Assembly (NCBI RefSeq): GCF_000407145.1
Contig: NZ_KE136474.1
Location: forward strand, 248,001-312,000
Direction: 5' to 3'
DNA: 64,000 bases
Origin: Enterococcus caccae ATCC BAA-1240
GTDB lineage: Bacteria > Bacillota > Bacilli > Lactobacillales > Enterococcaceae
The translations under genes were made by a program, and so were the position numbers. The notes below the pieces were generated by a model. The model was given only the letters and a program-made list of their open reading frames with translations. It was not told where the DNA came from and made no database searches. Of this stretch, positions 1-64,000 are shown piece by piece. Within the stretch, counting starts at the first letter, position 1. Each line of letters opens with the position of its first letter.

Positions 1-9
1 AAAATCCTC

Positions 10-38
10 TTGCAAAAAACTGCTTTCTATGATAAATT
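10..38 (+). promoter_or_regulatory. Promoter of rpmB
   Basis: A -35 box TTGCAA (10-15) and a -10 box TAAATT (33-38) are separated by 17 bases. A transcript from here would have a leader of about 50 bases before the L28 gene. The call rests only on match to the sigma-A consensus and the spacing. Confidence 0.6.
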
Positions 39-96
39 AAGTTAGTATGAGCTGAAAACTATCGCTCCGAGATCAAAGCAAAGGAGGAAACTAAAA

Positions 97-285
97 ATGG
101 CAAAAGTATGTTACTTTACTGGTCGTAAGACAAGCAGCGGCAATAACCGCTCACATGCAATGAACGCTACTAAACGTACTGTTAAACCTAACTTGCAAAA
201 AGTTCGCGTATTAATAGACGGTAAACCTAAAAAAGTTTGGGTGTCAACTCGTGCTTTGAAATCTGGTAAAATCGAGCGTGTTTAA
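97..285 (+). CDS. rpmB: 50S ribosomal protein L28
   Basis: This 62-residue basic protein is ribosomal protein L28 of the large subunit. It begins [20 protein letters not shown] and carries the typical middle segment with [14 protein letters not shown]; the length is normal for Firmicutes. The ATG at 97 follows an AAAGGAGGA ribosome binding site at the proper distance. The Cys-5 is the only cysteine, so this is a zinc-independent type lacking the CxxC pairs. It is transcribed alone from the promoter at 10-38 and ends at a strong terminator shared with the converging thiN gene. Confidence 0.97.
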
Positions 286-300
286 TAGAACGTAATCAAA

Positions 301-330
301 AAGCTGAACGGCGTGCCGTTCAGCTTTTTT
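301..330. terminator. Bidirectional terminator between rpmB and thiN
   Basis: A perfect 12-bp stem, AAGCTGAACGGC (301-312) and its complement (315-326), has a two-base gap and is followed by a T run on the plus strand; the A run preceding it serves the minus strand. It ends rpmB and probably also the minus-strand operon that finishes at 330. Confidence 0.88.
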
Positions 331-971
331 TATTTGTCGCGACTTTGAATCACCGCTATCATTCCTGTATCGAAAGAAAACGTAGCCGTTTCGCCAACAA
401 ATTCATTACTGGCATAAGAAGTCGGGATTACAACATTCACATGATCTAACGTATATTTACTTTTTGTTAAAGTCAGGTTTTTAATGGGTGTTAAACAGCA
501 ATAAGCTAAATAATCCATGCTTGCTTCTTTTTTCACCACATATTCTCCTGGAAGATAATAGGCGATACTATTTTGATGATCTTTTACTTTTATTTGATGC
601 GCAAAATCTTGAAAACGTGGTTCCAATGGTAGCCACAGATTCGCTAAAAAGTGATCCAAGCGACCTCCTGTTGCACCGATAAGCATGATTTCCGATTCTG
701 GAAATGATTGAATAGCCAGCCCCAAAGCTAGTTGGGTATCGGTATCATCTTTTTCTGCTTGTGCCCGTTTCAATTCTTTCGCTTTTTCTTGAATACGCTG
801 CTGCTCGTCCATCGTTAATGAATCAAAATCTCCCACTGCCAAATCTAACGGCCAATCCCGCTCTACAATATATAGGCTGCCTCGGTCGATTCCTACAAAA
901 TAATCAAAATCAGCTGAGGAAAATTCTGGCCACTCATCAGGCGATCCACCTGCCACAAGAAGTATCTTCAT
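330..971 (-). CDS. thiN: Thiamine pyrophosphokinase
   Basis: The 213-residue cytosolic enzyme transfers pyrophosphate from ATP to thiamine, giving the cofactor thiamine diphosphate. The family motif AVGDFDSL lies at residues 45-52 and IGATGGRLDHFLANL near residue 100; both help bind the nucleotide and metal. It is the last gene of the rsgA-rpe-thiN group. Its ATG overlaps the stop of rpe in a TAATG arrangement, a sign of translational coupling. The order rsgA-rpe-thiN next to the kinase/phosphatase pair is typical for lactic acid bacteria. Confidence 0.93.
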   Translation of the reverse strand: MKILLVAGGSPDEWPEFSSADFDYFVGIDRGSLYIVERDWPLDLAVGDFDSLTMDEQQRIQEKAKELKRAQAEKDDTDTQLALGLAIQSFPESEIMLIGATGGRLDHFLANLWLPLEPRFQDFAHQIKVKDHQNSIAYYLPGEYVVKKEASMDYLAYCCLTPIKNLTLTKSKYTLDHVNVVIPTSYASNEFVGETATFSFDTGMIAVIQSRDK

Positions 972-1621
972 TAATCCAACACAGCTCTCAATGCATCGAT
1001 ACGCTCTTTAGGACTTTCTGAATCATAGATATAAGAACCTGCTACAAAAACATTAGCACCCGCTTCTTTACAGCGTTTAGCCGTTTCAGGAATGATCCCT
1101 CCATCTACTTCGATATCATACGTAAAGCCTTTTGTTTCTTTCCACTCTTTTAATTGAGCAATTTTATCTAGTGAGCTTTCAATGAACGATTGCCCTCCAA
1201 AACCAGGGTTGACTGTCATGATCAAAACTTGATCCACTAAATCCAAAACGTATTCAATCGCTGACAACGGTGTTCCAGGATTGATCACTACTCCTGCTTT
1301 TACACCAGCCGCCTTGATCATTTGAACTGCTCGATGAATATGCGGTGTTGATTCTTCATGAACTGTGATAATATCTGCTCCTGCTTTAGCAAAGGCTTCA
1401 ATATAATTTTCTGGTTGAACGATCATCAAGTGAACATCTAACGGCAATTTTGTGACGGGCCGAATCGCTGAAACTACATTAGGTCCTAAAGTAATATTGG
1501 GTACGAATTGACCATCCATCACATCCACATGAATATAATCTGCTCCCAATTTTTCAACTAATTGAATATCTCTTTCTAAATTGGCAAAGTCGGCACTTAA
1601 AATCGATGGTGCTAGTTTCAT
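971..1621 (-). CDS. rpe: Ribulose-phosphate 3-epimerase
   Basis: This TIM-barrel enzyme interconverts ribulose 5-phosphate and xylulose 5-phosphate in the pentose phosphate pathway. Family signatures are visible: [14 protein letters not shown] at the start, [12 protein letters not shown] with catalytic Asp, [11 protein letters not shown], and the phosphate-binding VDGGI near residue 180. I chose the ATG at 1621 because the GAGGAG ribosome binding site lies 8-9 bases upstream of it; a GTG at 1630 would add three residues but sits on top of that site. Length, 216 residues, is normal. Confidence 0.95.
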
Positions 1622-1634
1622 TAAAGTCACTCCT

Positions 1635-2534
1635 CTATTTTTTCTTATATATTGGTCTGCGATTTTCTATTTCTAGTAAGAATTGCAGATAATTATCGTA
1701 ACGTGTCTGAGCGATCGTGCCAGCTTCTACACGACTTTTCACTTCGCAGCCTGGTTCTTTGCGATGCATACACTCGCGAAACTTACAAGATACCGAAGCT
1801 TCTACAAATTCAGGAAATTGTTTTGGCAATTCTGTTGTTTCCATTTCTAAAAAGTCTATCGAGCTAAATCCTGGGGTGTCAGCAACTAAACCATCGTATA
1901 AAGGTAATAATTCTACATGACGTGTTGTATGTTTCCCACGACCCAATGACTCTGAGATTTCATCAGTAGCTAACTGCAAATCAGGTGATATTTTGTTTAA
2001 TAAAGTAGATTTCCCGGCACCTGATTGTCCCATAAAAACAGTTAAGCGTTCAGGAAAATATTGTTCTAATGCTCGAACTGCTTCTTCGTCATTCGCTTTC
2101 GTTGCTGCAATAACTGGATAACCAATTTCTCCATAAACTTTTTTGACTTCAGCCACACTGACTGCTTCAGTTCCCGTCAGTAAATCGACCTTTGTCAAAT
2201 AAATAATTGGGGCAATTTCTTTATCTTCTAATGTAACTAAAAAGCGATCTAATAAATTATAAGAAAAGTTTGGTTCAACCATACTCATGACAACTACACC
2301 TTGATCAACATTTGCTACTGGCGGACGCACTAGCTCATTATGTCTAGGAAAGACTTCAAGTAAATAGCCATCCGTCGGGTTATCACTTTCAAACATGACT
2401 TCATCACCGACTAATGGAGTGATTTTGCGATTGCGAAAATTCCCACGCGCTCTGGTTTGAAATGTTGCACCCTCTGCATAAATGTAGTAAAAACCGCTTA
2501 ACGCTTTTCTGATTTGACCTTTCAGAAATGCCAC
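1635..2534 (-). CDS. rsgA: Ribosome small subunit-dependent GTPase A
   Basis: RsgA is a circularly permuted GTPase that checks late maturation of the 30S subunit. In order: an N-terminal OB fold, then permuted GTPase motifs LTKVDLL (G4), [12 protein letters not shown] (G1, residues near 168-179), DTPGFSS (G3), and a C-terminal zinc knuckle with C-x4-C...H...C in [14 protein letters not shown]. At 299 residues it is full length. The start is uncertain: the annotated GTG (2534) overlaps the GGAGGTGG ribosome binding site, so initiation could lie a few codons further in. It is followed by rpe after 13 bases. Confidence 0.95.
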
Positions 2535-2617
2535 CTCCTCGTTTCTGTTGGTTTCATTTTACCATAGGTTAGAGAAAAGCTAAACGCAAGGCTAGAGAAA
2601 TCAACATGATTTAAAAA

Positions 2618-2709
2618 AGTGTGTGGGACAAAAGTAAAAAGCACTTTTGTTTCACACACTAACTACAAATAAACGGTGGAAACAGAAGTAACCTCTTCTG
2701 TCCCATCCT
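2618..2709. repeat. Dispersed intergenic repeat, interrupted copy
   Basis: The 29 bases at 2618-2646, starting AGTGTGTGGGACAAAAG, are identical to 37668-37696, and CTTCTGTCCCATCCTC at 2694-2709 is identical to 37694-37709. In this copy 47 other bases separate the two halves; at 37.7 kb they are fused. The ends GGGACA and TGTCCC are complementary, so each copy can fold into a hairpin. It lies just downstream of the kinase gene and may act as its terminator. Confidence 0.7.
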
Positions 2710-2723
2710 CCTTAACTTATTTT

Positions 2724-4910
2724 CTAACTATTTCCATCACCTGTTGTGTCTGTTGCACTTGAAAAATTGACTGTAACAGATGTTCCTTTAGCAACACTAT
2801 CCCCAACGCTCGGCGATACACTGATTACTTTCCCTTTCGAAGCATCACCAGATCCTTGAATATACTTCAAACCGTTGCTTTCGATTTGTGCTTTAGCTTC
2901 TGCTGGTGAGAGCCCTATAACGTTTGGAACACTAACGTTACTCGGTCCAGAACTAACCTTTAATGTAATTTTTCCATTTTTGAGATCGAAGGTTGCTCCT
3001 GCACCAGGATCCTGTGAAATGACGGTTCCTTTAGGTAAATCACTGGATTCATCCACTCTTGAAATTTGATTTTGCTTAATTCCTAAACTGGTCAAAGCAT
3101 TTACAGCATTATCATACGTATAATTTTCGGCATAACTCCCTAAAACAACAGTGCTCGACTCAGAGCTTGTCGTTGTCGTTTTGTCAGGTCCAGAACTGAC
3201 TATTAGCGTAATCTTTCCTTTTTTAGGGTTAAACGGATTGCCTGCAGCTGGATTTTGTTCCATAACTAAATCCTTCGCTACTGTATCACTTGGTTTATCT
3301 ACCCGCGTGATTTGACTTCCTTTAATACCGTAACTTAATAATTCCGTTACTGCATCATTATAGCTATAGCCTAAGCTTGCATAATCAGCTAAATAGACAT
3401 CATCCGGGCCTTTGCTGACCACCAAAGTAATTTCATCTGTTTTTGGATCAACCTCTTCACCTTTTTCTGGCGATTGACTAATGACCTTGTCTTCATCTAC
3501 TTTAGAATCTGTCGCTTTCGTGATTTTAATTTGGCTTTCTTTGAAGCCTTGTTCTCCTAGCTTTCCGATGGCATCTTTATAACTTTCACCAGTAACATCC
3601 ACTAACTTGATTTTCTTATTTCCAGAACTGATATATAGTTCAATTTCACGATTTTTCTTTACAGTAGAACCCATCTCAGGATCTGTTTTGACTACTTTTC
3701 CTTCTTCGATGTCATCACTTTGTATTTGCTTTGACTCTGATTTAACTTTCAGGCCCGCTTCTTCTAGCATACTGCGTGCTTGTGTTTCGGTTTTATCTGC
3801 TACATTAGGTATTTTGACTTCGCTGCTGCCACGACCCGCAAAATAGAAAATACCAACAACGATCAAAACCAGTGCTAATAAGCTCAAAAAAATGATCCAT
3901 GGCTTCTTTTTTTTCTTCTTCGCAACAGCTTCTTGTTGCTCGATTTCTTCATGTTCATTCCGCTCTTCAGGTGGTGTTTCCATCGAATTGAAAGAAGAAG
4001 GCATCGCCATTTCATCCGTGATCGGGGTTAATATTTTTGTTTCGCCCATTAATCCCGTTGGTTGCCACTTTGGTTCGTTCAAACGGTTAGCAGCCAATAC
4101 GGTATATAAGTCACGTGACATTTCTTCAGCCGTTTTATAACGATCTGCTGGATCTTTAGCCGTTGCATGTAACACCACATTTTCCAAGGATTGAGGGATA
4201 TTAGGATCAATCGTTTTAACTGATGGCATTTCTTCTTGGAAATGTTTTAACGCGATCGTAACAGCTGATTCGCCATCAAATGGTACATTTCCAGTTAACA
4301 TCTCATATAAAATGATTCCAACTGCATAAACGTCTGACTGATTGGTCGCCATACTTCCGCGAGCTTGTTCTGGAGATAAATAATGGACAGAACCTAGCAT
4401 TGTATTTGTTTGCGTGATTGACGTTTCCGTTAAGGCAATTGCGATCCCAAAATCGGTGATTTTGACAACACCGCTTTCGTCCATCAAAATATTTTGTGGT
4501 TTTAAATCTCTATGAATGATTCTATGTTCATGCGCTAGTGAAACTGCTGATAAAATTTGCTCCATGATATCAACAATTTTTGCATATGGAATTGGATACT
4601 GCGTTTGGATAAATCGTTTTAGATCCATCCCTTTCACATACTCCATTACTAAGTATTGTAGACCATCTTCTTCACCTACATCATAGACACTGACGATATT
4701 TGGATGAACCAATTCAGTTGCAGCTAGAGCTTCTCTTTGAAAGCGGCGAATTGCTGCTTGATCATTTTGGAAGTCAAAACGCAATACTTTGACTGCTACA
4801 TCACGATCCAAAATCAAGTCATGTGCTAAAAACACATTCGCCATACCGCCACTGCCGATATTGCCAATAATGTGATATCGACCATTCAATTTTCTGCCGA
4901 TTTCGATCAT
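2724..4910 (-). CDS. prkC: PASTA-domain serine/threonine protein kinase (IreK/PrkC type)
   Basis: A membrane kinase of 728 residues that senses cell-wall precursors. The kinase domain covers about residues 10-270, with [10 protein letters not shown] catalytic loop, DFGIA, and an activation loop [12 protein letters not shown] rich in phosphorylatable threonines. A lysine-rich stretch precedes a single transmembrane helix near residues 338-360. Outside lie five PASTA repeats, two of them (third and fourth) starting with YNDAV/YDNAV and resembling each other closely. In E. faecalis the equivalent kinase IreK also has five PASTA units and drives intrinsic cephalosporin resistance; that role here is inference. 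Its ATG overlaps the end of the phosphatase gene by four bases. Confidence 0.95.
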
Positions 4911-5656
4911 TGGTTTTCCTCCTTCTGTTCATCAAAATGAATCACCAAGACAGTGATGTTATCCGCGCCACCTGCTTCATTGGCTGTCGCGATCAATGTT
5001 TCCACCTTTTCGTTTAGTGGCTCATCTGAAAGTAAAATAGTTAAAATATTCTCTTCTGAAACCATGTTTGTCAGCCCATCTGAGCATAGTAAGATATAGT
5101 CGTCAGGTACCCAAAGATGGTTCGCCACATCGACTTCCACCATTCGCGGCATCCCCAATGAACGAGTCAGGACATTTTTTCTTGGATGATTCGCAGCCAT
5201 TTCACGTGTAATTTCACCAGATTTTACTAGTTCATTTACTAAAGAATGATCTTCTGTTAGTTGGCGTAATTCATTGTTGCGAACCAAATAAGCTCGGCTG
5301 TCACCAATATTAGCCAATACAAATGACTGGTCTAATAATACCGCACTAACAATTGTCGTTCCCATACCTAAAAACTCAGGTCGAGATTGACCTTTTTCAT
5401 AAATCATCTCATTTTCATCTTGAATTTCTTTGATCAACCACTGTGCAGCTTTTTCCGATGTATCGATAAGACTTTTCTGCCAGCGTTCACCAAGATTATT
5501 GACCGCCATCTGACTAGCAACATCTCCCGCCTGATGACCACCCATTCCATCTGCTAAAATAGCTAAGGAAATTCCTGATTGGTTCTCAAATAAACCTGCA
5601 TAATCCTGATTGGTATTCCGTTTCCGTCCGACATCTGTTTGAAAATTGATTTCCAC
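4907..5656 (-). CDS. prpC: PP2C-family protein phosphatase (IreP/PrpC type)
   Basis: This 249-residue cytosolic metal-dependent phosphatase removes phosphate from the kinase encoded next to it and from its substrates. PP2C motifs are visible: GRKRNTNQD at residues 10-18, [15 protein letters not shown] near 35-50, [11 protein letters not shown], and [10 protein letters not shown], with the aspartates that bind two Mn2+ ions. It lies between rsmB (15 bases upstream) and the kinase gene (overlapping by four bases), the standard arrangement in Firmicutes. Confidence 0.95.
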
Positions 5657-5671
5657 TACGCTTCACCTCGT

Positions 5672-7036
5672 TTAACAAACTTTTTGCATACAACAAATAA
5701 AAAATCCATCCGTCCCTAATTGATGCGGGTACAGCGTGAGCATTTGATCCTGCACAGAGGGCTGAACAGCTTTACTAACACTCACATCTATTTTTTTAAA
5801 CTCTGGATGCTTTTGTAAAAATGCTGCAATAACTTCTTGATTTTCTTCTTTAGCAATCGTACAGGTGCTATAGACCATTATACCGCATTGTTTTAATGTT
5901 TTGGCAACACTTTCTAGAATTTCTAGTTGGATTTTAGGCAATTGTTCAAAATCTTGAGCCGATTTATTGTATTTGATATCTGGTTTACGACGCATTAGGC
6001 CTAGACCTGAGCATGGAGCATCTACTAAAATTCGATCGAAATATTCTGCTGGGAATTCTTCCCCCACTTTGCGAGCATCTAATTTTTCAGTATCCACAAC
6101 TTCTTTTACATGTAGACGCTCTGCATTTTGTTTGATTAGCTTGATTTTGTGGTCATGAATATCTAAAGACTTCACACGTCCACCTTGTGCCGCATCAAGA
6201 AACGTTGCGATATGTGTAGTTTTACCACCTGGAGCCGCACAAGCATCCAACACAACATGATTTTTTTCAATCTGCATTGCTGGTGCAACGAGCATTGAAC
6301 TTTCATCTTGAATCGTCAATTTACCAGCATCAAATAGATAATGCCCTGCCATAAAGCCTTTATCTGCGACTACACCATAAGGCGAAACTTGGCTGGCTGT
6401 TGCTTCGATATGATCTTTTTGCAACTCTTCTAATGCATCAGCTAGACTGATTTCACGGGTATCTACTCGACCACTAACATGACTTTTCTCAAAAAGCGAT
6501 AAGCCCAATTTTCTTGTTTCTTCCATCCCCAGTTGGTTAATTAGCTTTTCTGTCAACCATTTTGGCATACTGATTTCCACTGATAAACGTTCAACAGGAT
6601 CTTTGATGTTGTCTAAACTAGGTGCGCCTTCTCTTTGAAAAGCCCTAAGCACACCATTCACAAATTTTGCGATCCCAATATTCCCTCGGTGCTTCCCAAT
6701 TTCCACCGCTTCATTGATAATCGCATGGTCTGGAATTTTATCTAAAAATACTAATTGATAAATCGACAGACTAAGTAAATTTTTCACCCAACTGTCTACT
6801 TTTTTAGGGTTCGTAATGAACGGGGTCAAATAATATTCTAGTAACAGCTTTCGACTGATCGTACCATACACAAGTTCTGTGAATAGACGGCTGTCTTTTT
6901 CTCCTAATGCAGATTTATTGATCATTTCATTTAACAATAGATTGGAATAAGCTCCGCCATTATCCACACGTTCGATCGTTCTCAATGCTACATAACGAAC
7001 TGAACTTTTTACTCTTGCTGGTATTTTTTTTCCCAT
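5672..7036 (-). CDS. rsmB: 16S rRNA (cytosine-967-C5)-methyltransferase
   Basis: RsmB methylates C967 of 16S rRNA with S-adenosylmethionine. The 454-residue protein has an N-terminal NusB-like RNA-binding helical domain (about 1-140) and a C-terminal Rossmann methyltransferase domain. The SAM motif DACAAPGGKTTHIA and both catalytic cysteines, in DAPCSGLG and YSTCTI, are present. It follows fmt with only five bases between the two genes, so they are co-transcribed. Confidence 0.95.
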   Translation of the reverse strand: MGKKIPARVKSSVRYVALRTIERVDNGGAYSNLLLNEMINKSALGEKDSRLFTELVYGTISRKLLLEYYLTPFITNPKKVDSWVKNLLSLSIYQLVFLDKIPDHAIINEAVEIGKHRGNIGIAKFVNGVLRAFQREGAPSLDNIKDPVERLSVEISMPKWLTEKLINQLGMEETRKLGLSLFEKSHVSGRVDTREISLADALEELQKDHIEATASQVSPYGVVADKGFMAGHYLFDAGKLTIQDESSMLVAPAMQIEKNHVVLDACAAPGGKTTHIATFLDAAQGGRVKSLDIHDHKIKLIKQNAERLHVKEVVDTEKLDARKVGEEFPAEYFDRILVDAPCSGLGLMRRKPDIKYNKSAQDFEQLPKIQLEILESVAKTLKQCGIMVYSTCTIAKEENQEVIAAFLQKHPEFKKIDVSVSKAVQPSVQDQMLTLYPHQLGTDGFFICCMQKVC

Positions 7037-7041
7037 ATTGA

Positions 7042-7983
7042 CTAGCCCACCTTATCTGATTCTGCGACTGTTTTGCCGACTCCGTTTAGGAAATCTTGAA
7101 TAGATAATTTCCCTTTGCCTGATGGCTGGATCATATCTACGGAAAGAACCGTACCTTCTCCACAAGCAATCCACAACTCTTTTTTGCTACGCTTGATAAT
7201 TGTTCCTGGAACAGCTTTCGTTGTTTCTTCTAAAGGTGTAACTGCCCATAACTTCCAATTAATTTCATTGTAAGTTGTAAAGGCTGTGGGCCACGGACGC
7301 ATGCCACGAACTTGATTGTCTACTTGTTCCGCTGTCTTATGCCAATCGATCCGTTCTTGTTCTCTTGTAATATTCGGAGAAAATGTCACTTGATTTTCGT
7401 CTTGAGGAAGCGGTGTGATTTCATTGGCTAATATTTTAGGCAATGTCTCCAGCAATAATTCCTTTCCAACAACGCTCAACTTATCAAACATCGTTCCAAC
7501 ATCATCTGTTTTAGTAATTGGAATCGATTTTTGAGAAAGAATATCTCCAGCGTCCATTTTCTTCACCATTTCCATGATTGTGACACCCGTTTCCTTTTCA
7601 CCCTCAATGATTGAATAGTGAACAGGAGCACCACCACGATATTTTGGTAATAGAGAGGCATGGACATTAACTGCGCCAAATTTTGGTGCAGTTAAAATTT
7701 TCTCTGGTAAAAATTGACCGAAAGCAGCCGTTACAATAAGATCTGGCGCAAGCTCGATAATTTTGTCCATTTCAGCTGATCCTGAGATTTTTTCTGGTTG
7801 TAAAACAAGTAAGTCATGTTTGACTGCAGCTTCTTTCACAGGTGTTGGTGTGATTATCTTTTTGCGTCCAACAGGTCGATCTGGTTGAGTCACTACAGCT
7901 TGAATCTCGTAGCCTTTTTCGATCAGTCCTTCTAAAATGGGGACTGAAAAAGCGGGTGTTCCCATAAAAATTAGTTTAGTCAT
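7042..7983 (-). CDS. fmt: Methionyl-tRNA formyltransferase
   Basis: Fmt formylates the initiator Met-tRNA using 10-formyl-tetrahydrofolate. The 313-residue sequence starts MTKLIFMGTPAFSVPILEGL and contains the catalytic region VNVHASLLPKYRGGAPVHYS with the essential Asn and His, and the C-terminal tRNA-contact domain from about residue 205. The start overlaps the end of def by eight bases; deformylase and formyltransferase act on the same methionine and are commonly paired. Confidence 0.96.
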   Translation of the reverse strand: MTKLIFMGTPAFSVPILEGLIEKGYEIQAVVTQPDRPVGRKKIITPTPVKEAAVKHDLLVLQPEKISGSAEMDKIIELAPDLIVTAAFGQFLPEKILTAPKFGAVNVHASLLPKYRGGAPVHYSIIEGEKETGVTIMEMVKKMDAGDILSQKSIPITKTDDVGTMFDKLSVVGKELLLETLPKILANEITPLPQDENQVTFSPNITREQERIDWHKTAEQVDNQVRGMRPWPTAFTTYNEINWKLWAVTPLEETTKAVPGTIIKRSKKELWIACGEGTVLSVDMIQPSGKGKLSIQDFLNGVGKTVAESDKVG

Positions 7984-8470
7984 CTAAATGTTCCTCCATA
8001 TATGCATCTAAATCTTCTGGTTTGATTGGTTCAATGATTTTATCAATAAACAACTCGCCATTTAGATGATCGATTTCATGTTGAAAAGCTCTGGCAAGAT
8101 ACCCATAAGCAGTTACTTCGATTTCGTCTCCTTCGCGGTCAAAATAACGAACAGTCACTTCATCTGCTCGCTCAACTGTACCATACGTTTCTGGAATGCT
8201 TAAACAGCCTTCCACATCAATATCTGTCCCTTTTCGATCGATGATTTCAGGGTTTATCAATTCAAACAGACCTGTTTCTTCATCCACTTCGATCACCGCA
8301 AGCTGAAGATTTTTCCCGATTTGAGGCGCGGCTAGACCGATTCCATCGTGGGCGATCATTGTTTCGTACATATCTTCTAAAAGTGTAATTGTTTCGTCAG
8401 TAATCATCGTTACTGATTTTGCTTTTTGTTTCAAGCGTTCATTTGGGTGTATCACTATAGGATAGCGCAT
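7976..8470 (-). CDS. def: Peptide deformylase
   Basis: The metalloenzyme removes the formyl group from nascent proteins. All three family motifs are seen: GIGLAAPQIG (Gly and Gln of motif 1), EGCLSIPE with the metal-binding Cys, and QHEIDHLNG with HExxH. I chose the ATG at 8470 (MRYPIVIHPNERL), preceded by AAAGGAAA at a good distance; an ATG at 8497 would add nine residues with no counterpart in the family. The HLNG form and size of 164 residues resemble type I enzymes rather than the larger type II of bacilli. Confidence 0.94.
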   Translation of the reverse strand: MRYPIVIHPNERLKQKAKSVTMITDETITLLEDMYETMIAHDGIGLAAPQIGKNLQLAVIEVDEETGLFELINPEIIDRKGTDIDVEGCLSIPETYGTVERADEVTVRYFDREGDEIEVTAYGYLARAFQHEIDHLNGELFIDKIIEPIKPEDLDAYMEEHLDD

Positions 8471-8530
8471 AAGGTTTCCTTTCTTTTGATCAAGCATTCT
8501 CTCACTAGGAAGCTTGATATAGCTAAGAGC

Positions 8531-10963
8531 TTATATAAAATTCATTGGCTCAGCATCGATCGATAATTTCAATCCGTGCGCTGTTGCTCTTTGGGTATCG
8601 GTTAGTATTTTTTTCAAGATATTTTGTAGATTGGGTTCATTTTTGTATTTAATGATTACTTGATAAAAGTAACGATTATTAATCCGCATGATAGCGTTAG
8701 GTGTTGGCCCAAGCAAAATACTTTGGTTAGATAACCCCTCTTTTAATTCTTTCACTATTTCAAACATCTGCTTGGCTGCCTGATTCTCTTCAGGATGGCT
8801 TGCTGTTATTTGTACTGTAAAATAAAATGGCGGATAATCTCCTCGATGGCGAACGTACATTTCTTTTTGGTAAAAGTCTTCATAATCTTGGGCTTTGGCT
8901 AATTGGATCGCATAGTGTTCAGGATTAAACGATTGAATGATCACTTCTCCTGGTTTTTCTGCTCGGCCTGCTCGCCCACTGACTTGAGTCAATAACTGAA
9001 ATGTCCGCTCACTTGAACGGAAATCTGGTAGATTAAGGGCCGTATCAGCATTCAAGACCCCAACTAACGTCACGTTAGGAAAATCTAGTCCTTTAGCAAT
9101 CATTTGTGTGCCTAGTAGGATATCTGCTTCATGATGACCAAATGCTGTCAGAATTTTCTCATGAGCTCCTTTTCGTCTCGTCGTGTCAACATCCATTCGT
9201 AAAACTCGACTTTCTGGGAAAAGTGCTTTTAGTTCTTCTTCTACTTTTTGAGTTCCAGTTCCATAATACCGAATTTTATCTCCGCCACAATTTGGACAAT
9301 GATAGGGAATTCGCTCTTCATGTCCACAATAATGACATTTCATTGTTTTGCTATCCATATGGAGCGTCAATGAGATATCACAGTTTGGGCAAGGTAAAAC
9401 ATAACCGCAATCTCGACACATTACAAACGAAGAATAGCCTCGACGATTTAGTAATAATACGCTTTGTTCCTTTTTAGCTAAGCGATCTTGAATTTTTTCT
9501 TGAAGCGCTAGCGAAAAAGATGACGTATTTTTATTTTGGATTTCTTCACGCATGTCTACTACATCGATTGTTGGTAAGGTAGCTGTTTGATTGGCTCTTT
9601 TGGATAGGACTAAGCGATCATACACATTTTTTTGCGCCCGTGCCCGCGTTTCTAACGAGGGTGTAGCACTTCCAAGAACCACTGGACAATGATGGTATGC
9701 TCCTCGCCAAATCGCTAAATCCCGTGCATGATAGCGCGGCGTTTCTTCTTGTTTGTAACTGACTTCGTGCTCTTCATCAATGATCACAACACCTAAATTT
9801 TCCAAAGGAGCAAAAATAGCAGAACGTACCCCAACCACGACTTGGGCTTCACCACGTTCAATTTTCCGCCACTCATCATATTTTTCCCCTTGAGATAAGG
9901 CACTGTGCATCACTGCTACTTGCTCACCAAAGCGACTTTTGAAACGATGAACCATTTGTGGTGTCAACGAGATTTCCGGCACCAGCATCATGGCTGTTTT
10001 CCCTTGATTCAACACTTCAGCGATTACTTGGAGATACACTTCCGTTTTTCCACTACCAGTAATTCCTTCAAGTAAGTAAGTTTGGCTTGCATTTTGGTTG
10101 ACCGAGTCTAAAATTTTATCTACTGCACTTTGCTGTTCATCGTTCAAAGCTAAGGCTGTGGTTTTTTCAAACGTATGGTCAGCAAATGGATCACGATATG
10201 CTTCAGCTTCGACGAATGTTAGCCATTGTCTGTTTACACCGTCATTTAAAACAGCCGTACTGAATCCTAGCTCTTTCATTTCCTTGACGGTCGTCATTTT
10301 TTCTAATCCTAGTTGTTGTAAATAGGTAATCAACTGTTCTTTCTTCTGCGAGCCTTTTCTAAGCTCTAATCGCGCTTCTTCTAATTGTTCAAAGTCTTTC
10401 AGCGCTTGGATGTAGCGGATCGTCTTTACTCTATTTCGCGTATTGACTTCATAACGAATATCGACTTTTTGCTGTTTTCTAAGCTGCATCAATTGCGGTA
10501 AGATATTCCTCGCTAAAGCATCTTCCCACGCAATTTCGTCTAATCCATAGAACAACTCATCTTGCATGTTTCCTTCTAGTTCATCTGTTAAATATATGTA
10601 TTTGCTATAGTCTGCACGCATCACGCTAGGCAACATAGTCTGCAGACAAGTAATTTTAAAAGCAAAGGTTTTTTCCTTCATATAATCAGCTAACTCCAAC
10701 AATTCCGTATTGAGCACTGGTTTTAAATCCAAAACAGAAATAATTTCTTTCCACTCAAATTTTTGTGCTGTTATCACTTTATCTGAAACCTCATCTATGC
10801 CTAAGACAAACCCTTGTAAATGCCGATTTCCGTTACCAAATGGAACTTCTACCCGCATCCCAACGGTCAATTGTTGTTCTAAGTTAAAAGGAATCAAATA
10901 AGTAAACGGTTGGTCTGTCTGCATCGTAGGTACATCAACAATCACTTGTGCCGCTTTTCTCAT
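8531..10963 (-). CDS. priA: Primosomal protein N' (replication restart helicase)
   Basis: PriA recognises stalled forks and reloads the replisome. The 810-residue protein has an N-terminal DNA 3'-end binding domain, a DEAH-like helicase core with Walker A GITGSGKTEVY and IIDEEHEVSYKQ, then a zinc-binding insertion with four Cys pairs (CRDCGYVLPCPNC, CHYCGHEERIPYHCPNC) and a second helicase half with QVSGRAGRAEKPGEV. The ATG at 10963 is chosen because GGAGG is seven bases upstream; an ATG two codons earlier is too near it. It heads the def-fmt-rsmB-prpC-prkC group. Confidence 0.96.
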   Translation of the reverse strand: MRKAAQVIVDVPTMQTDQPFTYLIPFNLEQQLTVGMRVEVPFGNGNRHLQGFVLGIDEVSDKVITAQKFEWKEIISVLDLKPVLNTELLELADYMKEKTFAFKITCLQTMLPSVMRADYSKYIYLTDELEGNMQDELFYGLDEIAWEDALARNILPQLMQLRKQQKVDIRYEVNTRNRVKTIRYIQALKDFEQLEEARLELRKGSQKKEQLITYLQQLGLEKMTTVKEMKELGFSTAVLNDGVNRQWLTFVEAEAYRDPFADHTFEKTTALALNDEQQSAVDKILDSVNQNASQTYLLEGITGSGKTEVYLQVIAEVLNQGKTAMMLVPEISLTPQMVHRFKSRFGEQVAVMHSALSQGEKYDEWRKIERGEAQVVVGVRSAIFAPLENLGVVIIDEEHEVSYKQEETPRYHARDLAIWRGAYHHCPVVLGSATPSLETRARAQKNVYDRLVLSKRANQTATLPTIDVVDMREEIQNKNTSSFSLALQEKIQDRLAKKEQSVLLLNRRGYSSFVMCRDCGYVLPCPNCDISLTLHMDSKTMKCHYCGHEERIPYHCPNCGGDKIRYYGTGTQKVEEELKALFPESRVLRMDVDTTRRKGAHEKILTAFGHHEADILLGTQMIAKGLDFPNVTLVGVLNADTALNLPDFRSSERTFQLLTQVSGRAGRAEKPGEVIIQSFNPEHYAIQLAKAQDYEDFYQKEMYVRHRGDYPPFYFTVQITASHPEENQAAKQMFEIVKELKEGLSNQSILLGPTPNAIMRINNRYFYQVIIKYKNEPNLQNILKKILTDTQRATAHGLKLSIDAEPMNFI

Positions 10964-11130
10964 AAACATTCCTCCATTCTATAATTGTAGTGCTGATTCT
11001 CTGTCAGAGCCAAACGGGTTCGTTCAGCTTTTCTTTGCCTATTGTACTAAAGAATCAGACATTTGTCTTGTTCCTCTGATTTCTGTTACTAAAAATTAAA
11101 GGCCTTCGTCACTATTACTTTTTAAAACAT

Positions 11131-11170
11131 ATAAAAACTGAGATGAAAACTTTTCATGGTTTCATCCCAG
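11131..11170 (-). terminator. Terminator of gmk-rpoZ
   Basis: On the minus strand CTGGGATGAAAC pairs with GTTTTCATCTCAG with one mismatch, and TTTTTAT follows. It lies 11 bases after the rpoZ stop. The stem sequence (GATGAAAC) recurs loosely in other terminators of the window such as 13956-13993. Confidence 0.75.
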
Positions 11171-11181
11171 CTTGAGCTATT

Positions 11182-11487
11182 TTATAAACTTTTTTCTTCG
11201 CGGATACGATTTTCAAGTTCTTTTTGTTCTTGTTCACGTCTCATTTTTTGTTCTTCTTTTGCCATACGCATTCTTTCGCGTTTTTCTTCTGGGCGAGGAT
11301 CATTGATTACTGTGGCAGCATCGATTTCTTCTAATGCTTGGCCTACACTTTTCACTGATTCAAAACTTTCTAGTGTTGGTTGTGCACCTTCATCTAGTTC
11401 GTGAGCACGTTTGCTTGCTAGGATCACAAGTGAGTATTTTGATGGTACTTCTTTTAATAATGAGTCAATAGATGGTTTTAGCATCAT
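11182..11487 (-). CDS. rpoZ: DNA-directed RNA polymerase omega subunit
   Basis: The small omega subunit helps assemble RNA polymerase and bind beta'. The 101-residue protein shows the conserved N-terminal [27 protein letters not shown] and then a charged coiled-coil tail rich in Glu and Arg. Two adjacent ATG codons can serve as start; the first is nearer the GGAG site. It sits four bases after gmk, the usual gmk-rpoZ-priA order. Confidence 0.94.
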
Positions 11488-11491
11488 AAGG

Positions 11492-12496
<1,005 letters not shown>

Positions 12497-13945
12497 ATGT
12501 TCATTAAAAAAAATTTTTGGAAAGCCACAACAGCCTTCTTACTTGCTGCTTGTATTTCACTTGGATATTTTACACAAACAAGTTACGCAGAAGAAGACCT
12601 AATGGAATTTGCAAAAAAATCAGGATACCCTATAAAAGAAGGTTATCGACCAAAAGCCTCGATTGTGATCGATGCTGATTCTGGTCAGATTTTGTGGGAA
12701 GAACAACCTGACCTATCTTGGAGTCCAGCAAGTATCGCTAAAGTCATGACAATGTATTTAGCCTTGGAAGCGATAGAGCAAGGTAAATTCAATTTAGATA
12801 CTACTGTCACAGCAACTGAAAAATATGTAAATATCTCTCAAATCTACGCATTAAGCAATAATAAGATTGCCCTAGGCGTCGACTATCCTGTTCGGGACCT
12901 ATTCTCGATGGTAGCAGTTCCGTCTTCAAACGTTGCTACACTGATGCTGGCAAATCTAGTTTCTGATAATGACGAAGCTGGTTTCATTCGCAAAATGAAC
13001 GAAAAAGCAGCAGAATTGGGCATGACAAATACCACTTACTTTAACTGTAGTGGCGCACAAATCAGTGCCTTTGGCGGATTTTATCAAGCGCCAGGCATCG
13101 ATCCAGATGGCGATAATAAATCAACTGCTAGAGACTTGGCTATTTTAACGTATCATTTAATCAAAAAATACCCTGATGTTTTACAGTTTACCAACAAGCC
13201 AGTTGTTACGACTATGGAAAATACGCCGTATGCTGAAACGTTTGAAACTTATAATTACTCATTACCTGGCGCAAAATATGGTTATGAGGGAGTCGATGGA
13301 TTAAAAACTGGCTCAAGTCCAACTGGCGGTTTCAATTATATCGCAACAGCTAAAAAAGGCGATGCTCGACTAATTGAAGTTGTCTTAGGCGTAGGAGATT
13401 GGTCAGATCAAGAGGGTGAATACGAACGGCATCTTGCTGGAAATGCGATTTTAGATCACGCCTTTTCTACTTATGAATATAAAAAATTGCTTTCCAAAGG
13501 ATCAAATACGATCAATCAAAAAGAAGTCACTCTAGAACAAGACTTTTACGGATTTGTTAAAAAGGATACTGAGCCTAATTTCACATTAGCAGACGGGAAA
13601 TTATCTTTAAAAAATGAACACGGGCAAGTATCTCCAAAAATTCCTGCTCGAAGTGTTCAGTACCAAGAATCCAACTCAAAAGAAACTGATGGTTCATCTA
13701 CCAAGTTAGAAGGAAAGAAGACTGTTCCGTCTTCCTCTACAAAAAAAGAAGGCCATAACTACCTAGTCACCGGCGTCCTGACTATCTTAGGTTTATTGTT
13801 ACTGATACTTTCAAAAGTATTTAGGAAACGAATCGCTGGCGTCAGACGAGGCAGCCGAAAAATGTCAACACCAACGACCCGCTTGCTATTTATTTTAGGA
13901 ATTCTTTTCATTCTTTCCGCAGTTAGCGTATTTATCTTTTTATAA
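12497..13945 (+). CDS. D-alanyl-D-alanine carboxypeptidase (PBP5-like), copy 1
   Basis: This 482-residue low-molecular-weight penicillin-binding protein trims the terminal D-Ala of peptidoglycan stem peptides. It has a signal peptide (1-31, ending SYA), active-site SxxK as SIAK (79-82), SSN in PSSNVATLML, and KTG in DGLKTGSSPTGG. A PBP5 C-terminal beta domain follows, then two transmembrane segments near residues 415-435 and 460-482, separated by a basic loop; ordinary PBP5 proteins have only an amphipathic anchor. It resembles the 17.7-kb paralogue closely over the catalytic part and much less at the C-terminus. It stands alone with its own terminator. Confidence 0.92.
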   Translation: MFIKKNFWKATTAFLLAACISLGYFTQTSYAEEDLMEFAKKSGYPIKEGYRPKASIVIDADSGQILWEEQPDLSWSPASIAKVMTMYLALEAIEQGKFNLDTTVTATEKYVNISQIYALSNNKIALGVDYPVRDLFSMVAVPSSNVATLMLANLVSDNDEAGFIRKMNEKAAELGMTNTTYFNCSGAQISAFGGFYQAPGIDPDGDNKSTARDLAILTYHLIKKYPDVLQFTNKPVVTTMENTPYAETFETYNYSLPGAKYGYEGVDGLKTGSSPTGGFNYIATAKKGDARLIEVVLGVGDWSDQEGEYERHLAGNAILDHAFSTYEYKKLLSKGSNTINQKEVTLEQDFYGFVKKDTEPNFTLADGKLSLKNEHGQVSPKIPARSVQYQESNSKETDGSSTKLEGKKTVPSSSTKKEGHNYLVTGVLTILGLLLLILSKVFRKRIAGVRRGSRKMSTPTTRLLFILGILFILSAVSVFIFL

Positions 13946-13955
13946 AAAACCAAAA

Positions 13956-13993
13956 AGGATGAGACAAAACGAAAAAATGTTTTGTCTCATCCT
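13956..13993 (+). terminator. Terminator after the first carboxypeptidase gene
   Basis: A perfect 15-bp stem, AGGATGAGACAAAAC (956-970) and its complement (979-993), lies just past the stop. It can also serve the converging minus-strand gene that ends at 14014. Confidence 0.85.
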
Positions 13994-14013
13994 ACTTTAA
14001 ATTATCGATTCTC

Positions 14014-14301
14014 TTAAAATCCCATATTCGATAACGTATTAACAACACCCATGATTTCATCATGACGTTTAATTTGTTTATCCACAGGTCCATCCACTTC
14101 TTCAATGTCTACACGGACAACAAAACGACGGTTCAGTGTTACGAATGCTTCTTCATTCACACGGATATTTAATGCATCCTCTGTAAATGAAACACATGCA
14201 TCTTCCCAAGCATCGAATGGTTCTTTATCAGAAATAATTTCTCTTTTTACTACTGATTTCCCGCTTAATTCATGGAACGTTACATCATAATACTTTGACA
14301 T
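14014..14301 (-). CDS. Conserved small protein of unknown function
   Basis: I do not recognise the family of this 95-residue acidic, soluble protein. It starts MSKYYDVTFHELSGKSVV and has no signal peptide, membrane segment or obvious motif. An AAAGAGGTG ribosome binding site lies eight bases before the ATG, and the reading frame has normal codon use, so it is very likely real. It lies between the first carboxypeptidase gene (converging) and yicC (same strand, about 70 bases upstream). Confidence 0.75.
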   Translation of the reverse strand: MSKYYDVTFHELSGKSVVKREIISDKEPFDAWEDACVSFTEDALNIRVNEEAFVTLNRRFVVRVDIEEVDGPVDKQIKRHDEIMGVVNTLSNMGF

Positions 14302-14371
14302 AAATATTCACCTCTTTGCTTTCTTCCCTTTCATTATAACGTTAAAAAAAAGAATCACAAACTATTTCTCA

Positions 14372-15256
14372 CTATTCAACATTTTGGATCTGTTCCCGAA
14401 TTTTTTCAAGAATCGTTTTCATTTGAACCACAATACTTTTAATCTCAATTGGACTGGATTTAGAGCCAATCGTATTGACTTCACGGTTCATCTCTTGCAT
14501 CAGAAAATCTAATTCTCGCCCAACTGGTTCTGATTGGCTCAATAATTCCTGCAATTTATCCACATGAATCGCTAAACGATCTAATTCTTCATGAATGTCC
14601 CCTTTTTCCAACAAAATCGCAAGTTCTGTCAGCAAACGGGCTTCGTCTACTTGTTCACCTAACCAATCATTCAATTTGGCTTCAAATTTTTCACGATAAT
14701 CTTTTTCATAGAGCGCTACAAATCCTGATAATTCATGAACCAAATCAATGAACTCCTGGCTATAAATGGTCAAAACTCGTTGGATTTTTTGGCCTTCCTG
14801 CAAACGACTGGCATCAATTCGCTCAACAGCTTTTCTTACAGCAGCTAAAATGAGTCTTCCAAATGCTTCGTCAGCTTCCTGTTTTTCAGTGACTTCAACA
14901 TAATCTGAATTATTCAGTAGTTGGTTAATATTTTGCGCAGCATCAAATGTTGCCTGAGGATAATTGGTTGTTAACTCTTGCTGGATTTCGTCTAATAGTT
15001 GATGAATCAGCTCCCAATGAACTTGTACTTCTTTATTACCGCTACCAGTCTGTTTAATATTGATGTAAGCTTCGATCCGACCACGCTGCAAAGTTTCTTT
15101 CATCAACTGGCGAATAGCCATCTCATACGGATTGACCTCTTTAGGCATTCGAAGTTGAATATCTAAAAAGCGCTGATTGACACTTTTGATCTCGACATCA
15201 ATTTGATACGTATCATTTAAAAATGTTTCTTTTCCAAAACCAGTCATACTTTTCAT
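14372..15256 (-). CDS. yicC: YicC/YloC family endoribonuclease
   Basis: The 294-residue protein belongs to the YicC/YloC family, shown in E. coli to have endoribonuclease activity and to affect sRNA turnover. It begins with the hallmark MKSMTGFGKE and contains DVEIKSVNQRFLDIQLRMP near residues 20-40; the C-terminal DUF1732 part ends LDFLMQEMNREVNTIGSKS, the most conserved stretch of the family, with metal-binding acidic residues. In bacilli it lies before gmk; here it is a few kb away, next to a PC4-like gene. Confidence 0.92.
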   Translation of the reverse strand: MKSMTGFGKETFLNDTYQIDVEIKSVNQRFLDIQLRMPKEVNPYEMAIRQLMKETLQRGRIEAYINIKQTGSGNKEVQVHWELIHQLLDEIQQELTTNYPQATFDAAQNINQLLNNSDYVEVTEKQEADEAFGRLILAAVRKAVERIDASRLQEGQKIQRVLTIYSQEFIDLVHELSGFVALYEKDYREKFEAKLNDWLGEQVDEARLLTELAILLEKGDIHEELDRLAIHVDKLQELLSQSEPVGRELDFLMQEMNREVNTIGSKSSPIEIKSIVVQMKTILEKIREQIQNVE

Positions 15257-15272
15257 CGACAGGGTGTCCTCT

Positions 15273-15491
15273 CTACATTGATTTTATTGCTTTAGACAAT
15301 ATCTCAAATTCTTCATTCGTTAAAGTGATTCCTTTGCCCATCTTTTCGTGATCAGCAGACCAGTCTCTTAAGTCAAATTTCGGTGGTCGACCATTCCAAC
15401 TGACTAAGTTGAGTTCTTTGCGCCACCCTTGAGTATTTTCTGATAAGACTGCTATTTTTTCTACGATTTCATATGAAAATTCTTGTGCCAT
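15273..15491 (-). CDS. YdbC-type PC4/SUB1-like single-stranded DNA-binding protein
   Basis: The 72-residue protein matches the YdbC family of Lactococcus and relatives, bacterial versions of the eukaryotic coactivator PC4 that bind single-stranded DNA as dimers. Visible features: LSENTQGWRKELNLVSWNGRPP and KFDLRDWSADHEKMGKGITL, the beta strands that form the DNA-binding cradle, and a C-terminal helix. Its start overlaps the end of the patatin-like gene by one base. Confidence 0.85.
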   Translation of the reverse strand: MAQEFSYEIVEKIAVLSENTQGWRKELNLVSWNGRPPKFDLRDWSADHEKMGKGITLTNEEFEILSKAIKSM

Positions 15492-17185
15492 TATTCTTCC
15501 ACTCCTTGTAATATAAATTCTTTCATTAAAATTTGCAGCACCTGAGCTGGTACTTTATCCAGCAAAAAAGCCAGACGCTGTGGTTTTTCTTGTTCATCTG
15601 CATCCAATAAATTGTTCATTAATGATAACTGTTGTTTGTCAGAAAGTAAAAAATAATCTTCATAGTATTTCTTTAGCCATTCTTGAACGGAAATCATCCC
15701 GATGGTTTCTGCCAAATTTGTTTTGACTTGACCACTTTTTTGTAAAATCTCCACTAAATCTTGGATCTTATATAATTTAGATGCAGAAATTTCCTGATTC
15801 TTTGCTAACAGCTCAATTAAAACCATTCCAATATTTTCAGTGTACACCCTGTCTCTATAAACTCTACGCAATTTTTTACAGATTTTATTTTTCTGTTCTA
15901 AAGATGCCCATAATTTTATATGATACGTTACTTCAACAAAAGCAAAAAATTTTTGTTGAAACGCCTCTAAACTAGCTAATGTTTCATCAAGTGTATACCA
16001 ATAGCCCAAATATTGTTGCCCTAGCACTTTCATTGTTTCTAGATACCCTAATTGGATATTTTTTGTGGAACGAGTACCATCAAATAATAGAACTGCGCCC
16101 ATTGTCCACGGCGTTTGCAAAACCACGTAACTTGTCGTCGCTGGTATTTTTACTGGCTTCGTGATTCCAGGACCTTTCACATCTACAATGATACACTCTG
16201 TTGCACCATTCTCCAACGCAATGTCTACAGGAATATTATTGCGATAACCACCATCTACGTAATATTTTTCAGCGATCTTCGTTGCCGCCATAGCTGGAAA
16301 GAACGATGCAGAAGCCAACAGCCAACTTGACCACTGATTCCTTTTGCACTCATTGAAATGAATACTTTTTTCCCGCATGTTCGGCAACTCTGTGGTAACT
16401 AAATAAAAATCAGTCGTAACTTGCTACATTTTTTCTTGCGAGAAAGTATCATGAATCAGTTTTTGTAAAGGTTGTGTAGAAACACCATTTGATTGGATTG
16501 CATTCAGAGTAAACGAACCAATTTGACTCATCATATCTCTTAAGGTATCACTAGAAGTTACTGTTGTCGGAAAAGACAGGATTTTTTGAGTATCGATTTT
16601 TTCCCACATATTTTTTGCTGCTTCAAAATCATCTTGTAAAATCAGTGCGCCATTCAATGCGCCAACTGAGGTCCCAGTGACGATTTCAACTGGAATCACT
16701 AACTCTTTTAAAGCTTGCCAAACACCGATCTGATAAGCACCTCTCGCTCCACCACCACCTAAAACCAAACTAGTATGATAGGTCAGTTCTTTAACAGCAG
16801 TTTTATTTTCCAACACGGTATACCCATGTTTTGAAAATACGGTTTGTAAATGTAGGGTTAATGCTCTTGGAAAAAGAAAGGAGACTTTGGGTTGAAAACT
16901 CTGCTTAAAAAATAAGTCAATGACTAAAAAAATAGCAGACCAACTCATTTGAGTTGTTGCTTGAATCAACACATTCGTCACTTGGTCGGTTTCAACCGTT
17001 AGAAAAAGAAATGGACGTTTATTTCTGTAAATGACATAAGCTACCCCAGTGTTGTCATACACTTTTTGGCTAAATACTTGTCTTGCTAAGCTATGTGTCT
17101 CATAAAAGGGCAATAACTGAATGCTATTCGACACCCATTTAGAAAAATCAGGCCATTCTGAAGCAACCATTTTTTCACTGATCAT
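15491..17185 (-). pseudogene. Patatin-like phospholipase interrupted by an in-frame amber stop
   Basis: A single reading frame runs through both parts, broken only by TAG at 16426-16424. The first part (17185 to 16427) holds a 130-residue N-terminal region and the oxyanion and nucleophile motifs [12 protein letters not shown] and GTSVGALNG. The second part holds the catalytic Asp in YVDGGYRNNIPVDIAL and a helical C-terminal region. Ser and Asp form the catalytic dyad of patatin lipases, so neither fragment alone can be active. The stop is one transition from CAG (Gln); the sequence around it is otherwise open for more than 500 codons. The start at 17185 is preferred since GGAGG is eight bases upstream. 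A sequencing error or suppressor cannot be excluded. Confidence 0.85.
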
Positions 17186-17374
17186 CCGAAACACCTCCAT
17201 CCGTTAAAGTATACCAAAATTTCCTGAAAATTACTTTTTATTAAAAATATCCAAAAATCGTATAATTTTCTTCTCTTTTCACTTAAAATAAAGAGGCTAT
17301 ACATTTTATAAAGTTATATAGATGTTAGTTAAAAAAGAATATTGTTAGGATAAAAAGGAGTAATCTGAATATTT

Positions 17375-17391
17375 TTGACTAGTTTAGTCAA
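17375..17391. promoter_or_regulatory. Palindrome, possible operator
   Basis: TTGACTA and TAGTCAA are perfect inverted 7-mers around a 3-base centre, about 95 bases upstream of the candidate -35 box. It has no T run and is too short for a terminator, which suggests a protein-binding site. Confidence 0.35.
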
Positions 17392-17485
17392 CAGAACAAC
17401 CCTATAGTTCAACCTGATATTCCTTTCTTCTGTTAACCTATCTTCTTTCGTTTCATACAATTTGACAACTGCCATTGATTCAGCA

Positions 17486-17514
17486 TTGACTTTATCAAAA
17501 AACGATAGTTTAAT
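17486..17514 (+). promoter_or_regulatory. Candidate promoter of the second carboxypeptidase gene
   Basis: TTGACT (17486-17491), 17 bases, TTTAAT (17509-17514). This would give an unusually long leader of about 210 bases. A second weaker pair, CTGACA then TAGAAT about 18 bases on, lies near 17584-17614. Confidence 0.45.
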
Positions 17515-17732
17515 AGAAAGCGAAGTTTTCTATATATATTTATATAACCTTGTACTACTATTTTTCAAAAAAATTCCTATTTTCTGACAACCAACAACAA
17601 AATCTGTTAGAATACACTAGCCACCTTTCAGAAAATATAAAAACAGTTAGAGAAATAACTTGGATGAACCCATAGAGTTTGCTTAAAAAGCTGCTTTTAC
17701 CACAACCTCGATTAATGATAAAGGATGTTTAT

Positions 17733-19154
17733 ATGAGAATAAAAAACGTTTTATTGAAAATTTGCTCATTCGTATTAGTCTTCGGCTATTTTTCAGGTAT
17801 CCTAACCAGAACCGATGCTTATGCTGCAGAAGATATTCTGACGATCACCCAAAATGCTGGCTATCAAACAACTGAATTTTATAAACCAAAAGCTTCCATC
17901 GTAATCGAAGCAAAAACGGGGCAAGTCCTTTGGGAAGACAATCCTGATTTAAAATGGAATCCTGCAAGTATTGCCAAGCTAATGTCTGTGTATCTTGTTT
18001 TTGAAGCAATTGAGCAAGGCAAATTTACTTTAGAAACCACTGTTAAAGCGACCGATAACGACCAAGCGATTTCACAGATTTATGAGCTAAGCAACAATTC
18101 GATTGTGTCAGGTGTAGACTACCCTGTACAAGACTTACTTTATGCGACACTTGTACAATCTTCAAATGTCGCAACCGTCATGTTAGCTAACCTTGTAACT
18201 GACAATGATGAAGCAAAATTTATCCACATGATGAATGACACAGCAAAAGAACTCGGTATGACCAATTCGACATTTTATAATTGTAGTGGTGCCGAAACAG
18301 GTTCCTTCAACGGATATTATAAACCAGAAGGTATCGATCAAAATGCAGACAATGTGACTACTGCACGTGATTTAGCTATCTTATCTTATCATTTATTGAA
18401 GAACTATCCAGACACAGTTACATACACTAGTCCAACCCAAATCACGATCATGGAAAATACACCTTACGCTGAAGTTTTAGAAAACCATAACTACTCTTTA
18501 CCTGGTCTTGCTTATGGTTATGAAGGTGCCGATGGCTTAAAGACTGGTTCTAGCCCAACTGGCGGCTTTAATTACGCTGCTACAGCCAAACGTGGAGACA
18601 CACGCCTAATCGAAATCGTATTAGGTGTAGGTGATTGGGAAGATCAAGAAGGCGAATTGCAGCGTCATGCTTTTGGTAACGCGATTTTTGACCAAGCTTT
18701 TGCCACTTATGAGTACAAGCAACTCCTTCCTAAGGGAGATACAACGATAAATAAAGAAGACGTAATTCTTGATCAAAATTTTTATGGCGTGATTCAGCGA
18801 AATACCGAACCAGCCTTTCAACTATCTACTGATAAAGTAACAATGGAAACGGGTCTTTCCCAAGTTTCTCCAACAATCAAAGCACCAAGTGTCCGCTTTA
18901 AATACGCAAAAAAATTAAAAGCACTACAAAATTCTACTTTTTTTAAAAATGGTAAGAAAAAAAATGCCTTATCTACTTTTTTTGTTAATGGATTGCTGAT
19001 TATTTTAGGCCTTTTATTGGCCGCTTTAGCGAAACTGTTTAAAAAAGACGGTTCTACTCAAAGATTTAGCCCGATATTAGCTTTAGGAGTCGTCCTAATT
19101 CTTATGGGAATTGGTTTAAGCGTTTATACAGTGATCATCGGACCATGGTTTTAA
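17733..19154 (+). CDS. D-alanyl-D-alanine carboxypeptidase (PBP5-like), copy 2
   Basis: A paralogue of the 12.5-kb gene with the same function predicted: removal of terminal D-Ala from peptidoglycan. I chose the ATG at 17733 (MRIKNVLLKICSFVLVFGYF), which has AAAGGATG upstream and starts directly with a signal peptide ending DAYA; the earlier ATG at 17679 has no ribosome binding site. Motifs: SIAK in NPASIAKLMSVY, SSN in QSSNVATVML, KTG in DGLKTGSSPTGG. Two hydrophobic segments near the C-terminus separated by a basic stretch suggest a double membrane anchor. Two such genes flanking the broken lipase gene point to an old duplication. Confidence 0.92.
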   Translation: MRIKNVLLKICSFVLVFGYFSGILTRTDAYAAEDILTITQNAGYQTTEFYKPKASIVIEAKTGQVLWEDNPDLKWNPASIAKLMSVYLVFEAIEQGKFTLETTVKATDNDQAISQIYELSNNSIVSGVDYPVQDLLYATLVQSSNVATVMLANLVTDNDEAKFIHMMNDTAKELGMTNSTFYNCSGAETGSFNGYYKPEGIDQNADNVTTARDLAILSYHLLKNYPDTVTYTSPTQITIMENTPYAEVLENHNYSLPGLAYGYEGADGLKTGSSPTGGFNYAATAKRGDTRLIEIVLGVGDWEDQEGELQRHAFGNAIFDQAFATYEYKQLLPKGDTTINKEDVILDQNFYGVIQRNTEPAFQLSTDKVTMETGLSQVSPTIKAPSVRFKYAKKLKALQNSTFFKNGKKKNALSTFFVNGLLIILGLLLAALAKLFKKDGSTQRFSPILALGVVLILMGIGLSVYTVIIGPWF

Positions 19155-19164
19155 TTGAATAAAT

Positions 19165-19206
19165 AAAAAGAATGCAACACCTTTAATGGGTAACTGCATT
19201 CTTTTT
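19165..19206 (+). terminator. Terminator after the second carboxypeptidase gene
   Basis: AAAAAGAATGCA (19165-19176) pairs with TGCATTCTTTTT (19195-19206); the right arm is itself the T run. It starts 11 bases after the stop. Confidence 0.8.
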
Positions 19207-19289
19207 GTTTACTTCGTCAGCTTAATTCAGCTAGGAAATACTTTTTTAACTTACACAGATATGAGTAAAAAAAGTAATATTCAAAGTAA

Positions 19290-19949
19290 TTATTTATTTT
19301 TCTTTAGTTGCTTAATTTCTTTTTCAATTTGATTGATTTGTTTCCCTAAGGCCTTTTGTTCATTTTTATCACGTGATACTTTTTTCTTATTGATCAATTC
19401 TTGTTTTTCTTGAATCAATGTGTTGATTTTTTCTGTATTGTCTTCTGCTGGTATAGATGGTGTTGCTGTGTTTCCAGTTGAACCGTTTGTTACACCATTC
19501 TTCAACGCTTGGATTTCTCGTTCGATTTCTCCGATACGAATCCCCAATGCTTTTTGTTCTTGTGGATCACGACTAACTTTTTTCTTATTGATTACTTCTT
19601 GTTTTTCTTGAATCAATGCATTGATTTTTGCTGTAATATCTCCCTCTGGATTTGATGGCTTTGCTGTGTTTCCTGTTGAGTCGTTTGTTGCACCATTCTT
19701 CAACGCTTGGATTTCTCGTTCGATTTCTCCGATACGAATTCCCAATGCTTTTTGCTCTTGTGGATCACGACTAACTTTTTTCTTATTGATTACTTCTTGT
19801 TTTTCTTGGATCAACGCGTTGATTTTTGTAGTATTCTCTACAAATTGAGCTGAATTCGCATGCGCTTGAGTAGCTGTTGCTAAAATTCCTGTTCCTCCGA
19901 TGGATAAAGCTAAACCAGCAACCACTGCACCTTTTACAAATTTGTTCAT
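19290..19949 (-). CDS. Secreted protein with three 66-residue helical repeats
   Basis: I do not recognise a named family. The 219-residue protein has a signal peptide of about 32 residues (MNKFVKGAVVAGLALSIGG..., ending AHA) followed by three copies of a unit starting INALIQEKQEVINKKKVS, then EQKALGIRIGEIEREIQALK, and a Ser/Thr/Pro/Asn-rich linker. Each unit is a predicted helical hairpin with heptad-like Ile/Leu spacing. The third unit has diverged (INTLIQEKQELINKKK) and ends KQLKKNK at the C-terminus. There is no LPXTG, LysM or membrane anchor, so it is probably released or held by charge. An AGGAGGAA site precedes the ATG. Confidence 0.85.
   Translation of the reverse strand: MNKFVKGAVVAGLALSIGGTGILATATQAHANSAQFVENTTKINALIQEKQEVINKKKVSRDPQEQKALGIRIGEIEREIQALKNGATNDSTGNTAKPSNPEGDITAKINALIQEKQEVINKKKVSRDPQEQKALGIRIGEIEREIQALKNGVTNGSTGNTATPSIPAEDNTEKINTLIQEKQELINKKKVSRDKNEQKALGKQINQIEKEIKQLKKNK
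19440..19835. repeat. Two 198-bp near-identical tandem DNA repeats in the secreted protein gene
   Basis: The segment starting CAACGCTTGGATTTCTCG at 19503 recurs at 19701, an offset of exactly 198 bases (66 codons), with only about six differences over some 130 bases. Such high identity suggests recent duplication or gene conversion and predicts copy-number variation between strains. Confidence 0.85.
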
Positions 19950-20156
19950 AATACATTCCTCCTATTTTTTGTTCGAACACTACTATTCATATGATAATAG
20001 CTTCGATACACAGATTATACCTACAGTTTTAAAAAAAGTAAACTATTATTTTATAAATAGTAGTATCAACTATTTTAGAAACTAGCGAAATTTATGAAAA
20101 AGTTTATTGAGGTTACAGCTATTTATTTTTTATGCTATGTTTTTGTATAAAATAAA

Positions 20157-20201
20157 AAATCTAATTTTTTTGCTCAAAATAAAGCAGAAAAAATTAGATT
20201 T
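20157..20201 (-). terminator. Terminator of pgsA
   Basis: AAATCTAATTTTTTTGCT pairs almost perfectly with AGCAGAAAAAATTAGATTT; on the minus strand a T run follows. It lies about 25 bases after the pgsA stop. Confidence 0.65.
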
Positions 20202-20226
20202 CTCTATTAAGTTTAGTTAATTAACA

Positions 20227-20805
20227 TTACATTGAGCCTTTAAATACATCGGCGTTTTTTACAAAATAATCTACGCCTGAATAGATTGTAAAGAGTAAAC
20301 AAATGTAAAGCATGATTTGATCTACTGGAAAACCAATTGCTGAAAATGGAATATTGTTAATAAATAATAGGATGATTGCCACCATTTGAGTTGCTGTTTT
20401 AACTTTGCCTGGCCATGCAGCAGCCATGACTTCGCCGCCTTCTACTAATAGCAAACGTAACCCAGTAACAGCAAGTTCTCTACATACAATAATTGCTACT
20501 ACCCAAGTCGGTGCTTTTTGTTGTCCTACTAAAACGATGAATGCTGTCATTACCAACATTTTATCAGCTAATGGATCAGCGAATTTACCGAAATTCGTTA
20601 CTAATCCCCGTGCTCGCGCAATTTTTCCGTCTAACCAGTCGGTAATACTTGCAACTGCGAAAATGATTGCTCCAACTAGCTGAGTGACAGCTAGGGATGT
20701 TCCCGCTATTGTTAGTGTGCCCCAATCCATCGGAATGCTGACGACAGCAATAAAAATTGGAATCATGAATATTCTAATTACTGTTAATTTATTTGGTAAG
20801 TTCAA
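20227..20805 (-). CDS. pgsA: CDP-diacylglycerol-glycerol-3-phosphate 3-phosphatidyltransferase
   Basis: PgsA makes phosphatidylglycerol phosphate from CDP-diacylglycerol, the committed step to phosphatidylglycerol and cardiolipin. The CDP-alcohol phosphotransferase signature D-x2-DG-x2-AR-x8-G-x3-D-x3-D is complete in DWLDGKIARARGLVTNFGKF and the following ADPLADK. Several transmembrane helices are visible. I prefer the TTG at 20805 (protein starts MNLPNKLTVIRIF, the family's usual N-terminus), because GAGGGG lies nine bases upstream; an ATG at 20835 would add ten residues and lacks a site. It follows rodZ, as in other Firmicutes. Confidence 0.93.
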   Translation of the reverse strand: MNLPNKLTVIRIFMIPIFIAVVSIPMDWGTLTIAGTSLAVTQLVGAIIFAVASITDWLDGKIARARGLVTNFGKFADPLADKMLVMTAFIVLVGQQKAPTWVVAIIVCRELAVTGLRLLLVEGGEVMAAAWPGKVKTATQMVAIILLFINNIPFSAIGFPVDQIMLYICLLFTIYSGVDYFVKNADVFKGSM

Positions 20806-20988
20806 TGCCTGTTGCCCCTCTCTTTTCTTACTCATTTTACGTTATCTCATAGAAGGTGTCACGAAAAAAGATTTTTTTAGATTCAAAATTGATTTAAATC
20901 AATAAATAAGTGAGAAAAATCCAAGCAATGATCCGTTCATTGTTCATCGCTCATTTTTCTCACTCATCTCTTATTTACAACAGTTCCT

Positions 20989-21930
20989 TTATTGCGGTTG
21001 TTGAGACTGTGCCGACTGTTCTGGCTGTGATGGTGCATAGGCAAGAGTCATATTGATATTTCTTGGACCGATCCCTGTATTATTCGGGTTGAACTCTGCT
21101 TTTTGACCATCTAGCTTGAATTCCATATACTCAGAAGCACCTAAGCTAACAACAATTTGCGCTGTTCCTGCTGGAATTTCAACAGATTTAGGTTGTCCAG
21201 GCTGAATCGTCTCTTGGTAAAAATAGCCGTTATCATTATTTGCAGCGGTAGCGATATACACACCAACCCAGCAAGGCCCCGTCATAGCATTAAATTCAAG
21301 CTTAGCAGGAGAAGTTGCGTTCGTCGCACTCATATTCACCGTTTGACCTGATTCACTAACAAAATTCACTTCTGTTGGTGCTTTAGGTTCAGATGAAGAA
21401 GTTGAACTTGAAGACTCCGTGCTACTTGAGACAGGCGCTTCACTTGAGACAGAACTTTGGGTGGACTCAGATTCTCTAATGATTTCAGAAGCTGGCGGTT
21501 GAATCATTGGACTCGTCTGCCGATCTTGCCATGTAATATAAAAAACAACAATTGCGATCGCTAATCCGATCAAAGAGAAAATAATCGCAGGCAAACTTCG
21601 CATAAACTGTTTAGTTTGGTTATTTTCGTCATACATTTGTGTCCTTGACTCATCTAAAGTTTGATATTGGATTGCTGATTCGATGTCTTCCGGCTCTTCT
21701 ATTCCATCATAAATCTCTACTAACTCATTGCCATCTAGTCCTACTGCACTTGCATATTGACGAATAAAAGCACGCACATAAAAGGTGCCTGGCATAGAAT
21801 CAAAATCGTTTTCCTCGATGGCTATCAAATAGCGCTTTTGTGTTTTCGTAATTTGCTGCAGTTCGTCTAATGACATATTTCGCTGCAGTCGTGCATCTCT
21901 TAATTTTTTTCCTATATTTACGCTGGCCAC
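20989..21930 (-). CDS. rodZ: RodZ-like helix-turn-helix membrane protein
   Basis: The 313-residue protein has an N-terminal XRE-type helix-turn-helix (GKKLRDARLQRNMSLDELQ, residues 7-70), one transmembrane helix near residues 112-131, a Ser/Glu-rich linker, and an extracellular DUF4115-type beta domain from about 190. RodZ links MreB filaments to the envelope in rod-shaped cells; enterococci are ovoid and the homologue's role is less clear. The start codon is GTG, with CTGGAG about 11 bases upstream. The tail is rich in Gln (QSAQSQQPQ). Order yfmF-yfmH-rodZ-pgsA is conserved. Confidence 0.88.
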   Translation of the reverse strand: MASVNIGKKLRDARLQRNMSLDELQQITKTQKRYLIAIEENDFDSMPGTFYVRAFIRQYASAVGLDGNELVEIYDGIEEPEDIESAIQYQTLDESRTQMYDENNQTKQFMRSLPAIIFSLIGLAIAIVVFYITWQDRQTSPMIQPPASEIIRESESTQSSVSSEAPVSSSTESSSSTSSSEPKAPTEVNFVSESGQTVNMSATNATSPAKLEFNAMTGPCWVGVYIATAANNDNGYFYQETIQPGQPKSVEIPAGTAQIVVSLGASEYMEFKLDGQKAEFNPNNTGIGPRNINMTLAYAPSQPEQSAQSQQPQ

Positions 21931-22261
21931 TCGTCCATCTTCTCCAGTCTTTCTAATTTATCAGTTTAGCTTGATTGAATCAAGCTGCTATTATCATAAA
22001 AGTGTCTCTCTTTTTTGTATAAATGCGTTATCTTCATTACTAGTTTATGTAAAACATTTAAGTAAAAACTGTACATCTTCTGTTAGCGAACTCGTCAAAA
22101 TACTGGAAGATTTATTTTACCTAACTTACCTAAGCATAACATAAAAATTTCACAATGAGGATAACATTTTTGAAAGTTTTTAACCAAATATCGGACTTTT
22201 TTTGATTCCGATAATAGATGTTCGAGCAAGCATTCCGCTATTGATAAAAACCGAATGCGCT
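21931..22261. other. Intergenic region upstream of rodZ
   Basis: No protein gene is seen in these 331 bases. On the minus strand a TATGATAAT -10-like element at about 21990-21998 lies directly before the palindrome at 21968-21986. A loose inverted repeat around 22224-22256 follows the yfmH stop and may act as a weak terminator. Confidence 0.45.
21968..21986. promoter_or_regulatory. Perfect 19-bp palindrome at the rodZ promoter
   Basis: AGCTTGATT-G-AATCAAGCT is perfectly symmetrical and lies 38 bases before the rodZ start, overlapping or just after the predicted transcription start. No T run follows, so it is more likely an operator or leader hairpin than a terminator. Confidence 0.5.
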
Positions 22262-23554
22262 CTATTTTTTAGGATACATATAAAAGCGGCTTAAGCCAGC
22301 CTTATTGATAAATACTTGTGCCAAATTTTTCACATCGGATAATTGAACACTTTCAATCACCTCTGGCGTATCAAACAAGGTTGTTTCACCATAAAGCGAT
22401 TGTGAAAATTGATTTGCGATATATTCTAATGAATTTAAAGATTGGAAATATTTCCCAATCATTTTTTTCTTTAGTAATGACAAGTTTTCTTCTGTCACTT
22501 CTGAACTATCATCGGCAGTTAGTAAGATCTCTTCGATCCGTTCAGCTAATTCTTCTGGTCGATCACTATCTCCGCCAAAATCAGCAAAATGAAAGCTACG
22601 ATCCAAATTAAACTCATAACCGAAACTATCATCTAATAAACCTTCGTTGTATAAATTCAAATAGTTTTGTGACGTATTGCCAAATAGTAATTGAAACAAT
22701 AAATTAGCCGTTGTTTTATATTTAAGCAATTCTTTTCCATCTGTTGGAACGTCATCCAAGCCTTTTAGCCCAACAATGACTTTAGAACGACTAATAGCCA
22801 TTTCTAGCGAGCTTTCTTTAATAATATCTGCAGCTGTTTCTTTAGGAAAATGGCGTTTGATCGGTGCTGCTTGTGTAAATGTTTTGGCAGATTGATTCTT
22901 ACGAATAAAGGTCATCATGGCTTCTGGATCCATCTTGCCCACAACAAATAAAGTCATGTTGCTCGGGTGATAAAAGGTATTGTAACAAGTATATAAATCT
23001 TCTGCAGTAATTTCACCAATACTTTCTACAGTTCCTGCAATATCAATATGCAATGGATGTTTCGGATATAGGTTGCCCAACGTACCGAAAAATAAACGCC
23101 AATTAGAATCATCTAAATACATTTGAATCTCTTGTCCGATGATTCCCTTTTCTTTATCTACGGTTTCTTTGGTAAAGTAAGGTTCTTGAACAAAATTTAT
23201 CAAGGTTTCTAAATTTTTTTCTACTTGATCTGTTGTTGAAAATAAGTAACTTGTTTTGGTAAAACTTGTAAATGCATTGGCTGAAGCACCTTGGCGTCCG
23301 AATTGTTGGAAAACATCCCCATCTTCTTTTTCAAACATTTTATGTTCTAAAAAATGGGCGATCCCATCTGGTACTTTCACAAAATCTTTTTCACCTATCG
23401 GTACAAATTCATTGTCGATCGAACCATAATTTGTTGTGAACAAGCCATACGTTTTGTTGTATTCCTCTTTGGGCAATAAATAAACAGTCAAGCCATTTTC
23501 TAAAACTTCTGTATACAAGACTTCATTAATTTGTGGATATTCTTTTTTATGCAT
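22262..23554 (-). CDS. yfmH: M16 family zinc peptidase, active subunit (YfmH)
   Basis: This 430-residue protein has the inverted zinc site HxxEH in GIAHFLEHKMFE near residues 55-66 (counted from the chosen start), and the distal Glu about 75 residues later in KEKGIIGQEIQMY. It is therefore the catalytic partner of a two-subunit M16 peptidase. The substrate is not known here; homologues process peptides. I chose ATG 23554 (MHKKEYPQINEVLY) because the earlier ATG at 23620 lies deep in the upstream gene; the start overlaps the yfmF stop by eight bases. Confidence 0.9.
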   Translation of the reverse strand: MHKKEYPQINEVLYTEVLENGLTVYLLPKEEYNKTYGLFTTNYGSIDNEFVPIGEKDFVKVPDGIAHFLEHKMFEKEDGDVFQQFGRQGASANAFTSFTKTSYLFSTTDQVEKNLETLINFVQEPYFTKETVDKEKGIIGQEIQMYLDDSNWRLFFGTLGNLYPKHPLHIDIAGTVESIGEITAEDLYTCYNTFYHPSNMTLFVVGKMDPEAMMTFIRKNQSAKTFTQAAPIKRHFPKETAADIIKESSLEMAISRSKVIVGLKGLDDVPTDGKELLKYKTTANLLFQLLFGNTSQNYLNLYNEGLLDDSFGYEFNLDRSFHFADFGGDSDRPEELAERIEEILLTADDSSEVTEENLSLLKKKMIGKYFQSLNSLEYIANQFSQSLYGETTLFDTPEVIESVQLSDVKNLAQVFINKAGLSRFYMYPKK

Positions 23555-24815
23555 CGGCTTTTTCTCCTTCCAAAAAGAAAATGGCTTGTAATTGCACTCG
23601 TTTGGCAACTCGCTGAACATCAGCTAATGTGACAGCTTCCATTCGACGGATCCATTCGTCATCTTTTAAACGAAGGTGCGGAATCAAATCATTCAAATAT
23701 TCATTCTCCAAAACAGCTCCCGCATTATCTAAAGAAAGCAAATATTGATTTTTCAGCATTGCTTTCGTTTGTTCGATCTCCAAGTCAGTCACATTTCCTT
23801 GGCGAATATTTTCTAATTCTACAGAAATCAAGTGTAGAACTTGGTTACGATTTTTGCCGTCGATTCCTGTTTGGACACTTAAAAATCCTCGAAAAGTATC
23901 GATACTACTTGATGCGTAATACGCTAAATTTTCCTTCTCACGGACATTCATAAACAATTTAGAATGAGGAAATCCACCAAATACACCGTTGAAAATCTGT
24001 AATGCAAAATAGTTTTCATCCCCATAATAGACATCGGTATGATAGCCTAAGTTTAATTTAGACTGCGCCAACGTTTCTTGTTCTGAACGTTCTTCGATGA
24101 CATTTCGTGATGGCTGTGTATAAAAAATATCTGCGATTCCAGATGCCCGGTCTTCAAATGGCAATTTACTGAATAGTTCTGTCACTTGCGCTTCGTCCAC
24201 ATCACCAAGAACAAAAATATCTACTTGGTCTTCTTTGATCATTTGTTGATGATATGCGGCAATGCTTTCAGCAGTTTCTTTTTCTAAATCATCGATAGTA
24301 CCGAAACTTGGAATTTTTTGGTCTTCAGATTGGCTGAAATATAAATTTTGTAAAGCCAAAGAAGAATAGACTTGCTTATCTTCTGAAATACTTTCGTAAT
24401 AGGCTTTTAGATTTTCTTTTTCACGTTGGAAAGTCTCCGCTTCGAATCGACCCTCAATCACATTGGGGGAAAATAAAATTTCTTTCACAAAATCAGCGGC
24501 ATCCGCTAAAACATGGCTATTTTCTAAATATTTGTCATTGACCAAATTCATTGAAAGGTTCAACCAATGTACGTTTCCTTTTTTGTTTACATTGATCCCA
24601 AAACTCGCACCGTACAATTCTGCTAGCTTTTCGCTAAGCTTCACTTGGTCGGGATAATTCAAGCTGTTTGTTTCCAGCAAGCTAGACAAAAGTGTCCGCT
24701 TTGTGATCGTTTCTTTATTTAATCGCGTATTAAAACGAACCAAAATACGCACCGTTTTATATTTTTCTGTTGGAACAACATGTAAGTTGACTCCTTGTGC
24801 TAATGTGATCGGCAT
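23547..24815 (-). CDS. yfmF: M16 family peptidase-like protein, non-catalytic subunit (YfmF)
   Basis: The 422-residue protein has the M16 fold but its equivalent of HxxEH reads SLLETNSLNYPD, so it cannot bind zinc there. It is predicted to pair with the product of the following gene, as the inactive half in related heterodimers. I chose the ATG at 24815 (MPITLAQGVNLHVVPTEKYK), preceded by AGAGGAG; an ATG at 24914 gives an N-terminus unlike the family. The gene is the first of the yfmF-yfmH pair. Confidence 0.9.
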   Translation of the reverse strand: MPITLAQGVNLHVVPTEKYKTVRILVRFNTRLNKETITKRTLLSSLLETNSLNYPDQVKLSEKLAELYGASFGINVNKKGNVHWLNLSMNLVNDKYLENSHVLADAADFVKEILFSPNVIEGRFEAETFQREKENLKAYYESISEDKQVYSSLALQNLYFSQSEDQKIPSFGTIDDLEKETAESIAAYHQQMIKEDQVDIFVLGDVDEAQVTELFSKLPFEDRASGIADIFYTQPSRNVIEERSEQETLAQSKLNLGYHTDVYYGDENYFALQIFNGVFGGFPHSKLFMNVREKENLAYYASSSIDTFRGFLSVQTGIDGKNRNQVLHLISVELENIRQGNVTDLEIEQTKAMLKNQYLLSLDNAGAVLENEYLNDLIPHLRLKDDEWIRRMEAVTLADVQRVAKRVQLQAIFFLEGEKADA

Positions 24816-25019
24816 ATTGTCAGCTCCTCTTTGCTCTTCATCATAATAAAGCCTGATATAAAATACAATCATCCGGCCATTTTTAAATGTTTTTTTAAGA
24901 TTTTCTACATCCATCTAATTATAGCACAGCTCAACTGTCTTTCCTTGATGTAAGAGTCTTTCATTTCAATTTTTTTCATTTTTTCTGTATACTAGATTTG
25001 AGAAAGAGAGGTTAAACCT

Positions 25020-25472
25020 ATGATTAAAGAATTTAAAGAATTTATTATGCGTGGAAATGTCCTTGACTTAGCCGTTGGGGTCGTTATTGGATCTGCTTTT
25101 ACTGCTATTGTCACGCAAATCGTTAACGGATTAATTACACCCTTGGTTAGTTTAGTATTCGTCTTGACTACTGGAGAAAAAAGTGCGGACGATGCACTCG
25201 GAGCGCTTGTTTTTCATGTAAAAGGCGTAGCGTTCAACATCGGCGACGTGATCAGTGCCCTTATTACCTTTTTAATTACCGCCTTTGTTTTATTCCTGAT
25301 CGTAAAAGCTGTTAATAAAATGAAGAAAAAACCACAACCAGAAGAAGATGAAGAAGTTGTTGCACCTGCAACGGATGAGCTATTAGAGCAAATTCGTGAT
25401 TTGTTGGCAGCACAAAATGCTGCAACGCTAAATAATGTTACAAAAAATAACTCTGAAAATATCAAAAAATAA
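25020..25472 (+). CDS. mscL: Large-conductance mechanosensitive channel
   Basis: MscL opens under membrane tension to release solutes on osmotic downshock. The 150-residue sequence starts MIKEFKEFIMRGNVLDLAVG and shows the pore helix VVIGSAFTAIVTQIVNGLIT, a periplasmic-type loop, a second helix ALITFLITAFVLFLIVKAVN and an acidic cytoplasmic tail with a helical bundle (ELLEQIRDLLA). It is transcribed alone, with AGAGAGG upstream and a strong terminator. Confidence 0.96.
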   Translation: MIKEFKEFIMRGNVLDLAVGVVIGSAFTAIVTQIVNGLITPLVSLVFVLTTGEKSADDALGALVFHVKGVAFNIGDVISALITFLITAFVLFLIVKAVNKMKKKPQPEEDEEVVAPATDELLEQIRDLLAAQNAATLNNVTKNNSENIKK

Positions 25473-25500
25473 TTATCGACTACCCTTATATCCATAACTT

Positions 25501-25546
25501 AACTTTCCTAACAAACATAGGTATGCTTATGTTTGTTAGGAAAGTT
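25501..25546 (+). terminator. Terminator of mscL
   Basis: AACTTTCCTAACAAACATA (25501-25519) and its exact complement (25528-25546) form a 19-bp stem with an 8-base loop, followed by TTTT. Confidence 0.9.
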
Positions 25547-25630
25547 TTTTATTTGCAGTACTATTTCCTTAAAACGTATACATTACTCTAATACTTCCTG
25601 TATACTTTATACTAAAGGAGATAAATTCAC

Positions 25631-25885
25631 ATGAAAAAAAACTTGACTAAAATTAGCTTACCAATTTCCACACTTATCTTTTTGGGGATTTTTATACAAT
25701 TAATCCAACCTCATCTAGGAACATTTGTTATAAATTGCGTTATAGGTCTCGCCTTTATAGTTGTTGGCTGGCAATTGAACATAAAAACAAATTGGTTCGC
25801 TCGTATTATTTTATTATTAGGTGTACTTTGGCTAGTATATTTGTTTTTATATTATGTAACTGGGTTCAATAATCCTCATTTTTAA
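25631..25885 (+). CDS. Small membrane protein of unknown function
   Basis: An 84-residue protein with three predicted membrane segments (about 8-28, 31-48 and 56-76) and short loops; no family recognised. The start MKKNLTKISLPISTLIFLG is preceded by AAAGGAG at a good distance, and TGTATACT about 25 bases earlier may be part of the promoter. It is monocistronic, ending before the terminator at 25905-25947. Confidence 0.75.
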   Translation: MKKNLTKISLPISTLIFLGIFIQLIQPHLGTFVINCVIGLAFIVVGWQLNIKTNWFARIILLLGVLWLVYLFLYYVTGFNNPHF

Positions 25886-25904
25886 GCTCTATCCCTAATC
25901 CAAA

Positions 25905-25947
25905 AAGGTGCTGAGACACAACTCTTCGAGTCATATCTCAGCACCTT
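25905..25947 (+). terminator. Terminator after the small membrane protein gene
   Basis: AAGGTGCTGAGA (25905-25916) pairs perfectly with TCTCAGCACCTT (25936-25947). The minus-strand acetyltransferase gene has a second hairpin of its own at about 25970-26004 (AAAAAGTACCTA with TAGGTGCTTTTT). Confidence 0.75.
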
Positions 25948-26017
25948 AACATTCAAATAAGCAATAGTAAAAAAGTACCTACTGCATTATACTAGGTGCT
26001 TTTTACTTCAACCTCAT

Positions 26018-26449
26018 TTAATTTTTTCTCATATCAATATGAGGAATATCATCTTCCAAATACTCTTCCGAAATTGCTTCAAACCCAAAAGCTCCGTAAA
26101 AATTTGTCAAGTGAGCTTGCGCCCCAATAATAATTGGTCGATTTGGATAGTAAGCTTCTATGACTTTCAATGTTTCTTCTACAAGTTTGTTGCCTAATTT
26201 TTTCCCACGGTAATCAGGATTGACGATTACTCTGCCAAAAGTCACCGTATCTCCTTTATCGATGATTCGTGTATAACCCATTATTTCCGAATCGTCTTGA
26301 AGCCAAGTGTGCAATGCCTGTTCATCAGCTTCATCGACTTCTTGATACGGACAGTTTTGCTCAACAACAAATACAGCAATACGCAATTTGACAATTTCAA
26401 AAAATTCTTTCGTCGTTAGTTTCGCAAATTCTTTAACATGATAATCCAT
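26018..26449 (-). CDS. GNAT family N-acetyltransferase (ElaA-like)
   Basis: The 143-residue protein starts MDYHVKEFAKLTTKEFFEI, then LRIAVFVVEQNCPYQEVDEAD, the hallmark of the ElaA subgroup, and VNPDYRGKKLGNKLVEE with the acetyl-CoA-binding R/QxxGxG/A motif near residue 85. The acceptor substrate is unknown. I chose ATG 26449 because TGGAGG lies just upstream; an upstream ATG at 26488 has none. Confidence 0.9.
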   Translation of the reverse strand: MDYHVKEFAKLTTKEFFEIVKLRIAVFVVEQNCPYQEVDEADEQALHTWLQDDSEIMGYTRIIDKGDTVTFGRVIVNPDYRGKKLGNKLVEETLKVIEAYYPNRPIIIGAQAHLTNFYGAFGFEAISEEYLEDDIPHIDMRKN

Positions 26450-26495
26450 TCTGCTAACCTCCACAATTAAAATAGTAACAAGAACCACTTTTTTC

Positions 26496-26787
26496 TTATT
26501 CAGTCATTTTTAACGTTCCTAGACCAGACCGATATCTAATTTTAACACTCTCACTAGCCATTGCTGGATACACAAAATCAATCAACAAAATGTCCCCGCT
26601 AGATACAGACTCTTTGACAAGCTGAATCATTGTTCCTTCTGACGATTCCTTAGAATCTATAGAAGGAACCTTATCCTCATTGATTTCAATTTCCTCTGCC
26701 GTACTCGAAGCACATCCAACAAATAACATACTTACCATAACCAAAAACCCAACATGAACAACTTTTTCCCATTGTTCTTCTCCTTTT
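26496..26787 (-). pseudogene. Small lipoprotein gene, probably frameshifted in the signal peptide
   Basis: The frame encodes a hydrophobic stretch ending MLFVGCASS, a lipobox with lipidated Cys, then about 70 acidic residues of unknown function. The only good start, an ATG at about 26776 behind AAAGGAGAAGAAC, is in another frame. Removing one A from the AAAAA run just after ATGGG would give MGKVVHVGFLVMVSMLFVGC, a normal lipoprotein signal. As written, the in-frame ATGs lie either far upstream (26837) without a binding site or inside the signal. Either the gene is inactive, expression depends on slippage at the run, or the base is a sequencing error. Confidence 0.6.
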
Positions 26788-26873
26788 ATTCTAAACTGGT
26801 AAGCACTACTATAGCATAATGAAAAACTCATTAACATGTGTTTTTTGGGGCTAACATTTAGGTAACTAAATGC

Positions 26874-27668
26874 TTACATAAATAATTGAACACCATTCCA
26901 CAAATTAAGTAATAACACTAAAAGAATCACCAACTGATAAACTTGAGTCACTCGTTCAGAAGAAATTTTACCGCTGATCAAAGCCCCTACAAAACCGCCG
27001 ATAACTGCAGCCGGAATCACATATAATAAAATAGTTAAATCAAATCGGTCAAACCCTGATGTTTGAGCAATTGTACCTAATTTCGCCGCCTGCGAAAAAA
27101 AAATTGTAATAATCGAATAAACTGTAGCTTCTTTGATTGGAATACCAAAACATAACATCAACAGTGCCACATTGATTGGACCGCCGCCGATTCCCAATAA
27201 AGTAGAAATAAATCCTAAAAATATACCGGCAATTACATACCAAATCGGGTGAGAAAGATTCAAAGATCGTTCATTGCCAATTTTTGTGTAGAAATATGCA
27301 AACAACAGAGTAATGATCGTTAGTATAATTTGAATCACCTGAACATATTTTTCATTAGCAAATACTTGTAATAATGACTCAAACACTGTGTTTCCACTAA
27401 TCCCACCTAGAACAGAGCCTAAAGAAACAAATACAGCAATCGGAAGCTGCAGTTTCAGACCGTTTTTCAGCTGTCTCAACGTAGAAACAATCGACATCGT
27501 AAAAACTGCTACACTAGAATAAAACGAAATAGCCGCCAAAGGGTGAAAATGTAACGTATCTAAGATTGGCTTGATAATCACACCGCCACCCATTCCTGAA
27601 ATTGCGCCAACTGTATTAGCTAAAATAATAACAATAAAATAGATCATCCCTATATACACGTTTTTCAT
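26874..27668 (-). CDS. Sulfite exporter TauE/SafE family permease
   Basis: The 264-residue protein has about eight transmembrane helices in two similar halves, each with the family glycine motif: NTVGAISGMGGGVIIKPIL near residues 18-36 and STLLGIGGGPINVALLMLCF near 155-175. Members export or import small organic anions, often sulfur compounds; the substrate here is unknown. The first ATG directly abuts AGGAG, so translation may start at the GTG three codons in (27659). No sulfur genes are nearby. Confidence 0.87.
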   Translation of the reverse strand: MKNVYIGMIYFIVIILANTVGAISGMGGGVIIKPILDTLHFHPLAAISFYSSVAVFTMSIVSTLRQLKNGLKLQLPIAVFVSLGSVLGGISGNTVFESLLQVFANEKYVQVIQIILTIITLLFAYFYTKIGNERSLNLSHPIWYVIAGIFLGFISTLLGIGGGPINVALLMLCFGIPIKEATVYSIITIFFSQAAKLGTIAQTSGFDRFDLTILLYVIPAAVIGGFVGALISGKISSERVTQVYQLVILLVLLLNLWNGVQLFM

Positions 27669-27693
27669 CTCCTAGAAACAATTACTTTTTTGC

Positions 27694-28407
27694 TTACGTT
27701 TTTCTTCGTCTAGCAAAATCAACAAATTTAAATTTATCTAATCTATGTCTGGATTCTGTGTATTCAAAACAACGTGTATCTTCTAAACTTACCACACTGC
27801 GCACAACAACAACATGAGTATCTTCTTGAATAGCCATTAATTCCTGATCCTCTTTTGTCGCAGCTTCTACTGTAATTTCTTTTTGAGCGTAGCTGATTGC
27901 TAAACCTAAATCGTTTTCAAAATAATCATAAATCGAATCAGCTGCTCGTTCTTCAGGCAATACTTCAATGATTTCCTTTAGCAAATAATCAATATCAACA
28001 ATAACTACTTCTCCATCGATTTCTCTTTGTCGAACTAATCGCCAAACTGCAGCACCTTTTCTCCAACCAGTCAAACGTGCTAAAGAGTCACCAACCTGCT
28101 CTTCTTGTAATTCCACAACCTTAGTTACACTATGAATTTGTTGTGCACTTTGTAATTCTTTGTAGCTAATCACGCCAGAAATCGGCAAATCAAACTTACG
28201 AACATTCAAAACAATTGAGCCTTTGCCTTGTTTCTTTTGAATATAACCTGCATTGATCAGTAAATTCAAGGCCTTGCGAATCGTTTCTCTTGAAACAGAA
28301 TATTGATCAACCAATTGATTTTCGCTCGGAAGTAATGTTCCAGGTTGATAGGTTCCGTCTAAAATCCCTTTTTCCAACTCTAAAAATATATCATGAAACT
28401 TGTTCAT
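27694..28407 (-). CDS. treR: GntR-family repressor, TreR-like
   Basis: A 237-residue transcription factor with an N-terminal winged helix of the GntR type (PSENQLVDQYSVSRETIRKALN, about 28-50) and a C-terminal UTRA ligand domain. It resembles the trehalose operon repressor TreR, which responds to trehalose 6-phosphate. The ATG at 28407 has GGAGGGG upstream; a GTG six bases earlier overlaps that site. It is divergent from the GH65-pgmB operon, and two palindromes of TreR type lie between (28523-28536 and 28571-28582). Its own gene may be autoregulated. The effector sugar is inferred only. Confidence 0.85.
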   Translation of the reverse strand: MNKFHDIFLELEKGILDGTYQPGTLLPSENQLVDQYSVSRETIRKALNLLINAGYIQKKQGKGSIVLNVRKFDLPISGVISYKELQSAQQIHSVTKVVELQEEQVGDSLARLTGWRKGAAVWRLVRQREIDGEVVIVDIDYLLKEIIEVLPEERAADSIYDYFENDLGLAISYAQKEITVEAATKEDQELMAIQEDTHVVVVRSVVSLEDTRCFEYTESRHRLDKFKFVDFARRRKT

Positions 28408-28522
28408 GTCCACCCCTCCACCTTAGGATACTCAAAGAAAATGATAGCATATTCTCACTTAAAAAAATAGCATTCTCAACAAGTATGCACTTAAACCAGC
28501 CTAATTCTTTTTGGACTCTCCA

Positions 28523-28582
28523 CTTGTATTTACAAGCTATTCATACTATAATGTAAACGAAAACGCAAACATGTCTATACAA
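28523..28582 (+). promoter_or_regulatory. Promoter of the GH65-pgmB operon with two TreR-like operators
   Basis: CTTGTATTTACAAG (28523-28536) is a palindrome one base away from the TreR box TTGTATATACAA. Its TTGTAT (28524-28529) doubles as the -35 box; 17 bases on is a perfect -10, TATAAT (28547-28552). A second box, ATGTCTATACAA (28571-28582), lies after the start point. TGTAAACGAAAACG between them is a weak cre-like match. The layout implies repression by the divergent regulator. Confidence 0.75.
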
Positions 28583-28613
28583 GTTTAAATAAATTTTAGA
28601 TAGGAGCATTCCC

Positions 28614-31322
28614 ATGACCGTTTTATTATTTACACTTGAGCCAAACTGCCTACATATTCAAGAAAAAGAACAACAAACTCTACTATCAGAACAAATACTT
28701 CCCTTTTCTGATTTTGAATTTCCAAAAACAGCACAAATTTTAACGACACAAATCAAAGAACTGTATCCCACTGTAGAAGGAGCTATTTTTAACACGATTA
28801 CGCCTGAATTCTATCTTGTAAACAAGCAAGTCTCCCTTTTAAATGAGAGCCTTGAAAATTTTACCAAACAGTTCTCAGAGCTATTGAACATTCCGATTTT
28901 GCTAGCTTCTGAACAGAGTCAAGAAACTGATTTGATCACAGTTCTCAAGGAAAAAGCTGATTATTTAGCTTGGAATCTTGACTATTTTGGTTATACACCT
29001 GGAAAAGAAGAATATTCTGTCGAATCTTTATTAACGATTGGGAATGGCTTTATGGGGCTACGCGGTACAACTCCGGAAATGACCCTTTCGAACGACCATT
29101 ATCCTGCAACCTATATCGCAGGACTCTATAATGAAGAATCCTCCGAAATCGCTGGTCAAATCGTTGAAAATGAGGATTTTGTTAACTCACCAAACAACCA
29201 ATCCATTCACATTAAAGTGTCTGGAACAGATGAATGGTTGAATCTAAAAAATTCTATTTTGCACTATTTACACCGAAATCTAGATTTAAAAACAGGCTTG
29301 TTCACGTCTCACATGATTATTGAAGACTCATATCGACATCAATTAAAAATAACCGCGCATAAAATTGTTAACATGGCAAAAATGAATAATTATAGCATCA
29401 AGTATTCGATCCAACCCTTGAATTTTTCTAAAGAAATCACAGTCAAAGCAACAACTGATGGCTCTGTTTACAATTTTAATGTAGAACGCTATCGCAATTT
29501 AACAGCTAAACACTTCCACATCACACAATTACTTGCAGAAAAAAACAACACTGTGATTGAAATTGAGACCACTCAATCAAAAATAAAGGTTCAGCAAATA
29601 TCTACGATGATTGGAGACTTTTTTGACCCAGCAGCTATAAAAAATACCATTCAAAAAGAAAAAATTGAACAAACACTAACTTTTAGTGCTGAGAAAAATA
29701 ACCTTTATACACTTGAAAAACATATTCAAGTCACAGCCTCAATCGCTGAGCAAAGTTGGGGAAACCCTTCTTTACCGGCAACTTCTTTTGACTTAGAATT
29801 TGCTGAAAGTAAGCGTGCTTGGGAATCCTTGTGGAAAAAATCAGATATTCAACTTACAGGTGATATGATGTCGCAAAAATTATTACGTATTCATACCTAT
29901 CATCTATTAGTGTCTGCCTCTCCATTTAATAATAATGAGCTAGATGTTTCTGTAACTGCTCGTGGTTTACACGGCGAAGCCTATCGCGGTCATATTTTCT
30001 GGGATGAGATCTTTATCTTGCCATTTTATATCCTCCATTTTCCAGAAACTGCAAAACAGCTACTAATGTATCGATACAATCGTTTAGATAAAGCAAAAGA
30101 AAATGCGCGCGAAAGTGGCTATGAAGGGGCGATGTACCCTTGGCAATCCGGTCTTGACGGGAGTGAAGATACACAAAAGCTTCACTTAAATCCTTTAAAT
30201 GGCGAATGGGGTGAAGACCACAGCATCCTGCAACGTCATGTGTCATTAGCGATCGCTTATAATATCTGGATGTATTGGAATAATTCTGGCGATGATCTAT
30301 TTATCAAAGAATATGGAGCTGAAATGTTGTTGGAAATCGCTAATTTCTGGCGCAGTGCTGCGACTTTTGATGAAACGACCAATCGCTATTATATCGATAA
30401 AGTCATGGGTCCTGATGAATTTCATGAAGCTTATCCTGACAGTACCGAAAGCGGCTTAAAAAACAATGCATACACCAACTTAATGGTGGTCTGGCTATTT
30501 GAGGAGTTAGAAACTATCCTCTCACTATTAAATACGCAAGAACAAGCAAAATTATTTAATAAAACAGAAATCACAGCAGAAAATCTTGAAAAAATGAACG
30601 ACATCCGCAAACATTTATCGATCGAAGTCAACGAAGATGGGATCATCGCTCAATATGAAGGCTATTTTGATTTAAAAGAAATCGATTGGGAACAAGCAAA
30701 AGAACAATATGGCAACATTTATCGAATGGATCGTATTTTGAAAGCCGAAGGTCAGTCTCCTGATGACTATAAAGTATCTAAACAAGCCGATACGTTGATG
30801 CTATTTTATAATCTAAATAAAGAAAAAATCGATGAAATTTTAGAGGAGCTTGGCTACGATTTACCTACAGATTATCTTGAAAAAAATCTTTTATACTATT
30901 TAAACAGAACATCTCACGGTTCTACTTTGTCAAGAATCGTCCATGCACAACTGGCAGAAGAAGTTGCCTTCCATGATTTATCTTGGAAATTATATCAAGA
31001 AGCTCTCTATTCTGATTATCAAGATATTCAAGGTGGAACGACCGCTGAAGGAATCCATACAGGTGTGATGGCTGCAACAATTTATGTGACCTTAACCACT
31101 TATGCTGGAATCGATATTAAAAAGAATTATCTAACGATCAAACCAAACTTACCTAAAAACTGGTCGGATATAACGTTTAATTTTGACCATAAAGGGATTC
31201 ACTATTCTGTAACGGTTTCAAAAAATTCAGTGCAAATTTGTCCTTCTAAAAAGACAACAGTGATTGTTAAAGACCAATCTTATCAATTAACAGCAGACGA
31301 AAATACGATTATTACCTACTAA
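28614..31322 (+). CDS. Glycoside hydrolase family 65 disaccharide phosphorylase
   Basis: The 902-residue enzyme should split an alpha-linked disaccharide, or its 6-phosphate, with inorganic phosphate, giving beta-glucose 1-phosphate. GH65 features: TIGNGFMGLRGT near residue 140, the (alpha/alpha)6 barrel with HIFWDEIFILPF, catalytic acid Glu in VMGPDEFHEAYPDS (near residue 600), and phosphate-contact HGSTLS near 770. The first about 115 residues are an extra N-terminal region not found in ordinary maltose or trehalose phosphorylases of about 750-790 residues. Adjacent pgmB uses the product. With TreR-like control, trehalose or trehalose 6-phosphate is the likeliest substrate, but kojibiose, nigerose and maltose are open. 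Confidence 0.88.
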   Translation: MTVLLFTLEPNCLHIQEKEQQTLLSEQILPFSDFEFPKTAQILTTQIKELYPTVEGAIFNTITPEFYLVNKQVSLLNESLENFTKQFSELLNIPILLASEQSQETDLITVLKEKADYLAWNLDYFGYTPGKEEYSVESLLTIGNGFMGLRGTTPEMTLSNDHYPATYIAGLYNEESSEIAGQIVENEDFVNSPNNQSIHIKVSGTDEWLNLKNSILHYLHRNLDLKTGLFTSHMIIEDSYRHQLKITAHKIVNMAKMNNYSIKYSIQPLNFSKEITVKATTDGSVYNFNVERYRNLTAKHFHITQLLAEKNNTVIEIETTQSKIKVQQISTMIGDFFDPAAIKNTIQKEKIEQTLTFSAEKNNLYTLEKHIQVTASIAEQSWGNPSLPATSFDLEFAESKRAWESLWKKSDIQLTGDMMSQKLLRIHTYHLLVSASPFNNNELDVSVTARGLHGEAYRGHIFWDEIFILPFYILHFPETAKQLLMYRYNRLDKAKENARESGYEGAMYPWQSGLDGSEDTQKLHLNPLNGEWGEDHSILQRHVSLAIAYNIWMYWNNSGDDLFIKEYGAEMLLEIANFWRSAATFDETTNRYYIDKVMGPDEFHEAYPDSTESGLKNNAYTNLMVVWLFEELETILSLLNTQEQAKLFNKTEITAENLEKMNDIRKHLSIEVNEDGIIAQYEGYFDLKEIDWEQAKEQYGNIYRMDRILKAEGQSPDDYKVSKQADTLMLFYNLNKEKIDEILEELGYDLPTDYLEKNLLYYLNRTSHGSTLSRIVHAQLAEEVAFHDLSWKLYQEALYSDYQDIQGGTTAEGIHTGVMAATIYVTLTTYAGIDIKKNYLTIKPNLPKNWSDITFNFDHKGIHYSVTVSKNSVQICPSKKTTVIVKDQSYQLTADENTIITY

Positions 31323-31342
31323 AAACAGACAGGAGTATCCCA

Positions 31343-31993
31343 ATGAAAAAAGGATTTATTTTTGATTTAGACGGCGTCATTACAGATACAGCCAAGTTCC
31401 ATTACATTGCTTGGAAAGATTTAGCACAAAGTCTGGGCATTACAATCGATGAAGCATTCAATGAAACGCTAAAAGGGATCAGCCGTATGGATTCTTTGGA
31501 TAAAATTTTAGCTTATGGACAACGAGAAAATGACTTTACTTTAGCAGAAAAAGAAGCTCTAGCTCAAAAGAAAAATGATGAATATGTTAAACTTCTGGCA
31601 GACCTTTCTGAAACAGACTTATTGCCAGGTGTACATGATTTTTTAGCCCAAGCAAAAGAACACAATATTCCTTGTTCGATCGCTTCAGCTTCTAAAAATG
31701 CACCAATGATTTTAGAGAAATTAGGTGTTCTTGATTTCTTCGGTCATATCGTTGATCCGGAAACTCTGAAAAAAGGAAAGCCTGATCCAGAAATTTTCAT
31801 AAAGGCAGCGGAATGTATCGGCGTTGTGCCAAACGATGCAATAGGTTTCGAGGATGCACAAGCCGGAATCGAAGGAATCAAAGCTGCTGGAATGTATGCT
31901 GTAGGTATTTCGGCCACAGAAACCTTAGCTGGAGCAGATTTACAGGTTACTTCAATGACTGAACTAGATATTGAACAGTTACTAACTATTTAG
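31343..31993 (+). CDS. pgmB: Beta-phosphoglucomutase
   Basis: PgmB converts beta-glucose 1-phosphate, the product of the GH65 enzyme upstream, into glucose 6-phosphate. The 216-residue HAD-family protein has the nucleophile motif FDLDGVITDTAKFH (residues 6-19), the cap domain with LKGISRMDSLDKIL, SIASASKNA (motif II) and GFEDAQAGIEGIKAAG (motif IV). It begins 20 bases after the GH65 stop with its own AGGAG site, so the two form an operon closed by the terminator at 32004-32044. Confidence 0.95.
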   Translation: MKKGFIFDLDGVITDTAKFHYIAWKDLAQSLGITIDEAFNETLKGISRMDSLDKILAYGQRENDFTLAEKEALAQKKNDEYVKLLADLSETDLLPGVHDFLAQAKEHNIPCSIASASKNAPMILEKLGVLDFFGHIVDPETLKKGKPDPEIFIKAAECIGVVPNDAIGFEDAQAGIEGIKAAGMYAVGISATETLAGADLQVTSMTELDIEQLLTI

Positions 31994-32003
31994 AAAATAT
32001 ATG

Positions 32004-32044
32004 AAAAGAGAGCAGGTCTACGTAAAATGACTTGCTCTCTTTTC
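32004..32044 (+). terminator. Terminator of the GH65-pgmB operon
   Basis: AAAAGAGAGCAGGTC and GACTTGCTCTCTTTT pair with one bulge/mismatch around a 10-base loop; the stem ends in T residues. Confidence 0.85.
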
Positions 32045-32165
32045 GTTTTAAAAGCAGATTAGTGAAAAATCAATTCTTAAGAAATATCAAAAGATTTCAT
32101 TTCCATTTCAAAAACAAGTCCAATATGTTACGATATCATTACAAAAAGAAATGGGGTTAGAAATA

Positions 32166-32990
32166 ATGAAAAGGAAATTGTTTAGTGAATTATCACCGCT
32201 AACGTATGAAATCTCTATAAAAAAGAATATTTTTCAGAGAAAAATGCGAGATTTTATTCAACAGGAGCCGCTTGCTCAAACTAAAACGGATGAGCTTTTA
32301 GCTGTATCCGTTTACAAGCATACCTCTTTGATACGCCGAAAATTAGGAAATACGGATCTAACATTACAGGAAAATAAAGCAGCGAATTTAAAACTGGCTG
32401 CACCTAAAGTATCAAACATTTTGATCAAACCGAACGAAACGTTCTCTTTCTGGCATTTAGTTGGTAAATGTTCTGCAAGTAAAGGATATAAAGATGGTGT
32501 AACGATTTTTAACGATGCTGTTCGCCCTGGACTTGGTGGAGGTCTTTGCCAGTTTACTAACTTGATTCATTGGATCATTCTTCATTCACCATTAGAAATC
32601 ACTGAACATCACCACCATGACGGCTTAGATCTTTTCCCAGATTATGGGCGTAAAATCCCTTTTGGGACAGGGACATCGATTGTTTATAATTACCTGGACT
32701 ATCGCTTTAAAAATAATACGAAAAATACCTATCAACTGATTATTTCTGTCAGCGAAACCCATCTTAATGGTGAACTTCGCTCAGACAATGAACAAGTTTA
32801 CAGTTATCATATTCGTGCTGAAAATGAATATTTTTCAAAAGAAAATGGACACGTTTTCCGTAATGGACAAATTTTCAGAAAATGTATCGATAAAAGAACA
32901 GGTAATCTATTGGAAAAGAAACTGATCAAAGAAAATCATGCACGTGTGTTGTATGACACAACAAATTTAGAAATAAGAGCAACTCATTAA
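32166..32990 (+). CDS. VanW-like protein
   Basis: The 274-residue protein belongs to the VanW family. The core signature is clear: NILIKPNETFSFWHLVGKCS, GYKDGVTIFNDAVRPGLGGGLCQFTNLIHW, and HHHHDGLDLFPDYGRKIPFGTGTS. VanW occurs in some vanB clusters but is not needed for vancomycin resistance, and no van ligase or sensor genes are here. Function is unknown. I favour ATG 32166 (MKRKLFSELSPLTYE), with GGGG about nine bases upstream, over the ATG at 32151. There is no signal peptide. Confidence 0.85.
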   Translation: MKRKLFSELSPLTYEISIKKNIFQRKMRDFIQQEPLAQTKTDELLAVSVYKHTSLIRRKLGNTDLTLQENKAANLKLAAPKVSNILIKPNETFSFWHLVGKCSASKGYKDGVTIFNDAVRPGLGGGLCQFTNLIHWIILHSPLEITEHHHHDGLDLFPDYGRKIPFGTGTSIVYNYLDYRFKNNTKNTYQLIISVSETHLNGELRSDNEQVYSYHIRAENEYFSKENGHVFRNGQIFRKCIDKRTGNLLEKKLIKENHARVLYDTTNLEIRATH

Positions 32991-33356
32991 ATGCATCGAG
33001 CAATTATACTATTGATAGAAATTTAAATCATTCATTCTAGTAAAACTAAAACAAAGAGTAAGTATTGTTGATAAGATTTATATAGGACATCTTGATTTTC
33101 TCCTTTTGATTGGTTTTCGTCGCCTTCATTCTAAAGGATATCAGGGTGTTTTTCTATACACTATTCCCACTTCCCTGAAACTCATCCGCCTTACATTTTA
33201 TTTATATTTTATTAAAAAACAAAAAAGCATCACTTTTTGACTTAAAACAATAAAAACATTACTTTATATTTCCAAAAAACAAATATAAATGATAATATAA
33301 CCATATGAATTTAAAAAAATTCATAATATGAAAGAACGGGAAGGAGAATGTTACAA
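32991..33356. other. Intergenic region upstream of the pilus operon
   Basis: These 366 very AT-rich bases hold no credible gene. TTGACT at about 33238 followed by AT-rich sequence, and TGATAATAT at about 33290-33298, are possible promoter elements of the pilin gene. No clear operator is seen. Confidence 0.4.
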
Positions 33357-35120
33357 ATGTTAAAGAAAAGTGTAAGGAATTTTTGGTCGTTGCTTATGAT
33401 TTTTGTTTTAATGGTGCCTCTTAGTTTTTCTTTGTTCAGTAGTCATGCCCAAGCCGTTACAGAAAAGCCCACAGAAGGAAAATTGTTTATTCACAAGTTA
33501 AAGTTTGGTGGCGCACAGGACTTGCCCACGATTGCCGGAGACGGAGCCCAATTAACCGAACTACCTTCTGGAGCTGCGCCTTCTCCTGATGTTGAATTTG
33601 CCGTAGTTTCACTGAAAAAAAGCAAATTAAGCTCTAGCCCAAGCCAGGCTGAAGCAATCGCTTATTACAATTCAGTGAAAAACAATCCAAATGTTGTGCA
33701 AACAACTGGCAAAACCGACGCTGCTGGTATTTTTGAGACAAAGACATTGCCGGCAGATAAATATTTAGTTGTAGAATTAACCTCTGAATTAGGAGCTACA
33801 AAAATTGCTGCCCCCGTTGTTGTTTCACTACCGATCATGAACACAGATGGTTCAGCTTGGAATGATCAAGTTCACATCTATACCAAAAATGCAGTAACGC
33901 TAGGCGCTGCAAAAACACAAAAGTTAACAGAAGATAACCAACCATTGATCGGTGCAACATTTTCTCTGTATAAAAAAGGAGCTACTGGTCAAGCAGATAA
34001 TTTAGTTCAAGCTGATTTAGTATCTCATGGCGACGGTTTTACAGATATCGTTGGCAATTTAGTTGTAGGAGATTACTATTTTATTGAAACAAATGCACCT
34101 GATAACTTCTTACTAAATGGTCGTAAAGTTGATTTCTCAATCAAACCTGAAAATCACGCCTATAATGAAAGCGGTGCCTTGGACGAAGCGAAAGTTGTTT
34201 CAACTAATTTACTAAACTATCTAAAACCAACATTATCAGGCGAGCGATTGACTGATGAAAGTACTGATATTGGTAAAACTGTCACTTGGAAAGTCACTAC
34301 AGACGTACCAAAGAACATCAAAGAATATACTAAATACGTTATCACCAATACGTTAGACTCACATTTAACGTATATTGGGAATATCATCATCACACTTGAT
34401 GGCGTTCAATTGAATCCTTCATACTACAAAGTAACTGAAGCAAATGGTGTCATTACAATCATCTTTATTGAAGAACTTTTCCCAGGCTCTACTAGTCAAT
34501 TAGCTAACGGAAAACAGATTACCATTACATTTGATACAGTCATCAATCATACTGCTATACCAGGTACACCTATTTCCAACAATTCTATCTTAACCGTAAA
34601 TAATGGTTATGTAGATGCTGCCACAACTCAACCAACACCGCCAACAGTTGAAACAGGTGGTCGTAAGTTCTTAAAAGTCAATTCTTCACAAAAACCATTG
34701 GCAAATGCTGAATTTGTTATCTACAAAAATGCGAATGCTAAAGAAAACAATGGCTATAAAGGACCTCTTTACCTAAAAAGAAATAATGATAAAACAATTA
34801 CTTGGGTAAAAGAAAAGAAAGAAGCAACCGTTCTAACTTCTGATCAAGAGGGTAAGTTTGAAGCTTATGGATTAGGCTATGGCTCATACTTACTAGAAGA
34901 AACAAAAGCACCTAGCGGCTACAATCTTTTGACAGAAGACAAGAAATTCACGATCGACAAGAAAAGTTATTCAGATGAAGCTCAACTAGTTATTCTGAAT
35001 ACAAACGCACCAACGATTCCCATCACTGGGTCAATTGGAACTATCCTATTTTTTGCTCTTGGCCTAATTTTAATGGGAGTAGCATTCCTATTTTATAGAA
35101 AAAAATATAGTCATGCATAA
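33357..35120 (+). CDS. LPXTG-anchored pilin with isopeptide-forming domains
   Basis: A 587-residue surface protein predicted to polymerise into pili. In order: signal peptide (about 1-33, ending AQA), N-terminal domain, pilin-type motif W-x3-V-H-I-YTK (AWNDQVHIYTKN, variant of WxxxVxVYPK whose Lys forms the inter-subunit bond), Cna-B-like domains with E-boxes YFIETNAPDNF and YLLEETKAPSGY, then the sorting signal IPITG, a membrane helix and tail YRKKYSHA. I chose the ATG at 33357 since GGAAGGAG lies about ten bases upstream; an ATG at 33348 is too close. It is followed after about 100 bases by a class C sortase gene. Confidence 0.9.
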   Translation: MLKKSVRNFWSLLMIFVLMVPLSFSLFSSHAQAVTEKPTEGKLFIHKLKFGGAQDLPTIAGDGAQLTELPSGAAPSPDVEFAVVSLKKSKLSSSPSQAEAIAYYNSVKNNPNVVQTTGKTDAAGIFETKTLPADKYLVVELTSELGATKIAAPVVVSLPIMNTDGSAWNDQVHIYTKNAVTLGAAKTQKLTEDNQPLIGATFSLYKKGATGQADNLVQADLVSHGDGFTDIVGNLVVGDYYFIETNAPDNFLLNGRKVDFSIKPENHAYNESGALDEAKVVSTNLLNYLKPTLSGERLTDESTDIGKTVTWKVTTDVPKNIKEYTKYVITNTLDSHLTYIGNIIITLDGVQLNPSYYKVTEANGVITIIFIEELFPGSTSQLANGKQITITFDTVINHTAIPGTPISNNSILTVNNGYVDAATTQPTPPTVETGGRKFLKVNSSQKPLANAEFVIYKNANAKENNGYKGPLYLKRNNDKTITWVKEKKEATVLTSDQEGKFEAYGLGYGSYLLEETKAPSGYNLLTEDKKFTIDKKSYSDEAQLVILNTNAPTIPITGSIGTILFFALGLILMGVAFLFYRKKYSHA

Positions 35121-35136
35121 TTGTTAACGAAGATAA

Positions 35137-35174
35137 ACAGAAAGCGTGGGGAGTCATTTCTCATGCTTTTCTGT
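35137..35174 (+). terminator. Imperfect hairpin between pilin and sortase genes
   Basis: ACAGAAAGCGTG pairs imperfectly with CATGCTTTTCTGT. There is no long T run, so it may only attenuate transcription, giving more pilin than sortase mRNA. Confidence 0.4.
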
Positions 35175-35222
35175 CTATATTTAATACTTTAAAAAAAGAC
35201 TGTCTTAAAGGTAGGAGAGAAA

Positions 35223-36158
35223 ATGACGAAAATACAGGTGCAAAAAAGGAAGAAAAATACTGGCATCAATATCCTTATGGGAAGTATTTTCCTTGCCGGT
35301 TTTCTTCTATTTTCCTATCCGATCCTAAGTAATTTATATGCTAATTTTTATCATACACGTGTGATTGATACCTACCAAAAAGAAGTTAACCAAAAATCTC
35401 GTGATGAAAAAATGAAGTTAGTAACAGATATGATGAACTACAATAAAGATATGATAACTGGCGGTGAGCTTGTCGGTGAAGATCCTTTTGATAATAAGAA
35501 TGAAAAGAAGCCTGAGAAAAAAGACAAAAAACATAAGGTCATTGATGCACTAGAAAATAAATTAGGCGATGTTTTAGGATATATCACAATCCCAGAAATA
35601 AATGTTAAGTTACCTGTTTACAGCGGTGCATCGGATTTACAACTGCAAAAAGGAATTGGTGTATTGGAAGGAACATCTTTGCCCATCGGTGGTAAGAATA
35701 CACATAGTGTTCTTACTGGCCATCGAGGACTTCCCAGTTCAAAACTTTTTTCAGATCTTCCCGAATTAAAAAAAGGTGATACTTTTTTCATTGATATTAT
35801 CGGTGAAACTCATGAATACAGGATAAATCAAATTAAAACCGTTTTACCAGAAGACATCACAGATTTAAAAATAGTGCCTGAAAAAGACTACATCACACTA
35901 CTGACCTGTACACCTTATATGATAAACACTCACCGCCTCCTTGTCAGAGGTGAACGAATTCCACTAGAAAAAAAAGCAAAGGAGAAAAAAATGACAAACT
36001 GGTGCTGTTACTTAAATACTGCTCTTCAGATCATCATCATCCTGCTCATTTTATTATTCTGGCGCTATGTGCACAAAACAAATAAAAAACAAAAATTAAA
36101 ACTAAAAGAAAAAAAACGCTTAGCACAAAAAAAGAAACGAAAACGCAAAGTTGAATAA
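35223..36158 (+). CDS. srtC: Class C (pilus-polymerising) sortase
   Basis: The 311-residue membrane enzyme joins pilin subunits through lysine side chains. Evidence: N-terminal transmembrane helix (about 16-36), the lid motif DPF in GGELVGEDPFDNKN, typical for class C, catalytic His in LTGHRGLPSS, catalytic Cys in TLLTCTPYMINTHRLLVRGER with the Arg, and a second transmembrane helix near residues 263-282 followed by a very basic tail. The gene is preceded by GTAGGAGA. It is the only sortase in the window and should serve the adjacent pilin. Confidence 0.93.
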   Translation: MTKIQVQKRKKNTGINILMGSIFLAGFLLFSYPILSNLYANFYHTRVIDTYQKEVNQKSRDEKMKLVTDMMNYNKDMITGGELVGEDPFDNKNEKKPEKKDKKHKVIDALENKLGDVLGYITIPEINVKLPVYSGASDLQLQKGIGVLEGTSLPIGGKNTHSVLTGHRGLPSSKLFSDLPELKKGDTFFIDIIGETHEYRINQIKTVLPEDITDLKIVPEKDYITLLTCTPYMINTHRLLVRGERIPLEKKAKEKKMTNWCCYLNTALQIIIILLILLFWRYVHKTNKKQKLKLKEKKRLAQKKKRKRKVE

Positions 36159-36163
36159 ATTTT

Positions 36164-36225
36164 AAAAAAAATCACTCGCTAGGTTTCCCAATTTAATAGG
36201 GCAGCCTGAACGAGTGATTCTTTTT
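36164..36225 (+). terminator. Terminator of the pilus operon
   Basis: AATCACTCG (36170-36178) pairs with CGAGTGATT (36211-36219), followed by CTTTTT; inside, AGG...CCC and GGG...CCT can extend the structure. Confidence 0.75.
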
Positions 36226-36241
36226 CTGTTCAAATTAGCAT

Positions 36242-36751
36242 TTACAAGATAACTTTTTTCCATTTACGTATCTTGGTTCTAAAGTTTGTGAATGGTGCAA
36301 CCGTATTGATATGGACCCATTTATATAATGGCCACATTGCTTTGGTGGTAGCGTAATTTCTCTGTCCCGCTTCAAACAACTCTTGATCTGAAAGTGTTGC
36401 TAACCAAGTACATACCTCAGCGACAGATGCTCTTAGCATTTCTCTTTGCTCAGCGATGCTGAATTTTCCATATTTTTCATAAAAAGATTGATACAAGCCA
36501 CCTAAATTATTCCATTTATACTCTGGAGTCGGTGTTTGGACGACTTTTCCAGCTTGCTCATCTTTCTCCCATTGTAAAATCAAATTCACCCATCCAAGCT
36601 GATAAGATAGATTTTCTGAAGGTGTTTTGTCTACTTCTTCGCTTCTTGTATCTTTTAGTGATTCGGGTATTTGTTCAAACTCATCATCATATTTCTCATA
36701 TCTTTTTTGTATCTCGTCAATCAATGCTTGTTTCGTCTCATATGTACGCAT
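36242..36751 (-). CDS. ClbS/DfsB family four-helix bundle protein
   Basis: The 169-residue soluble protein resembles the ClbS/DfsB (DUF1706) family: [20 protein letters not shown] at the start, [38 protein letters not shown], and a C-terminal [21 protein letters not shown]. ClbS inactivates colibactin in E. coli, but most relatives, including those of enterococci, have no known substrate. It is divergent from a MerR regulator with about 120 bases between, which may control it. Confidence 0.85.
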
Positions 36752-36870
36752 TACGCCATTCCCTTCTGTCCGATAATTTCTGTCTTCTGTTTATTTTAAA
36801 CCTTGTCATAATGTCAAAGTCAAGTGTATAGTTATAAATAGAAATCTGACCATCTATTTAAGGAGGAAAC

Positions 36871-37662
36871 ATGTTTAAAATCAGCGAGTTCTCCGAGTTG
36901 ACGAATATCAGTCCACGTATGTTACGACACTATGATAAGCTAAATTTATTAAAGCCAAAAATTACGAAAAAAGATAACGGCTACCGCTACTATACACCCG
37001 AACAAATCAATCAGGCGAATAGAATTCTCTCACTTAAAAATGTTGGCATTCCCTTAAAAGAAATCGCCATGCTTTTAGATAATCCCGTGGAACAAACTAA
37101 TTATTTAACCACACATCGCAAAAAACTGGAAACTGAATTAGCTGAAAAAAAACTTCAACTGGCTTATTTAGATTGGTTAGAAGAAAAAAAGACAACTTCA
37201 ACAATCGCAGCAGTCAACCATCCTGTAGAAACAAAAAACATGAATGATATGTTCGTGCTTACTTACCGAGAAAAAGTAGCGTCTTATTATCAAGAAGAAC
37301 AGCTTTGGCAGAAATTATTTGCTGGAATAAGAACAGAAGATTTGCCAGCACTCAGTCGATCTATGGCTATCTTTCATAATGATTCTTCTGAAATTATTGA
37401 TATTGAAGTCATGATCACAATTCCTGAAAAACTCAAAACGATTTATCCGACAGCAAAATTTTTTTCTCCTGGCTTGATTGCTTCTGTTGTGACTAGTGGT
37501 GCTTATTCGACAATGCCTAAAGTCCATGAGGATATGCGTGAATGGCTTAGATTGAATGGCTACGTCCCTGCTGGTGATATCTTTACCATTTATCATTCTA
37601 GTCCTGCTACAAAAGAACGAGAAGAATTATATATTACGGAAGTCTGTTATCCAATAAAATGA
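36871..37662 (+). CDS. MerR-family regulator with GyrI-like effector domain
   Basis: The 263-residue protein starts with a MerR winged helix (MFKISEFSELTNISPRMLRHYDKLNLLKP, then NGYRYYTPEQINQ), a coiled-coil linker around residues 75-110 and a C-terminal GyrI/BmrR-like ligand pocket ending REELYITEVCYPIK. Such proteins sense hydrophobic compounds and untwist promoters with long spacers. AAGGAGG precedes the ATG. The divergent ClbS-like gene is the natural candidate target; this is inference. Confidence 0.88.
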   Translation: MFKISEFSELTNISPRMLRHYDKLNLLKPKITKKDNGYRYYTPEQINQANRILSLKNVGIPLKEIAMLLDNPVEQTNYLTTHRKKLETELAEKKLQLAYLDWLEEKKTTSTIAAVNHPVETKNMNDMFVLTYREKVASYYQEEQLWQKLFAGIRTEDLPALSRSMAIFHNDSSEIIDIEVMITIPEKLKTIYPTAKFFSPGLIASVVTSGAYSTMPKVHEDMREWLRLNGYVPAGDIFTIYHSSPATKEREELYITEVCYPIK

Positions 37663-37667
37663 AGACT

Positions 37668-37709
37668 AGTGTGTGGGACAAAAGTAAAAAGCACTTCTGT
37701 CCCATCCTC
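37668..37709. repeat. Dispersed intergenic repeat, compact copy
   Basis: The 42-base element shares 29 bases at its left end with 2618-2646 and its right end with 2694-2709. TGGGACA and TGTCCCA form the hairpin ends. It lies between the converging MerR and nagA genes and may terminate both. Confidence 0.75.
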
Positions 37710-37715
37710 TGCTTT

Positions 37716-38861
37716 TTATTTTCTATGTCCTTTTAAAATTTTCTCTATCACACTAAACTCTTTATCTAAAAGAATCAAGTCAGCATCATATCCTACTTCG
37801 ATCTTTCCTATTTTCTTTTCTCCTAAAATAGTAGCCGGAGTGGTTGCTCCCATTTTGATTGCATCATCAAGCGGAATGCCCATTTCTACACTCAGTCTAA
37901 GTGCTTCATTCATCGTAACTGTGCTAGATGCCAAGGTGCCGTCTTTTAAGCGAGCAACACCATTTTCTACCGTGACTTGGTGACCGCCAAATTCATAAGC
38001 GCCATCACCCACACCCATAGCTTGCAACGCATCTGTAATCAAAATAACTCCATCTGCCCCTTTTATTTTATGCAATAAACGGACGATTCCCGGATGTAAA
38101 TGAATACCGTCAACGATTGCTTGAACACTAACATCATCATTTTCAAGCGCTGCCGTAACTAACCCTGGTGCCCGGTGATGGATTGGCGGCATGGCATTGA
38201 AGCAATGAGTAATATGTGTTGCGCCATGCTGAAAAGCAATCTGAGCTTCTTCATATGTTGCATCAGAATGCGCAATTGCAACGACAACATTTTTTTCTTT
38301 TAAATAGGTGATCAATTCTAAACAGCCTGGCAATTCTGGTGCTACCGTAACCATTTTGATCAAATCACCTGCTTGATCAAAAATCGTAGCCATTTCTTTT
38401 AAATCTGGGTTTCTTAAATAAGTTGGATCTTGCATACCTTTTCTTTTTACGTTTAAATAGGGACCTTCTAGATGTATACCTAAAATTTTTGCCCCCTCTT
38501 CCTGTCCGATAACTTCTTTAGTCCGGTCGATCATCGTCAATAATGCGCCTAAAGAAGATGTAACAGATGTGACTAAAAATCCCGTACAGCCAGTTTCTAA
38601 ACATTTTTTCGATACTTCTTGAATGCTTTTTGTAGTCCCATCCATCATGTCAAAATTATTGGCACCGTGAATATGAACATCGATCATTCCGGGAATCAGC
38701 AATTGACTTTGACCATCTAAGCTTTGATCAACTGCTGTATTGGAAAATGTCTTATTTTCTGCTGCTTCGATTGCTAAAATGGTTTCATTTTCGATTAAAA
38801 TATCAACTAATTCTAATCCTGTTTCATTACTTATGGTTACGTTTTGAATGAGTGTTTTCAT
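37716..38861 (-). CDS. nagA: N-acetylglucosamine-6-phosphate deacetylase
   Basis: NagA removes acetate from N-acetylglucosamine 6-phosphate, feeding amino-sugar catabolism and cell-wall recycling. The 381-residue amidohydrolase shows GMIDVHIHGANNFDMMDG (metal-binding His), GIHLEGPYLN (metal Glu), IAHSDATYEEA, and HCFNAMPPIHHRAPG, plus the catalytic Asp in LITDALQAMG. It overlaps the DeoR gene upstream by four bases (ATGA), so the two are one operon. nagB is not in the window. Confidence 0.95.
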   Translation of the reverse strand: MKTLIQNVTISNETGLELVDILIENETILAIEAAENKTFSNTAVDQSLDGQSQLLIPGMIDVHIHGANNFDMMDGTTKSIQEVSKKCLETGCTGFLVTSVTSSLGALLTMIDRTKEVIGQEEGAKILGIHLEGPYLNVKRKGMQDPTYLRNPDLKEMATIFDQAGDLIKMVTVAPELPGCLELITYLKEKNVVVAIAHSDATYEEAQIAFQHGATHITHCFNAMPPIHHRAPGLVTAALENDDVSVQAIVDGIHLHPGIVRLLHKIKGADGVILITDALQAMGVGDGAYEFGGHQVTVENGVARLKDGTLASSTVTMNEALRLSVEMGIPLDDAIKMGATTPATILGEKKIGKIEVGYDADLILLDKEFSVIEKILKGHRK

Positions 38862-39628
38862 TTTTCTCCACCTTCTACAAGTATGATTGTTACTTCGTCT
38901 TTTTGTAATTGAGCAGTGATTGTTTCTGGCAATGGCTTATCTGTGATCAATAAATCGATCTCTGAGAAATCTAGTTTAAAGTTTGTTGTATTTCTGACTT
39001 TAGAGTTGTCGATTACAACGCAAGTTTTTTTGGTATTTTTAATGATTGTTTGTTTTAATTCGATATCTTCTAATTCGGAGTAAAATAAGCCTGCCTCGTT
39101 GATACCGGACGCTCCGATAAAAGCAATGTCAAAGTAAAAATTCGTTAACTGAGTCATCACCGATGTACCATGAAGCAAATGAGAGCTAGGATTAAAGTAG
39201 CCTCCTAAAAGAAAGACTTCTTGTTGCTTATTCACTTCTGTCGCTGATATGGCATTATCGATGGAATTGGTGACGATCAGGACATTTTCTTGGGTAAGTT
39301 CTTTGGCAATAAATTGAACGGTAGTTGAAACATCTAGCCAGATTGTCTGGTCAGCACTGATTTTTTCTACTGCTTTACGAGCGATTTGGATTTTTTCTTG
39401 GCTGTTCACAACTAAACGATTGGAATAATCTTCGATTTTTGTCTTGATGATTGGTAGCGTGATACCTCCACGATATCTTTCAGCCAACCCTTCGTTGACG
39501 ATCAATAAAATATCGCGGCGAATGCTGTCTTTAGAGATTTGGAAATAGTCCGCTAATTCAGTAGCTTCTAGTTTTTCTTTTTCTTGTAGTAACTCTAAAA
39601 TTTTTGCGATTCGTTCTTTTTGATTCAT
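38858..39628 (-). CDS. DeoR-family transcriptional regulator
   Basis: This 256-residue regulator has an N-terminal winged helix (ELADYFQISKDSIRRDILLIVNEG, about 20-45) and a sugar-phosphate-sensing DeoR C-terminal domain with DVSTTVQFIAKEL and FIGASGINEAGLFYSE. It is the first gene of a two-gene operon with nagA and may respond to amino-sugar phosphates; the effector is inferred from the neighbour. AGGAGG precedes the ATG at the usual distance. Confidence 0.9.
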   Translation of the reverse strand: MNQKERIAKILELLQEKEKLEATELADYFQISKDSIRRDILLIVNEGLAERYRGGITLPIIKTKIEDYSNRLVVNSQEKIQIARKAVEKISADQTIWLDVSTTVQFIAKELTQENVLIVTNSIDNAISATEVNKQQEVFLLGGYFNPSSHLLHGTSVMTQLTNFYFDIAFIGASGINEAGLFYSELEDIELKQTIIKNTKKTCVVIDNSKVRNTTNFKLDFSEIDLLITDKPLPETITAQLQKDEVTIILVEGGEK

Positions 39629-39727
39629 ACGTTACCTCCTGATTTATTCTGAGTATAGCAAATATATCTATTTTTGCATAATAATAAGTTTTCCTAAATA
39701 AAATATAAGTTTTTTTAAGTTAATAAA

Positions 39728-39755
39728 AAAAGAGTTCCTATATGGGAACTCTTTT
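39728..39755 (-). terminator. Terminator overlapping the 3' end of the 39.7-kb gene
   Basis: On the minus strand AAAAGAGTTCC-CATATA-GGAACTCTTTT is followed by a T run. The stop codon TAG (39738) lies inside the loop region. Confidence 0.8.
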
Positions 39756-40310
39756 CACTACTATCTTCATTTGGCGATCAATCTTATATAAATTGGGCTG
39801 ACTATAGACATAGATAAAATCATATTGCTGTTTCGTTCTTTTTCTGTAAATGTGTTTGGCTAATTGCTCAATGCTTTTTTCACCCTCACCAAAGACAAAG
39901 ATGAACAAATTATTTTCTTTGTATATTTTATAATTCCCACTTTGGAGTTTTTCGGCTTTATTATCATACGCTTCAATCAAATTAAAGAGTGAATGCCAGT
40001 TAGCAATTGAAATGGCGACCTCTTTCTTCGAGTTATCGGGTAACGGTAGATTGATTCTAAGAACCTCATTTCCGTATTTTTCCTTGATAATTTCAAGGAT
40101 TTGCTCATCGTTATGTACATTGATCGCATCCAACTGCAAAGCTTTCAGCACACTTTCTTTTAATGATTGTGTTACTTCTACACCGATATTTTGTTTTGGA
40201 TTTTGAATATCTGGTTTATCTAAAAGAATCGCGGATTGGTATTTTTCCGGTTCTGCTTTTTGAAGAATTTCCAATGCTTTTCGTTCATCTGGACGTTCCA
40301 TCATAGCCAT
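39738..40310 (-). CDS. Protein of unknown function with a possible nuclease-like N-terminal region
   Basis: I do not recognise this 190-residue soluble protein. Residues about 25-47 read LLDKPDIQNPKQNIGVEVTQ, which resembles the PD...(D/E)xT pattern seen in some PD-(D/E)xK nuclease-fold proteins; that is only a visual resemblance and the catalytic Lys is not clear. The C-terminal part (RTKQQYDFIYVYSQPNLYKI) is predicted mostly beta. It stands alone between nagA's operon and the M20 peptidase gene, with its own terminator inside the 3' end. The start could be either of the first three ATG codons. Confidence 0.65.
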   Translation of the reverse strand: MAMMERPDERKALEILQKAEPEKYQSAILLDKPDIQNPKQNIGVEVTQSLKESVLKALQLDAINVHNDEQILEIIKEKYGNEVLRINLPLPDNSKKEVAISIANWHSLFNLIEAYDNKAEKLQSGNYKIYKENNLFIFVFGEGEKSIEQLAKHIYRKRTKQQYDFIYVYSQPNLYKIDRQMKIVVKRVPI

Positions 40311-40391
40311 ATGATCGCTCCTGTTCTTGCTTTGTTATAGTTAGGGTATACTATGTTTTGAGATAAATCAACTTGGGAAATTTCATATAGG

Positions 40392-40443
40392 AAAATAGAG
40401 CAGGGCAAAAAACAAGTATCACTTTTTTGTCCTGCTCTATTTT
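40392..40443 (-). terminator. Terminator of the MFS-sdaAB-sdaAA-M20 operon
   Basis: AAAATAGAGCAGG (40392-40404) pairs exactly with CCTGCTCTATTTT (40431-40443); inside, CAAAAAA and TTTTTTG extend it. On the minus strand a T-rich sequence follows. Confidence 0.75.
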
Positions 40444-40517
40444 ATTTTTATCGATTTGGTAAAGGTTCTTTTGATAGCTAGTCATGACTACAACGATACG
40501 ATGTCACTTTCTTTTTC

Positions 40518-41948
40518 TTATTTAGGCATTACATCAGCCGGAATAGCAGATTGATACTTTTTACCACCAACTGTTACTTGATGTTCTGCTTTCGCTTGTG
40601 CTACTAGTTCTGGATTCGTCAATAAATCATAAGCGGTCGTTGCAATTGTTTTTCCAGCTGCTAACAATCCCTTATGCGCTACTGATGATTTACCATTCGC
40701 CACCCATTGCCATGAATGTGGCGGAGTTCCTTGTGGTTCACAGCCAACCAAGACTTGGGCTGTCGGACAAACCCAGCTAACATCACCAACATCCGTTGAA
40801 CCAGAAGTAGCACTTGAGAAGAATAATGGACTGATTTGATCTAAGACTGGCATTGTTCCAAGTCGTTGAATCTCTTCTTCACTAGCCGTTGGGTTGCTTT
40901 GTCTCGCTCTGGCAACTAAACTTTCTTTCGTTACCTCATTTAAGCTATCATAGTATCTTTGGCTATATTCTTGATCCTCTTTTGTTAAATTCAAGTTACC
41001 GAATTCTTTTAAGTTTTCATACATTGCCGTTGTCATCGCTTGGTTTGGTAGATAATTGGCACAGGCAGAATCAAAAACGATTTCCAGCTCTGTTTCAGTC
41101 ATCAAGGCCGCACCTTCTGCAATTTTATTGACGCGCTTGTAGATTTCTTCTGCTTGTTCTAGTTTTGGTGCGCGGATAAAGTAATATAAGCTAGAGGTTG
41201 GCTGAACCACATTGGCAGATTCGCCGCCAGCATCCATAAAGGCATAATGAACACGACCTTCATCAATGATATGCTCACGTAAAAATTGTACCCCAATATT
41301 CATTAATTCTGCTGCATCAAGGGCACTACGACCTTGTTCTGGAGCGGCGGCTGCATGAGCTGAAACGCCTTTAAAGTTATAATAAATTTGGTAAACTGCT
41401 AAACTGCTCAAGCCCCAGGCCATACTTGTATCCATTGGATGCCATGAAAGTGCCACATCAAGACAGTCAAACACGCCATCTCTTACCATAAATGCTTTCC
41501 CATAGCCACTTTCTTCTGCTGGACAACCAAATAACTTGATTGTACCTGACAAACCATCTTTTTCCATTAAATCTTTTACACCAATAGCACCTGCTAAAGC
41601 ACCCGTCCCTAATAGATTATGTCCACAGCCATGTCCATTGCCGCCTTCATGTTCTGCTTTTTGTTCACCTAAATCAGCCACTTGGCTTAAGTTTCCTAAA
41701 GCATCATACTCAGCTAAAATTCCGATAACTGGATTTCCACTACCGTATGTCGCAACAAAAGAATGTTCCATATTGGCAACACCCTTTTCAATGGAGAAAC
41801 CTTCTTTTTCTAAAATTTCAAGAAATGGTTTAACCGATTCACTTGTTGCAAATCTTGTTTCTGGTGTACCCCAAATTTGATCTGCTGCGGCGATAAATTG
41901 GTCTTTTTTTGCGTCAATTAATTCTGAAATTTGTTGTTTTGCATCCAT
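40518..41948 (-). CDS. M20 family amidohydrolase (AbgB-like)
   Basis: The 476-residue zinc hydrolase is closest in layout to AbgB, a subunit of p-aminobenzoyl-glutamate hydrolase, and to other M20D amide hydrolases. Metal-binding motifs: GHGCGHNLLGTGALAGA near residue 108, CPAEESGYGKAFMV near 145, SWHPMD near 172, with the dimerisation insert after GVSAHAAAAPEQGRSALDA; the final metal His lies in PHSWQWVA. The natural substrate is unknown. It is the last gene of an operon with a transporter and both L-serine dehydratase subunits, 65 bases after sdaAA. Confidence 0.88.
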   Translation of the reverse strand: MDAKQQISELIDAKKDQFIAAADQIWGTPETRFATSESVKPFLEILEKEGFSIEKGVANMEHSFVATYGSGNPVIGILAEYDALGNLSQVADLGEQKAEHEGGNGHGCGHNLLGTGALAGAIGVKDLMEKDGLSGTIKLFGCPAEESGYGKAFMVRDGVFDCLDVALSWHPMDTSMAWGLSSLAVYQIYYNFKGVSAHAAAAPEQGRSALDAAELMNIGVQFLREHIIDEGRVHYAFMDAGGESANVVQPTSSLYYFIRAPKLEQAEEIYKRVNKIAEGAALMTETELEIVFDSACANYLPNQAMTTAMYENLKEFGNLNLTKEDQEYSQRYYDSLNEVTKESLVARARQSNPTASEEEIQRLGTMPVLDQISPLFFSSATSGSTDVGDVSWVCPTAQVLVGCEPQGTPPHSWQWVANGKSSVAHKGLLAAGKTIATTAYDLLTNPELVAQAKAEHQVTVGGKKYQSAIPADVMPK

Positions 41949-42013
41949 TCTTAGTTCTTCCTTTCTTTTCTGTCATCCGTTTTCTATCTAGTTTAAATCA
42001 TACACGTTCTTAA

Positions 42014-42898
42014 TTAGCGATCAATCCCGAATAATTCTTTGGCAATTCGTTTTCCTGTTTTTGTTCCAGCTAATCCACCAATACCCGTTTCACGAATATC
42101 AGCTGGCATACTTCGACCGACACGATACATTGTTTCTACCACTTCATCTGCGGGAATTTCACTTTGGATTCCTGCTAAAGCCATTTCTGCTGCACTGATT
42201 GCATTTGACGTTCCACCCGCATTGCGTTTGATACAAGGGATCTCTACTAAGCCTGCCACTGGATCACAAGCCAAACCGATCAAGTTATTTAAAGCAATCG
42301 CAAAGGCATGACTCGCTTGTTCTGGCGTGCCTCCTGCCATTTCCACTAAAGCTGCTGCTGCCATGCCAGATGCCGAACCGATTTCAGCCTGACAGCCGCC
42401 TTCTGCACCAGAAATCATAGCATTATTCGCTGTTACAAACCCAAAAGCCGCGGCTGTAAATAAAAAGTGCAGCATATCTTCACGCGTTGAACCAAATTTT
42501 TCACTAAACGCTAACAAAACGCCTGGAACAACACCCGCTGATCCTGCTGTTGGTGTAGCACAAATCATGCCCATCGCCGCATTCACTTCATTGGTCGCTA
42601 CTGCGTAACATAAAGCTTTGACGAAGGTATCATCCGTTAAGACGGTTTTTTTATCTAGATATGCTTGCAGTTTTTTCGCATCATATCCAGTTAAACCTGA
42701 GTGCGAGCGAACACCTTGAATACCTTTAGCTGCCGCTGCTTCCATTGTTTCTAAATTTAAGGTCATTTGATTCATGATGTCTGTTCTAGTACGTCCAGAA
42801 GTCTCAATTTCCTGAGCGATCATGATTTCGGATATTTTACACTGCTGCTCTTGTGCTCTGTGCACAAGTTCTTCTATTGATTCAAACAAAAAATTCAC
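42014..42898 (-). CDS. sdaAA: L-serine dehydratase, iron-sulfur-dependent, alpha subunit
   Basis: SdaAA with SdaAB deaminates L-serine to pyruvate and ammonia using a 4Fe-4S cluster. The 294-residue subunit has the cluster cysteines in MGMICATPTAGSAGVVPG, GLACDPVAGLVEIPCIKRNA and the Cys in SGAEGGCQAEIG. It starts ten bases after the beta subunit gene, with GAGGACGTGA upstream of ATG. The pair is standard for Gram-positive bacteria; its position between an MFS transporter and an M20 amidohydrolase is less common. Confidence 0.95.
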   Translation of the reverse strand: MNFLFESIEELVHRAQEQQCKISEIMIAQEIETSGRTRTDIMNQMTLNLETMEAAAAKGIQGVRSHSGLTGYDAKKLQAYLDKKTVLTDDTFVKALCYAVATNEVNAAMGMICATPTAGSAGVVPGVLLAFSEKFGSTREDMLHFLFTAAAFGFVTANNAMISGAEGGCQAEIGSASGMAAAALVEMAGGTPEQASHAFAIALNNLIGLACDPVAGLVEIPCIKRNAGGTSNAISAAEMALAGIQSEIPADEVVETMYRVGRSMPADIRETGIGGLAGTKTGKRIAKELFGIDR

Positions 42899-42908
42899 GT
42901 CCTCTAAT

Positions 42909-43571
42909 TTAGCTGGTCGTTGGCAAGACTGCTGTTATTCCCGGTATTTCTCTGATTTTTGCTATTAACTTTTGACTAATATCACTGAGCGTTTCCACAA
43001 AGAAAACTGTCTCTTGATTTAATTGCTGAACTTCCACAAAAGCAGGACTTTCCAATGCATCTTCAATACGTGAAATCGCTACGCTTGACTGATCTGTGGT
43101 AAAAACTAAGCCGTTGCCTTGATCTTGATTCAACAAGGTAGAATGATGATTGATCTCAGTCAACTGGATACTGCCTCCGCCAATCGAAATAGCTGTTAAA
43201 TTCAGCATTTCTTGTTCGTCTATCAACTCTAAATTCACCGTATTAGCATGTTCTGTTGCTTTTGGACTAACTAAAAATTCGATAAAAACTCCTTGTTTCT
43301 CAGCAATTTTAATAGCTTCTGGAATTCGTTCATCATGTGTTTCAAAACCTAAAACCCCTGCAACGATCGCAACTGCCGTTCCGTGTCCTTTATACGTTTC
43401 CGCAAAAGAACCGAAAAATGTCACGATCAACTTTTTGGGCATATGTTTATATAATTCTTTTGCCATATTACCGATCCTGACCGCTCCAGCTGTATGAGAG
43501 CTGGAAGGACCGACCATGATTGGACCGATGATATCAAAGGCGCTTTTATATTTAAATTTTTTGTCTGACAT
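42909..43571 (-). CDS. sdaAB: L-serine dehydratase, iron-sulfur-dependent, beta subunit
   Basis: The 220-residue subunit holds the substrate-binding motif GPIMVGPSSSHTAGAVRIGN at residues about 14-33 and a C-terminal ACT-like region. I chose ATG 43571 (MSDKKFKYKSAFDII), which overlaps the transporter stop in TAATG; the longer frame from 43610 would lie inside the transporter gene. Works only with the adjacent alpha subunit. Confidence 0.94.
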   Translation of the reverse strand: MSDKKFKYKSAFDIIGPIMVGPSSSHTAGAVRIGNMAKELYKHMPKKLIVTFFGSFAETYKGHGTAVAIVAGVLGFETHDERIPEAIKIAEKQGVFIEFLVSPKATEHANTVNLELIDEQEMLNLTAISIGGGSIQLTEINHHSTLLNQDQGNGLVFTTDQSSVAISRIEDALESPAFVEVQQLNQETVFFVETLSDISQKLIAKIREIPGITAVLPTTS

Positions 43572-44773
43572 TACGCTTCTTTTTTCACTCCTAATACACA
43601 AAGTCCGCAAAGTAAACTAGCTACTGCCATGAAGCCAAATGCTAGAGTAAATGAACCACCAGCAGCTTTGATCAATTGTCCTAGAATCATGGGTGCTAAG
43701 AAACCACCTAAAGTACCGCCAGTATTGATGATTCCGATGGAAGAACCAATGATTGATGGGTCCATGATTTTATGCGGCCAAGTGAAGATCGCTGTAAAGG
43801 CACTAACTGAAACCATACTCACTGCAATCAAACAAATCATTGATAGAACTAGGTTATTCGATGCCACAAAAGCGGCAACTAAAATTGCGGCTAAAACTGT
43901 TGCACTAAGGATAAACATGCGCTCTTTCCCTAAAAATAGTTTTGATAATAGTGCCCCTGCAAACATTGTTGCTACTGTTTGGAAAACTGCATTGACTGCT
44001 AATAAATACCCAATTGTTTTAATATCAATGGCAAATTTTTGTGCTAAGAAACTTGGCAACCAAGACATGTTTCCATAAAGTAAAAAGTTCAATAGCAACA
44101 TCGCGACAAACAAGACTAATACATTGCGATTTGTGATCACTTGACTAAATTTAATGGCTGGCTTATTCACTGAGCTAGTTTTTGCACTCGTCGCTTGACT
44201 AGGTACAAATACAGCAACAAGAACCAACGCCATCGCAAACATTGTTCCTAATGCCAAATAACCATAACGCCAATTCGCATTGATTAAATTCGTTCCTAAC
44301 GTAAAGGCTAAAATTCCACCGATACCTGATGTGGATAAAATCAATGATTGAATAAAGGTTCTACGTTCTTGCGGAAAATTATCAGCAATGGATTTTGAAC
44401 AACTTGGCGGATATCCTCCATGACCAAGACCTGCAAAAAAGCGGATGACCATAAATAACATTAAACTACTAACTGCCCCAAATGCGAATGAGAAAATTGA
44501 AATAATTGCTAGTGACAACATTAAGACTTTTTTTGCTCCGATTTTATCTGCTAACCAACCTCCAGGAATTTGCATCAATGAATATCCTAGGAAAAAGAAT
44601 GACATAATCATCCCCGTCTGCCCCGCATCAAGATTAAACTCTTTCGCCAGCGGTAGAACAGCGGTAGAAATCATACTTTTATCCATATAAATCATCGAGT
44701 AACCAGCCATTAAAGCGAAAATCAACCCTGCACTGCTTTTGTTTGCTACTGTTTTTTCAACTTGTGTCTCCAT
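43571..44773 (-). CDS. MFS transporter (anion:cation symporter type)
   Basis: A 400-residue permease with 12 predicted transmembrane helices, starting around residue 14 (ALMAGYSMIYMDKSMISTA). The loop GGWLADKIGAKKVLM between helices 2 and 3 is the MFS signature. Overall pattern resembles the ACS group that takes up organic anions. It is the first gene of the operon MFS-sdaAB-sdaAA-M20, so it probably imports the compound that the M20 enzyme hydrolyses. A perfect cre palindrome lies 26 bases before the start. Confidence 0.88.
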   Translation of the reverse strand: METQVEKTVANKSSAGLIFALMAGYSMIYMDKSMISTAVLPLAKEFNLDAGQTGMIMSFFFLGYSLMQIPGGWLADKIGAKKVLMLSLAIISIFSFAFGAVSSLMLFMVIRFFAGLGHGGYPPSCSKSIADNFPQERRTFIQSLILSTSGIGGILAFTLGTNLINANWRYGYLALGTMFAMALVLVAVFVPSQATSAKTSSVNKPAIKFSQVITNRNVLVLFVAMLLLNFLLYGNMSWLPSFLAQKFAIDIKTIGYLLAVNAVFQTVATMFAGALLSKLFLGKERMFILSATVLAAILVAAFVASNNLVLSMICLIAVSMVSVSAFTAIFTWPHKIMDPSIIGSSIGIINTGGTLGGFLAPMILGQLIKAAGGSFTLAFGFMAVASLLCGLCVLGVKKEA

Positions 44774-44798
44774 TTTTTTCCTCCATCATTTCAATATA

Positions 44799-44812
44799 AG
44801 AAAACGTTTTCT
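44799..44812. promoter_or_regulatory. Catabolite-responsive element (cre) of the MFS-sda operon
   Basis: AGAAAACGTTTTCT is a perfect 14-bp palindrome matching the CcpA box (WTGAAARCGYTTWNN) with one mismatch. It lies between a TATAAT on the minus strand (about 44826-44831) and the start codon, a position where CcpA blocks transcription. Confidence 0.75.
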
Positions 44813-44947
44813 ATAAATTTATTATATACAATAATTCACAAATAAAAATTACGTTAATTGCTTGATATAGTCTTAATATTTTGAATATGGAGATAGATAA
44901 AAAGAAAAAGCAAAAAAAGAATACCTTTTTTTGCTTTTCTATCTACT

Positions 44948-45211
44948 TTATTTTCTTTTAACCTCACCTGAACGACGTTCCTTGATTTCTTGTTCTTCAG
45001 AAATATTTTTTTGCTGTTGAGCGACATCATAAACCCTCGTACTAGGATCTCGATTAATTCCACCAGTTCCAGTATTCACCATTGTTCCCCACCCTTTTTT
45101 AACGGGTGTTTTCCCCTTTGCTCGCAACCTGTCGTTTTTCTCTCTAGTCCGCTTGTATTTTGCTCTCCGTCGATCCTCAAAAAAATCTGAAATTTTATCC
45201 ATTATTTCCAT
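44948..45211 (-). CDS. Small highly charged protein of unknown function
   Basis: An 87-residue protein, almost half Lys, Arg, Glu and Asp, with no membrane segment or signal peptide; family not recognised. It begins MEIMDKISDFFEDRRRAKYK and has a Gly/Thr-rich centre (GWGTMVNTGTGGINRDPSTR), then a charged tail. TTAGGAGGAG stands six bases before the ATG, a strong reason to accept it. A hairpin of AAAAGCAAAAAAAG type just after the stop (about 44905-44940) probably terminates it. It is next to the AraC gene on the same strand, 51 bases downstream. Confidence 0.7.
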   Translation of the reverse strand: MEIMDKISDFFEDRRRAKYKRTREKNDRLRAKGKTPVKKGWGTMVNTGTGGINRDPSTRVYDVAQQQKNISEEQEIKERRSGEVKRK

Positions 45212-45262
45212 GTCAATCTCCTCCTAATGACTTTATCCATACTACAACCAAAACTCCCCTTT

Positions 45263-47620
45263 TCAATACAAAGGCTGAAATAAATACAACTGGCAAGCAT
45301 TCAACGTCAATATTGTTTCAAGCTCATAACCAAAGGAATCAATCTGCTCTTTTTTCAATTCAAACCGGGGTACAATCTTCTGCTCTAAATACTTCTGTAA
45401 TTCATGATCTAACTCCGCCTGTCCGCCAACTCGAATCCAATCATTGTAAATACCGCCATGATCTTTATCCAAGACGTATTCCCGAATCAAGTAGTTTCCC
45501 ACAGGCAACTCACTTAAATGAATCTTCATTTTCTTTGTTTGATATTGTACTTGAAGCGTATCTACTGAGTCAAACGGATCCAAATAACTCGAATTGTATA
45601 ACAATAGCTGGAACTGCCCCTGATTTCGCGTCAAAATATAACCATCTCCACGAGCAACGAGCTCTCCTTTTAAATGACTCAAAAAACGTAATGAAAAAAA
45701 GAGCGGTCGACGTAATTCCTCATAAAGAAAAACCGATAAACTACTGTCTTCCCTAGTATGAGTTTGTCGTTCCTTTACCTTAATATTCAACCAATAAGCA
45801 ATTCCCGTCACTTCTTTTGACAGTTCAACAATTGATTCTAAAATCAATGCCGAACGGAAAAATGTTCCAGAAAAAGTATTGCCTTCTCCAACCAAAGTAT
45901 TCCAGTCTGTTAAAAATAATTCTGGCGCCCACTTTGAAAAGATAGAATCATTTTCTGATTGGCTTGCATTGATAACAGATTTCACTCGGTTCAAAATTTC
46001 TTGCTGATACTCTTTGAAGCGCAACGCATGCTCATCTTTGATTAAAGTTGACGCATAAGGATCTGCATGAAAACTAATAAAATCAGGCAAACAATGTTGG
46101 GCCCCTTGTTCTGCAATAAACGCTTGATATTGCTCGTATTCTTCTTCATCAAGTGAACGTAATGACATCAGCCCAAGCTTAGAACTAGAGCCTAATTGTT
46201 TCAATTTACGGTAAAAATAACGATATCCCCAACAATTGTCTTCATTCCAACACCCACTAACTTTTGGCAACGACCATTGAATATACCACTGATTCACTTC
46301 ATCTCTACCGTAGCGATTCAAAAAATGCCGCATGATTTTGAGCTGCTTGTCACACCATAGTTGGACTTCTTCTTTTGATGTGAAATTTTCTGGCAAATAC
46401 AGCTGAATCATTGGTTTCAACTGGATTTTCACTAAAAAATCAAACCATTGATTATTTAAAATATACTCTGACACCAGTAAAACATCATCTTCAAAATTCG
46501 TTTCTTCACAAAATCCTTCAAATTGAACTAAGTCAAACCCCAAATCTTTTTGCAAAATACACAATTCTCGTTGAACACCATTTGCTAAACCTTCCCCAGC
46601 AGGTCCAATTTTTATAATTTTTTTACTACTATGAAACTCTGACTGAAGCTCTTTAGGTAACACTAATTGCAAATGCTGTTCAATTGCCGCATTTTCATCT
46701 TCGATATCATTTTCTACCAAATATTTTGCTAATTCCTGTAACGCTGCCGCACCAGTAATTTCTTGATAATCAGTAATTTCTGTTGAGTGCTTTGCCTGAG
46801 CATTGGCTAAAGAATATTTTTTACGATAATTTGCTGGAGTTAATCCATAATGCTTTTTAAATACTTGATGAAAATTTTTAGCATTAGAAAAACCACTGTT
46901 CAAAGCAACTCTGATAACCGATTGCGTAGTTAAAATCAACGCTTCAGCAGCATGCATCAACCGAATTTGATTTAGGTACTCAGTAAAAGTAACCCCTACA
47001 TGTTTCTTAAAAGAGCGAGACAAATGATAGTAGGACATACCACTTGATTCTGCTAGCGCTTCCAATGAAATGGGCTGATCATAGCTTTTTTGAATCAGCT
47101 CCAGCAACTGAGCTAAACGATCATCCGCTATTTCAGATTTTACTTGAAGAGCTGGAACAACCTCTTTTTTAAACCCCTTGACCAATTGTGTTAGCACTGT
47201 AAAAAAATGCTGATAAACTTCCAATTCACTTTCTTCATTTTGCTTAAAATAAGCAGCCATCAGATGAACAAGCGCTTCACGTAGCTGTTGGATTTTTTTT
47301 GTCCCGACAAGCTTAGATTGCTGTGAAGTTGAACACTCAATATACGGCAGCCAGTTTTCTTTAAATTGAGAGGTGATCGGTGATCTAGAAATGCGTAACG
47401 ATAACAATAAGTTCTTTTCTGAACTCTGAATCTGAAATTGCTGACGTGGATTAATAACTAGTACATCATCCCTACTTAACTTATAGTCTTTTCCAGCAGT
47501 TGTCACAGTCATACTACCATTAAGCATAAGAAAAAGGGTTAAATAGTCACTGATTTGCGGCGGAACATCATTAACTTTCATCAACGATAGATGAAAAGGA
47601 AATTGGTTAGATTCTCCCAT
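45263..47620 (-). CDS. AraC-family regulator fused to an inactive GH39-like domain
   Basis: The 785-residue protein has an N-terminal cupin-like sensor (about 1-90), an AraC double helix-turn-helix (about 165-270; ISLEALAESSGMSYYHLSRSFKKHVG, then ALNSGFSNAKNFHQVFKKHYG split here by commas), and a C-terminal half like GH39 beta-xylosidases: KIGPAGEGLANGVQREL, ISFHADPY, and ELFLTDWNTL. GH39 enzymes need Glu in WNEP and TEWN; here these read QWSLP and TDWN, so the domain is likely a sugar sensor, not an enzyme. The gene is divergent from the DeoR-GH1-EIIC group and probably controls beta-glycoside use. Confidence 0.85.
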   Translation of the reverse strand: MGESNQFPFHLSLMKVNDVPPQISDYLTLFLMLNGSMTVTTAGKDYKLSRDDVLVINPRQQFQIQSSEKNLLLSLRISRSPITSQFKENWLPYIECSTSQQSKLVGTKKIQQLREALVHLMAAYFKQNEESELEVYQHFFTVLTQLVKGFKKEVVPALQVKSEIADDRLAQLLELIQKSYDQPISLEALAESSGMSYYHLSRSFKKHVGVTFTEYLNQIRLMHAAEALILTTQSVIRVALNSGFSNAKNFHQVFKKHYGLTPANYRKKYSLANAQAKHSTEITDYQEITGAAALQELAKYLVENDIEDENAAIEQHLQLVLPKELQSEFHSSKKIIKIGPAGEGLANGVQRELCILQKDLGFDLVQFEGFCEETNFEDDVLLVSEYILNNQWFDFLVKIQLKPMIQLYLPENFTSKEEVQLWCDKQLKIMRHFLNRYGRDEVNQWYIQWSLPKVSGCWNEDNCWGYRYFYRKLKQLGSSSKLGLMSLRSLDEEEYEQYQAFIAEQGAQHCLPDFISFHADPYASTLIKDEHALRFKEYQQEILNRVKSVINASQSENDSIFSKWAPELFLTDWNTLVGEGNTFSGTFFRSALILESIVELSKEVTGIAYWLNIKVKERQTHTREDSSLSVFLYEELRRPLFFSLRFLSHLKGELVARGDGYILTRNQGQFQLLLYNSSYLDPFDSVDTLQVQYQTKKMKIHLSELPVGNYLIREYVLDKDHGGIYNDWIRVGGQAELDHELQKYLEQKIVPRFELKKEQIDSFGYELETILTLNACQLYLFQPLY

Positions 47621-47690
47621 AAATTTAGCCCTCCTTGCTTCCTGCTAGTTTGTTTAACAAAATATATCATCAAATCCTCGGTGAAACAAG

Positions 47691-47720
47691 TTGTCATTTG
47701 GGTCGAAAATTGTCTATACT
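47691..47720 (+). promoter_or_regulatory. Promoter of the DeoR-type regulator gene
   Basis: TTGTCA (47691-47696), 18 bases, TATACT (47715-47720). It lies in the 213-bp space between the divergent AraC-GH39 and DeoR genes. Confidence 0.6.
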
Positions 47721-47833
47721 ATGAATAATTTAGAAAAAGCTACGTTTTAACCTAGCTAAATGAGCCAGCTCATTACTCCGTTTTTCTTCAAATCTATTGT
47801 GCCAGTTATGCTTTCAAATTTAGGAGGATCAAT

Positions 47834-48607
47834 ATGAAAACGAGTCAAGGTGATGTGTTTAGAAGACGAGAAAACTTGATAGAACAATTAAAGCAAAAAG
47901 AACATTTAACAGTTCGTGAGTTAGCCAAATTTTTTAATGTTTCAGCCGTGACGATCAGACGCGATCTATTATTTTTAGAAAAGAAAAAAATGATCGAACG
48001 GTTTTACGGTGGTGTAAGATTAATCGAAAAACAAACATTGTCGCAGCAGCCACTCCTAGAGAAAAAAGTATTTCCTATTGCAGTTTTTGTTGAGGAACTC
48101 TCCGCTTTCCTACCTCATAAAGCACAAATTTTTGTTGGCGCTGGACTTTTTTCAACAGCTATTATTCAGGCATTCTCTTTTCTTGAAATCACTATTTTAA
48201 CAAATGACGTTTCGGCTCTTTTTATCGATCATCCGGAAAAAAAAGCTTTGATTACAATCAGTGGTGGTGAGCTGGAGAAAAATACAAATGCGCTTGTTGG
48301 TGATTTTGCTACCTATACTTTTAACAAAGTCGAAGCTGATCTTTGTATCATTGAAGCTACCGGTTTTAATTCTCACGAAGTAACCACCAAAACGTTGAGC
48401 GAGTCCTTTATTTATCGAACGATGATTCAGCATACCAAAGGACTAAAAATCGTGTACACACCTTCTAGTAATTTAGAAACTGTCAGCTCATTCATGATTG
48501 ATCGAACCTTTTTATTTGATACATTATATACAGATTCCTCTATTTCACCTAGACTTTTGGCAAGCTATCAAGCACAAGGAATCTCCGTTAAAGTGTTATT
48601 TGAATAA
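47834..48607 (+). CDS. DeoR-family transcriptional regulator
   Basis: The 257-residue regulator has an N-terminal winged helix (LTVRELAKFFNVSAVTIRRDLLFLEKK, about 26-52, then ERFYGGVRLIE) and a DeoR sensor domain (IFVGAGLFSTAIIQAF, LTNDVSAL, ISGGELEKNTNALVG). The C-terminal domain is less conserved than in the nagA-linked relative. It lies upstream of the GH1 and EIIC genes on the same strand and is likely their local regulator. TTAGGAGG precedes the ATG. Confidence 0.9.
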   Translation: MKTSQGDVFRRRENLIEQLKQKEHLTVRELAKFFNVSAVTIRRDLLFLEKKKMIERFYGGVRLIEKQTLSQQPLLEKKVFPIAVFVEELSAFLPHKAQIFVGAGLFSTAIIQAFSFLEITILTNDVSALFIDHPEKKALITISGGELEKNTNALVGDFATYTFNKVEADLCIIEATGFNSHEVTTKTLSESFIYRTMIQHTKGLKIVYTPSSNLETVSSFMIDRTFLFDTLYTDSSISPRLLASYQAQGISVKVLFE

Positions 48608-48660
48608 AAAAGGTATACTAGATAGGTTCGCTTTTTCTTGAGCAAATACTTTCCGTTTCA

Positions 48661-48692
48661 AACTGTTCATAAAAATACTTTCATGAACAGTT
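48661..48692 (+). promoter_or_regulatory. Hairpin upstream of the GH1 gene
   Basis: AACTGTTCAT (48661-48670) and ATGAACAGTT (48683-48692) are perfect inverted repeats with a 12-base loop. There is no T run. It could terminate the DeoR gene weakly, stabilise the GH1 message or bind a regulator. Confidence 0.45.
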
Positions 48693-48740
48693 CTTTGAAT
48701 TGTATTGAATTTACTCGAACAATCACTTAATCTAAAGCCA

Positions 48741-48755
48741 AAGAAAACGCTTTAA
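48741..48755. promoter_or_regulatory. Catabolite-responsive element upstream of the GH1 gene
   Basis: AAGAAAACGCTTTAA matches WTGAAARCGYTTWNN with one mismatch and lies 24 bases before the GH1 start. It suggests CcpA repression of beta-glucoside use by glucose. Confidence 0.65.
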
Positions 48756-48778
48756 AAAAATACAGAATGGAGAAACCA

Positions 48779-50170
48779 ATGACACATACATTTCCAGAAA
48801 ATTTCCTATGGGGCGCGTCGATTTCGGCCCACCAAACAGAAGGAGCTTATCAAACAGATGGCAAAGGCTTGAGCGTTCAGGATACACGTCCAAGAGATAA
48901 TCATGAGATCGCTGATTTTACAGTAGCCGTAGATCATTATCATCATTACAAAGAAGATATTCGTTTATTAGCTGAAATGGGCATCAAAATCTTTCGCTTT
49001 TCGATTGCTTGGACACGAATTTTCCCAGCTGGACGAGGAGAGATCAATCAAAAAGGATTACAACATTATAGCGATGTGATCGAGGAATTACTAAAATACG
49101 GTATTCAGCCTTACATCACCTTGAATCACTTTGATTTACCCCAAGCATTAGAAGATGAAGGTGGCTGGAGTGTCCGCAGTACCGTGGATGCATTCAAACG
49201 ATATGCTGAAACGTTGTTTGAAGCCTATGGTGATCGAGTAACGCACTGGCTGACGATCAATGAGCCGAACATCATGCTTTTGGTAGATAAAAAAATCCTA
49301 GGCAAAGAAATTCCATTACAAGAAAAATACCAACAATTTCATCATCTAATGATCGCTGAAAAATATGCCTTCAAACGGTGCCATGAATTGATCGAAGGCG
49401 GACAAATCGGACCAGTTCCGAATATTTCTCTTGTGTATCCTGCAACCAGTAAACCAATGGATAATCAGGCTGCCCTTTATTTTAATAGTGTTCGTAATTG
49501 GGCCTATCTAGATTTTTCTTGCTTTGGTCGTTATAACGCAGTCTTTAAGGACTATTTAAACCGAAACGGTATCACGATTGAATTCGCCGCTGAAGATCAG
49601 GAATTGATGGAGCACAACTTCCCTGATTTTGTTGCTATGAATTTTTACACCACCGTCACTGTCGAAAAACCAACTGAAAAAGACGGCATGGCAAACGGCA
49701 TCAGCGATCAGCAAAGCGAAGATATTATGGAGTGGGGCTTTTATAAAGGCTTCACCAATCCTTATTTGAAGAAAAATGAATTCAATTGGACGATCGATCC
49801 TGATGGTTTGAAAACCACTTTGCAAACTCTGTATGACCGTTACCATTTACCAATCATTATCACTGAAAATGGTTTAGGGGCTAAAGATGAGCTGACAGAT
49901 GACGGGAAAATCCATGACAGTTACCGTATCAATTATTTAAATCAACATATCGACCAATGTTTACAGGCTGTTGAAGCAGGTGTTGACTTGATTGGTTATA
50001 GCCCGTGGTCAGCGATTGACTTGATCAGCGTTCATGAAGGTATCAGCAAACGTTACGGCTTTATTTATGTAGATCGTACCGAGCAGAATGAAAAAGAACT
50101 CACTCGCTATAAAAAAGACAGCTTTTATTGGTACCAAACATTGATCGAAACGAATCAATTGCCCTCTTAA
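48779..50170 (+). CDS. 6-phospho-beta-glucosidase, GH1 family
   Basis: The 463-residue cytosolic enzyme hydrolyses phosphorylated beta-glucosides brought in by a PTS. GH1 signatures: N-terminal FPENFLWGASISAHQTEGAY, acid/base Glu in LTINEPNIM, nucleophile Glu in IIITENGLGAKDEL. ISVHEGISKRYGFIYVD supplies the Ser, Lys and Tyr that bind the 6-phosphate in this subgroup. I chose ATG 48779 because GGAG lies seven bases upstream; the in-frame ATG at 48767 contains that site. The EIIC gene follows after 15 bases. Confidence 0.92.
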   Translation: MTHTFPENFLWGASISAHQTEGAYQTDGKGLSVQDTRPRDNHEIADFTVAVDHYHHYKEDIRLLAEMGIKIFRFSIAWTRIFPAGRGEINQKGLQHYSDVIEELLKYGIQPYITLNHFDLPQALEDEGGWSVRSTVDAFKRYAETLFEAYGDRVTHWLTINEPNIMLLVDKKILGKEIPLQEKYQQFHHLMIAEKYAFKRCHELIEGGQIGPVPNISLVYPATSKPMDNQAALYFNSVRNWAYLDFSCFGRYNAVFKDYLNRNGITIEFAAEDQELMEHNFPDFVAMNFYTTVTVEKPTEKDGMANGISDQQSEDIMEWGFYKGFTNPYLKKNEFNWTIDPDGLKTTLQTLYDRYHLPIIITENGLGAKDELTDDGKIHDSYRINYLNQHIDQCLQAVEAGVDLIGYSPWSAIDLISVHEGISKRYGFIYVDRTEQNEKELTRYKKDSFYWYQTLIETNQLPS

Positions 50171-50185
50171 AGAAAGGAGAAAAAA

Positions 50186-51532
50186 ATGAATAAAGTATTT
50201 ACGTTTTTAGAAACAAAACTCATGCCCCCTTTGAATAAAGTTGCGAATTTGCGCTTTATTCGCGCGATTATGCAAGCTGGGATCATCACAGTGCCGTTTA
50301 CGATCGTCGGCTCGATCTTTCTGATCATCAACAATTTGCCGCAGATCATTCCACCACTCGCGCCTTTTTTTGAAAGTACGATTTTGAAATTCGCGCCAAT
50401 TTATAGTGTGGCGACTACCATGTCGATTGGTTCGATTGCCATTTTTTACTGTTTAGCGACGGCTTATTACCTAACCGATATTTATCGAAAAGAAGAAAGT
50501 GACGGACTGAGTAGTTTTGTTGGGGCGATTTTAGGGTTATTTGCCTTTTTAATGACGATCGTGCAAACAGACATCGTCGATGGTGGTGCCCAGTTGATTC
50601 AATCGAAAAGTGAGACATCGATTGTTTATAACGGTATCGCACTAGGCGGCTGGATTACTCGTTTTAGTGGTGTTGGCATTTTTATCGGGATCATTACAGC
50701 AGTGATTGCGACACAAGTTTATCGCTGGTGTGTGAAAAAGAATATCACGATTCGGATGCCAGAAGGCGTACCTGATGGTGTAAGTAAAGCTTTTGCTTCA
50801 TTGATTCCTGCTATTTTTATTGCGTTTGTAATGTTATTTATCAATACGATTTTAGCGATATTCCATACTGATTTACATGGATTATTATCGAAACCGTTTG
50901 AGTTTGTAAAAGATTTGACGGGTTCTTGGCTAGGGATCATCGTCATCATGTTGTTGATCCATCTACTTTGGGCTGTTGGGGTTCATGGAACAGCTGTCAT
51001 CAAAAATAGTTTTATCAATCCGATTTTATTGGTAGCATTGACAGAGAATATTGATGGCGGTTCGAATATTTTCGCTGGCGATTTCGTCAATATGTATATC
51101 TTTATTGGTGGTGCAGGTAGTACGCTCGGATTGGTTTTATTGATGATTTTTGTAGCAAAATCTGATCAGTTAAAAGTCTTGGGGAAAGCCGCTGTGCTAC
51201 CTGGCTTGTTTAATATCAATGAGCCAGTGATTTTTGGGGCACCAATCGTCTATAATCCTTATTTGATTATTCCGTTTATTGTAACGCCTTTGATCAATGT
51301 GACCATTGCTTATTTTGCTACTTCTCTTGGCTTAGTGAATAAAGTGATTACTGGAATTCCTTGGATTTCGCCTGTAGGAATTGGAGCGTTTCTGGGAACT
51401 GGTGGTGATTTTAGAGCAGTGGTGATTGCGTTGATTAATTTGGCCGTTTCAATTGTTTGTTACTATCCGTTTTTCAAAATGTATGATGGGAAGCTGTATG
51501 GAGAACAGATGGCGGCTGTTGATAAAGATTAA
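50186..51532 (+). CDS. celB: PTS system, lactose/cellobiose-type EIIC component
   Basis: The 448-residue membrane permease belongs to the lactose/cellobiose family of phosphotransferase systems; it moves beta-glucosides across the membrane while they are phosphorylated. About ten hydrophobic segments are seen, with the family motif NEPVIFGAPIVYNPYLIIPF near residue 345. Neither EIIA nor EIIB lies next to it, so these must be supplied from elsewhere. AAAGAAAGGAG precedes the ATG. The coding sequence is somewhat richer in G and C at third positions than its neighbours. A terminator follows. Confidence 0.92.
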   Translation: MNKVFTFLETKLMPPLNKVANLRFIRAIMQAGIITVPFTIVGSIFLIINNLPQIIPPLAPFFESTILKFAPIYSVATTMSIGSIAIFYCLATAYYLTDIYRKEESDGLSSFVGAILGLFAFLMTIVQTDIVDGGAQLIQSKSETSIVYNGIALGGWITRFSGVGIFIGIITAVIATQVYRWCVKKNITIRMPEGVPDGVSKAFASLIPAIFIAFVMLFINTILAIFHTDLHGLLSKPFEFVKDLTGSWLGIIVIMLLIHLLWAVGVHGTAVIKNSFINPILLVALTENIDGGSNIFAGDFVNMYIFIGGAGSTLGLVLLMIFVAKSDQLKVLGKAAVLPGLFNINEPVIFGAPIVYNPYLIIPFIVTPLINVTIAYFATSLGLVNKVITGIPWISPVGIGAFLGTGGDFRAVVIALINLAVSIVCYYPFFKMYDGKLYGEQMAAVDKD

Positions 51533-51537
51533 TTTAA

Positions 51538-51578
51538 AAAAAAGATAGCAGTTCTGTAACAGAACTGCTATCTTTTTT
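51538..51578 (+). terminator. Terminator after the EIIC gene
   Basis: AAAAAAGATAGCAGTTCTGT (51538-51557) and its exact complement (51559-51578) give a 17-20 bp stem ending in TTTTTT. It also faces the converging rnfD gene. Confidence 0.92.
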
Positions 51579-51602
51579 AGTTTAATATTTTTTGAGAAGA
51601 TA

Positions 51603-52559
51603 TCATTCCCCATAAATCCTCGACACCGTATATCTATTGATCAACGGCGTCAACAAGTTCATCACTAAAATCGCCACACCGATTCCACCAGGTAAGTCCA
51701 AACTAATTCTCAAGACAACTGCCAACACACCACAGCCGATCGCAAAAATATACTTCCCTTTATCCGTCAATGGTGAAGTCGTATAATCTGTCACCATAAA
51801 GACTGCAGCAAAAATCAATGCGCCACTCAGCAAATGAGCACTAGCAAATGAAAAATCAAACCCGCTATATAACAGAATTGCGCTATAAAATGAGCCTAAT
51901 GTTAGAACAGGAACCAACGGATTGATGATTTTACGTGCAATCAAATAAACAGCTGATAAAAGTAACGCAAACTTACACGTCTCTCCAATCGGTCCACCTA
52001 AACCATACCCCATAAACAACTCAAACAAATCTGGTGTCGTGGGTGAAACCTCTCTAGCAAAATTGCCTAAATCAGCTAATGGTGTTGCTGTTGCGACAAC
52101 ATCTGGTTGCGGTGTGACCCAGTTCGTGATCCACGGTGAGAAAAATAATTTCAATAATACACGAGCTGCCACAGCTGGGTTCAACCAATTTCTGCCGATC
52201 CCGCCAGTCAACTGCTTTACAACAATAATCGCAATAAAGTCTCCAATAAGCAATGTCCATAATGGCGCTGTCACAGGCAATGTCAAAGCCAAAAGCCAAC
52301 CTGTAATCACCGCACTATAATCCGTTATCGTCACTTTTTTGTGAACTATTTTCTGAAAAGAAAATTCCAACCCTACACAGGTAACAATACTTACCACTAC
52401 CATTACTAATGACCACCAGCCAAAAAAGTACGTAGCGGCAATCGTTGGAAATGCTAAAGCAATCAACACTTGCTGCATGATCCACTGAGAGGTCCATTTT
52501 TCTCTAATATGAGGGCCCATAAATGGTCCCGTACTTGTATACTCTTTATTTACCATCAT
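51603..52559 (-). CDS. rnfD: RnfD/NqrB-like membrane flavoprotein subunit
   Basis: The 318-residue protein resembles RnfD of the Rnf ferredoxin:NAD+ oxidoreductase. It has about nine or ten transmembrane helices, GGIGRNWLNPAVAARVLL (family Asn-Pro motif, near 119-136), DVVATATPLAD at 153-163 whose Thr-159 matches the residue that carries covalent FMN in RnfD (normally SGATPL), and VTDYTTSPLTDKGKYIF near the end. It overlaps rnfC by four bases. No rnfA, B, E, G or apbE gene is in the window, so the pair is not a classical Rnf operon. Partner proteins are unknown. Confidence 0.88.
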   Translation of the reverse strand: MMVNKEYTSTGPFMGPHIREKWTSQWIMQQVLIALAFPTIAATYFFGWWSLVMVVVSIVTCVGLEFSFQKIVHKKVTITDYSAVITGWLLALTLPVTAPLWTLLIGDFIAIIVVKQLTGGIGRNWLNPAVAARVLLKLFFSPWITNWVTPQPDVVATATPLADLGNFAREVSPTTPDLFELFMGYGLGGPIGETCKFALLLSAVYLIARKIINPLVPVLTLGSFYSAILLYSGFDFSFASAHLLSGALIFAAVFMVTDYTTSPLTDKGKYIFAIGCGVLAVVLRISLDLPGGIGVAILVMNLLTPLINRYTVSRIYGE

Positions 52560-53845
52560 CGACTCTCCAATACTTTTTGCTTTGCCGCTCGGATATCACC
52601 TAAAATATCGATTTTTGACGGACAAATATACGAACATGCGCCACAATCAATACAGTTCAACACACCTAAGCGTTTTGCTTCTTCAATATCACCTGCTCGA
52701 TACGCATTACTGATAGAGATCGGTTGTAAATTGACGGGACATGCATTCACGCACTCTGAACAGCGAATACAATTTTGTTCTTCGGGAATTTTCGCCTCTT
52801 CTCTAGTCAACGCAAGAATCAACGAAGTTGTTTTTGTGACTGGTTCATCTAAATTTTGAATCACTTTCCCCATCATCGGTCCGCCATTAATCAATTTCAT
52901 CGGGCTTTCAATAAAACCGCCGCACGCTTCAATGACATGTTCGATCGGTGTGCCGATTCTCACACGTAAGTTTTGAGGCGTCTTGATTGGTGTACCAGAA
53001 ACCGTCACAACTCGATCGATCAATGGTCGATTTTCTTTCAATGCATGAAATGTTGCCAATAACGTAGACACATTCATGATCCCAACATTTAAATCAATCG
53101 GTAATTTTCCTACTGGCAGTTCTGTTCCAAGGACCGCTTTCATAACGATCTTTTCAGCGCCTTGAGGATAGTGATTCGGCAATATTTTCAGTTTGATACG
53201 GTCATTATCGATCTTAGCATTTAGTTTTTGGATAGCTTCTTCCGATGAACTTTCGATTGCAATCACACATTGTTTGATTGATAGCATTTCTTGAAGCAGA
53301 CTGATCCCTTCGATAAACTCATTCAGCTGCTCAATGATAATTCGTCTATCAGCCGTAACAAAAGGTTCACACTCGACCGCGTTAACGATCAACGTTTCCA
53401 TCTTCTGGTGTTCTTTGAAAAGAAATTTTACATCTGTTGGAAAACCAGCTCCGCCCATGCCGACAATTCCGTTGTTTTTAATGATATCAACTATGTTTTC
53501 ATTCCCTGATTGTGGTATTTCATATGTATCTTTAAAATCATTTTTGATGACTACAACGGACACTTCGTTTACTCCAATGATTCTTTGCTCAATTTTTTCA
53601 ACAGTTCCTGAAACTGAGCTATGTATGTTTGCTGAAATCAAGCCATCTTTTGCTCCGATCAACGTTCCTATTTTCACTTCTTGACCAATGGAAACAACAA
53701 TTTTTGCAGGTTTACCGATATGCATATTCATTGGTAAAATAATCTGCTTGGGAGCACTTAGTTCTGTGATTGATTCTAGCTTGGTTAACCACTTATTTTT
53801 GGGAACCATAACACCGCCAAGCTTTCTTTTCATTCTAAAAAACAT
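52556..53845 (-). CDS. rnfC: RnfC-like NADH- and iron-sulfur-binding subunit
   Basis: The 429-residue peripheral protein has an N-terminal barrel-sandwich region, the nucleotide/FMN-binding glycine motif GIVGMGGAGFPTDVKFLF near 125-145, a SLBB domain near 280-330, and two 4Fe-4S motifs: CIRCSECVNACP (359-370) and CIDCGACSYICP (398-409). It should take electrons from NADH and pass them to the membrane subunit RnfD encoded next. A 30-residue membrane protein gene lies 36 bases upstream. GGAAGGA precedes the ATG. Confidence 0.9.
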   Translation of the reverse strand: MFFRMKRKLGGVMVPKNKWLTKLESITELSAPKQIILPMNMHIGKPAKIVVSIGQEVKIGTLIGAKDGLISANIHSSVSGTVEKIEQRIIGVNEVSVVVIKNDFKDTYEIPQSGNENIVDIIKNNGIVGMGGAGFPTDVKFLFKEHQKMETLIVNAVECEPFVTADRRIIIEQLNEFIEGISLLQEMLSIKQCVIAIESSSEEAIQKLNAKIDNDRIKLKILPNHYPQGAEKIVMKAVLGTELPVGKLPIDLNVGIMNVSTLLATFHALKENRPLIDRVVTVSGTPIKTPQNLRVRIGTPIEHVIEACGGFIESPMKLINGGPMMGKVIQNLDEPVTKTTSLILALTREEAKIPEEQNCIRCSECVNACPVNLQPISISNAYRAGDIEEAKRLGVLNCIDCGACSYICPSKIDILGDIRAAKQKVLESR

Positions 53846-53881
53846 TGATTTTCCTTCCTTCTAACTTAAAAATTTTTTCTT

Positions 53882-53974
53882 TTATCTATAAATAAAAAAG
53901 TAGTAAACTAATGCAATCGCTACAATGAATAGTTGCAACGTCAAACCCCAAATTTCATATCTTTCTCTTTTCAT
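53882..53974 (-). CDS. 30-residue membrane microprotein upstream of rnfC
   Basis: A short frame reads MKRERYEIWGLTLQLF followed by IVAIALVYYFFIYR and a TAA stop. AAGGAG lies six bases before the ATG. The sequence is a basic N-terminus, one membrane helix (about 9-28) and a terminal Arg, the usual form of small stabilising subunits of membrane complexes. It is 36 bases from rnfC on the same strand and probably heads the operon. It is too short to judge by length; the ribosome binding site, composition and position support it. Confidence 0.7.
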   Translation of the reverse strand: MKRERYEIWGLTLQLFIVAIALVYYFFIYR

Positions 53975-54338
53975 GAATTACTCCTTTTCCAGCTTTATTT
54001 CTGCTATGTATCACAATAATTTCCCTATTAAATTCAGCATATCATCAAATTTTATAACTCATAGTTACTTTTTTCCGCTAATTGACCAAAGATGAACTTG
54101 CGATTCACTCTATGTTTCAATTTCTTAACTGATTTTTATCATTAAAATAAATAAACCGTTTTCCATATACCAAAAATGAGCTGTGTTATTAGATTAGATT
54201 ATAAAAATATAACTAAAAATCAATATTTTCCAGCTATAAAACAAATTTTGATATTTTTTATACAAAAAAAAGACAGACATTATTTTTCTGTTTTTTTCAT
54301 ACAGAAAAATAATGTCTATCGACTTATACCGCTAAGTT
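53975..54338. other. AT-rich intergenic region between the rnf operon and prs
   Basis: It should hold the rnf operon promoter and the prs terminator (54276-54316). I see no further gene; an open stretch on the plus strand at 54176-54370 has no binding site and runs through the terminator. Confidence 0.5.
54276..54316 (-). terminator. Terminator of prs
   Basis: GACATTATTTTTCTGT (54276-54291) and its exact complement (54301-54316) form a 16-bp stem with a 9-base loop; on the minus strand TGTCTTTTTTTTG follows. Confidence 0.88.
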
Positions 54339-55310
54339 TTAACGGCGTTTCGTTTCAAATAATGGACTAACGGGTTTGTTTTCATGGATACGTTTAATCG
54401 CATCACCAATCAATTCACCAACACTGATTTCATCGATTTTATCGATTTTTCTATCATCAGAAAGATAAATAGAATCAGTTACAACTAAACGTTTGATAGC
54501 AGAGTCTTCAATGCGTTGCAAAGCAGGTCCTGATAAAACGGGGTGCGTACATGAAGCATACACTTCTTTTGCCCCAGCTTCTTTTAGCGCATTAGCAGCT
54601 AGTGAAATTGTTCCAGCTGTATCGATCATGTCATCGATCAAGACGCATATTTTACCTTCTACTTGTCCAATAATATTCATCACTTCAGCAACATTCGCTT
54701 TGGGACGACGTTTATCAATGATTGCAATCGGTGACTTCAAGTATTCCGCAAGCTTACGGGCACGAGTCACACCACCATGGTCAGGAGACACAACGACAAC
54801 GTCATCTCCTTGAATGCCATGTTCCATAAAGTAATCTGCAATCAACGGGGCACCCATCAAATGATCCACTGGGATATCAAAAAATCCTTGGATTTGGACG
54901 GCATGTAAATCTAATGTCAACATTCTAGTTGCTCCTGCTTTTTCAAGCATATTTGCTACAAGTTTCGCTGTGATTGGTTCACGGGCACGAGCTTTACGAT
55001 CTTGACGTGCATAACCATAATAAGGCATCACAACGTTGATTGTTTTTGCACTAGCACGTTTTAACGCATCGATCATGATCAACAATTCCATCAAATTATC
55101 ATTGACAGGACTACTTGTTGATTGGATGATATAAACGTGAGAGCCACGAATACTTTCTTCAATATTTACTTGAATTTCACCATCACTGAACTGAGTGACA
55201 GAAGATTTTCCTAATTCTACACCGACAGCAGCAGCGATTTTTTCTGCTAATGGACGATTCGAGTTAAGAGAAAAGATTTTCAATCTAGGATCAAAATAAT
55301 GTTTTGACAT
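54339..55310 (-). CDS. prs: Ribose-phosphate pyrophosphokinase
   Basis: PRPP synthase makes phosphoribosyl pyrophosphate from ribose 5-phosphate and ATP for nucleotide, His and Trp synthesis. The 323-residue protein shows [16 protein letters not shown], the ATP-loop [20 protein letters not shown] split here only by its length, the [12 protein letters not shown] flexible region, and the PRPP-binding signature [15 protein letters not shown] chose ATG 55310, with GGAGG five bases upstream. In related genomes glmU lies directly upstream; here some 7.7 kb of other genes separate them. Confidence 0.96.
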
Positions 55311-55513
55311 GAGGACCTCCACTTTCTTTTACTGAACAATAGTTTCCTTATAAATAGTAGTCACTTTTTCGAAATAAATCAAGTGATTTTTGCATTCTGT
55401 TATCATTTAGTAATAATCAGCTTATCTTTTTATCAAAATAACAACATCTTAGAAAAAAGTTTGTCTATTTACAGCATTTTTACTAGTTCCTTCGAGTATC
55501 TCTCACTTTCGTA

Positions 55514-56230
55514 TTATCTTGTTCCTAATTCGAGCCAGCGTTGATTATTTAGCTTAGCGATAATCATACTTATAATCGCTATGACAAGTATATATATAAA
55601 GACCATTAAGTTATCCTCAGTCCCAAGAAATACGCTGCTACTTTCTAAAAAATCTCCAACTTTTCCATACAATTCATTTGAAGCATCAAAAATGGCAAAC
55701 AAGCGTAGCGCTCCCCCAAACGACACAAATACAACTGTGAGAATCCAATAAAGCAAGCTGAATCCAATGGATAATAATATATTCGTCATTAACAAACTAA
55801 TCAAAGCAACAATCACTATATATTGAATTGCGACCATGGAAAATAGGAAAAACATTTGAAAAAAAACTGAGAAGTCTTTAAACAACGCTGAAATAATCAA
55901 AAGTGTACTAAAAATTATTCCCACTGTCTCAATAATCAAGGTCAAAACCTTTTTACTATAAAAAGTAAGACTTGTATCATTCATCATTCGATAAAATAAA
56001 ATAGTTTTTCCTGAGTATTCTTTGTTGATAAAAAATGCTACCAAAAAGGCAAACATCAAAAAACCAAATTGTGTAAATACAGTATATGTGCTAAACAAGT
56101 ACTCACGATACGTCAGGCTACTTACTTTATCAATTCCAACCGGCAAGATCCAACCCATTATAAATGTCGCGAGTATCACAGCTAGTAAAACAAATATTAT
56201 CTTATTCGATATAGTTCTTTTTATTTCCAC
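55514..56230 (-). CDS. yydJ: ABC transporter permease of the epipeptide operon (YydJ-like)
   Basis: A 238-residue membrane protein with six predicted transmembrane helices, equivalent in size and position to B. subtilis YydJ. With the ATPase encoded just upstream it should export the mature peptide or protect the producer from it. I chose the GTG at 56230 (MEIKRTISNKIIFVLLA), seven bases after AGGGG; the frame could extend to a TTG at 56245, which overlaps the ATPase gene. It is the last gene of the operon; no obvious terminator is seen in the 190 bases before prs. Confidence 0.85.
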   Translation of the reverse strand: MEIKRTISNKIIFVLLAVILATFIMGWILPVGIDKVSSLTYREYLFSTYTVFTQFGFLMFAFLVAFFINKEYSGKTILFYRMMNDTSLTFYSKKVLTLIIETVGIIFSTLLIISALFKDFSVFFQMFFLFSMVAIQYIVIVALISLLMTNILLSIGFSLLYWILTVVFVSFGGALRLFAIFDASNELYGKVGDFLESSSVFLGTEDNLMVFIYILVIAIISMIIAKLNNQRWLELGTR

Positions 56231-56234
56231 TTCA

Positions 56235-56867
56235 TCACCCCTCAATATATGCTGCTATAACGTCATCTTGCTGTTCAAAACTTGTCATTTTCAACTCTTC
56301 AATCAGATAGTAATTTCCACCTAAATTTTTCAAATCTGACAAATTATGTGTAATATTTAAAATAAATTTTTCTGGTTGCTCCGCAACATATTCTTTTAAA
56401 AATAGATAGATGTCATTTATGGTCTGTTTGTCCAGAGCATTTGTGATCTCATCAAAAACTATAATTGATTTATCTTCTAATAAGAATGACAATAATTTTA
56501 ATTTTTGTTTTTGCCCATCGCTCAACTGTCCAATCAATGTATCCATTGATATATTTTCAATATGTAGAGAATCAGCTAAATGTTCTACAGGATTTACCCC
56601 AAAACGTTTTTTCAAAATCTTTATTAATTCTTTGCCACTCAAATCATTAGGTACATTAGAAAAACTTGAAATAATCGTAACATTATCGCTTATTTCGGGT
56701 GTTATTAACCCACTCATGTTTAGCAGTAGATCTTTTGCAAACTGTGATTTTCCTACACCATTTTTTCCTAGTATATGACTGATTTGCCCTTTAGCAAACG
56801 AAAAATTAGTATTTTCCAACAACACTTTATTTTTCACTTGCAAATTATAGTTATTAAATGTTAACAA
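56235..56867 (-). CDS. yydI: ABC transporter ATP-binding protein of the epipeptide operon (YydI-like)
   Basis: The 210-residue ATPase has Walker A GKNGVGKS at 34-41, the signature LSDGQKQKLKLL in place of LSGGQ, and Walker B with SIIVFDEITNALD. Length matches YydI of B. subtilis (209). The start is TTG (56867), preceded by GAGGTGAT. It lies 11 bases after the protease gene and four before the permease gene. Role: energises export of, or immunity to, the epimerised peptide. Confidence 0.88.
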   Translation of the reverse strand: MLTFNNYNLQVKNKVLLENTNFSFAKGQISHILGKNGVGKSQFAKDLLLNMSGLITPEISDNVTIISSFSNVPNDLSGKELIKILKKRFGVNPVEHLADSLHIENISMDTLIGQLSDGQKQKLKLLSFLLEDKSIIVFDEITNALDKQTINDIYLFLKEYVAEQPEKFILNITHNLSDLKNLGGNYYLIEELKMTSFEQQDDVIAAYIEG

Positions 56868-56878
56868 AATACATCACC

Positions 56879-57631
56879 TCACAAAAACCAACTAATAACT
56901 GTCCAAATTGCCAACAAAATACTGAGACCTTGTATCGTTTTTACAATCATGTGGTTTTTTCTCTTATTATCTAATTCATCTATATTAAATAGTGTAATCA
57001 AGACCTTATATCCATCTGAGTTTAATATGGGAAGTAAGTTCCATAGCAATGCATATGAAAAGAAAATAAACGCGCTATCAATCGTTTTACTACTAAAAAA
57101 TAAAAGATTAAGTACCTGAAATAGGTTGATGATCACATAGTTAGTAATTACTCCTGCAAGATGAACAACTATTTTTTCAGTTTTAGCTAAAAGATAAACC
57201 TCATTCATTTCTACATAAACTGCTGGAAACACATAATAATTCAACTTGAAGCCTATTTTTTGATGTTTTCTCCCCATATAGTTTAAAGCCTTTATATGCC
57301 CGATTTCATGTGTACATATATTAAACAAAAGATACCCCACTAAAAACAGGTAGGCTAAATAGTCGCTAATAGGTATCGCTTGAATACTAACATCCGCATG
57401 CTTTACTAAAATAAAATTGCCAATAAGTAAAAATGCAAACAAAAAAATAAAGACTGCAAAAGACAACCCACGAATTTTGGGAACATACTCTTTTAATGAA
57501 CTTAGTATAGACGTTGGTAAGTTATCAATTTCATTTTTAAAATACACATTGTTCTCGATATCTTTTATAAATACATGCTCTTCAACAAATATTTCATATT
57601 CGTTATCTTTATATTTATAACATTTGCTCAT
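56879..57631 (-). CDS. yydH: M50-type membrane metalloprotease of the epipeptide operon (YydH-like)
   Basis: The 250-residue protein has a soluble N-terminus (1-55) and about five or six transmembrane helices. CTHEIGH (106-112) is the zinc-binding HExxH, and NLLPILNSDGYK (198-209) supplies the distant Asp, as in site-2 proteases. In B. subtilis YydH occupies the same place and is thought to cut the leader from the modified peptide. GAGGGAA lies before the ATG, and the gene overlaps the radical SAM gene by 17 bases. Confidence 0.88.
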   Translation of the reverse strand: MSKCYKYKDNEYEIFVEEHVFIKDIENNVYFKNEIDNLPTSILSSLKEYVPKIRGLSFAVFIFLFAFLLIGNFILVKHADVSIQAIPISDYLAYLFLVGYLLFNICTHEIGHIKALNYMGRKHQKIGFKLNYYVFPAVYVEMNEVYLLAKTEKIVVHLAGVITNYVIINLFQVLNLLFFSSKTIDSAFIFFSYALLWNLLPILNSDGYKVLITLFNIDELDNKRKNHMIVKTIQGLSILLAIWTVISWFL

Positions 57632-58574
57632 AATATTCCCTCATATAAGGTGTAAACAATTTGATATTCTCTTCTGACTTAAATAATTGACGGCAAATAG
57701 TACAAATAGAGGAAAAATGTTCTTCAATTTGTATATGAGAAAATTCTTGATTGCTCATAACAATCTCAATAAACCATCTAAACCCTTCTTTTCTCATGAT
57801 ATACAACAAAAGATTAGCATTCATTTTCTCAATTGTTTTATCAAAGCTTTGGCAAGCTCTATCATTCAAAATCAGAGCGGTATCAAAAACTGCTGGTGAA
57901 CAACACGGATAGACATTCCCATCAAAATGGTACACAGGTTCATAACCAGGACATTCTAACTGTTCAAGATTATCAATTGAATAGATTTTTTGAAACTCAC
58001 TATCAGCCATGTTTTCAGCTTCACCAACTGCTATTAGCGGATATTTTGTCAGTGGTATCCCTAAAGCTGCTTCATCCAATTCCTCTATGACTTTATTTCC
58101 CATATTACTCTTACTTACAGCAATATTTACAACAACTCGTATAGATGGATATTTTCTACTTTCTTCTAAAATATTTTTTATACAATCCGTCTTGACAAAT
58201 TTTGCATGAAAATCATCATGGCTAATTGAAAGGTTAGTTACACCTAATTCCTTCATATCCTTAAAATATATCTTAACCTTTTCAACGTTCGCTCCCCAAA
58301 ATCCATTTGAAATCAATGTACTTTTTTTCCCACAGGAATGAACGATTTCTAACAACTCTTTCAAAAAGGAATAATTCAAAAAAATTTCTCCTCCAGTAAA
58401 AGAAATTACTTTTATCTTCAAGTTATTTGAAAAACTTTTCACTAGTTCAATGATTTCACTTTTTTCCATAGATGTCTTTTTACTTGGAGAACAGGAAAAG
58501 CAGCAATGCTCACATGTTGCATTGCATCGAGCCCCTAAATTTATTACTACACTTTCATACAAATACGTCACCAT
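57615..58574 (-). CDS. yydG: Radical SAM peptide epimerase (YydG-like)
   Basis: The enzyme is predicted to convert L-residues of the precursor peptide to D-residues by abstracting the alpha hydrogen. At 319 residues it equals B. subtilis YydG. The radical SAM cluster motif CxxxCxxC is at Cys17, 21 and 24 (RCNATCEHCC); SFTGGEIFLNY (58-68) follows; YPCCSP (222-227) lies where the H-donor Cys223 of YydG is reported; a C-terminal CTIC (291-294) may help hold a second cluster. The ATG at 58574 has no binding site; TTG 58562, with AGGATGG eight bases upstream, would give MYESVVINLGARC, closer to the family N-terminus. Confidence 0.92.
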   Translation of the reverse strand: MVTYLYESVVINLGARCNATCEHCCFSCSPSKKTSMEKSEIIELVKSFSNNLKIKVISFTGGEIFLNYSFLKELLEIVHSCGKKSTLISNGFWGANVEKVKIYFKDMKELGVTNLSISHDDFHAKFVKTDCIKNILEESRKYPSIRVVVNIAVSKSNMGNKVIEELDEAALGIPLTKYPLIAVGEAENMADSEFQKIYSIDNLEQLECPGYEPVYHFDGNVYPCCSPAVFDTALILNDRACQSFDKTIEKMNANLLLYIMRKEGFRWFIEIVMSNQEFSHIQIEEHFSSICTICRQLFKSEENIKLFTPYMREYYEQML

Positions 58575-58604
58575 CCTATTATCACTACAACAATCACATG
58601 AATA

Positions 58605-58655
58605 AAAATTGAACAGATTTCAATTGAAAAATTCAAATGAAATCTGTTCAATTTT
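58605..58655 (-). terminator. Hairpin between precursor and epimerase genes (partial terminator)
   Basis: AAAATTGAACAGATTTCA (58605-58622) and its exact complement (58638-58655) form an 18-bp stem; inside the loop TTGAA and TTCAA can pair further. On the minus strand TTTTTATT follows. It sits 31 bases after the yydF stop and about 31 bases before yydG, so it should end most transcripts and let some through. Confidence 0.85.
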
Positions 58656-58685
58656 GCTAGATAGATGTACAGAAAATACCAGTAA

Positions 58686-58805
58686 TTATCTACCAGAGCC
58701 TGCAATCCAAGCTCCACTTGATGATTTAACAAAGTACCACAGATCATTGACCTTAGCTAGCTTTTCTGACTTTTCAACCAACTCTTTCATTTCTAATTCT
58801 TTCAT
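58686..58805 (-). CDS. yydF: YydF-type epipeptide precursor
   Basis: A 39-residue peptide: leader MKELEMKELVEKSEKLAKVN, then DL, and core WYFVKSSSGAWIAGSGR. GGAGGAG lies five bases before the ATG. It closely matches the end of B. subtilis YydF, which has KLAKVNDLWYFVKS followed by RWILGSGH. In that peptide Val36 and Ile44 become D-Val and D-allo-Ile; here Val26 and Ile34 have the same neighbours and the same spacing of eight. The last 17 residues equal the length of the known mature product. The four genes downstream are the matching epimerase, protease and ABC pair. Product is expected to act on cell membranes; that is inference from the family. Confidence 0.93.
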   Translation of the reverse strand: MKELEMKELVEKSEKLAKVNDLWYFVKSSSGAWIAGSGR

Positions 58806-58830
58806 GAGAACTCCTCCATTGTGTTATTTT

Positions 58831-58845
58831 TCACATTTTTTGTGA
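58831..58845. promoter_or_regulatory. Inverted repeat in the yydF leader
   Basis: TCACA-TTTTT-TGTGA lies between the -10 box and the ribosome binding site of yydF, about where transcription starts. It could be an operator for a local or global regulator; no regulator gene is adjacent. Confidence 0.4.
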
Positions 58846-58852
58846 TGATTTC

Positions 58853-58881
58853 ATTTTAGCAAGAATAGCGTTTTTTGTAAA
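58853..58881 (-). promoter_or_regulatory. Promoter of the yyd operon
   Basis: On the minus strand TTTACA (58881-58876), 17 bases, TAAAAT (58858-58853): five of six bases match the consensus in each box. The leader to the ATG is about 40 bases. Confidence 0.75.
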
Positions 58882-59058
58882 TAAGTTCTTACAATAAAAA
58901 TGAAACAATCGTCAATAATACCCGCAAACGAATTATAATGTAACGATTCTTTATACACTACACAATTTCATCTTTTCAAACTTTCAAGTCGACTATTAAC
59001 TACATTATCTAATGACAAGTTAACATATATATATTATTATTATGAATAGCACGACATA

Positions 59059-59073
59059 ATGAAAACGCATTCC
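59059..59073. promoter_or_regulatory. cre-like site upstream of the 5'-nucleotidase gene
   Basis: ATGAAAACGCATTCC matches WTGAAARCGYTTWNN with one mismatch, 102 bases before the start codon. It may couple nucleotidase expression to carbon supply. Confidence 0.5.
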
Positions 59074-59175
59074 ATCTCATTTGAACAATCTTGCTACTTT
59101 TTATTTTATTAAGTAGCTCAAATTCCACAACAATGAGGCAATGTTGATCATTAATCTTTTTTAAGGAGGAATTTT

Positions 59176-62100
59176 GTGAAAAAGTCAGTTTTGAAAAAAG
59201 TACAACTTTGGGTACAGGTTTTGATGGTTTCAACTTTACTAGTAGGTACAAGTGCAACAACTGCTTTAGCGATTGAAAATACGCTTAGTAGTGAAACACC
59301 AACCAACGAATTAGCTAGTCCGGAAAGTTCGACTGTTTCAAGTACAGCTCGAAATGAAAACGATAACATTCAACCTTCAACAGCTACATCAATCGAAACA
59401 CCGCAAAAATTAACGATTTTAGGCACCTCTGATGTCCATGGTCAGCTATGGGACTGGTCTTATGAAGATGATAAGCAAACGCCCGTTGGCTTGTCTCAAG
59501 TCAGTTCTGTCGTCCAAAATATCCGTTCAGAAAACCCTAATGGTACAATTCTGATTGACAATGGAGATATGAACCAAGGAACAATATTAACAGATGATCT
59601 TTACAATAAAACACCTTTGATCGAGAAACCAAATCCGATGATCAAAGCAATGAACTATATGAAATATGATGCCATGGTGTTGGGGAACCATGAATTTAAC
59701 TTTGGACTAGATTTAATCAAAAAACTCAAAAGCGAAGCTGAATTTCCAATTTTATCAGCGAATACTTATGTCAAAGAATCAAATAAGCGCTTTGTTGGCG
59801 GAACAACAAAAAAAGATATTGATTTGGACGGTGATGGCATCAAAGACTTAACTGTCGGCATCATCGGACTAACCACACCACAAATTCCATTATGGGATGG
59901 CGCAAAAGTAGACAGCTTGTATTTCAATCCATTGAGAGAAGAAGCAGAAAAAGCGGTAGCTGAATTAAAAGATGAAACTGATATCATCATCGCTTCGATG
60001 CATGCTGGACGTCAAAGCTCTGATCCTGCTGCGAGTGCAGATCAAGTCATCACTAATGTCGCTGGCATCGACGCCTATATTTTAGGACACGATCATCGCT
60101 CTTTCGCAGAGAAAATTCAAGGACCAAATGGACTTGTTCCTGTGGCGGGACCTAAAGATACTGGAACTGAAATGATCAAAATCGAACTTGATATTGAAAA
60201 ATCAGCCGACAAATGGCAAGTAAAAAATAGCGATGCCGCTATCGTAAGTACTAAAACCGTTCCAGCAGATGAAGCATTAAAAGCTGAAACAAAAGAATAT
60301 CATGATAAAACAAGAGAATTTATTTCAGAAAAAATTGGAACAGCTACTGATGATTTTTTACCTGCTGAGGAAGTAAAAGGCATTCCAGAAGCTCAGCTTC
60401 GACCTACTGCAATGATTTCACTGATCAATAATGTACAGCGAAAAGCAACTGGTGCACAACTTGCTGCTTCTGCACTCTTTAAAGCAGACAGTAAATTAAA
60501 TGCAGGAAATATTTCTTATTCCAATATTTTTGATATTTATAAATACCCTAATACACTAGTCAGTGTCAATATCACTGGAGAAAATCTACTGGAATACATG
60601 GAAAATCAGGCGGATTACTACAATACACCTGGTCCTGATGATTTAACGATCAGTTTTAACGAAAAAATTCGGGTATATAACTATGATGTCTTCTCTGGAA
60701 TTTCTTATAAAATCGATATTTCTAAACCACATGGTGAGCGTATTATCAATCCAACAATTGACGGAAAACCTGTTGATCCTAAGGCAAATTATACGATTGC
60801 TATGAATAATTACCGCTACGAAGGTCTATTGACCCAAGGTCTTGTGGTAGGTGAACCAATCAAGTCTACTGATCCTGAAACATTGCGTGGATTGATTGCC
60901 GATTATATCCGTGAAAAACAAACGCTTGATCCAGCTCAAGAAATCGAACATAACTGGGAAGTGATCGGCTATCATTTTAATAACAACTGGCGGAAATTAG
61001 CTGTACAGTTAGTGAATGATGGTACATTGCAGACTCAACCAGCCGCAGACGGTCGTACCCCGAACGTTAAACCGATCACGAAACAAGATGTGCGCAATGC
61101 TGGTTACGCTCCAGACTCAGAAACATTTACGATCATGCATACCAACGATGTTCACGGACGATTAGAAGGAAACGGCAAAGATGTTTTAGGTTCGGCACGT
61201 TTGAAAACGTATAAAAACGTGATCAATCCAGATCTCTTGATCGATGCAGGAGATTCATTTCAAGGCTTACCGATTTCTAATTTCTCCAAAGGCAAAGATA
61301 TGGTCAAAGTGATGAATGAAGTGGGCTACGATGCCATGGCTGTTGGAAATCATGAATTTGATTTTGGCTTAGACACAGCATTAGAATATAAAGACGAGTT
61401 AAATTTCCCAATCCTATCAAATAATACCTTTAAGGATGGAAAATTAGTCTTTGAGCCCTCTACAATCGTTGAAAAAGGTGGCAATAAATACGCAATTATC
61501 GGCGTAACTACACCTGAAACGGCGACAAAAACACATCCAAACAATGTAGTTGGTGTGACTTTTGCTGATCCAATCGCTGAAACAAAAAAAGCCATCCAAA
61601 CAATCAAAGACTCTGGAGAAACAATCACTGCCTATGTTGTTACTGGACACTTAGGTATCGATGAAACAACCCCACATGAATGGCGTGGCGATACTTTGGC
61701 AGAGACACTAAGCAAAGAATTTCCCGATTTGAATATAACCGTTTTAGATGGACATTCTCATACAGCTGTTGATGGCGGAAAACAATTTGGAAATGTGATG
61801 TACACTCAAACAGGGAATTATTTGAATAATGTCGGTTTAGTAAATGTTGATTTAACAGACCTTAGCAAAAAAACGGCTTCATTAACCCCTGCAGAAACAT
61901 TAGCAGATTTAGAAGAAGATCCTGCTGTTAAAGCTTTAGTTGACCAAGCCAGAGCAAATTTTGAAGCATGGGGTTCAGAAGTTGTCATTGAAAATAACCC
62001 TTACCAATTTAACGGTGAGCGTGACAATGTACGGACTAGAGAAACGAATCTAGGCAATCTGATTGGCGATGCTATGTTCGCTTACGGGCAGCACGGTTTT

Positions 62101-62949
62101 AAAAATCAAGCTGATTTCGCAGTAACAAATGGTGGCGGTATTCGTGCAAATATCGAACCTGGAAAAGTAACATTAGGTGATGTCATAGCTGTAATGCCTT
62201 TTGGTAACAGTATCTCTCAAATTAAAGTGACAGGTGCTGAGGTCAAAGAAATGTTTGAGCTTTCGCTGCGTTCAATGGCTCAAAAAGACGAAAACGGCAA
62301 GATCATTTTAGATGACTACAACCAACCTAAACTTGGCGCAAATGGTGGATTCCTCCATGTTTCAAGCACGATTCGTGTCCACTATGATTCAACGAAAAAA
62401 GGCTCACTACTACCAGCAGACGAAGGCAATGGTACGGACAAAACCATCGTCGGTGAACGAATCTTACAAATCGAAGTTCAAGACCGTACGACTGGAAAAT
62501 TTGCACCAATCGATGAAAAAGCAACTTATCATATGGCCACGAATGATTTCCTAGCTGCAGGCGGTGACGGTTATGATATGTTAGGCGGCGAACGTGAAGA
62601 AGGACCTTCTTTAGACACAGTCTTGATCAATCATTTAAAACAAGCGACAAACATTCGTCTATACGATGCCGCAACAAATATTGATTTAGCACAATACAAA
62701 GAAGCCTTTCCAGGCGAACGAATCATTTCCATCTCAGAAGCTGAATTTAATAAGAAAAATAAACCTGTACCAGATCCAAAAGATCCAACGAAATCAGATG
62801 AGATAAAAGCGGCTAAACCTGCCGGAAAAACAGCAGATTATCCAAAAATGGGTGAAACAATCATGGCTTATGGCAGTTTAGGCTTACTTGTTATTGGATT
62901 TTCTGGTTATGGTTTTTATGAATATAATCGTAAACGGAAAATTGGATAA
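59176..62949 (+). CDS. Cell-surface double 5'-nucleotidase / 2',3'-cyclic phosphodiesterase
   Basis: A 1257-residue exported enzyme with two metallophosphoesterase/5'-nucleotidase modules in tandem. Signal peptide about 1-32 (ending TTALA). Module 1: TILGTSDVHGQLW, IDNGDMNQG, LGNHEFNFGLD, LGHDHRSF. Module 2 (from about 650): TIMHTNDVHGRLEG, IDAGDSFQG, VGNHEFDFGLD, DGHSHTA, and the C-terminal nucleotidase domain with TNGGGIRANIEPG and MPFGNS. It should release phosphate and nucleosides from extracellular nucleotides. Near the end ADYPKMGE, a membrane helix and tail NRKRKIG look like a sorting signal, but the pentapeptide YPKMG departs from LPXTG. Start is GTG with AAGGAGGA. Confidence 0.9.
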   Translation: MKKSVLKKVQLWVQVLMVSTLLVGTSATTALAIENTLSSETPTNELASPESSTVSSTARNENDNIQPSTATSIETPQKLTILGTSDVHGQLWDWSYEDDKQTPVGLSQVSSVVQNIRSENPNGTILIDNGDMNQGTILTDDLYNKTPLIEKPNPMIKAMNYMKYDAMVLGNHEFNFGLDLIKKLKSEAEFPILSANTYVKESNKRFVGGTTKKDIDLDGDGIKDLTVGIIGLTTPQIPLWDGAKVDSLYFNPLREEAEKAVAELKDETDIIIASMHAGRQSSDPAASADQVITNVAGIDAYILGHDHRSFAEKIQGPNGLVPVAGPKDTGTEMIKIELDIEKSADKWQVKNSDAAIVSTKTVPADEALKAETKEYHDKTREFISEKIGTATDDFLPAEEVKGIPEAQLRPTAMISLINNVQRKATGAQLAASALFKADSKLNAGNISYSNIFDIYKYPNTLVSVNITGENLLEYMENQADYYNTPGPDDLTISFNEKIRVYNYDVFSGISYKIDISKPHGERIINPTIDGKPVDPKANYTIAMNNYRYEGLLTQGLVVGEPIKSTDPETLRGLIADYIREKQTLDPAQEIEHNWEVIGYHFNNNWRKLAVQLVNDGTLQTQPAADGRTPNVKPITKQDVRNAGYAPDSETFTIMHTNDVHGRLEGNGKDVLGSARLKTYKNVINPDLLIDAGDSFQGLPISNFSKGKDMVKVMNEVGYDAMAVGNHEFDFGLDTALEYKDELNFPILSNNTFKDGKLVFEPSTIVEKGGNKYAIIGVTTPETATKTHPNNVVGVTFADPIAETKKAIQTIKDSGETITAYVVTGHLGIDETTPHEWRGDTLAETLSKEFPDLNITVLDGHSHTAVDGGKQFGNVMYTQTGNYLNNVGLVNVDLTDLSKKTASLTPAETLADLEEDPAVKALVDQARANFEAWGSEVVIENNPYQFNGERDNVRTRETNLGNLIGDAMFAYGQHGFKNQADFAVTNGGGIRANIEPGKVTLGDVIAVMPFGNSISQIKVTGAEVKEMFELSLRSMAQKDENGKIILDDYNQPKLGANGGFLHVSSTIRVHYDSTKKGSLLPADEGNGTDKTIVGERILQIEVQDRTTGKFAPIDEKATYHMATNDFLAAGGDGYDMLGGEREEGPSLDTVLINHLKQATNIRLYDAATNIDLAQYKEAFPGERIISISEAEFNKKNKPVPDPKDPTKSDEIKAAKPAGKTADYPKMGETIMAYGSLGLLVIGFSGYGFYEYNRKRKIG

Positions 62950-62965
62950 CTAAAATTGAAAATAA

Positions 62966-63005
62966 AAAGAAGATGGATGCCAAACTCAGCATCCACCTTC
63001 TTTTT
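62966..63005 (+). terminator. Terminator after the 5'-nucleotidase gene
   Basis: AAAGAAGATGGATGC pairs with GCATCCACCTTCTTT with one mismatch around an 8-base loop, followed by TTTT. It also serves the converging glmU gene. Confidence 0.85.
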
Positions 63006-63010
63006 TTCGC

Positions 63011-64000
63011 TTATTTCTCGTTATTCATATAAGGCATGTTTTTCCCATAGCCTTCTTTATTCACTTGTCTTGCACGAGCAATCGCCAGATCAAACTCTGC
63101 TACATCATCTGTGATCGTAGAACCTGCCGCGATAACAGAATTCGCTGCAATGTTCACAGGTGCGATCAAACTTGTTGATGACCCGATAAACGCATGATCC
63201 CCGACTGTTGTGCGATGTTTATCTTTTCCATCATAGTTAACAAAAACCACACCGCAGCCGACATTGATATTTTTCCCTAAGTCTGCATCACCAACATACG
63301 TTAAATGACCCACTTTAGTATCTTCTGCCACTGTCGCATTTTTGATTTCTACAAAGTTTCCGACATGGACACGCTCACCGATTTCAGCTTTCGGACGGAT
63401 ATGCGCAAATGGACCGACATCAGCATTTTTGCGAATAATGCTTTCTTCCACAACGGATTGGGTGATTTTTACGTTATCTTCGATTACGCTGTCAACGATT
63501 TCAGAATGTGCACCGATAAAGCAATCTTCACCGATGACTGTTTTCCCTTTTAAATGAACACCTGCTTCAATCACCGTATCTGAGCCAATCACAACGCCTT
63601 CGTCAATATACGTTGAATCAGAATCAACGAATGAAACACCATTTCTCATATGCATTGTATTCAAGCGGCGGTGCATGATTTTATTCGCCTCAGCTAAAGC
63701 TACACGATCATTGATCCCCATCGCTTCTTCAAAATCAGCCATTTGGTAGGCCGCAACGGTCTTACCTTCTTTTTTAAGGATTTCAATAATATCAGTTAGA
63801 TAATATTCACCTTGTGCATTGTTTGTATTGATTTTAGATAAGGCGTTAAACAAGGCTTCATTATCAAAACAAAACGTTCCAGTATTGATTTCTTGAACAC
63901 GAGCTTCTTGTTCCGAAGCATCTTTTTGCTCCACGATTTTTTCAACGATGCCCACATGATCACGAATGATTCGACCATATCCAGTTGGATCTTCGGCATG
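63011..64000 (-). CDS. glmU: Bifunctional GlmU (C-terminal part, runs off the window)
   Basis: GlmU acetylates glucosamine 1-phosphate and joins it to UTP, giving UDP-GlcNAc for the cell wall. Only about 330 C-terminal residues are here; the frame is open to the right edge, where [15 protein letters not shown] is the end of a conserved pyrophosphorylase motif. The left-handed beta-helix acetyltransferase domain follows (hexapeptide repeats from about [18 protein letters not shown]), with the catalytic region [20 protein letters not shown] and [20 protein letters not shown]. The first 45 bases inside the edge have no start, so the gene is truncated by the window, not broken. Confidence 0.96.

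Follow-up and report, generated by a model that had tools for sequence, protein, structure and literature searches.

A complete operon of the yydFGHIJ/epeXEPAB type in Enterococcus caccae, predicted to make and export an epipeptide with a variant core

The closest described system to the locus reported here is the yydFGHIJ/epeXEPAB operon of Bacillus subtilis. The residues of YydF reported to be epimerised are Val36 and Ile44 (PMC5808125, PMC8326336), and Cys223 of the radical SAM enzyme YydG has been proposed as the hydrogen donor (PMC8326336). EpeAB is described as an autoimmunity transporter (PMC7614699, PMC12871923), and the spacer behind the precursor gene as a terminator structure flanked by two FsrA sites (PMC12871923). 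Enterococcal epipeptide clusters are already in print (PMC8326336). This kind of operon is therefore already known: NCBIfam models every one of its genes, and Enterococcus rotai has a homologue that is 86% identical.

We analysed a window of 64,000 nucleotides, the whole stretch of E. caccae DNA examined here. Positions 55514-58805 of its minus strand are read as a complete five-gene operon of this type, predicted to make and export the peptide WYFVKSSSGAWIAGSGR, in which Val26 and Ile34 are likely epimerised and which is likely to attack the membranes of competitors. We give this reading a probability of about 93%. The features of the locus, with the evidence for each, are as follows.

58853..58881, minus strand: candidate promoter, TTTACA, 17 nt, TG-extended TAAAAT (10 of 12) (motif scan)
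58811..58817, minus strand: ribosome-binding site of the precursor gene, GGAGGAG (sequence)
58686..58805, minus strand: epipeptide precursor (yydF/epeX type), 39 aa (TIGR04077 and alignment with 17 other precursor rows)
58605..58655, minus strand: hairpin followed by a T run in the precursor/radical SAM spacer (folding)
57615..58574, minus strand: radical SAM peptide epimerase (YydG/EpeE), 319 aa (TIGR04078, PDB 8ai1, cysteines)
56879..57631, minus strand: M50-like membrane metalloprotease (YydH/EpeP), 250 aa, HEIGH at 108, NSDG at 204 (NF058609)
56235..56867, minus strand: ABC transporter ATPase (YydI/EpeA), 210 aa, Walker A GKNGVGKS, signature LSDGQ (NF058610)
55514..56230, minus strand: ABC transporter permease (YydJ/EpeB), 238 aa, six hydrophobic segments (NF058605, hydropathy)
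55391..59003, no strand: inserted segment reaching from prs to the region upstream of a nucleotidase gene; its limits are approximate (comparison with relatives)

The 39-residue reading frame of the precursor translates as MKELEMKELVEKSEKLAKVNDLWYFVKSSSGAWIAGSGR, with a predicted leader of 22 residues and a predicted core of 17. A preliminary description had placed the gene at 58686-58805 of the minus strand behind GGAGGAG and had proposed a search against YydF profiles. The coordinates are correct, and in the NCBIfam profile search TIGR04077 scored 84.1 bits (cut-off 35, E 4.7e-24). Together with the precursor alignment, this identifies a YydF-family precursor with a WYFVKS...W-I core, and the profile score rules out a chance reading frame. 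GGAGGAG (58817-58811) ends five bases ahead of the ATG, and no upstream in-frame ATG, GTG or TTG occurs before a TAA. The gene had been called easily missed, which is fair as to its length, but the NCBIfam model detects it. No model in the Pfam copy searched exceeded its cut-off for the precursor; this includes PF27801, the precomputed label of related precursors. Among PDB chains there was no match with E under 0.5. Positions 11-49 of TIGR04077 align with residues 1-39 of the precursor, so the published Val36 and Ile44 correspond to Val26 (model position 36) and Ile34 (model position 44). These are the residues that had been named in advance as putative epimerisation sites.

The radical SAM protein scored 492.8 bits with TIGR04078, ‘YydG family radical SAM peptide epimerase’ (cut-off 300). 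Solved B. subtilis YydG/EpeE (PDB 8ai1) aligns with its residues 7-317 at E 9.5e-113, and five further PDB entries of YydG match over the same residues, so that an epimerase of the YydG/EpeE type is indicated both by the profile and by the match to the solved protein. The preliminary description had held that membership of this protein in another subfamily would speak against its reading; the profile search assigned it to the YydG family. All nine cysteines of B. subtilis YydG (P0021) are kept, here at positions 17, 21, 24, 25, 208, 224, 225, 291 and 294. They comprise the radical SAM CxxxCxxC motif, what we take to be the further cluster cysteines, and Cys225, which aligns with the proposed hydrogen donor Cys223; we likewise assume the cluster roles of the motif cysteines. 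When only radical SAM proteins are compared, the nearest named one is YydG of E. rotai (P0004, 86% identical). A tree built from 38 radical SAM proteins, out of 58 available, groups the two together with 97/98 support. The 20 omitted proteins include partial and near-identical ones, the partial P0011 was retained, and long branches outside the Bacilli part were flagged by the tool.

The remaining genes encode the M50-type protease and a dedicated ABC transporter. NF058609 scored 332.7 bits with the protease (cut-off 225), NF058610 309.4 bits with the ATPase (cut-off 240) and NF058605 306.5 bits with the permease (cut-off 270). Thus, all five products exceed the curated cut-offs of their own epipeptide-family models in NCBIfam. 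In Pfam, PF02163 stayed below its cut-off for the protease (21.8 of 27.2 bits), and no model exceeded it for the permease. A frame starting at a TTG would give a permease of 243 aa; the GTG at 56230 (238 aa) is the best start because position 1 of NF058605 aligns there. The genes follow the yydFGHIJ order of precursor, radical SAM, M50-like protease, ATPase and permease, and the four downstream genes were rightly given in this order; their products have 319, 250, 210 and 238 aa. The radical SAM and protease genes overlap by 17 nt, and gaps of 11 nt and 4 nt separate protease from ATPase and ATPase from permease.

The 111-nt spacer between precursor and radical SAM gene folds at -31.2 kcal/mol (z -5.5), and none of 200 shuffled sequences was equally stable. 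Each of the five further operons that were folded likewise has a hairpin in this spacer (z from -7.1 to -2.3), making six of six. The hairpin is possibly a partial terminator or a processing site. Its reading as a terminator is weakened because it is absent from the output of a consensus terminator scan and because a T run lies clearly 3′ of the hairpin in only one of the five other spacers (L038). Rfam matches on the hairpin to mir-29 (32.8 bits, gathering score 46.7) and MIR2863 (25.9 bits against 94) were rejected as hairpin look-alikes. The candidate promoter is a suggestion only, since the region has 22 such sites compared with a shuffle mean of 21.9.

The E. caccae operon shares with that of B. 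subtilis the gene order, the family models, the nine YydG cysteines, the epimerised positions, a predicted 17-residue core starting with WYFVKS and a structured spacer between precursor and epimerase gene. For YydF itself, these comparisons are based on the family model and on P0062 (29 aa), whose core we take to be subtilis-like. Compared with P0062, 6 of the 17 core residues differ, including Ala for Arg before Trp and Arg for the final His. The leader has 22 residues, whereas 32 are given for B. subtilis (PMC8326336). Two macrococcal operons (NZ_CP092173.1 and NZ_CP065730.1) have all five genes in identical order, on plasmids typed as mobilizable and close to recombinase or integrase genes; their precursors have 51 residues and NRW cores, and their radical SAM proteins are 51-53% identical to that of E. 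caccae.

The changes in the core that the preliminary description had listed mark a sub-group. In the precursor alignment, from which the L040 precursor was omitted as the same protein as L044, eight other database precursors (P0064-P0071) have a GAW or GSW core, so the changes are not peculiar to the E. caccae strain, and the altered target range that had been suggested is at most a possibility. One of them, P0070, is from Paenibacillus amylolyticus. The group and E. caccae have GAW/GSW and the lack of a C-terminal His in common, but the last residue is Lys, Asn, Glu or Gly in the group and Arg in E. caccae. At the first epimerisation site P0066 and P0067 have Ile, at the second P0071 has Val, and a longer N-terminus is predicted for P0064, P0065 and P0069. 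An Arg precedes Trp in the eight RW-type precursors of the alignment, seven of which end in His; the E. caccae core has neither feature, and its activity could therefore differ.

The inserted segment has a G+C content of 30-31%, compared with 37% in the window. Weak matches in three relatives at 58838-58880 make its right end the less certain one. A search of 21 further genomes of the genus found the radical SAM gene in none, and 16 of them have a short empty site at the locus. Across the phylum, TIGR04078 gave matches at E<=0.001 in 258 of 398 genomes. Only the E. caccae genome exceeded the cut-off, and the matches below it were taken for general radical SAM proteins. A scan of genome contigs yielded a single radical SAM protein, which is only distantly related (24% identity). 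An order-wide match in G169 scored 24.8 bits, which is under the cut-off, and contains two stop codons; it was judged a chance match and left out of the epipeptide count. Carriage by phages is unsupported: phage records gave no match at E 1e-10, and the one viral contig found has a 36% match confined to residues 11-76.

Production and epimerisation of the peptide are inferred from these genes by homology. The 39-residue precursor, once expressed, would be translated, and the radical SAM enzyme, if it acts as EpeE does, would take the hydrogen from the alpha carbon of Val26 and of Ile34. Cys225 would give a hydrogen back from the other face, yielding D-Val and D-allo-Ile; the residues for this reaction are conserved. 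The membrane protease would then cleave before Trp23 and release the core, and the ABC transporter, judging from B. subtilis EpeAB, would protect the producer and perhaps export the peptide too. The hairpin 3′ of the precursor gene may restrain transcripts or steer processing, which would give much precursor and little enzyme. One refactoring study in E. coli reports a modified peptide from none of the epipeptide clusters that it tested (PMC9576775).

It is unlikely, in our judgement, that an epimerised peptide is made for signalling or sibling control and not for killing competitors. The short name of TIGR04077 is ‘expor_sig’, one source labels the relative P0070 a ‘signaling protein’, and for the B. 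subtilis peptide EPE a role as cannibalism toxin (PMC12871923) and induction of LiaRS (PMC7026026) have been described. On the other hand, added YydF is reported to kill B. subtilis through membrane permeabilisation (PMC7026026), and the profile search places an immunity-type transporter in the operon. A silent or decaying operon, retained in few strains only, seems improbable given that all five frames are open and of full length, the catalytic motifs are intact, and ribosome-binding site and hairpin are in place. This is so even though just one genome among 22 of the genus has the radical SAM gene and one among 105 of the family the precursor, and though relatives do decay: the precursor P0072 runs out of frame past its conserved half, and G095 retains the transporter with a broken precursor.

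That the product belongs to another class of radical SAM peptides is hardly credible. Proteusin epimerases likewise act on Val and Ile (PMC8326336), and the radical SAM protein weakly matches many other families (49 in all). Among the 25 of these that were listed, leaving aside TIGR04078, none scores above 43.1 bits, with cut-offs of at least 180, and the precursor matched no further NCBIfam family at E up to 1. In place of the long nitrile-hydratase-type leader and proteusin-type epimerase of a proteusin, the operon has a 22-residue leader and a TIGR04078 enzyme. Sactipeptides and ranthipeptides need a precursor Cys for thioether cross-links; there is no Cys among the 39 residues, which makes a thioether to the precursor impossible.

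The epipeptide reading adds an intact and complete operon in Enterococcus, with its insertion site located and a core that departs from subtilis-like P0062. If active, the peptide would be a natural variant with which to test the core residues needed for epimerisation and membrane damage. Its host also differs: B. subtilis has LiaH, on which it relies, whereas the E. caccae genome has a match to LiaF (PF09922) and none to PspA/LiaH (PF04012). Self-protection therefore probably depends on the ABC transporter to a greater degree than it does in B. subtilis. In that species, deletion of yydIJ is reported to leave the MIC of added peptide unchanged and deletion of liaIH to lower it almost three-fold (PMC7026026), which speaks against the transporter as the main defence. 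We tentatively suggest, as a doubtful but possible reading, that YydIJ/EpeAB is a portable resistance module kept after loss of the toxin genes. In hosts without LiaH, including E. caccae, it might be the main immunity against the short-leader group whose core has neither an Arg-Trp pair nor a His at the C-terminus any more. Epipeptide transporter genes do persist in other hosts without toxin genes, and this makes the role of EpeAB directly testable.

The gene run at 55514-58805 of the minus strand had been read as an epipeptide operon of the yydFGHIJ (epeXEPAB) type in the preliminary description. This identification proved correct. The five genes stand in one run and all five products exceed the cut-offs of the curated NCBIfam epipeptide models, so that they form a real and complete operon of a kind already known. 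The operon is probably functional.

Features of the operon in the window
From 58805, minus strand, first gene: epipeptide precursor, 39 aa (TIGR04077, 84.1 bits, cut-off 35)
Second gene, minus strand: radical SAM protein, 319 aa (TIGR04078, 492.8 bits, cut-off 300)
Third gene, minus strand: M50-like protease, 250 aa (NF058609, 332.7 bits, cut-off 225)
Fourth gene, minus strand: ABC ATPase, 210 aa (NF058610, 309.4 bits, cut-off 240)
From a GTG at 56230 to 55514, minus strand, fifth gene: ABC permease, 238 aa (NF058605, 306.5 bits, cut-off 270)
58605-58655, minus strand: hairpin followed by a T run, between the precursor and radical SAM genes (spacer -31.2 kcal/mol, z -5.5)
58881-58853, minus strand: unproven promoter candidate

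Among solved structures, the radical SAM protein also matched B. subtilis YydG, present as six entries with three different chain sequences (best E 9.5e-113). With Pfam, Radical_SAM and ABC_tran scored over their cut-offs in the operon and M50 under its cut-off, and no model was over cut-off for the precursor or the permease. All nine cysteines of B. subtilis YydG (P0021) align with cysteines of the window's protein, at positions 17, 21, 24, 25, 208, 224, 225, 291 and 294. In this alignment Cys225 is the counterpart of EpeE Cys223, which is the proposed hydrogen donor in the available text of PMC8326336. The accessible part of PMC5808125 prints the hydrogen-donor cysteine as Cys 233, but position 233 of P0021 is not a cysteine. 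The protease carries HEIGH and NSDG motifs, the ATPase a Walker A motif and an LSDGQ signature, and the hydropathy of the permease shows six hydrophobic segments.

The precursor's residues 1-39 correspond to positions 11-49 of the TIGR04077 model. Val26 and Ile34 (residues 4 and 12 in the predicted core of 17) are therefore the counterparts of Val36 and Ile44, the residues reported as epimerised in YydF (PMC5808125 and PMC8326336, as far as available). The leader has 22 residues, compared to 32 in B. subtilis (available text of PMC8326336). We aligned 18 precursors, some of them near-duplicates: that of the window, 14 database proteins and those of three opened loci (L038, L039 and L044). Two core types were prominent. 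An NRW, GRW or SRW core was found in eight rows, seven of which end in His; one protein (P0061) is one residue short. A GAW or GSW core was found in nine rows, the window and P0064-P0071, none of which ends in His. The core differences that had been noted for this peptide are therefore a trait of a sub-group, which takes in a Paenibacillus amylolyticus protein (P0070). Leader length is mixed within this group, P0064, P0065 and P0069 being predicted with longer N-termini. Counting only Lys, Arg, Asp and Glu, the core has a net charge of +2 in the window as well as in the subtilis-like P0062. The remaining precursor, P0072 from a 1-Mb contig, is identical to P0065 over the conserved first 29 residues and out of frame afterwards; intact relatives exist, and this strain probably does not produce an epipeptide.

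The spacer behind the precursor gene also formed hairpins in all five other operons folded, with z of -7.1 (L007), -5.9 (L044), -5.2 (L040), -2.3 (L038) and -5.7 (L039; two hairpins in the first 136 of about 300 nt). The L040 and L044 spacers are nearly identical in sequence. A structured spacer is common to the operons folded. That the hairpin acts as a terminator is a guess, since a clear T run follows it only in L038 among the five and the hairpin of the window was absent from the output of a consensus terminator scan. In B. subtilis, according to the accessible part of PMC12871923, this spacer holds a terminator structure between two FsrA sites, and FsrA increases epimerase expression under iron limitation.

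With the own genome included each time, the precursor model was over cut-off in 1/105 genomes of the family, 1/395 sampled genomes of the order and 4/398 of the class. The radical SAM gene was found at E<=1e-30 in two of 72,556 plasmid records, both macrococcal, and at E<=1e-20 in the own genome alone among 22 of the genus. The protein collection gave 58 radical SAM relatives at E<=1e-40, own included, 38 of which were used for a tree. Here the window's protein groups with that of E. rotai and two others (support 97/98) within an 11-row group (97/96), and a separate group of 12 (100/100) includes B. subtilis and staphylococci. At 2510-5438 of L070 (genome G985, C1:1095500-1101500), in another class of the phylum, a radical SAM match distantly similar to YydG is spread over two frames (29-33% identical); a protease distantly similar to YydH comes next, and then, as judged by eye, an ABC ATPase. 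These genes may represent a related class.

On one side the operon is flanked by prs, on the other by a large nucleotidase gene. These flanks are 201-450 bases apart in 16 of the 21 other genomes of the genus, compared to 3769 in the window; in the remaining five only the prs flank was detected, with the nucleotidase gene further along in two (L010, L020). The inserted segment has 30.2% G+C, against 36.8% for the window. Flank distances and G+C therefore support the view that this lineage gained about 3.6 kb, loss of the operon from all other genomes of the genus being the less simple explanation. Upstream of the nucleotidase gene, 15 of the 16 empty-site genomes conserve the bases at about 59004-59071, and the right end of the insert is approximate, with weak matches at 58838-58880 in three relatives. 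The ORF listing showed no integrase frame between the flanks in the window. The gain may predate this species, because the E. rotai radical SAM protein is 86% identical.

Two neighbouring loci were also observed. Adjoining RnfD- and RnfC-type electron transport subunits lie at 51603-53845 (TIGR01946 251.0 bits, TIGR01945 456.5 bits, both over cut-off). At 59176-62949, a 1257-residue surface nucleotidase-like protein has two metallophosphatase-type halves and, by eye, an LPxTG-like YPKMG end; none of 14 matching NCBIfam models was over cut-off for it (best 769 of 1050 bits).

Resistance of B. subtilis to added peptide is attributed mainly to LiaIH, and partial or auto-immunity to EpeAB (available parts of PMC7026026, PMC7614699 and PMC12871923). 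A profile search for the PspA/LiaH family, positive in 9 of 14 controls including B. subtilis, found no member in the own genome. LiaF is present, and the two genes after it we take to resemble its sensor kinase and response regulator. Transporter genes were also found apart from the toxin genes.

Transporter genes in other genomes
L042 5434-7288 and L043 5683-7288, S. epidermidis plasmids: ATPase and permease behind C-terminal pieces of the protease, without a radical SAM gene
L068 (genome G095, C1:447500-456500), 4560-6166: epipeptide ABC transporter genes directly behind a precursor relic
L006 5020-5730, Enterococcus faecalis NZ_CP143580.1: lone YydJ-type permease, 67% identical to that of the window and over cut-off

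In eight S. epidermidis plasmid records, ATPase and permease were matched across both genes, and all eight lacked a radical SAM match at E<=1e-30. The protease is reduced to C-terminal pieces in both records opened; in the one tested, ATPase and permease were over their cut-offs. The permease occurs in 2/105 family genomes, the own genome and G095 of another genus. In G095 the permease is over the NF058605 cut-off, and the ATPase over that of NF058610 but short at its end. The precursor relic, which has in-frame stops, matches weakly (E 0.015) and is recognised by its NRWIAGSVH end; the 9-kb stretch gave no match to the radical SAM protein or the protease. The accessible literature on YydF, epeXEPAB or epipeptides with Enterococcus gave no recognised description of this operon or of lone enterococcal transporters. 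The GAW/GSW sub-group, the structured spacer, the insertion site, and the contrast between a LiaH-less host and transporters retained without toxin genes are additions of this analysis. The lone transporters are consistent with a role in resistance, and B. subtilis isolates carrying at least the immunity genes survive a producer, as stated in the available text of PMC7614699. Mere remnants of decay would fit too, above all in E. faecalis, where the permease stands by itself and nothing else of the operon, from precursor and epimerase to protease and ATPase, was matched in the 10.6-kb stretch.
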